Shown here piece after piece: positions 1-22,933 of a DNA stretch of 22,933 nucleotides. Within the stretch, counting starts at the first letter, position 1; each line of letters begins with the position of its first letter. Position numbers and translations under genes: made by a program. The notes below the pieces were generated by a model. It saw nothing but the letters and a program-made list of their open reading frames with translations. It was not told where the DNA came from and did no database searches. The DNA comes from a virus. The stretch spans positions 1 through 22,933 of IMG/VR virus record IMGVR_UViG_3300020446_000084; one strand, written 5' to 3'.

Positions 1-2
1 TT

Positions 3-104
3 ACAGAAGTATATCAAGGACCCTCGTTGGAATCTGTAACCGATATAACCCGAACTATAGAAAGCACAAGCGTTACAGATACCACAACTATCTTCTCGCA
101 ATAA
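3..104 (+). CDS. C-terminal end of an unknown gene running in from the left edge
   Basis: The third frame is open from base 3 to a TAA at 102-104 and gives about 33 residues rich in Thr, Ser, Glu and Asp, starting TEVYQGPSLESVTDI and ending TIFSQ. This composition looks like a real protein rather than a chance frame. From memory it resembles the end of a cyanophage protein found just before the secreted protein encoded next, but I cannot confirm that here. The function is unknown and the N-terminus lies outside the window. Confidence 0.5.
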   Translation, partial: TEVYQGPSLESVTDITRTIESTSVTDTTTIFSQ

Positions 105-133
105 CTTTAATAGGCAATCCAGTTTTTGCTAAT

Positions 134-709
134 GTGTCGAACACGAGTGCTCCCGTGGCACAATCATCATCGAGCGTATCGAATTTCGCTACCCAAGTAC
201 TTGGAGGACCAATGGTAGAAAATCAATATGGAAATGGCATAGTTTGCTCTGGTCCACAAATGGGATTTAGCCCCTTTGTAACTACGACATTTAATCAAAG
301 ACGTCCACAAGATTATATTTATAGTACGCCCGTGTACGATCCAACAGACGAGGATAATAATGGTGTGCCAGACAATCCAGGGAACATACTTTATTATCAG
401 GAAAACTATAGTGGTAATAAAGATTCTTTAGGACTCAACTTTGGATTTGCATTTACATTTAATATTCCATTAGACAAAAGATTTCAAGATTCTTGTCTCG
501 ATGCTGCTAGTACACAAATACAACTACAAAAACAAGAACTAAATGCAAAAATGCTCAATTATGAAATAGCCCGTTTAAAAAATTGTGGAGAGTTAATGTT
601 AGCTGGAATCTATTTCGATCCCAATAGTAAATTTGCAAAATTATGTGAGGGAGTTATAGTTTCACCTCCTCCAAATCAAGTTATACCACACACTCATAAA
701 CTAAAGTAG
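134..709 (+). CDS. Probable secreted cyanophage-type protein with C-terminal helical region
   Basis: I do not know the function. The first canonical start is GTG at 134 (191 aa), but the frame is open all the way to base 2. Just before the GTG it encodes a hydrophobic stretch, LLAITLIGNPVFAN, that looks like the end of a signal peptide with cleavage after the Ala. No ATG, GTG or TTG lies in frame upstream inside the window. The real start is therefore a rare codon (ATA at 101 is possible) or was lost, or the frame enters from the left. The mature protein starts with a Ser/Thr/Ala-rich segment and has a Gly/Asn/Tyr-rich middle with an acidic DPTDEDNNGVPD stretch. The C-terminal third (about residues 118-165) is charged and helical with conserved-looking Cys residues. 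The layout matches a cyanophage protein family I remember only as hypothetical. Confidence 0.7.
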   Translation: MSNTSAPVAQSSSSVSNFATQVLGGPMVENQYGNGIVCSGPQMGFSPFVTTTFNQRRPQDYIYSTPVYDPTDEDNNGVPDNPGNILYYQENYSGNKDSLGLNFGFAFTFNIPLDKRFQDSCLDAASTQIQLQKQELNAKMLNYEIARLKNCGELMLAGIYFDPNSKFAKLCEGVIVSPPPNQVIPHTHKLK

Positions 710-786
710 ACAACCTACGGGTTTAAGTTGTCCACCAAAATAATTATAAAGTAGATAAGTCCCTTCCAAGTAACCTATCTACTTTA
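709..786 (+). terminator. Two hairpins after the secreted-protein gene
   Basis: GACAAC at 709-714 pairs with GTTGTC at 727-732, starting in the stop codon. A second inverted repeat is perfect over 11 bp: 747-757 pairs with 776-786, with an 18-base loop. Neither stem is followed by a clean T-run, so an intrinsic terminator is not certain. They may instead stabilise the 3' end of the upstream mRNA or separate it from the promoter at 853. The bases from 787 to 852 are AT-rich and hold no gene. Confidence 0.35.
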
Positions 787-852
787 GGCTAAATCTCACA
801 GCCAAATTCATTATATCAAATATTCTCTTTTTGTAACATATATAATATATAT

Positions 853-881
853 TTGACATATAAATAATATATGCTTAATAT
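853..881 (+). promoter_or_regulatory. Strong sigma70-type promoter for the two-gene operon and array
   Basis: A perfect -35 box TTGACA (853-858) is followed after exactly 17 bases by a near-perfect -10 box TAATAT (876-881), with AT-rich sequence upstream. Transcription would start near 888-890. This places the ATG at 871 inside the promoter, so the next gene must start further down, at 934. No terminator is seen between here and 3214, so one transcript could cover both genes and the hairpin array. Confidence 0.8.
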
Positions 882-888
882 AAAAAAG

Positions 889-923
889 TCCGTTAAGGAT
901 TTAAACTTTCACTCCGTTAAGGA
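889..923 (+). repeat. 11-bp direct repeat in the leader of the operon
   Basis: TCCGTTAAGGA occurs at 889-899 and again at 913-923, 24 bp apart. The first copy lies at the predicted transcription start and the second holds the ribosome binding site (AAGGA) of the gene at 934. Two identical copies at such positions could be an operator or a binding site for an RNA-binding repressor. No binding protein is identified. Confidence 0.55.
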
Positions 924-933
924 AACTTTTATT

Positions 934-1569
934 ATGGCTCTAAATAGCTACAAAGTCACAGTTCATGGAACTGCTGGGCTTCTCTGTTCAAATGTACAAA
1001 ATTCTGATCCATTAGGTGAAGGAGCAAAACAAAAAGCATTTTTCTCCAGTAAAAAGAAAAAAAATGATGAAGATCATTTATGTCTAAGAGCATTGGATTG
1101 GGTCTTCTCTGGTTACTGGAAAAACGAAGGTAAAGTAAAAGTCAACGAAACTAAAAACTCTATTGAATTTGATGGATTTTCTGATCCATATATGCCAGGT
1201 GCTAATTTCTTGCGTTGTCTTAGAAATGCAGCTACCAAATGGAAGTTAGGTAAAGATGTTCTCCGTTCTGTTGTTGTTACGAATGATCCATTAATTGAAT
1301 ATGAAGGATCAAAAAACGCTTTAGAAATGTACACTAAAGACCAAACTTATTTTTCTAATACAGCATTTACATCAAGAGGTGTCTGGGTACAAAGATTATT
1401 ATTTCCAGATTGGAAATGTACTTTTGAACTAATGGTTGATGATGAAATCTTAAGTGTATCTCAACTAAATAGAATCATTACGATGGCAGGAAAAGCTGAA
1501 GGATTAGGCACATGGAGGCCAAGATTCGGCAGATTTTCTGCATCTGAACTAGTGGAGATGGCTGACTAA
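934..1569 (+). CDS. Phage protein with RAMP-like glycine-rich C-terminal loop
   Basis: The product is 211 aa starting MALNSYKVTVHG. I choose ATG 934 rather than the in-frame ATG at 871 because 871 lies within the promoter, while 934 has AAGGA about ten bases upstream. It belongs, as far as I remember, to a phage family described only as hypothetical. Its marks are an N-terminal beta strand followed by a DPL motif, a central MPGANFLRCLRNAATKWKLG helix, a DPLIEYEG motif, LFPDWKCTFEL, and GLGTWRPRFGRF near the C-terminus. That last motif has the spacing of the glycine-rich loop of RAMP proteins (GxG...G), as in Cas6 or Cas5. RAMP kinship is inference, and no catalytic residue can be assigned. 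Its stop overlaps the next ATG (TAATG), and the hairpin array follows that gene, so a role in binding or cutting the array RNA is possible. Confidence 0.85.
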   Translation: MALNSYKVTVHGTAGLLCSNVQNSDPLGEGAKQKAFFSSKKKKNDEDHLCLRALDWVFSGYWKNEGKVKVNETKNSIEFDGFSDPYMPGANFLRCLRNAATKWKLGKDVLRSVVVTNDPLIEYEGSKNALEMYTKDQTYFSNTAFTSRGVWVQRLLFPDWKCTFELMVDDEILSVSQLNRIITMAGKAEGLGTWRPRFGRFSASELVEMAD

Positions 1570-2057
1570 TGTCAAATCCGAGAATAGATGGCATTGACTG
1601 GAGATCACTTCAAAAAGGTGATGTTATCCCAGAAGAACATATTCTTGATTACTGGAATACTTGTTTCCCAGATAGAGAATGGGATAAGTTCAGCATGGTT
1701 ACTGTTAGAGGCAACATTGAAAAACTTCGTGAAGGCATTAACAGACCCATCGTTCTGAAAGAAGTAAAAGGAACTCTGGTTGTGCTTACTGATAAAGAGG
1801 CTGTTGATTATTCAGCAGCCCAAGCCAATGCTGGTATTAAAAAACATCGTAGGCATACTCGTAGACTATTTACTCACATAGATTCTTCTAAATTAGATCA
1901 AGCTAAGAAACGTGATTTAGAAACTAAACAGATTCATCATGCGTTCATAGCTTCTGCTGCTGATGGTGCTAGGAAAGAATCATTGCAGCTACAAAGAAAA
2001 GGAGAAAGATTACCTAAGTCTTTGATCGAGAAATCAGACTTTAAAAAATCTTCTTAG
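1569..2057 (+). CDS. Basic helical protein, partner of the RAMP-like protein
   Basis: This 162-aa product has no function I can name. Its start overlaps the upstream stop by one base and uses GGAG at 1554-1557. The first 50 residues contain GIDWRSLQKGDVIPEEHI and a Trp/Phe-rich segment. Residues 55-80 form a short alpha/beta part ending LVVLTDKEAVDYSAA. The second half is strongly basic and helical, with a KKHRRHTRRL cluster near residue 91 and further Lys/Arg/His-rich helices, which would suit nucleic acid binding. From memory, similar proteins sit beside homologues of the upstream gene in other phages, which would make them a conserved pair. The hairpin array begins about 95 bases after its stop with no terminator between. 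Confidence 0.8.
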   Translation: MSNPRIDGIDWRSLQKGDVIPEEHILDYWNTCFPDREWDKFSMVTVRGNIEKLREGINRPIVLKEVKGTLVVLTDKEAVDYSAAQANAGIKKHRRHTRRLFTHIDSSKLDQAKKRDLETKQIHHAFIASAADGARKESLQLQRKGERLPKSLIEKSDFKKSS

Positions 2058-2151
2058 AAATCGCATCGCAGCGTTTCAGTTCCCATTGATTCCGCTCCGC
2101 TCTAAACCCCGTTGCTCGATCTGGATCAACTCCCCTCTCAGTAAATGCAAT

Positions 2152-2215
2152 CGTTATGGGTGTCACGATAAACCCTTCTTAACATCTCTTGTAGGTGCAA
2201 GAACCAAAGAGGTGA
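2152..2215 (+). repeat. Array unit 1 (complete)
   Basis: Hairpin A pairs GGGT (2158-2161) with ACCC (2172-2175) around the loop GTCACGATAA. Hairpin B pairs CATCTCTT (2183-2190) with AAGAGGTG (2207-2214), 8 bp with one T-G wobble at 2185/2212. The inner stem pairs GGT (2194-2196) with ACC (2203-2205). Its inner loop differs from the AATA-type loops of the later units. Confidence 0.75.
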
Positions 2216-2332
2216 CTACGTTTCTTTTCGATTCGCTTTAACTCTCTGTGGCTCGCTGTCGATCAACTCTCAACTTTTTCATGCTGCTTTTTGTCACTCG
2301 TTTTGGTGCCTTTCTATTTGCCTCACTTCAAG

Positions 2333-2395
2333 CGTTATGGGTCTTACGATAAACCCTTTTCAACATCTCTATAACTTAATAGGTTTGCGAGATGA
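2333..2395 (+). repeat. Array unit 2 (complete)
   Basis: Hairpin A: GGGT (2339-2342) pairs with ACCC (2353-2356), loop CTTACGATAA. Hairpin B: CATCTC (2364-2369) pairs with GAGATG (2389-2394). Inner stem: AAC (2373-2375) pairs with GTT (2383-2385), loop TTAATAG. Confidence 0.75.
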
Positions 2396-2504
2396 TAATT
2401 CGCCTCACTTCTTTTCGGAGTAACTTGATTTACTGTATTGCCCCTCAGATCAAATTGGCTCGGAACATCTCGGTTCGATTTTTTGTATTTCTTTTCAACT
2501 CACA

Positions 2505-2567
2505 CGTTATGAGTGCTACGACAAACTCTTTTTAACATCTTTACGACTCAATAGGTCTGCAAGATGA
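2505..2567 (+). repeat. Array unit 3 (complete)
   Basis: Hairpin A: GAGT (2511-2514) pairs with ACTC (2525-2528), a compensatory change from GGGT/ACCC, loop GCTACGACAA. Hairpin B: CATCTT (2536-2541) pairs with AAGATG (2561-2566), another two-sided change. Inner stem: GAC (2545-2547) pairs with GTC (2555-2557), loop TCAATAG. Confidence 0.75.
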
Positions 2568-2729
2568 CTACGACTCTATTCGCTTTGTTTAGGCTCTTAG
2601 TGGTGCGACTTCGCTTGATTCCAGTTAATTTTCTGCCACTCGCTTCATTTCTTTTCGACTTATGTCAAATCACTTGTTCTCAGTTTACCTCCAGGTATAG
2701 CCTTGTAAATCGACTTTATTCTGCTCTTT

Positions 2730-2765
2730 CGTTGTCAGTTTACGATTAAAACTGTCATTACATCG
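2730..2765 (+). repeat. Array unit 4 (hairpin A only)
   Basis: CGTT is followed by hairpin A, CAGTT (2736-2740) with AACTG (2750-2754), around the loop TACGATTAA. The linker and a CATC-like start of hairpin B follow, but I find no matching 3' half downstream. This unit also breaks the regular spacing (225 bases after unit 3 and 100 before unit 5), so it looks like a truncated or rearranged copy. Confidence 0.6.
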
Positions 2766-2829
2766 TATTTTGGTTCTATTCTCATCGACATAATCCATCT
2801 CGACTTAGTTCCGTGCTTTTCAAATCTAT

Positions 2830-2892
2830 CGTTCACACTTCACGATTAAAAGTGTCTTAACACCTCTATTACTGAATAAGTATGCGAGGTGA
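2830..2892 (+). repeat. Array unit 5 (complete)
   Basis: Hairpin A: ACACTT (2835-2840) pairs with AAGTGT (2850-2855), loop CACGATTAA. Hairpin B: CACCTC (2861-2866) pairs with GAGGTG (2886-2891). Inner stem: TAC (2870-2872) pairs with GTA (2880-2882), loop TGAATAA. Confidence 0.75.
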
Positions 2893-3014
2893 TTTAAAAT
2901 CTACGCTTTGTAGTTCTCCTCATTTTGGCTCCTTGTAGATCCCCGTAACTCACATTGCTTCATTGCAGTTCTGCTTATTTAGCCGCAATTTTTTGCCACT
3001 TTCTTCAATTCAAT

Positions 3015-3074
3015 CGTTTAAGGTCTTACGTTAAACCTTTTAACACCTCTAGGATTTAATCGTCTGCGAGGTGA
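3015..3074 (+). repeat. Array unit 6 (complete)
   Basis: Hairpin A: AAGGT (3020-3024) pairs with ACCTT (3035-3039), loop CTTACGTTAA. Hairpin B: CACCTC (3044-3049) pairs with GAGGTG (3068-3073). Inner stem: GAT (3053-3055) pairs with GTC (3062-3064), using one T-G wobble, loop TTAATC. Confidence 0.7.
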
Positions 3075-3105
3075 CCTCGGCTCGATTTCACCTCGGCTCG
3101 ATTTC
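3074..3105 (+). repeat. Exact 16-bp tandem duplication in the last spacer
   Basis: ACCTCGGCTCGATTTC at 3074-3089 is repeated exactly at 3090-3105, directly after unit 6. It shows recent slippage or expansion in a spacer, in contrast to the diverged units around it. Confidence 0.85.
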
Positions 3106-3184
3106 GATACTTCTCATTTCCAGCTTGAATCGACTTACCTCAACCCTTGTCATCGTATGACTTGGCCTTTCGCCTTAAATCAAT

Positions 3185-3230
3185 CGCTTGCCAGTTCCAC
3201 GATTAAGAACTGGTATCCTTTTTCTTTGAA
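3185..3230 (+). terminator. Array unit 7: terminal hairpin with T-rich tract
   Basis: The unit consists of a hairpin A with the longest stem of the array, CCAGTTC (3191-3197) with GAACTGG (3207-3213), and the standard loop CACGATTAA. It is followed by a tract containing TTTTTCTTT and has no hairpin B. This suits an intrinsic terminator closing the + strand transcript. It overlaps the stop codon (3203-3205) of the opposing - strand gene, so it may serve both directions. Confidence 0.6.
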
Positions 3231-3847
3231 AGTTTTTTAATAATATTTTTTATTAAAGGTTTGACAATATTAAGCAATAATGGAGTAGTGGCAGCAACAG
3301 CAGCAATAACAGCAGTACTAATAAGCTGTGGAGGATTAGGTATGTATTGCTCGATGAATTTAACGTCTTCATACAGAGTTATACATTTACTACCATCTTC
3401 GCTTCTTTCGTGTCCAATAACACGCTCTAATTTAAACTCTGAAGCATATTGGCCTACTCTTTGATCATTTGGTCCAGGACATTCAACAAAAAGTATTTTA
3501 TCTTTGTCTTTTCTTGGTGTGTATTTTGGTGGTTCTACTGTCGGTGGTACAAATTCTTCTGTTTGATTGCTGGCTTTAGCTTGCGTGTACTTAAATTCGT
3601 TGGGGTTATACTCCAAAGGTTCAAAACTAGGAATACTGAAGTTACCACATTCTGTATATGTGCCATATTCATCTTTATCACTATCAATAAGACTTGTTAA
3701 GTTATTTCTATGTACTCTTACACAACCAGGAATATTAACAATAGGTTTACTTATGTTAATTAATGTTTGTACATCAGTTTTCCATATGGGTATTTTATGT
3801 ATCTCTACCTTGTCGATATTAAAACTAGGTATATCAATCGTAGGCAT
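3203..3847 (-). CDS. Cyanophage-type proline-rich protein with C-terminal membrane segment
   Basis: The product is 214 aa of unknown function. It begins MPTIDIPSFNIDKVEIHKIP, contains VNIPGCVRVHRNN near residues 37-49, then a Tyr/Pro/Glu-rich middle (about 75-125) that is probably extended. A folded part with a FVECPGPNDQRVGQY motif follows. The C-terminus has a hydrophobic Ala/Val/Leu-rich segment (about 175-195) and a highly basic tail, as in a membrane protein with a cytoplasmic tail. I remember this architecture in marine cyanophages, always as hypothetical. Its start lies within the 3' end of the zinc-ribbon gene (14-base overlap). Its stop falls in the last hairpin of the opposing array, so the two transcription units converge there. 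Confidence 0.8.
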   Translation of the reverse strand: MPTIDIPSFNIDKVEIHKIPIWKTDVQTLINISKPIVNIPGCVRVHRNNLTSLIDSDKDEYGTYTECGNFSIPSFEPLEYNPNEFKYTQAKASNQTEEFVPPTVEPPKYTPRKDKDKILFVECPGPNDQRVGQYASEFKLERVIGHERSEDGSKCITLYEDVKFIEQYIPNPPQLISTAVIAAVAATTPLLLNIVKPLIKNIIKKLSKKKDTSS

Positions 3848-3995
3848 CTCTTTTCTTTAATACTTCTACTTCTGAAAAGCATTTAGGACAAGATAAATTA
3901 GTCATCACAGAAAACTCAGGATAAATTGGCATAGATTCGTCTACATCAATATCACCACCCCAGATTAGTTCAGCTTTACAATGCCAGCAATTCAT
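3834..3995 (-). CDS. 53-aa zinc-ribbon peptide (CWHC type)
   Basis: This short gene starts MNCWHCKAELIWGGD and ends in a basic tail. Two Cys pairs, CxxC at residues 3-6 and CPKC at 36-39, form a typical four-Cys zinc ribbon, separated by an acidic segment. Small proteins with the same CWHC...LIWGGD...NLSCP.C plan are common in marine cyanophages and other marine phages, from memory, with no proven role. Its ATG overlaps the stop of the upstream gene (ATGA), and it overlaps the next gene by 14 bases, so translation is probably coupled. Confidence 0.85.
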   Translation of the reverse strand: MNCWHCKAELIWGGDIDVDESMPIYPEFSVMTNLSCPKCFSEVEVLKKRDAYD

Positions 3996-4213
3996 TTCTT
4001 TGGCAAAAGCATAGATGGGCCTGTAATGTCAGGCATTACATTATCTAAAACTTTAGGCATAGCACCCTGTACGTTTCCAAGAATTTCATTCATAACTCGA
4101 CTTTTAAAATTTTCAGATGTTAAATACTTATAACCAAAGTATGCCCCACCACTCATAGAAGCTACCATTACAAATGAGATAATACTCAAAACATTAGCTA
4201 TTTTTTGAAACAT
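3992..4213 (-). CDS. Small membrane protein, cyanophage type
   Basis: The product is 73 aa. Residues 5-30 form one hydrophobic segment with a Gly-Gly-Ala-Tyr-Phe-Gly end, followed by an amphipathic helix and a Pro/Gly-rich tail (MPDITGPSMLLPKK). Small proteins of this plan, with a membrane anchor and a tail of Val/Gly/Pro, are frequent in cyanophage genomes near tail or lysis genes. A holin role cannot be excluded, but there is only one clear membrane segment and no lysis partner is seen. Its start codon sits back to back with a possible small gene on the other strand. Confidence 0.7.
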   Translation of the reverse strand: MFQKIANVLSIISFVMVASMSGGAYFGYKYLTSENFKSRVMNEILGNVQGAMPKVLDNVMPDITGPSMLLPKK

Positions 4214-4343
4214 GATTAAATTTGCAATATTAAAAGCACTATCTTTTTCAAGTGTGCTTGTATTACTGCTTATTGTAGCTCTGTCACCTCTTTACGTCAC
4301 CATGAGTTTAATGACAAGGCAAATACAAGAAAAAGTTAATTAG
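4212..4343 (+). CDS. Possible 43-aa membrane peptide on the opposite strand
   Basis: An ATG frame of 44 codons begins MIKFAILKALSFSSV, continues into a strongly hydrophobic segment (about residues 10-33) and ends TRQIQEKVN. It fills almost exactly the gap between two - strand genes, overlapping their ends by 2 and 8 bases. The - strand shows no convincing frame there. The hydrophobic core with a polar, charged tail looks like a single-pass membrane peptide. Against it, no ribosome binding site or promoter is visible, and the strand differs from all neighbours. Confidence 0.5.
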   Translation: MIKFAILKALSFSSVLVLLLIVALSPLYVTMSLMTRQIQEKVN

Positions 4344-4515
4344 TTTTTTTCTTTTCTGGTTCAATAATATCTTCAACCGCAGCTATAGCTCCTTTTAATT
4401 CAAATATTTTTTGTTTACAATTTTCTGCTACTTGTGTAGCTTCTTTATAATTTTCTGCAATTTGTTGCAATTCTGCTTTTAAGGTTTCTAGCTTTTTTTT
4501 GGGATCAACTGCCAT
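4336..4515 (-). CDS. 59-aa coiled-coil protein
   Basis: The frame starts MAVDPKKKLETLKAELQQIA and ends EPEKKKTN. Almost the whole length is charged and Ala/Leu/Ile-patterned as a single helix or coiled coil, with a Lys-rich end and one Cys near residue 33. Function is unknown. It lies between the dioxygenase gene and the small membrane protein on the same strand, as one of several small accessory genes. Confidence 0.7.
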   Translation of the reverse strand: MAVDPKKKLETLKAELQQIAENYKEATQVAENCKQKIFELKGAIAAVEDIIEPEKKKTN

Positions 4516-4548
4516 TAGATTAATATTGTACTGCTATAATGATAGCAC

Positions 4549-5118
4549 CTAATTTTGTATTAGACCCCAAGTTGTTGCAATATATTTGTGTTCGTTAATA
4601 GGTTGATTACCTCTATGTGTATGTGTAAAACTAGCAGGAAAAATAATATATCTACCTTGTATTGCTTTTATCCTTTGATTTAAATATAGAAATTCAGTCT
4701 CTCCTCCTTCTTCAACAGTATTTAAATATGCTTGAACCACTAGATACCTATTTGATGTAAGAATAGATTGATTTTCATAATGCCAAGTGTGATAACCTCC
4801 ACAGGGTATTATCTTTTTTATTTTTATATCGTAAAAAGCAAAATTACTTTCAGCCAAAATTGAATAACTATTAAAATATTGTTCTAATACACGTTCCAAG
4901 CCACCCATAAATATACTAGATATTTCAAACTGATTTACTTTAAAATCCCAAGACAAGAAGGCTTCTTCCATGTCACCTTCATGCTTTTTTATATTTTTAA
5001 AATATGTATGACCTTGTCGTTTTAATTTTTCAAAATAATCAATACAATGTTCTGACTCATCAGGAGACAAAATATTGTCGTAAACTCCAATAAAATTATT
5101 AGTGGTGAGTGTGTTCAT
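4549..5118 (-). CDS. 2-oxoglutarate/Fe(II)-dependent dioxygenase (prolyl hydroxylase type)
   Basis: The product is 189 aa and should use Fe(II), O2 and 2-oxoglutarate to hydroxylate a substrate. The iron-binding HxE is H113-Y-E115 in GGYHTWHYENQ. The second half has VEEGGETEF (135-143), then the GRYIIFPASFTHTHRG segment (155-170) with the distal His (H168, or H166) and the basic 2-oxoglutarate-binding residue K178 followed by YIATTW. This is the P4H-like double-stranded beta-helix pattern, at the usual size for the phage enzymes. Such genes are common in marine cyanophages, often close to tail fibre genes as here. Substrates are unknown: a fibre protein or a host protein is possible. The start overlaps the upstream small gene by 20 bases. 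Confidence 0.9.
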   Translation of the reverse strand: MNTLTTNNFIGVYDNILSPDESEHCIDYFEKLKRQGHTYFKNIKKHEGDMEEAFLSWDFKVNQFEISSIFMGGLERVLEQYFNSYSILAESNFAFYDIKIKKIIPCGGYHTWHYENQSILTSNRYLVVQAYLNTVEEGGETEFLYLNQRIKAIQGRYIIFPASFTHTHRGNQPINEHKYIATTWGLIQN

Positions 5119-5248
5119 TTATAACATCTTGTCTTTGTTCAGCAGTTATTTCGTCTTCTGGATGATATCCATGACCAAAAACTGAAGATAAATTAAATGA
5201 AAACAAAAGAAGTGTTGTAAATACAATAAATTTCAAAGTTTTTTTCAT
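5099..5248 (-). CDS. 49-aa secreted His-rich peptide
   Basis: The frame starts MKKTLKFIVFTTLLLFSF, a textbook signal peptide with cleavage likely before GHGYHPEDE (near residue 24). The mature part is only about 25 residues, acidic, with His at both ends (GHGYH near 25-29 and HTHH at 46-49). Clustered His suggests metal binding at the cell surface or in the periplasm, but that is inference. It overlaps the dioxygenase start by 20 bases, which points to coupled translation. I recall similar tiny secreted proteins in cyanophages. Confidence 0.7.
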   Translation of the reverse strand: MKKTLKFIVFTTLLLFSFNLSSVFGHGYHPEDEITAEQRQDVINEHTHH

Positions 5249-5256
5249 AACTACTT

Positions 5257-5745
5257 TTAACTATACTTGAATAATAAAGGAGGGCTAGGTGGTGTTGGAT
5301 AATCAGAATGAGTTTTATCCTTAACAAGCTCTTCAAAAGTTGCTGTTTTAGTAGTTGGCATATCTCTTAAAGCCTGTCTATAAGTTTTCCACTCTTGTTT
5401 TTTCTCGTCAGATAATTGATTGTCTGGGTTTTGAGTCCAATCACACTCTAGTAATAAAGCATATCTTATTGACCTAAACATAACTTCCCAATCTTCTCTG
5501 AGATTTACCTTGACTTCTGCTGCAAGTTTATCTTTTGCAGCTTGCCAATCTACTAAAACTTGATTATAAGGTGTAATATCTGTTATTTCTGTATTTGGAC
5601 TGCCATCTAAATATTCAACCTCTCCTTTAGTGTCGTACCATTGAATTGCATTAATGTTTGGATCTATATAATCTAAATTATCTACAACGTAGCCCTCATC
5701 ATCCTTTGCTACATACTTGTCCTCAACAACAACACATAATCTCAT
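5257..5745 (-). CDS. Tail assembly chaperone-like protein (Phage_tail_APC type)
   Basis: The product is 162 aa. Residues 1-70 form a divergent N-terminal domain with IQWYDTKGEVEYLDG. Residues 85-130 contain RSIRYALLLECDWTQ, then acidic residues, then KTYRQALRDMP, the classic pattern of the phage tail assembly chaperone family that acts with tail fibres (Phage_tail_APC, from memory). The C-terminus is Pro-rich. It starts one base after the upstream stop, with GGAGAG in the upstream gene as ribosome binding site. It closes the fibre gene cluster, as is usual for fibre assembly proteins. Confidence 0.85.
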   Translation of the reverse strand: MRLCVVVEDKYVAKDDEGYVVDNLDYIDPNINAIQWYDTKGEVEYLDGSPNTEITDITPYNQVLVDWQAAKDKLAAEVKVNLREDWEVMFRSIRYALLLECDWTQNPDNQLSDEKKQEWKTYRQALRDMPTTKTATFEELVKDKTHSDYPTPPSPPLLFKYS

Positions 5746-5746
5746 C

Positions 5747-6052
5747 TCAACTCTCCAATAAATTTTCTATATCTATATTAGATAGTTTAGTTGGTTCTTG
5801 AACTATTGGCATATCCATTCTCTTAACCATTTCATTTCTAAATGATTCAACTGCTGCTCCACTCATTCTTGTACTTTGTGAGTTTTCTATAGCAAGCATA
5901 GGAAGCCAAGCTACTGCACAAGCCCACTCTTCTACTTCTTTTCCTGTTTGTGGGTGATGACCCATAACTTTAGTAAACCATGCACATTTTAAACCTATAC
6001 ATTCTTGCTTCATAAGAGGACAAAAATCACCAGCTTCAACTTTTATCGTCAT
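5747..6052 (-). CDS. Cys-containing small protein of fibre clusters
   Basis: The product is 101 aa. The N-terminus has CPLMKQECIGLKCAWF, three Cys with spacing C-x5-C-x4-C, and a fourth Cys follows in EEWACAVAWLPML. This could bind a metal, though no exact family motif applies. The second half, SGAAVESFRNEMVKRMD, is helical. I recall proteins with the CPL..EC....C.W / EEW.CA.AWLPML plan in many marine phages, without known function. Its start overlaps the fibre stop (TAATG). Confidence 0.75.
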   Translation of the reverse strand: MTIKVEAGDFCPLMKQECIGLKCAWFTKVMGHHPQTGKEVEEWACAVAWLPMLAIENSQSTRMSGAAVESFRNEMVKRMDMPIVQEPTKLSNIDIENLLES

Positions 6053-9000
6053 TAGTCTTTTTGTGCAATGATAACGTCTAAATATCTAACTGCCAAGTTT
6101 ATAGACGTACCAGAGAATGAGTGATTATGAGCAGATCCACTAAATGAATGACTATGAGCATTAATTGAGTGAGAGTGAGCATTAATTGAGTGACTGTGAG
6201 CAGAACCACTAAATCCATGATTGTGAGCTTGTGTACTACCTTCATTAGAAGTCCAAGACTTATCTGTTTGTGCATAAGGGTTGCTTGGATCGTATCTTGC
6301 ACCTGGATAATTTACACCACCTGCATTATTTTGTGCTTGACCATAGAAGCCATTAACTTGGTCAAAGATGTTTCTGTCTCCTCCAATATGTCTGTGAGAA
6401 GGCATACGACCTGTAGAAAGTGTATGGTTACTAACTGAACCGCCAGCAGTTGCGTTATTCGTATTATTTCCTCCGTTATTTGTATTGTTTCCCCCGTTTG
6501 CGATTGAACCGCCTTGAGTTGTATTCGCAATCGAACCAGAAACACCCCTACTTGCAAAAGCAGATGTGAAATCTACTGAACCACCAGAACTAGCAGAACC
6601 AGAAACTACTCGTAATGCTCTTTGGTTTGTGTCACTTGTATCTTTAGTCCAACCAGTAGGTGCAGAGGTTTGCTGAAATATCATGCGAGTTCCTGATGGA
6701 AACCCACCAGCAGTAGCTCCATCTTCTACATTTAAAAATGCTCTTACAGCAGCGGCACTAGCAGATCTATGATAATCGTTATTATTTTGCTTACACATAA
6801 TGGCAGTTACACCAGAACCTACCGAGTTGTCAGTTGTATTTATGTAGTTAGCAAATATATAACCAGAAGAATGTCTCCTAACAATAGTGTTATTACTTGC
6901 ACTTACACTTACATCTGACGCACCAGCAATAGTACCGCCAACAAAGTTGCCACTTCCATTAATACCTTTAGATGCTCCATCAACAAAGAAACCACCATCT
7001 GCCCTTATATACCTAGGTGTATAAATATTTTTATTTGTTTCTTGATTGATTCTTAGCCATGTTGTATCTTCACAACCTATTTCTCCGACTCTTGAAGTGC
7101 CGTTAAAAAACTGTATATGATCTGAAACATTATTATCACCTTTATATATTCTAATTTCGTGTTCCCCATTACTACCATTTCCTATATCTAATCTCCCATT
7201 AATAGTTAATTGACCTGTCATTGTGTCATCTTGGTCTGATCTCAAGAATTGACTTGAATCTATGCCGTCTAAGGAAGCAGCGTTACCACCATCACTAACC
7301 CCAGCTAATGAAGCAGATGTAATATACCCTGCTCCGTTTGTTAATTGATTATTATTAGTGACATTAGTAGCACCAGCAGCAATACCATCAAGTTTTGAAC
7401 CATCACTAGCAACGTCACGACCATCAACTGTGCCTGATACTGTGATATTCCCACCTATATGTAGATCGTTGACAACTCTTACATCGTTATCTCCGTTACC
7501 TACAGAAAATATTTCTGTAGCTCCTGACCTTTCGGGAGAATCATTATAAAATCTTGTACCACCATAACCACTTAAACCACCAATTTTTATTCCAGTATGA
7601 TAACTAATTATTAAATCTGGAAATGGACTTGACCATGCTCCACTTTGCTGATAAATTGCGTAATTTTCTGCACTATTACCAGAATTACCTCCAACTGTAC
7701 CAGCAAAGCCAAGTTTTTGTACATTTAACTTACCTGATGTTGTGTCATCTTGATCTGACCTTAAAAAACTTGTCGCTTGTAAACCATCTAAAGTGTCTGA
7801 ATCTAGTCCGCTGCCCGATCCATCGTTTCCTGCATGAAATACCTTTTGTCCTCGCCAAGTTAAAGCATTATTACCAGAACCAATTATTAATTCATTTGTA
7901 CTGTCATTACCTCCGTTTCTAATTCTTACATTAGAACCACTTGAAGCTGAAATAAATGTATTATCATCTTTAGAGATAATCATATACTCAGAGTCAAGAG
8001 TTTGATCTGCGTGTTTTAACCCAAAATAATTGGTAAATGCTAAGCCTAATATTCCATCACTATTAGAATTTATATCGACTCTTAAATTACTTGTCATGGT
8101 GTCACCACCAACAGCAACAAAACCAGATGCTTGAACTCCATCTAAAGTGTCAGCGTCTAGCCCTGACCCCGATCCATCTACAGTTTTAATTAGTGTTAGT
8201 ATTTCGCTTGCTGACTGATCTGCGGTAGCTGACGCTTCTATGCCATTTAATTTTGAATGGTCTGCGTCTGTAAATACGTTACTGTCAGATGCAGCCTCTA
8301 CAGCAGCCCTGACCTGTGCGTTTGATAACTGAGTATTGGTATCAGTAGGAGTAGCCCAAGATAAATTTCCATTGCTATCTGTTTTTAAAAATTTTCCGTT
8401 TTGAATATCTTCTGGGAAAACAAGAGTATAACTAGCAGAAGCACTATGAGGTGGACTTTTTAATTTAATACCATGGGAGTTCTCTGCACAATTAAGTTGA
8501 ATATAACCTTCAGTTGTACCTGATATACCCTTTGCTATAAACGCTGCTTCAGACGAATCAGAAACTCCTGTTATATGAGCAGTTGAAATAATATCCCCTG
8601 TTACATCAAGACCAGCTTCACAATCTACATTGGTTTTTAAATCAATATGACCATCACTATTTATTACAAATCTATTTGCTGTACTTGATTGATTTCTTAT
8701 TACAAATGCACCACTTTCTGCAAATATTCTGTAATCAGGATTTCCGTCAGATTCAGCTAAATCTATAATTGGAGTTGTAGAGTTAATAGTTAACTTTGAT
8801 CCAGTTATATTTTGCGAACCAAAATCAGGAGAAATCTTTGTGCCAGCTATCGCTGCATTTGAGGCTATATTTGCGTTATCAATTACACCACTATCAATAC
8901 TTAGTGTGTCTCCACTATTCGAGACCACAATATCTCCTTTATCGCCATCAGATAATCCACCACCACCCGATACTTTTGCTACGTTTCCGTTATCTTTTAG

Positions 9001-9108
9001 AAAAAATAACTCACCTGTATCGGTTCTAACGGCTGGTTCGCCTAAAACAAGATCACTTGCTGTAGGATCACTACCGCTTGCTCTTTTTAATCGAATTTGA
9101 TTAGCCAT
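6052..9108 (-). CDS. Large tail fibre / adhesin
   Basis: The product is 1018 aa, Gly/Ser/Asn/Asp-rich. It starts MANQIRLKRASGSDPTASDL, the attachment-type N-terminus shared with the 435-aa neighbour (MANTIRVKR). The shaft has repeats of the TLDGVQASGF / FLRSDQDDT type near residues 317, 440 and 615, typical of trimeric fibres. From about residue 803, PSGTRMIFQQTSAPTGW opens the C-terminal tip module found in many phage fibres. Next come Asn/Gly-rich insertions and an Asx/His/Ser repeat region, then ISINLAVRYL-like final strands. The His-rich repeats may bind metal along the trimer. AGGAGG lies 9 bases upstream (9118-9123). The protein most likely binds the host receptor. Confidence 0.9.
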   Translation of the reverse strand: MANQIRLKRASGSDPTASDLVLGEPAVRTDTGELFFLKDNGNVAKVSGGGGLSDGDKGDIVVSNSGDTLSIDSGVIDNANIASNAAIAGTKISPDFGSQNITGSKLTINSTTPIIDLAESDGNPDYRIFAESGAFVIRNQSSTANRFVINSDGHIDLKTNVDCEAGLDVTGDIISTAHITGVSDSSEAAFIAKGISGTTEGYIQLNCAENSHGIKLKSPPHSASASYTLVFPEDIQNGKFLKTDSNGNLSWATPTDTNTQLSNAQVRAAVEAASDSNVFTDADHSKLNGIEASATADQSASEILTLIKTVDGSGSGLDADTLDGVQASGFVAVGGDTMTSNLRVDINSNSDGILGLAFTNYFGLKHADQTLDSEYMIISKDDNTFISASSGSNVRIRNGGNDSTNELIIGSGNNALTWRGQKVFHAGNDGSGSGLDSDTLDGLQATSFLRSDQDDTTSGKLNVQKLGFAGTVGGNSGNSAENYAIYQQSGAWSSPFPDLIISYHTGIKIGGLSGYGGTRFYNDSPERSGATEIFSVGNGDNDVRVVNDLHIGGNITVSGTVDGRDVASDGSKLDGIAAGATNVTNNNQLTNGAGYITSASLAGVSDGGNAASLDGIDSSQFLRSDQDDTMTGQLTINGRLDIGNGSNGEHEIRIYKGDNNVSDHIQFFNGTSRVGEIGCEDTTWLRINQETNKNIYTPRYIRADGGFFVDGASKGINGSGNFVGGTIAGASDVSVSASNNTIVRRHSSGYIFANYINTTDNSVGSGVTAIMCKQNNNDYHRSASAAAVRAFLNVEDGATAGGFPSGTRMIFQQTSAPTGWTKDTSDTNQRALRVVSGSASSGGSVDFTSAFASRGVSGSIANTTQGGSIANGGNNTNNGGNNTNNATAGGSVSNHTLSTGRMPSHRHIGGDRNIFDQVNGFYGQAQNNAGGVNYPGARYDPSNPYAQTDKSWTSNEGSTQAHNHGFSGSAHSHSINAHSHSINAHSHSFSGSAHNHSFSGTSINLAVRYLDVIIAQKD
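6155..6196 (-). repeat. 21-bp tandem repeat in the fibre tip
   Basis: Two copies of a 21-base unit (6155-6175 and 6176-6196) differ only at the end. They encode consecutive INAHSHS heptads of the fibre's His-rich region. More diverged copies flank them on both sides. Such in-frame repeats can change number by slippage and so alter tip length. Confidence 0.8.
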
Positions 9109-9117
9109 GAGCTATTA

Positions 9118-9123
9118 CCTCCT
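9118..9123 (-). promoter_or_regulatory. Strong ribosome binding site of the large fibre
   Basis: AGGAGG on the - strand is 9 bases upstream of ATG 9108, the strongest such site in the fibre cluster. It fits high expression of a structural protein. Confidence 0.7.
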
Positions 9124-9127
9124 AGCT

Positions 9128-10435
9128 CTAGTAAGTTCCACCATCGATATCAAAACCTGACACACTTCCATTTTCAAGAAAAGTAACGAGATCAGATAAT
9201 GCAACTTGAACCATAGTTCCTGCATCATTTATGACCATTCGGTCAGCAGTAGCAAGAGTTGTTGAAGTGGCAGAGGTATTTCCATCTATAATATTTAGTT
9301 CAGTTGTTGTTACAACCGCACCATCTAAAATTTGAACTTCTGCTTCTGTTAAATCAGCTAAAGCGTTAGCTGTTGTCTGACCCATCGTGGCAAGCTCTGT
9401 AAGTTTATCGCTATGTGGTTCAACGTCTGTGCCAATAACTAAACCTAGATTTGACCTAGCGTTGCTTGCAGAAGTCGCACCTGTTCCACCATCTCCTATT
9501 GCAAGTGTTCCTGTTATAGAACTAGCACCAAGATCAACAGCTATTTCAGTAGATTCAATGACAAGTCCACCATTTGCTTTTAGATCGACAGAAAGAGTAT
9601 TTCCAGACTTATCTAAGCCATCTCCTGCTGTTATCTGACCAGCACCAGAGAATTGTGCAAAGGTAAGATTATTTGTACCAACAACTGCTGATCCTTTATT
9701 GCTAGTGCAGACGAACCCATTATCAGCATTAACAGAACCTTGTTCTACGAAGGTGAACATTCCTGCTGCATCCGCACCAGCAGCTAAATCAACTGCTCTC
9801 GAAGGACTAGACCCAACTACATAAATACCATTTTGCGAAGCAGTACTTTGGTCTTTAACTAATACTCTATCTCCATCTGAAAGAGTAACACCATCAAGTG
9901 TATCTCCATTATTAAGTGCAGTAGATATTGTTATGTTTCCTGTAGTAGCTGCTACACAAGAATCTTTTACGTCTAAACCTTGAGAAGTAGCCTCGACAAA
10001 ACCTTTTGTTGCTGCATCTTGTGTATTAACAGGATCAGATAAATTAGTTATTGTTTGGCTATTTAATGAAACTGAACCAGTTGGTGCAGCCATTTGGTCT
10101 AATCTATTTGTTCTTACCCCTGTATCAAAATCACTTATTTTTGTATGAGCTATTGAAGGTATATCGTCACTTACTAATGCTCTGAATGTAGGTGAGGCAG
10201 CACTTCCAGAGGTCGGACCACTCAGAATAGTATTAGCAGTTCTTGTTGTATCTTTATCAAAAAATGCACCTTTACCAAATATCTTATTTATAGTCGTTGC
10301 CGACCCTCCAGCACCTCCTGTTCCAATACCGATGTAACCTATTTCGTTACCTTCTGCAAAAGCTATTTCAGCATTTGATAATGTCGTAGGAGCAGATGAT
10401 CCAGTAGATCTTTTAACTCTGATTGTGTTAGCCAC
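9128..10435 (-). CDS. Tail fibre-type structural protein
   Basis: The product is 435 aa. It starts MANTIRVKRSTGSSAPTTL from a GTG overlapping the upstream stop (TAGTG). The segment DPVNTQDAATKGFVEATSQG (about 130-150) and the following DGVTLSDGDRVLVKDQ with NGIYVV are hallmarks of fibre or tail-associated proteins in marine phages. The C-terminal third has TELNIIDGNTSATSTT and ends FDIDGGTY. The protein probably forms part of the fibre or its base. GGAGG at 10445-10449 serves as ribosome binding site and lies in the upstream gene. It shares its N-terminal motif with the 1018-aa fibre, so they may bind the same partner. Confidence 0.85.
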   Translation of the reverse strand: MANTIRVKRSTGSSAPTTLSNAEIAFAEGNEIGYIGIGTGGAGGSATTINKIFGKGAFFDKDTTRTANTILSGPTSGSAASPTFRALVSDDIPSIAHTKISDFDTGVRTNRLDQMAAPTGSVSLNSQTITNLSDPVNTQDAATKGFVEATSQGLDVKDSCVAATTGNITISTALNNGDTLDGVTLSDGDRVLVKDQSTASQNGIYVVGSSPSRAVDLAAGADAAGMFTFVEQGSVNADNGFVCTSNKGSAVVGTNNLTFAQFSGAGQITAGDGLDKSGNTLSVDLKANGGLVIESTEIAVDLGASSITGTLAIGDGGTGATSASNARSNLGLVIGTDVEPHSDKLTELATMGQTTANALADLTEAEVQILDGAVVTTTELNIIDGNTSATSTTLATADRMVINDAGTMVQVALSDLVTFLENGSVSGFDIDGGTY

Positions 10436-10674
10436 TAGAACGAACCTCCGTCTACTAAGTTTTCTACAGTACGAGTAGCATCTGCTTTAAATGTACCACT
10501 AGATTGGTGAAAATACACTAGTGAATTATCAACTTTACCAGTATCATTAAGAGTCGCTCCACTTGTAGTAAAGGCTGGTCCTGCTGGTCCTTGAGTTGCA
10601 ACAGTTACAATAGTTGAATCTCCTTCATTTACTGTAACAGTATTTTTAGTAGTGGTAATGTTTACCGAAGTCAT
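10435..10674 (-). CDS. Short fibre-associated protein with collagen-like motif
   Basis: The product is 79 aa. An N-terminal Thr/Val-rich beta segment (VTVNEGDSTIVTVATQ) leads into GPAGPA, a short collagen-like Gly-X-Y stretch, then a helical-beta part ending VENLVDGGSF. Small proteins of this kind are found in front of fibre genes of marine phages, from memory. The final DGG codons carry the GGAGG ribosome binding site of the next gene. It overlaps its upstream neighbour as ATGA. Confidence 0.75.
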   Translation of the reverse strand: MTSVNITTTKNTVTVNEGDSTIVTVATQGPAGPAFTTSGATLNDTGKVDNSLVYFHQSSGTFKADATRTVENLVDGGSF

Positions 10675-11012
10675 GCTGTGTAGCCCTCACTCATAAAAAT
10701 GCTTCCTTCTAAATAATACTCTTTTAATCCATTAGGATCAGTAAGCAATACATCATATTTTAATAAATTCGGTGTAAATGTAGCTGTCTGAGTGTCTGTT
10801 AAAGCAATATCAACTGTGCCTAATCCTCTATTAGTATAAGTAACTGCAAAATCAGCATATTTTGTTGTTCTAGTTTCTTCCCAAACTTGGGCTTCTACTG
10901 TATATCCATTTAAAGAAATAGCAGCATTATTAGAATCTTTAAAAACAAGTTGAACACTATGATCTGATCTTCGCTGGATCGTCATATTATATGTTCCAGG
11001 AGCTATTGCCAT
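10671..11012 (-). CDS. Tail/baseplate-associated beta-sandwich protein
   Basis: The product is 113 aa. The pattern MTIQRRSDHSVQLVFKDSN, then INLNGYTVEAQVWEE-like strands, DVLLTDPNGLKEYYLEGSI at the end, is that of a small beta-rich phage domain similar to the N-terminus of BppU-type baseplate proteins. I recall close relatives in marine phage fibre clusters. It starts two bases after the upstream stop codon region and overlaps the next gene by ATGA. It is probably a connector between tail tip and fibres; this is inference. Confidence 0.75.
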   Translation of the reverse strand: MAIAPGTYNMTIQRRSDHSVQLVFKDSNNAAISLNGYTVEAQVWEETRTTKYADFAVTYTNRGLGTVDIALTDTQTATFTPNLLKYDVLLTDPNGLKEYYLEGSIFMSEGYTA

Positions 11013-11013
11013 T

Positions 11014-11280
11014 TTATGTATATGGAGTTGAACCTAGAATACTGCTATCCCATTGTTTTCTCAAGTCATCTGTTGTAGTTGCATTTTCTATAGCATTAAC
11101 ATTTGGGGCATCTCTTAATGCTTGTTTTTTTGCAACAATTTCTGTTGTACTTGCAGATGTCTCAATCGCACGTTGAAAATCAATATCTAAAGATTGTAAT
11201 TTAATTTCTCTTGCTGATCTAATTTTGTTTTTATGTAGCTCTTTTGCTACAGACATATCGATAGAAAGTTTAGAGTTCAT
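11014..11280 (-). CDS. Small helical fibre-cluster protein
   Basis: The product is 88 aa starting MNSKLSIDMSVAKELHKNKI. I prefer this ATG to the TTG 12 bases upstream because it forms an ATGA overlap with the previous stop. The protein is helical, with IRSAREIKLQSLDIDFQRA and KKQALRDAPNVNAIENA, ending in an LRKQWD motif. The KQxLRD.P...I...A....L...W pattern recalls small tail assembly chaperone-like proteins of marine phages. It may help fibre folding, but this is not shown. Confidence 0.75.
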   Translation of the reverse strand: MNSKLSIDMSVAKELHKNKIRSAREIKLQSLDIDFQRAIETSASTTEIVAKKQALRDAPNVNAIENATTTDDLRKQWDSSILGSTPYT

Positions 11281-11516
11281 AACGATGCCCAATAAGCCTC
11301 CGCACCCATCCCTGTTCCATCAGGAGAAGAAAAATCTGCTCTCCATGCAGATCTAAAATCTCCATCTGGTAATTCTGTAGCATCTACAATAATATAAGGT
11401 TTACCTGCTGGTACATCTTTTTTACATACATCTTCAAAAGGAAGTTCTCCTGACGGAATTAACATATCAACTCCACCTGAGTCGTTTGGATAAAGAATAC
11501 GTCTGGTTTCTGCCAT
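11277..11516 (-). CDS. Conserved small fibre-cluster protein
   Basis: The product is 79 aa, starting MAETRRILYPNDSGGVDMLIPSG. It includes KDVPAGKPYIIVDATELPDGDFRSAWRADF, a pattern I recall in marine phages beside tail fibre genes, with no assigned function. It is acidic and probably alpha/beta. A gap of 15 bases separates it from the upstream 371-aa fibre, and the next gene overlaps it by four bases. Confidence 0.75.
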   Translation of the reverse strand: MAETRRILYPNDSGGVDMLIPSGELPFEDVCKKDVPAGKPYIIVDATELPDGDFRSAWRADFSSPDGTGMGAEAYWASL

Positions 11517-11531
11517 AGTTTTATTTATATT

Positions 11532-12647
11532 CTAAGCGAATACCGCAATATTAACACTATTTTTATCTAGCACATGAGTCGAGTTACCTGGACTTGTTAT
11601 GCGAACCTTAACGCTTGAAGTACCTGCACCAGATGTATCTTCTAAATAAATCACACAATGATTATTAAAAGTAAATCTATCTATATCAATCAAAGCAGAA
11701 GTTGTCGCATTTGAAGGTACTGCTGTTGTAAAGTTTGCAGAAAACAAACCCTCAGAATGATCTGTTATTGAACTTACATTAAATTGTCCTTGAATTGATG
11801 CAAAATTATCGGAAGCACTACCACCTCTAAAGCTATCAAATTCCACACAAGCTCTAACTAATCTACCAGCAGCAGTTTCAGTACCGCTAGAGTTTTGAAA
11901 GGTAGGGCCAGAACTACTATTACTTCTATATTGAGTCGCTTTCGTTGTTGTGGTATTAGAGTTCGTTGTATTTACTGTTGATAATCCAGAAATTGTAGTA
12001 GCAGAACCACCTAAAGATATGGCTGTGCTTCCAACTGTAATTGAACCAGTAGACGATGCAAAACTTAAAACACCACTACCATTAGTCTTTAAAAATTGAC
12101 CATTACTTCCGTCTGATGTTGGTAAGGTAAGTGTGAAATTTGTTCCTATTGTTGAACCTGCTTTTAAACCTACATAATGAGAACTGTTATTATCTCCAAA
12201 TCTAATTTCATTTTGCGTTCTAAGTGTTATTCCATTAGCATCAAATACCATTTGCTCAGTTCCAGCAGAACTAAATCCCATAATATTATTTGTTTTTCTA
12301 AATAATCCTAAATTTGTATTAGTATCAAAAGATATAGCAGGAGCAGCAGCACTATTGGAATCGTCAGCAAGAAACTGACCTGTCATCGTTCCACCTGACT
12401 TGGATAATAAACCTAAATTTGGTTGGTCTATATTTCCAATCGTTGTAAACGCACCATTGGTAGAATTTCTAATCTTTAATTCATTTGAACTAGTGTTACG
12501 GAAAAACATTCCAGCTACGCATTTACTTGTAGCTAAATCTGAAGATTCTGAATTGTTAGATTGAATTGCAGCAAAAACCGCATTTAAATCAATTCGGACA
12601 TTTGCTCCTGAGTTATCTTCGATATTGTAATTTGCAACGCTAGTCAT
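11532..12647 (-). CDS. Tail fibre-type adhesin
   Basis: The product is 371 aa. The N-terminal 45 residues (MTSVANYNIEDNSGANVRID...FAAIQSNN) are of the kind that links fibres to the J-like tip. Next come AGMFFRNTSSNELKIRNSTNG, a NLGLLSKSGGTMTGQFL motif (about 78-93) and a Ser/Thr/Asn/Gly-rich shaft with LPTSDGSNGQFLKTNGSG (about 175-193), all usual in fibres. The last 120 residues change to a mixed beta domain rich in Phe and Ser, probably the receptor-binding tip. It follows the J-like gene by 24 bases. Confidence 0.85.
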   Translation of the reverse strand: MTSVANYNIEDNSGANVRIDLNAVFAAIQSNNSESSDLATSKCVAGMFFRNTSSNELKIRNSTNGAFTTIGNIDQPNLGLLSKSGGTMTGQFLADDSNSAAAPAISFDTNTNLGLFRKTNNIMGFSSAGTEQMVFDANGITLRTQNEIRFGDNNSSHYVGLKAGSTIGTNFTLTLPTSDGSNGQFLKTNGSGVLSFASSTGSITVGSTAISLGGSATTISGLSTVNTTNSNTTTTKATQYRSNSSSGPTFQNSSGTETAAGRLVRACVEFDSFRGGSASDNFASIQGQFNVSSITDHSEGLFSANFTTAVPSNATTSALIDIDRFTFNNHCVIYLEDTSGAGTSSVKVRITSPGNSTHVLDKNSVNIAVFA

Positions 12648-12671
12648 AACTAATTACTTGTTTTTCTTATA

Positions 12672-15600
12672 TTACCCTCCTTTGCCAAAACCAACAGCAT
12701 TGTAGGTAAAGTTCCTATCAATACTAGCACCACTTGAGTTTTTAAAATGGACTGTAAATCCTGTTCCACTTATATTAGTAAGTTCAAAATAATCTCCTGT
12801 AACCATAATTTTACCAGAAACACTTTGCGGAGAAATACTTACAGATGGTAAAAAATTATTTAAGTTACCCAGACCAGATGTACCAACAAAAAAAGCATTA
12901 GTAAAAGTAACATTTTTAGCTCCCGAACCTGATGCTATAACACCAGATTGTTCTGTTCTAGAAGGTAAACTTGCTGTGTAACCTAATTGCTGTAAATTTA
13001 TATTTTGTGCTGTATCTGATGTATTTAATGTAACTCTAAACTTAAATCCTCTACCTTTAAATGTTCCATTAGCAAAATCATTAAAATTAGAATAGTTAGT
13101 CATATCAGTAGAAGTCTTTACAGATAATTTTGCATTGGAATCTGGAGCTTCTGTTCCATCAAAATTAACCCAAGTATCTATATTATCTGTTCTATTATCA
13201 AACAAATCTCCTGTATAAAATCCAACTCCTTGAAAATGTCTTTTTAAAGTAAGAGAAAATACTCCACCCAAATCTAAAGTATTAGCAAAGTCATAAGTAC
13301 CAGTTGCATTGTTTACTGGATTAGTAAGAATTAAGCCACCTTTTGAACTGCTATATTGGGTATTAGTAAACAGACTAGATGTCGTATTGTTAAACGGAGG
13401 AGTATCATTATCTTCTCTATCGGTTTTAACAGTAATTGAATCTAAAATTTCAACCAAAGATAAACTAACTTTTGTTACCGATACGCTAAAATTTCCCGTG
13501 TCGTCTTGAAATTTAAGAAGATAAGTTCCTGGAAGAGCAGGACAAATTGCTTCATTAGAGTTTCCAGGCACAGCCTCTATAATATCCTGTGCTGATTGAA
13601 AAGTTGCACTTGCTTCCGCTAAATTAGAATGTCTTACATATACTCGACCTCCATGCAACACATCAACAGAAGTTGATTGATCAAATCTTAATCTTATAAA
13701 TTGTTCGTTTATAGGTTCAATAGTTAAATTAGTTACATTATCTGGAGCACCTGATTTACCTGTGGTTTGTAGTGTACCAACAAGAGGAGTAGTCGATAAT
13801 TTTCCTGATGAATTATATGAATAAATTTCAATATCAACACTTCCTTTTTTAGTATCCATAATTTCAAAATCATTACTAAATACTTCTTGAGTTATAAAAT
13901 TGTCTGTATTACCAGCATCAGTTGTAATCCGATAATTTAATTGATAAGAAGATGCACCCTGAGGACTTTCATAAACACTTCCATCATCAGCAAAAAATGT
14001 TTTTGTAGGTTCTTTCCAGCTAACTATTAACTTGCTTCTTGCTATTCCGTTTATAACAATAGTTTTTTCTACACCTCTTAGGTTAGAAGGAGGATTTAAC
14101 GGAGCATTAAGTATAGATACAGTTCTTGGTAATAATGGATCACCATTTTCAATAAAATTATATTTACCTTCAACATAAGTTAAAGCTGTTATTGCATAAC
14201 TAATATCATCTTCTTCAGTAACTTGTATGACTCTAAATAATTGTGTCTGTAACGATGCACTAGATAACAAATAAGGTGAATTGGTATTTGGTACTGCTGA
14301 AAAGGTTGATTGTGTTATAACAGTTCCATCAAGTTCAGTTCTTTTAACACTATTAACAGTAATAACTGCTCCACTTATATTAGATACTGTTCCTACTTCA
14401 ACAGTACCATCGGGTAAAATAACACTAATTTCTGGTGAATCATTTAAGGAAGGTAATGTAGTTTCAGATTGAGCATCAATAGTAATCGCAGTAGTTGTGG
14501 CCGATACAACACGACCTCCTCTTCTAGCTCCTGCTCTTACTGGATCATTAACCTCTATCACAGAACCAGGTCTTACCAACATTCCAGAATCTATAGAGGT
14601 TGTAAAACTAACTGTTTCACTTTCATTTTGTTCAGAGAAAAGAATTGCTCGTGCTAATCTAATCGCTTGATTACGAGAAGTACAAGCAAATGCTTTTACT
14701 TGTTTAACAACTATTCCTAATTTATTTATAGCAGCAGTATCTCGATATTCTTCAGTATCAACCTCTCTAGAATCCATATTAAAATAGCTTACAGCTACAA
14801 CAGAATGACGTTGTTTTAAACTTGTGCCTTGATAAACAAATCCTTTTTCACCAACATTGGCTAAATTAAATAAATAACTAGGAGCAGTTGGCTTATCTTG
14901 TGAAATATTAATAGTTCCAGCAGACCATATTGGCATACATCTCATAACACCTGCTAATTCATTTATTGCAGTAAAAGCCTCTTTTGGACTTTGTATATTT
15001 ACATTACAGCTAAATCTTGCTTCTTGTGTTCCAGAATTACTACCATCATCAACTAATTCATTTGCATATTTAGAAGCTGCAAAAAAACTAAATAAATCGA
15101 TATTAGAAAATTTAGTAGAGTCGTTAGTCTCATCTGGAGCAATATGTTCTCCTAATCCATAACGCTTAGTAGTTAAAAGATCAAGAAGTATCATTGAAGG
15201 ACACGAGCACCATGTTGCTGCTTGCATTGTTCCATTAAATATATAGTTGGCTGGATATTGTATTCTTCCAGTTTGCAAATCAACAGTAGGAGTGCCAGAA
15301 CCATTAGCTCCTGCTCCTGGTATTCTTACTTTTATACCTCTTATGCGAAAAGTTCTAGATGGAATTGAATTGAAAACTTTACTATCAATACGCAAAGCTG
15401 TGTATGCACTATCAGGATAGGTTGATAAATTATCTATAACTTCTTGTATAAATGAAAATTTAAATTCATCTCTTAAAAAACCAGCAGGGTCAGCATCGGC
15501 AGTTACTCTTTCTACCTTGACATTGACAGGAAAGTTACCATCTAATTCAATTCTATGATCTCTTGAATAAGAGTCAGCAGTTCTTCCAGTAACAGAAGTT

Positions 15601-16172
15601 TGAATTTTAGTAGTGTAACTTGATTGACCACTATATTGGATTGAAATTTTGTATTCAACAGTCGATCCATGAATATTTCCCTCATCGTCTGATCTTTGAA
15701 TCTGTGCCCAAGTTAAAGTAACTATTACCGCATCAATACTAGAATCTGTTAATTGTTTAACTACACCATTTCCTGATTGAGTTACATCAGCAGTACTTAC
15801 AGCTTCTGGCCTACGAGTCTCACTAGGTATTCCTGTTAATTTAGTTTGGTTGGCAGTACCAAAACGTGTTTTAAAAGTAACATCTGGAAAATTAAAATCA
15901 CCAGTTACAGGACTGGTATTACTAGCACTCTCATTTAATACAGGAGTATCATTTAAAAAAACATCCTTTAAAGCAGCATTGTTGTATTCAATAGATGTTT
16001 TATCAGTAATCGCTGCCTTCGATGGAGTAGCAAAACCTTCTATCTCACCCTCTGAGATTAGATCTTGCACAGTAGCAAATTGTCTACTATGTAATGTATC
16101 TGGAGCACGAAATGGTTTAGGAGGAGGTGGTGGCCCACCTGCACCTCTAATAAGTTTGCGTTTGTCTGTCAT
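12672..16172 (-). CDS. J: Tail tip protein J-like (host attachment)
   Basis: The product is 1166 aa, close to lambda J (1132 aa). It starts MTDKRKLIRGAGGPPPPPKP, the Gly/Pro-rich opening typical of J homologues, followed by FATVQDLISEGEIEGF. The central part has the beta-rich domains with GIKVRIPGAG and RIQYPANYIFNG, a NELAGVMRCMPIWSAGTI segment, then SYFNMDSREV and fibronectin III-like repeats from about residue 690. The C-terminal quarter is Asn/Ser/Thr-rich and divergent, as expected of the receptor-contacting end. It overlaps the I-like gene by ATGA and would form the central tail tip hub. Confidence 0.9.
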   Translation of the reverse strand: MTDKRKLIRGAGGPPPPPKPFRAPDTLHSRQFATVQDLISEGEIEGFATPSKAAITDKTSIEYNNAALKDVFLNDTPVLNESASNTSPVTGDFNFPDVTFKTRFGTANQTKLTGIPSETRRPEAVSTADVTQSGNGVVKQLTDSSIDAVIVTLTWAQIQRSDDEGNIHGSTVEYKISIQYSGQSSYTTKIQTSVTGRTADSYSRDHRIELDGNFPVNVKVERVTADADPAGFLRDEFKFSFIQEVIDNLSTYPDSAYTALRIDSKVFNSIPSRTFRIRGIKVRIPGAGANGSGTPTVDLQTGRIQYPANYIFNGTMQAATWCSCPSMILLDLLTTKRYGLGEHIAPDETNDSTKFSNIDLFSFFAASKYANELVDDGSNSGTQEARFSCNVNIQSPKEAFTAINELAGVMRCMPIWSAGTINISQDKPTAPSYLFNLANVGEKGFVYQGTSLKQRHSVVAVSYFNMDSREVDTEEYRDTAAINKLGIVVKQVKAFACTSRNQAIRLARAILFSEQNESETVSFTTSIDSGMLVRPGSVIEVNDPVRAGARRGGRVVSATTTAITIDAQSETTLPSLNDSPEISVILPDGTVEVGTVSNISGAVITVNSVKRTELDGTVITQSTFSAVPNTNSPYLLSSASLQTQLFRVIQVTEEDDISYAITALTYVEGKYNFIENGDPLLPRTVSILNAPLNPPSNLRGVEKTIVINGIARSKLIVSWKEPTKTFFADDGSVYESPQGASSYQLNYRITTDAGNTDNFITQEVFSNDFEIMDTKKGSVDIEIYSYNSSGKLSTTPLVGTLQTTGKSGAPDNVTNLTIEPINEQFIRLRFDQSTSVDVLHGGRVYVRHSNLAEASATFQSAQDIIEAVPGNSNEAICPALPGTYLLKFQDDTGNFSVSVTKVSLSLVEILDSITVKTDREDNDTPPFNNTTSSLFTNTQYSSSKGGLILTNPVNNATGTYDFANTLDLGGVFSLTLKRHFQGVGFYTGDLFDNRTDNIDTWVNFDGTEAPDSNAKLSVKTSTDMTNYSNFNDFANGTFKGRGFKFRVTLNTSDTAQNINLQQLGYTASLPSRTEQSGVIASGSGAKNVTFTNAFFVGTSGLGNLNNFLPSVSISPQSVSGKIMVTGDYFELTNISGTGFTVHFKNSSGASIDRNFTYNAVGFGKGG

Positions 16173-16783
16173 GCTTCTACTTGATTAGTGTCTATAGCAG
16201 CAGAGATCACGACTGAGCCAGTCATGATTTCTCCATATACTATTGGTACAGGTGTACCAGCCCTAGAGGTGTTTTGTAATCCGTTAAAACTAAATGATAA
16301 TTGAGGATCTTGTTCTGAATCAAAACCATTGTCTTTAGGTAATGGAAACAATAAATCACTAACACCTTGCAAAGCTAAACTTGCTCCAACATAAAGCATA
16401 CCTTTAGTCAGTAAGCCAACATTAGCTAAAGTACCAGCTTTTATTCCTTGTATTAAGGTTAAACCAGTTCCTGCTGGCATAAGAAATGCACCACCTATCA
16501 ATGCAGCACCTAATAAAATCTTACCAAATCCTCTACCAGCACCAGATATAACAGGTACAAAATGTATATCTTCTTTACCTACAGGATGATGTATTTCATC
16601 TTTATCTATATCAAAATTTCCTACTTTAACCTGATAATATTTAGGACTCATATAATTTTCTAGTTGAGGAAAATTATTTATTAAAAAACTTACAGCTTGT
16701 CCTACAGTATTTACTTCTACATCAAACTCTTTATGTCCGATAAATTCTGATAATTGTCCGTATAATTTTACTTTACGAAACAT
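16169..16783 (-). CDS. I: Tail tip assembly protein I-like
   Basis: The product is 204 aa (lambda I is 223). The N-terminal half is a ubiquitin-like beta-grasp domain: MFRKVKLYGQLSEFIG with AVSFLINNFPQL and DEIHHPVGKEDIHFVPVISG. A Gly/Ala/Leu-rich hydrophobic segment follows (about 82-142). The C-terminus has FSFNGLQNTSRAGTPVPIVYGE, a motif I recognise in I homologues. The start overlaps the K-like stop by 11 bases. In lambda, I acts with K and L to build the tail tip. Confidence 0.85.
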   Translation of the reverse strand: MFRKVKLYGQLSEFIGHKEFDVEVNTVGQAVSFLINNFPQLENYMSPKYYQVKVGNFDIDKDEIHHPVGKEDIHFVPVISGAGRGFGKILLGAALIGGAFLMPAGTGLTLIQGIKAGTLANVGLLTKGMLYVGASLALQGVSDLLFPLPKDNGFDSEQDPQLSFSFNGLQNTSRAGTPVPIVYGEIMTGSVVISAAIDTNQVEA

Positions 16784-17474
16784 AACGATACCTCTTTCCT
16801 GTACATTTTAACAACCATTCAGAATAAGGCTCTCTACAAGATAGTCTATCGGTTAAATGATGAATAACATCACCTTCAAAAAATAATGCTACATGATTTA
16901 AAGTTGGATACATAATACTCATTAATAAAACATCTCCATTTTTAAGTTTTTCATCAGATCTAAGTTCTCTAAAATTAGTTCGCCAAGCACAATCTTCAAA
17001 CATAGGCTTATCATTAAACTCCTGAGGTGTTAATGGTCTTTCCCAATCTCTAAGTTCTATATTTTTTTCTTCTTTATACCAATCTCTAACTAAACTCCAA
17101 CAATCAGTTATACCCCAAACCCATTGCCGACCTAATAAAGGTGCTTTATATCCTATTGGCTCCAAATATGCCCATTTTTTTGTTCTTGGATTAACAATAT
17201 ACCAAGGTAATCCACTATCTTCACAACTTACTTTATCTGCTTGGCTCGGTGTTGGTGGGTTTATAGGATGACTATGAAAAACAGCTATAATTTCACCCTT
17301 ATTATCTGCTTTTAAATAATCTTCTGGATCTAAAATAAAACATTGATGATCTGTAATTGCAAGATTACGACATGGATAATATCTTTCTTTTCCTTTAATG
17401 TTCAATACAAGCCCAACTGCTTCTTTAGGATCTTGGTCTTTCGCATGAACCAATGCATCATCTTGCCAACTCAT
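16773..17474 (-). CDS. K: Tail tip peptidase K-like (JAMM + NlpC/P60)
   Basis: The product is 233 aa with two enzymatic domains. The N-terminal JAB/MPN+ domain has the complete zinc site: E18 (PKEAVGL), H67-S-H69-P and S77-x-x-D80. The C-terminal NlpC/P60-type domain has the catalytic Cys125 in ITDCWSLV, His194 in NHVALFF and a further His at 205/206. This matches lambda K and its relatives, which may cut peptidoglycan or process the tip during DNA entry. It lies in the expected place between L- and I-like genes, with an ATGA overlap upstream. Confidence 0.9.
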   Translation of the reverse strand: MSWQDDALVHAKDQDPKEAVGLVLNIKGKERYYPCRNLAITDHQCFILDPEDYLKADNKGEIIAVFHSHPINPPTPSQADKVSCEDSGLPWYIVNPRTKKWAYLEPIGYKAPLLGRQWVWGITDCWSLVRDWYKEEKNIELRDWERPLTPQEFNDKPMFEDCAWRTNFRELRSDEKLKNGDVLLMSIMYPTLNHVALFFEGDVIHHLTDRLSCREPYSEWLLKCTGKRYRYVS

Positions 17475-18223
17475 TGAGTAAATGTACCAATTCCAGGAAA
17501 TAAAACTTTACTGCATTGCCTTAATGGAATTTTAATTCCAGCAAGATCAGTAGGAGCAGCAAGTTCAAATTCAACTATTTCTCTATTTTCAGTCGATTTA
17601 CGATCTATTGAATAAATTTCTCTAGCAAACTCGGCAGTTGGATCAGCAGTTGAATTTTGTCCATCAGCAAAATTAACAGCATCAATAAATTTTGCCATCG
17701 TTCTAATCCTTGTGACAATAGCTCCTGTTAAATCATTACCTGCTGTTGTTTGATTTACTGTTAATAATATTGATGAAATTAATCCTGTAGCATTACTAAT
17801 TACTATTTTTGGTCGAGGTAATTGACCTTTTTGAAAAGCAAAACCTGATGCCTCTATTGGAAATCTTAAATAATCTACACCCTGCCATCTAATTTTATTG
17901 TTTGCATTTAAATTACTACCTGCGTGAAAATAATAAGTAGTTGAAGCACCATGCAATGTGCTATCTAATTTTAAAGTAAATAATTCAATAATTGCTGAAG
18001 GATTTAATGATTGAACATCACTAAACGTACTACTAAAAGAAACATACCTAACATTATTATCATAAACAGTTTCACCTATTGTACTAACCCAATTTGGCTC
18101 ACTACTACCTGTAGTTCCAGCTTGGATAACTCGAAAGAATAAACCATCTTTTCTGCGTGTTACTGTAGGAGCAACAACATCATTAAGACTTAAACTAGCA
18201 CTAGCAGACCAAACAGTTGTCAT
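17471..18223 (-). CDS. L: Minor tail protein L-like
   Basis: The product is 250 aa (lambda L is 232). An N-terminal module of about 60 residues (WSASASLSLNDVV...GLFFRVIQAGTTGSSEPNW) looks like an added small beta domain of the carbohydrate-binding type. The L-like core follows, with FQKGQLPRPKIVISNATGLI, TRIRTMAKFIDA, EIYSIDRKSTENREIVEFEL and IKIPLRQC. In lambda the C-terminal domain carries four Cys for a [4Fe-4S] cluster. Here the protein stops about 17 residues after the first Cys, so that domain is missing or replaced. It begins two bases after the M-like stop. Confidence 0.85.
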   Translation of the reverse strand: MTTVWSASASLSLNDVVAPTVTRRKDGLFFRVIQAGTTGSSEPNWVSTIGETVYDNNVRYVSFSSTFSDVQSLNPSAIIELFTLKLDSTLHGASTTYYFHAGSNLNANNKIRWQGVDYLRFPIEASGFAFQKGQLPRPKIVISNATGLISSILLTVNQTTAGNDLTGAIVTRIRTMAKFIDAVNFADGQNSTADPTAEFAREIYSIDRKSTENREIVEFELAAPTDLAGIKIPLRQCSKVLFPGIGTFTQ

Positions 18224-18225
18224 TT

Positions 18226-18576
18226 TTACGCAGGTTCAAATACTTCTCTAAAAGTTGCTTGAATTGTAGCTCTATTGTTATATGGTATTGTTTTACTCCA
18301 AGATTCACAAACAAATTTAGATGATGAACTTTCTCCTGGAGGAGTAAAAGTAAAACTATCACTATCATTAGCACGAGCATCTAAAAAAGTTTCTATTGTA
18401 TCTGCCTCTGTTTCTGAAACAGCAAAAGTAAAACTAAATATTTTTGGATTTTGATGAGCAGCGACTCCGAATAATATTCTATGCTCATAACCATCAGCAA
18501 ATTTAACTATACGGGTTAGTGGTGCAGATCTTTTTTGTTGTCCATATGTAGGTTCTATCGAGGGAAACGTAGCCAT
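18226..18576 (-). CDS. M: Minor tail protein M-like
   Basis: The product is 116 aa (lambda M is 109). The pattern FADGYEHRILFGVAAHQNPKI...FTFTPPGESSS...CESW, with a beta-rich C-terminal ATIQATFREVFEPA, is that of the phage minor tail M family. It is a ring protein near the tail tip that joins the tube to the L-, K- and I-like parts. Its ATG overlaps the tape measure stop (TAATG), the same order as in lambda (H-M-L-K-I-J). Confidence 0.85.
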   Translation of the reverse strand: MATFPSIEPTYGQQKRSAPLTRIVKFADGYEHRILFGVAAHQNPKIFSFTFAVSETEADTIETFLDARANDSDSFTFTPPGESSSSKFVCESWSKTIPYNNRATIQATFREVFEPA

Positions 18577-21008
18577 TATGCAAGTAATCCTCCTGGTCTT
18601 TGCTGCTGTAATATCTCAGATTGTACTGCAACTGAGATAAGTCGGCCAAGCTCTCTACCCTGTTCTTCATCTCCCTGCACATTAGAACCAGAAGCATCTA
18701 CGTTCACTACAATATTTGTACCACCTCCTCCAATACCTGCTAAATCATGATTTGGAATAATATTTCCCGATTGATTAGGTACAAATAATTCTGGTCCTCG
18801 TTCTCCAACAATATATGGATTTTTATATCCAACAGGACCACCATTTGCAGCCAAATCAAAACTTCCACCACTTGTTCCAAAATCTCCAATAGGACCACTA
18901 TCAGATATTTTTGGAATAGGATTAAAGAAATTAGAAAATGCTCCTAAAAACATTCTTCCTAAGGCATTAGCTGCCATTTGAGCAGCCATGTCAGCAAAAT
19001 GATCTGCTATTCGCATTGTAAGATTTCTAAATGCCTCTGAAACTGACATTGTTCCCATAATTATTCCTTTAAATGAATCTTTAAATCCATCTGATATTTG
19101 TCTAGACACTTCAACTAATTGAAATGCAACATCATTTAATTGAATAAATTGTTTATCTAATTCAGTTAATTCATCTCTATATAATCTTGCACCTATAACA
19201 AGTTGACTTTGAGCTTCTAGTAACTCTCTAAATGCTTGTATTTCTTCTGGAGTTGGTGGTCTTTTTAAAGCATCTTGATATTTTTTAGTAAATTCAGCAA
19301 TTTTTTGTGTAAATAGTACTCTTTCTCTCTCTCTAAATCCTATTTGATCAGAAATATCTTTTTGTTTTTGAAGACCTTTTGCAAGGTTTTCAAATAAGAA
19401 TGCTCTTTGTTTATCTAAAATAACCTGTTTTTGTAATTCTGAACCCTCTTCCTTTAAAAGTTTTAATCTTTCTTTTGCATCGGCTGGAGAGATAATTTGT
19501 CCTTTTAATATTCCCTCTTGATATCTAGGTTGAAAACCTAATATCTGTGCATTTCTTATATCTTGTGCTTTTTTTATTTCACTAGCTAATAAATTTTTAC
19601 CTAATTCTTCTAAATCTTTTATTAAATTTCCAGTATCTGGTAATGATAAACCATCTAAAATACCAATACTATTAATAACTTTTGCTAATCCACTTTGTAA
19701 TTTTAAGAAAAACTGTGAAAAGTTTTTATTAACATTTCTCAAATCATCTGAAAATTTCTGTAAAGCATCAACTCCTTCTTGTCCTATGACATTTGTAAGC
19801 TCTCTTTGTGTAAACAAAAATGCTTCATAACTACCTTTTGATTGAGCTAATAATTCGATGAATTTACCCGTAGCTGTACCAGTTTCTCCTAACGATTTTT
19901 GTAAAACTGTAAAATCTTTGGTAAATTCTCCTAAAGCATCACCTGTAGCTTTTGTTGCTTGTACTAAAACATCAACTTGTTTTCCTAACTGAGTACCAAC
20001 AATAGAAAGACCAAATCCTAATCCACCACCTAAAAATCCACCAGCAATACCACCAAGACCACCACCAACAGATGCACCTACACCTTGACCAAATAACAAA
20101 GGAAAACCTCCACCAATTAGACCACTACTAAGTGCATTACGTTTTCTAGCTTGCATTCCACCTCGTTCAAAAAACATCCCTCCTTCTCTAAACAATGGAT
20201 TTCTTGTTAAAACTCTGTTAATACCTCTTTGTGGACCATATTCGGCAGCACTAAATCCTGTAGGTCTACCTCTTAATAATCTTTCTCTATCTCTTTGTGA
20301 TTTTTTGTCTTCTTCTTTTGGCAAACCAAGTTTTTGTGATTCACGCATTAATTTATTCATTTCTGCAATTCTTCTGTTGACATCTCGATATTCTTGTTCA
20401 GACAAATCAAGTTCGTTTCTTACAGAAAATAATTTTGCAATATAATTATCAATCGCATTAATAGTATTAGCTGGTTCAAATTCAATTAATGTACCTAAAT
20501 CTGCACCTTGAAAACCAGCTACACCAGGTTGATTACCTCTAGCAATAGCTGTAAATGTATCGGCAGTAATTTTTGCTTGATCATTATATCTTTTTAATGC
20601 TGATAATTTTTCAGTAAATCCTATCTTTGTTATAGCTTGTGTAAAAAGTTGAAAATCACTAGTTGTACGACTTGTTTCTCTTCTGACTTCTTGTAATTTT
20701 GCAGCAAAAGCACCAAGTTGCGTAATACTTCTTGTATTTTTACCATCAAAATTAACTAATCCTTTAGTATATGCTTTAAAAGCCTCTTTTGCCTCTAAAA
20801 CTGCTTGTTTAACTTGTTTTTGTTTATCTGCAAAATCTTTAGAGAAAGGACCACCAGGAGTTCCTCTACCTCTTTGATCTCCTATATCTTTTAATTCTTT
20901 TTTTAATTTTTCAGCAGTTGATTGTGTCTGTTTTAATATTTTATTTAATGCTGCTAACTTTTCAGTTCTTGTCCTAACATTAATATTTATTCCATACTCT
21001 GCTGCCAT
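18576..21008 (-). CDS. H: Tape measure protein
   Basis: The product is 810 aa (lambda H is 853). It starts with a long coiled coil (TRTEKLAALNKILKQTQSTAEK) and continues helical and Gln/Lys-rich to about residue 280. It then has a Gly/hydrophobic segment of about 50 residues (about 290-342, with VGGGLGGIAGGFLGGGLGFG) that can enter the host membrane during DNA injection. A second coiled-coil stretch follows, then an Ala/Phe/Gly-rich part (MAAQMAANALGRMFLGAF) and a C-terminal GPIGDF...GPVGYKNPYIVGERGPELFVPN motif typical of lambda-like tape measures. At about 0.15 nm per residue it implies a tail near 120 nm, an estimate only. It is loaded by the upstream chaperones. Confidence 0.93.
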   Translation of the reverse strand: MAAEYGININVRTRTEKLAALNKILKQTQSTAEKLKKELKDIGDQRGRGTPGGPFSKDFADKQKQVKQAVLEAKEAFKAYTKGLVNFDGKNTRSITQLGAFAAKLQEVRRETSRTTSDFQLFTQAITKIGFTEKLSALKRYNDQAKITADTFTAIARGNQPGVAGFQGADLGTLIEFEPANTINAIDNYIAKLFSVRNELDLSEQEYRDVNRRIAEMNKLMRESQKLGLPKEEDKKSQRDRERLLRGRPTGFSAAEYGPQRGINRVLTRNPLFREGGMFFERGGMQARKRNALSSGLIGGGFPLLFGQGVGASVGGGLGGIAGGFLGGGLGFGLSIVGTQLGKQVDVLVQATKATGDALGEFTKDFTVLQKSLGETGTATGKFIELLAQSKGSYEAFLFTQRELTNVIGQEGVDALQKFSDDLRNVNKNFSQFFLKLQSGLAKVINSIGILDGLSLPDTGNLIKDLEELGKNLLASEIKKAQDIRNAQILGFQPRYQEGILKGQIISPADAKERLKLLKEEGSELQKQVILDKQRAFLFENLAKGLQKQKDISDQIGFRERERVLFTQKIAEFTKKYQDALKRPPTPEEIQAFRELLEAQSQLVIGARLYRDELTELDKQFIQLNDVAFQLVEVSRQISDGFKDSFKGIIMGTMSVSEAFRNLTMRIADHFADMAAQMAANALGRMFLGAFSNFFNPIPKISDSGPIGDFGTSGGSFDLAANGGPVGYKNPYIVGERGPELFVPNQSGNIIPNHDLAGIGGGGTNIVVNVDASGSNVQGDEEQGRELGRLISVAVQSEILQQQRPGGLLA

Positions 21009-21036
21009 TTACTCGACCCAATAAATTACTTCTATA

Positions 21037-21228
21037 TTACCGCCTTCTGGGTTTGATGGCTTGTTTTTTTTGCACTTGTTCTTTATATTTTTCTTCCTCC
21101 TCATGTTTTAACTCAAAAAATGCAACCCAAGATATTAATTCTTCTCTTGTTAAATTTTTTGTAAGTTGTTTTAATGTCATCCCTAACTCTTTTGCTAGAG
21201 AAAACAATATATACCATTCAGTATTAGC
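21037..21228 (-). CDS. T: Tail assembly chaperone second part (T-like), +1 frame
   Basis: This 63-codon open frame has no good start of its own. It begins ANTEWYILFSLAKELGMTLKQ and contains NLTREELISWVAFFELKHEEEEKYK, which is the usual pattern of the T part of G-T chaperones (an EWY...GMT....L.....EL..W.A....L plan), and ends RRR. It is read by +1 slip from the upstream G-like gene at a run of five A just before the G stop. The fusion would recruit tail tube subunits to the tape measure. It ends 28 bases before the tape measure start. Confidence 0.8.
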   Translation of the reverse strand, partial: ANTEWYILFSLAKELGMTLKQLTKNLTREELISWVAFFELKHEEEEKYKEQVQKKQAIKPRRR

Positions 21229-21574
21229 TTTTTAAAGCTGCTTTCGCTTCCTCCACTTTTAAATCATCTCCAGATGTCATCATTGCCATTTGTATATCTT
21301 GTAAAATACCTGCATTTATTTCTCTTCTAAGAGAAGCCTTATGACCATCTTGAAATAATTTTTTACCATTTTCATCTAACGCTTTTTCAATCATAAGATT
21401 TAGAGCAAATTCATTTCCATCATCACCTTTAGATTTAGCCATGATTGATTCTCTTTCTGCAATAGTTAATGGATGCCAATAGATTTCTAATACTGTTTCT
21501 TCTCCATCTTTAACTTCATATTTATATTTTTGGCTAACACCAAACTTGTTTCTGAGGAGTTCAATCGCTTCCAT
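21224..21574 (-). CDS. G: Tail assembly chaperone first part (G-like)
   Basis: The product is 116 aa from ATG 21574 (an in-frame TTG lies 12 bases upstream, which I reject as start). The YKYEVKDGEETVLEIYWHPLTIAERESIM segment, with the LTIAERE motif, and the helical acidic C-terminus fit the G-like chaperone that binds tape measure. It ends in LKS just after the AAAAAG slip run. The next frame, holding the T-like part, follows. Together they match the lambda G/GT plan by position and composition, even though sequence similarity to lambda itself is not visible. Confidence 0.85.
   Translation of the reverse strand: MEAIELLRNKFGVSQKYKYEVKDGEETVLEIYWHPLTIAERESIMAKSKGDDGNEFALNLMIEKALDENGKKLFQDGHKASLRREINAGILQDIQMAMMTSGDDLKVEEAKAALKS
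21227..21235 (-). other. Probable +1 frameshift site (A-run) joining G and T
   Basis: On the - strand the zero frame reads GCT TTA AAA AGC TAA. Lys-tRNA on AAA can move one base forward onto AAA, so that the next codon is GCT in the T frame. The T frame has a stop (TAA) just upstream, so the switch must occur within this short window. A -1 slippery heptamer TTTAAAA is also present, but the -1 frame stops after about 12 codons and does not encode T. Confidence 0.65.
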
Positions 21575-21586
21575 GTAAGTCTTCAA

Positions 21587-21608
21587 TAATATTTATATTA
21601 TACTTATA
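21587..21608 (-). other. AT-rich gap between terminator and chaperone genes
   Basis: This short gap contains, on the - strand, TATAAT (21602-21597) and TATAAATA (21597-21590). They could be a -10 box or a T4-type late promoter, but no good -35 is present at the right distance. The motif may be chance in AT-rich sequence. Confidence 0.25.
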
Positions 21609-22043
21609 TTAAGCATTTGCTGTAAATTGGCAAGAAATAATTCCTATAAAATGACTTCGATCCTCTATCTGCAACATATTTGGACCAATTATATTACGAA
21701 CTTTTGGAGTACAACTAAAAGTATCTGTATAGTCAGAAGCATTAACAGATGTTAAACCATCTATAACATCTTCACAAATAGTAGAAACAACTGATGTTCC
21801 TTTATTTTTGGGCACATAAATATTACATTGAATAACACCCACATAATAATCTGAAGCAGCACCTTGATTTTGAAGAGTTGATTGACCAAAGTTCATAGTC
21901 ATTACTATGTATTTAGAAGTTTTTCCAGGTTCTTTAAATGGCACATTATCATAGACCATTTTTATAGTTGGATCATTATCAATTACTTGATCAGTAACTG
22001 CTTTTTCAAAAGCTGCTCTTACATTTACTAAAGACATAATCAA
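21609..22043 (-). CDS. Tail terminator-like protein
   Basis: The product is 144 aa. It starts MIMSLVNVRAAFEKAVTDQVI (the Met at residue 3 is a second possible start), then has VYDNVPFKEPGKTSKYIVMTM and QSTLQNQGAASDYYVGVIQCNIYVP, and ends in DRSHFIGIISCQF. This is the plan of DUF4128-type tail completion/terminator proteins, which cap the tail end that meets the head. Its ATG overlaps the upstream stop by ATGA. It is followed after a short gap directly by the chaperone gene. Confidence 0.85.
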   Translation of the reverse strand: MIMSLVNVRAAFEKAVTDQVIDNDPTIKMVYDNVPFKEPGKTSKYIVMTMNFGQSTLQNQGAASDYYVGVIQCNIYVPKNKGTSVVSTICEDVIDGLTSVNASDYTDTFSCTPKVRNIIGPNMLQIEDRSHFIGIISCQFTANA

Positions 22044-22600
22044 TAATCAGGTTCAATGTAAACTACACCAGATCCAGGTTTTGATTTACCAAATCCACTA
22101 GATGGTTTAGCTCCTATAAATATCTTACCTTTATCTCTCATATTCTCTTTAATGATTTCACCTGCATCTTGTTGTATAAATTTAGATAGTTTCTGATCCT
22201 CTGCACTATAACCAGCATATTCAGCAGCATTACCAATATATATATCTGCATCTCTAAATTTATAATCAGTACCAACAGGAAATCGAGGATCAACAACAGC
22301 TATTTCATTTGATAATGCTCTACGTTTTCTTTTTCTTTCTTCTTTATCACTTGCCCATACAGCATCTAATTGTCTTCTTATACCAGCCCAAGGTTCATAA
22401 TTATATACTGATTGCCTATCTTTTATTGGTTCTCTTCTTACTTTCCAACTAGATGCTAAAAAACCAGTATAAACAGGACTACCTTCTTCTGAAGACAATG
22501 AAGCGTGTAGATCTCTTATTGTCTGTGCAAAATCAACATCTAACTGTGAAACTGTATTGTTAAAAGCCTCATCTGCATTAAATTCTATTTCTTTAGCCAT
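22040..22600 (-). CDS. HK97 gp10-like head-tail connector protein
   Basis: The product is 186 aa. The N-terminal half is helical, followed by SPVYTGFLASSWKV, the mark of gp10-like neck proteins, and a long basic helix (KEERKRKRRAL). The C-terminal half has a beta strand-loop (ADIYIGNAAEYAGYSAEDQ), then FIQQDAGEIIKENMRDKG and a Gly/Ser/Lys/Pro-rich tail. It forms part of the head-tail interface beside the terminator protein. The start overlaps the upstream stop by one base (TAATG). Confidence 0.85.
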   Translation of the reverse strand: MAKEIEFNADEAFNNTVSQLDVDFAQTIRDLHASLSSEEGSPVYTGFLASSWKVRREPIKDRQSVYNYEPWAGIRRQLDAVWASDKEERKRKRRALSNEIAVVDPRFPVGTDYKFRDADIYIGNAAEYAGYSAEDQKLSKFIQQDAGEIIKENMRDKGKIFIGAKPSSGFGKSKPGSGVVYIEPDY

Positions 22601-22933
22601 TAGAACCTCACAAGTAATATAAAGAGATAAGTTTGTCCACCTCTTTTTGTATCAATATTTGTAATTACTCCTGTAACTATTTCACCAGCATAACTAAAAG
22701 AAATTTCATCTTCTAAAGTTGGCTGATTATTTCCAATCAAATCAGGTGTAATGTAAAGTTTTGCTTGCCTTGTTTCTAAGCTACCATCTTCGATTGAATT
22801 TATAGATTCAATTGGAACTTTTAAATCTGAATAAGTTGTATCAGCAGTTATTTGTTCTCCAGTTTTTATATTATAAGTAGAAGCTCCTTTTCTTATATAA
22901 GTAACAGTTGTATCTAAAGAACTACCTAAATCA
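22600..22933 (-). CDS. Head-tail neck protein, 3' part only
   Basis: The last 110 codons of a gene that enters from the right edge end in YLFILLVRF. Visible segments include TVTYIRKGASTYNIKTGEQ, VPIESINSIEDGSLETRQAKLYI and EISFSYAGEIVTGVIT. The beta-rich character and place just upstream of the gp10-like gene suggest a head-closure or neck protein. The N-terminus is missing, so family assignment is by position and general pattern only. Confidence 0.65.
   Translation of the reverse strand, partial: DLGSSLDTTVTYIRKGASTYNIKTGEQITADTTYSDLKVPIESINSIEDGSLETRQAKLYITPDLIGNNQPTLEDEISFSYAGEIVTGVITNIDTKRGGQTYLFILLVRF

Follow-up and report, generated by a model that had tools for sequence, protein, structure and literature searches.

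A tandem RNA array beside a Vipr-like RAMP gene: a probable VIPR system with seven vrRNA units in a putative marine cyanophage

The Vipr-like gene, its partner and the viral context

The window, i.e., the whole stretch of viral DNA analyzed here (22,933 nt; positions 1 to 22,933 of IMG/VR record IMGVR_UViG_3300020446_000084), contains a tandem array of hairpins on the plus strand at 2058-3214, which is placed between convergent genes. Two places upstream of the array lies the gene for a Vipr-like RAMP protein (934-1569, plus strand; the open reading frame was called at 871-1569, but the homologs start at Met22, at about 934). A phmmer comparison matched the protein to PDB entry 36pp, "SUSP1 Vipr protein", with an E-value of 1.6e-17, versus only 0.49 for Csm5. 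The G-loop GxGxWRPRxGxF is common to the window protein and to the proteins of wV8, Trine, and MakoManhole, and the AlphaFold model matches RAMPs of the Csm3/Csm5 type (best E-value 2e-4, TM-scores of 0.3-0.45). The match to 36pp, the G-loop, and the RAMP fold together identify the protein as a member of the Vipr proteins.

The gene between vipr and the array (1569-2057, plus strand) shares 1 nt with the vipr stop codon and encodes a protein of 162 amino acids. It has the same position next to vipr as gp095 of wV8, and by this position it is a candidate vap gene (VIPR accessory protein). In the predicted structure of its product (pLDDT 79), two long helices come after helices and a beta hairpin, and no significant fold match was found for this model. 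A comparison of its profile with the vap set of wV8, MakoManhole, and Trine gave an alignment that was in a similar register but not significant (E-value 0.18). The partner gene is conserved together with vipr down to about 40% identity, and vipr, partner gene, and array stay together in dozens of phages, in which the identity falls to 48% for Vipr and to about 40% for the partner. In a distant branch (L226, after position 6851; L229, after position 1309) the array is situated between vipr and the partner gene, and not after the latter.

The Vipr of the window's clade occurred in 78 viral loci, and a profile search of 84,980 bacterial and archaeal genomes retrieved none. Within the collections searched, the clade therefore seems to be restricted to viruses. 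A partial similarity of the tape-measure protein to those of Prochlorococcus and Synechococcus siphophages suggests a cyanobacterial host. Two further genes were noted in passing: a gene of the 2OG-Fe(II) oxygenase family at the edge of the tail module of the window (4549-5118, minus strand; phrog_61, E-value 6e-33), and, in the related locus L115, a tyrosine-integrase-like reading frame, which was recognized by eye on the opposite strand downstream of about 6900, after a short array.

Array architecture and covariation of the structured tails

The array has seven hairpin A cores, at 2165, 2346, 2518, 2742, 2842, 3028, and 3199, and an additional hairpin B follows five of the seven units (plus strand; 2183-2214 after unit 1, 2364-2394 after unit 2, 2536-2566 after unit 3, 2861-2891 after unit 5, and 3044-3073 after unit 6), while unit 4 and the last unit consist of hairpin A without hairpin B. 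The spacing of the units is irregular, from 100 to 224 nt. The tandem units and their stems had already been listed for the plus strand in a preliminary description, which was made from the sequence without database searches, and they are all present. The same description had also emphasized the constant loop of hairpin A. The constancy is real, but it is not that of a mere loop, because the ACGA within it is complementary to a constant TCGT, which closely precedes hairpin A. Hairpin A is thus an H-type pseudoknot with the helices S1 (TCGT/ACGA) and S2 (the variable stem). The extent of the unit had also been drawn too small: it comprises not only the hairpins but also the periodic linker on the 5'-side of each hairpin A.

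All tails are on the plus strand. That of unit 1 (2151-2175) combines TCGT/ACGA in S1 with GGGT/ACCC in S2, and that of unit 2 (2332-2356) has the same S2 with CGT/ACG in S1. S2 is GAGT/ACTC in unit 3 (2504-2528), CAGTTT/AAACTG in unit 4 (2729-2754), ACACTT/AAGTGT in unit 5 (2829-2855), and AAGGT/ACCTT in unit 6 (3014-3038). The tail of unit 7 (3184-3214) contains CCAGTTC/GAACTGG, followed by the T-rich stretch TATCCTTTTTCTTT, and looks like the 3'-end of the array; a generic terminator scan called no terminator at this last unit, nor any for the array. One tail version, ATCGYTNACACTTNACGATTAAAAGTGT, is letter-identical in L115:6703, L126:4403, L128:3583, and similar loci, despite neighboring proteins that are only 38-68% identical, and therefore the S2 sequence itself may be recognized in this version.

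Relatives were fetched from IMG/VR via the two flanking genes, and most loci that were retrieved with the gene for the 162-aa protein had a similar array at the same place. Thirteen units were used for a covariance model, which had 198 matches in 68 sources at an E-value of at most 0.01. In 96 distinct units, two-sided pair changes were counted in 233 cells at 10 pairs, versus at most 57 when the partners were slid, and the cells were paired in 100% of the cases for the hairpin A stem, in 98% for the outer stem of hairpin B, and in 92% for its inner stem. The covariation of the stems, which had been proposed from the window alone together with a check by a covariance model from aligned units, is thus strong, and it includes S2. 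The three core pairs of S1 are invariant within the window's clade, so that covariation cannot support this helix. Its support comes from the tails of wV8 (Felixounavirus, L164), which have the same order of parts in other letters: one was read by eye as (GGT.NN)n followed by GTAG-TTA-GTCTCA-G-CTAC-ATTAAAA-TGAGAC, a second one as AAGG/CCTT plus GGCAG/CTGCC. The pseudoknot topology can therefore be recognized by sequence both in the window and in wV8.

Wobble cells were G-T in 130 cases and A-C in only 11, which favors the plus strand as the RNA strand, as previously proposed. The proposed comparison with Rfam also turned out as expected: no covariance model matched the window at the gathering score, and none at an E-value of up to 5. 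The L126 array had sub-threshold Rfam hits only. No tRNA or tmRNA was found.

Guide tracts and their NN code

The linkers between the hairpins, seemingly plain DNA, had been passed over. They are pentanucleotide tracts, in which a constant YKY triplet alternates with a free NN dinucleotide, and each tail begins directly after the last NN of its tract. The tracts, called guides in the following, are all on the plus strand, and the triplets were counted in one of the five phases, with p values against dinucleotide shuffles. For guides 2 to 6 the p value was at most 0.0005 in each case: 20 of 23 triplets were in phase in guide 2 (2217-2331; 22-23 repeats), 17 of 21 in guide 3 (2399-2503; 21 repeats), 22 of 32 in guide 4 (2569-2728; about 31 repeats in one phase), 9 of 13 in guide 5 (2764-2828; 13 repeats), and 19 of 24 in guide 6 (2894-3013; 22 repeats). 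Guide 1 (2060-2150) is less regular (9/18, p=0.01). In guide 7 (3075-3183) the phase is broken (7/21, p=0.82), while it is regular in relatives, e.g., with 25 repeats in L088:2216. Guide 7 may be inactive in the window phage. A 16-nt imperfect tandem duplication at its start (3067-3098) disturbs the 5-nt phase.

Most triplets in a set of 200 distinct guides are CTC, TTC, TTT, CTT, or TGC/TGY. The information content is 0.39, 0.80, and 0.96 bits at the three triplet positions, values that are biased upward because the guides were selected on the motif, and 0.04 and 0.07 bits at the two NN positions, which are free of this bias. A constant triplet and a hypervariable dinucleotide therefore characterize the window's repeats: the hairpins are the constant handle, and the information sits in the linkers. 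Sister phages have YTC, YGY, or NGC triplets, with NGC/YGY in L195, L229, and L232. In the distant branch of L226 and L229 the constant triplet looks like NGC.

Guides of the window's clade were also compared with those of phages with a Vipr of about 46-70% identity. Eighty cross-clade pairs had at least nine identical NN, compared to none of 21,574 shuffled pairs. In these 80 pairs 73% of the NN letters but only 57% of the motif letters were identical, versus 35% and 44%, respectively, in unrelated pairs, a contrast that is somewhat inflated because the pairs were picked by NN similarity. In the best pair, L112:4346 and L155:1870, 18 of 20 NN are common, although 48% of the motif letters differ. 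Guide 2 of the window belongs to the same family (14 of 20 NN identical to L155:1870), the pattern of which is ACNGGNGCNCGNAANTCNTYNCANTGNATNCANGTNGGNATNTA. The core NN of this family (L112:4346, L155:1870, and window 2217-2331) read ca tg at ca gt gg at ta, and in some members the tract is displaced against the tail by exactly one repeat. The retention of NN letters under drifting motif letters is what selection on an NN code would leave.

Targets were searched with local scans and with exact patterns. The local scans used the last 14-18 NN of 155-300 guides, with skips of 0-2 and additionally 4 on cultured cyanophages. The related phage contigs scanned amounted to as much as 3.9 Mb when both strands are counted, and the cultured cyanophages (P-SSP7, MED4-117, most of P-SSM2, and half of P-SS2) to about 330 kb; in both sets the results were no better than those with shuffles. 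Exact one-skip patterns of four guide families had 3 and 7 matches in IMG/VR that did not extend beyond the pattern and otherwise none, and one such pattern had two unrelated matches in the 84,980 genomes. Exact patterns are strict, and therefore missing targets do not refute targeting.

The lack of target matches is one of three results that would fit a structured RNA array that contains no guides and serves as a scaffold, a decoy, or a packaging RNA, with the RAMP-like neighbor being incidental. The real covariation in tandem units and the lack of an Rfam match are the other two. However, such an RNA would leave unexplained the 5-nt phase of the linkers, the near-random NN positions, the sharing of NN between distant phages, and the constant linkage to the vipr gene, and it is regarded as very improbable. 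An element that acts as DNA, i.e., an origin, a set of attC-like recombination sites, or a series of terminators between convergent operons, has an even lower probability. The convergent flanking genes, the hairpins, and the terminator-like last unit would be in agreement with it, but the 130:11 ratio of G-T to A-C favors a single-stranded plus-strand RNA, attC R-box sequences were not recognized by eye, the terminator scan had no result, and the linker period is again left unexplained. Least credible of all is a CRISPR array or a mimic of CRISPR repeats (an RNA anti-CRISPR), for, despite the adjoining RAMP-like protein and the alternation reminiscent of repeats and spacers, the "repeats" vary in sequence and keep only their pairing, the "spacers" have a 5-nt period that is absent from CRISPR spacers, the spacing is irregular, the sequence match is to Vipr rather than to a CRISPR RAMP, and no cas family was matched by the window proteins scanned, which were part of its genes. 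From the anatomy a CRISPR array, an attC array, the RNA of a type III toxin-antitoxin system, a phi29-like pRNA, and a riboswitch had been considered as well; they were dropped on the 5-nt period and the vipr gene.

Interpretation and comparison with known systems

VIPR was first described in 2026 (PMC13142463). According to that preprint, a system combines a Vipr RAMP with vrRNAs and, in most cases, a vap gene; Vipr is a small RAMP with a single RRM core, a G-loop, and a thumb. A vrRNA has 9-16 YNNGG repeats and a structured tail, which is pseudoknotted in the SUSP1 clade, and the vrRNAs are expressed, are about 100 nt long, and bind Vipr. The NN dinucleotides bind double-stranded DNA, with one base skipped per repeat, and the targets are in competing elements. 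The preprint distinguishes seven types among 667 systems, with SUSP1 and wV8 in type II, and gives the motif as "GGY/NN or a related consensus" (fig. S17). VIPR has been proposed as the root of class 1 CRISPR.

The RNA of the window had been taken to belong to no named family. This view can no longer be held, because its plan is that of the vrRNA arrays (PMC13142463), and a Vipr-type RAMP gene with its partner immediately precedes the array. From the Vipr match, the RAMP fold, the pentanucleotide linkers, and the pseudoknot resembling that of wV8 we conclude with high confidence that the seven units at 2058-3214 form the vrRNA array of a VIPR system in a putative marine cyanophage. Each unit would consist, from 5' to 3', of a YKY/NN guide tract and the constant H-type pseudoknot tail, and hairpin B, which separates most units, probably serves processing or insulation. 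The array would be expressed and form an RNP, in which the Vipr RAMP would coat the guide, keep the YKY triplets unpaired, and present the NN pairs, and the candidate vap product may have an accessory role. The analogy to SUSP1 predicts that the RNP binds and represses double-stranded DNA that matches NNxNNxNN (one base skipped), probably in competing mobile elements. That the array acts against competing elements seems somewhat more likely than not.

A more far-reaching reading, which in our estimate has about an even chance of being correct, is that of a marine cyanophage branch of VIPR in which YKY, with GC-containing versions in sister phages, replaces GGY, and in which the NN code is kept at a Vipr identity of about 57%, can be deduced by comparing sequences alone, and indicates a deeply conserved target. 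A naturally occurring branch that uses a different constant triplet distinguishes the structural letters of the repeat from those that carry the code, and it extends VIPR to abundant marine viruses. That NN is preserved while the motif letters drift speaks for a noncontiguous code, independently of laboratory assays. Targets, if found, would reveal the elements that are in competition within marine cyanobacteria.

Among known systems, those of SUSP1 and wV8 are closest. They share with the window a Vipr RAMP with the same G-loop, the combination of vipr and a partner gene, several vrRNAs in flanking intergenic DNA, and a pentanucleotide guide that is directly followed by an H-type pseudoknot tail. 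However, the GGY triplet (GGT in wV8) is not found in the window's clade, which has YKY (CTC, TTC, or TGY), the guides have 13-31 instead of 9-16 repeats, the partner gene has no detectable similarity to the vap of wV8, and S1 is constantly TCGT/ACGA, unlike in wV8. In addition, seven units are arranged on one side only, and an extra hairpin between the units is not part of the published VIPR consensus. For other VIPR types, the preprint admits related consensus motifs as well as different array architectures (PMC13142463), and therefore YKY alone does not exclude membership; the window's clade may already be among the 667 systems. TIGR-Tas systems also have tandem guide-RNA arrays linked to phages, but, according to the abstract of their description (PMC12045711), the Tas protein was found from the guide-interaction domain of Cas9 and is not a RAMP, which sets these systems apart by description. 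The predicted fold of Vipr resembles the RAMPs of class 1 CRISPR (Csm3, Csm5, and Cas7); unlike in class 1 CRISPR, a cas operon and CRISPR repeats were not seen in the window, and the guide format is noncontiguous. The YKY triplet, the long guides, the seven-unit array, and the hairpin between units thus characterize at least a variant of VIPR, a kind of system that is known from PMC13142463.
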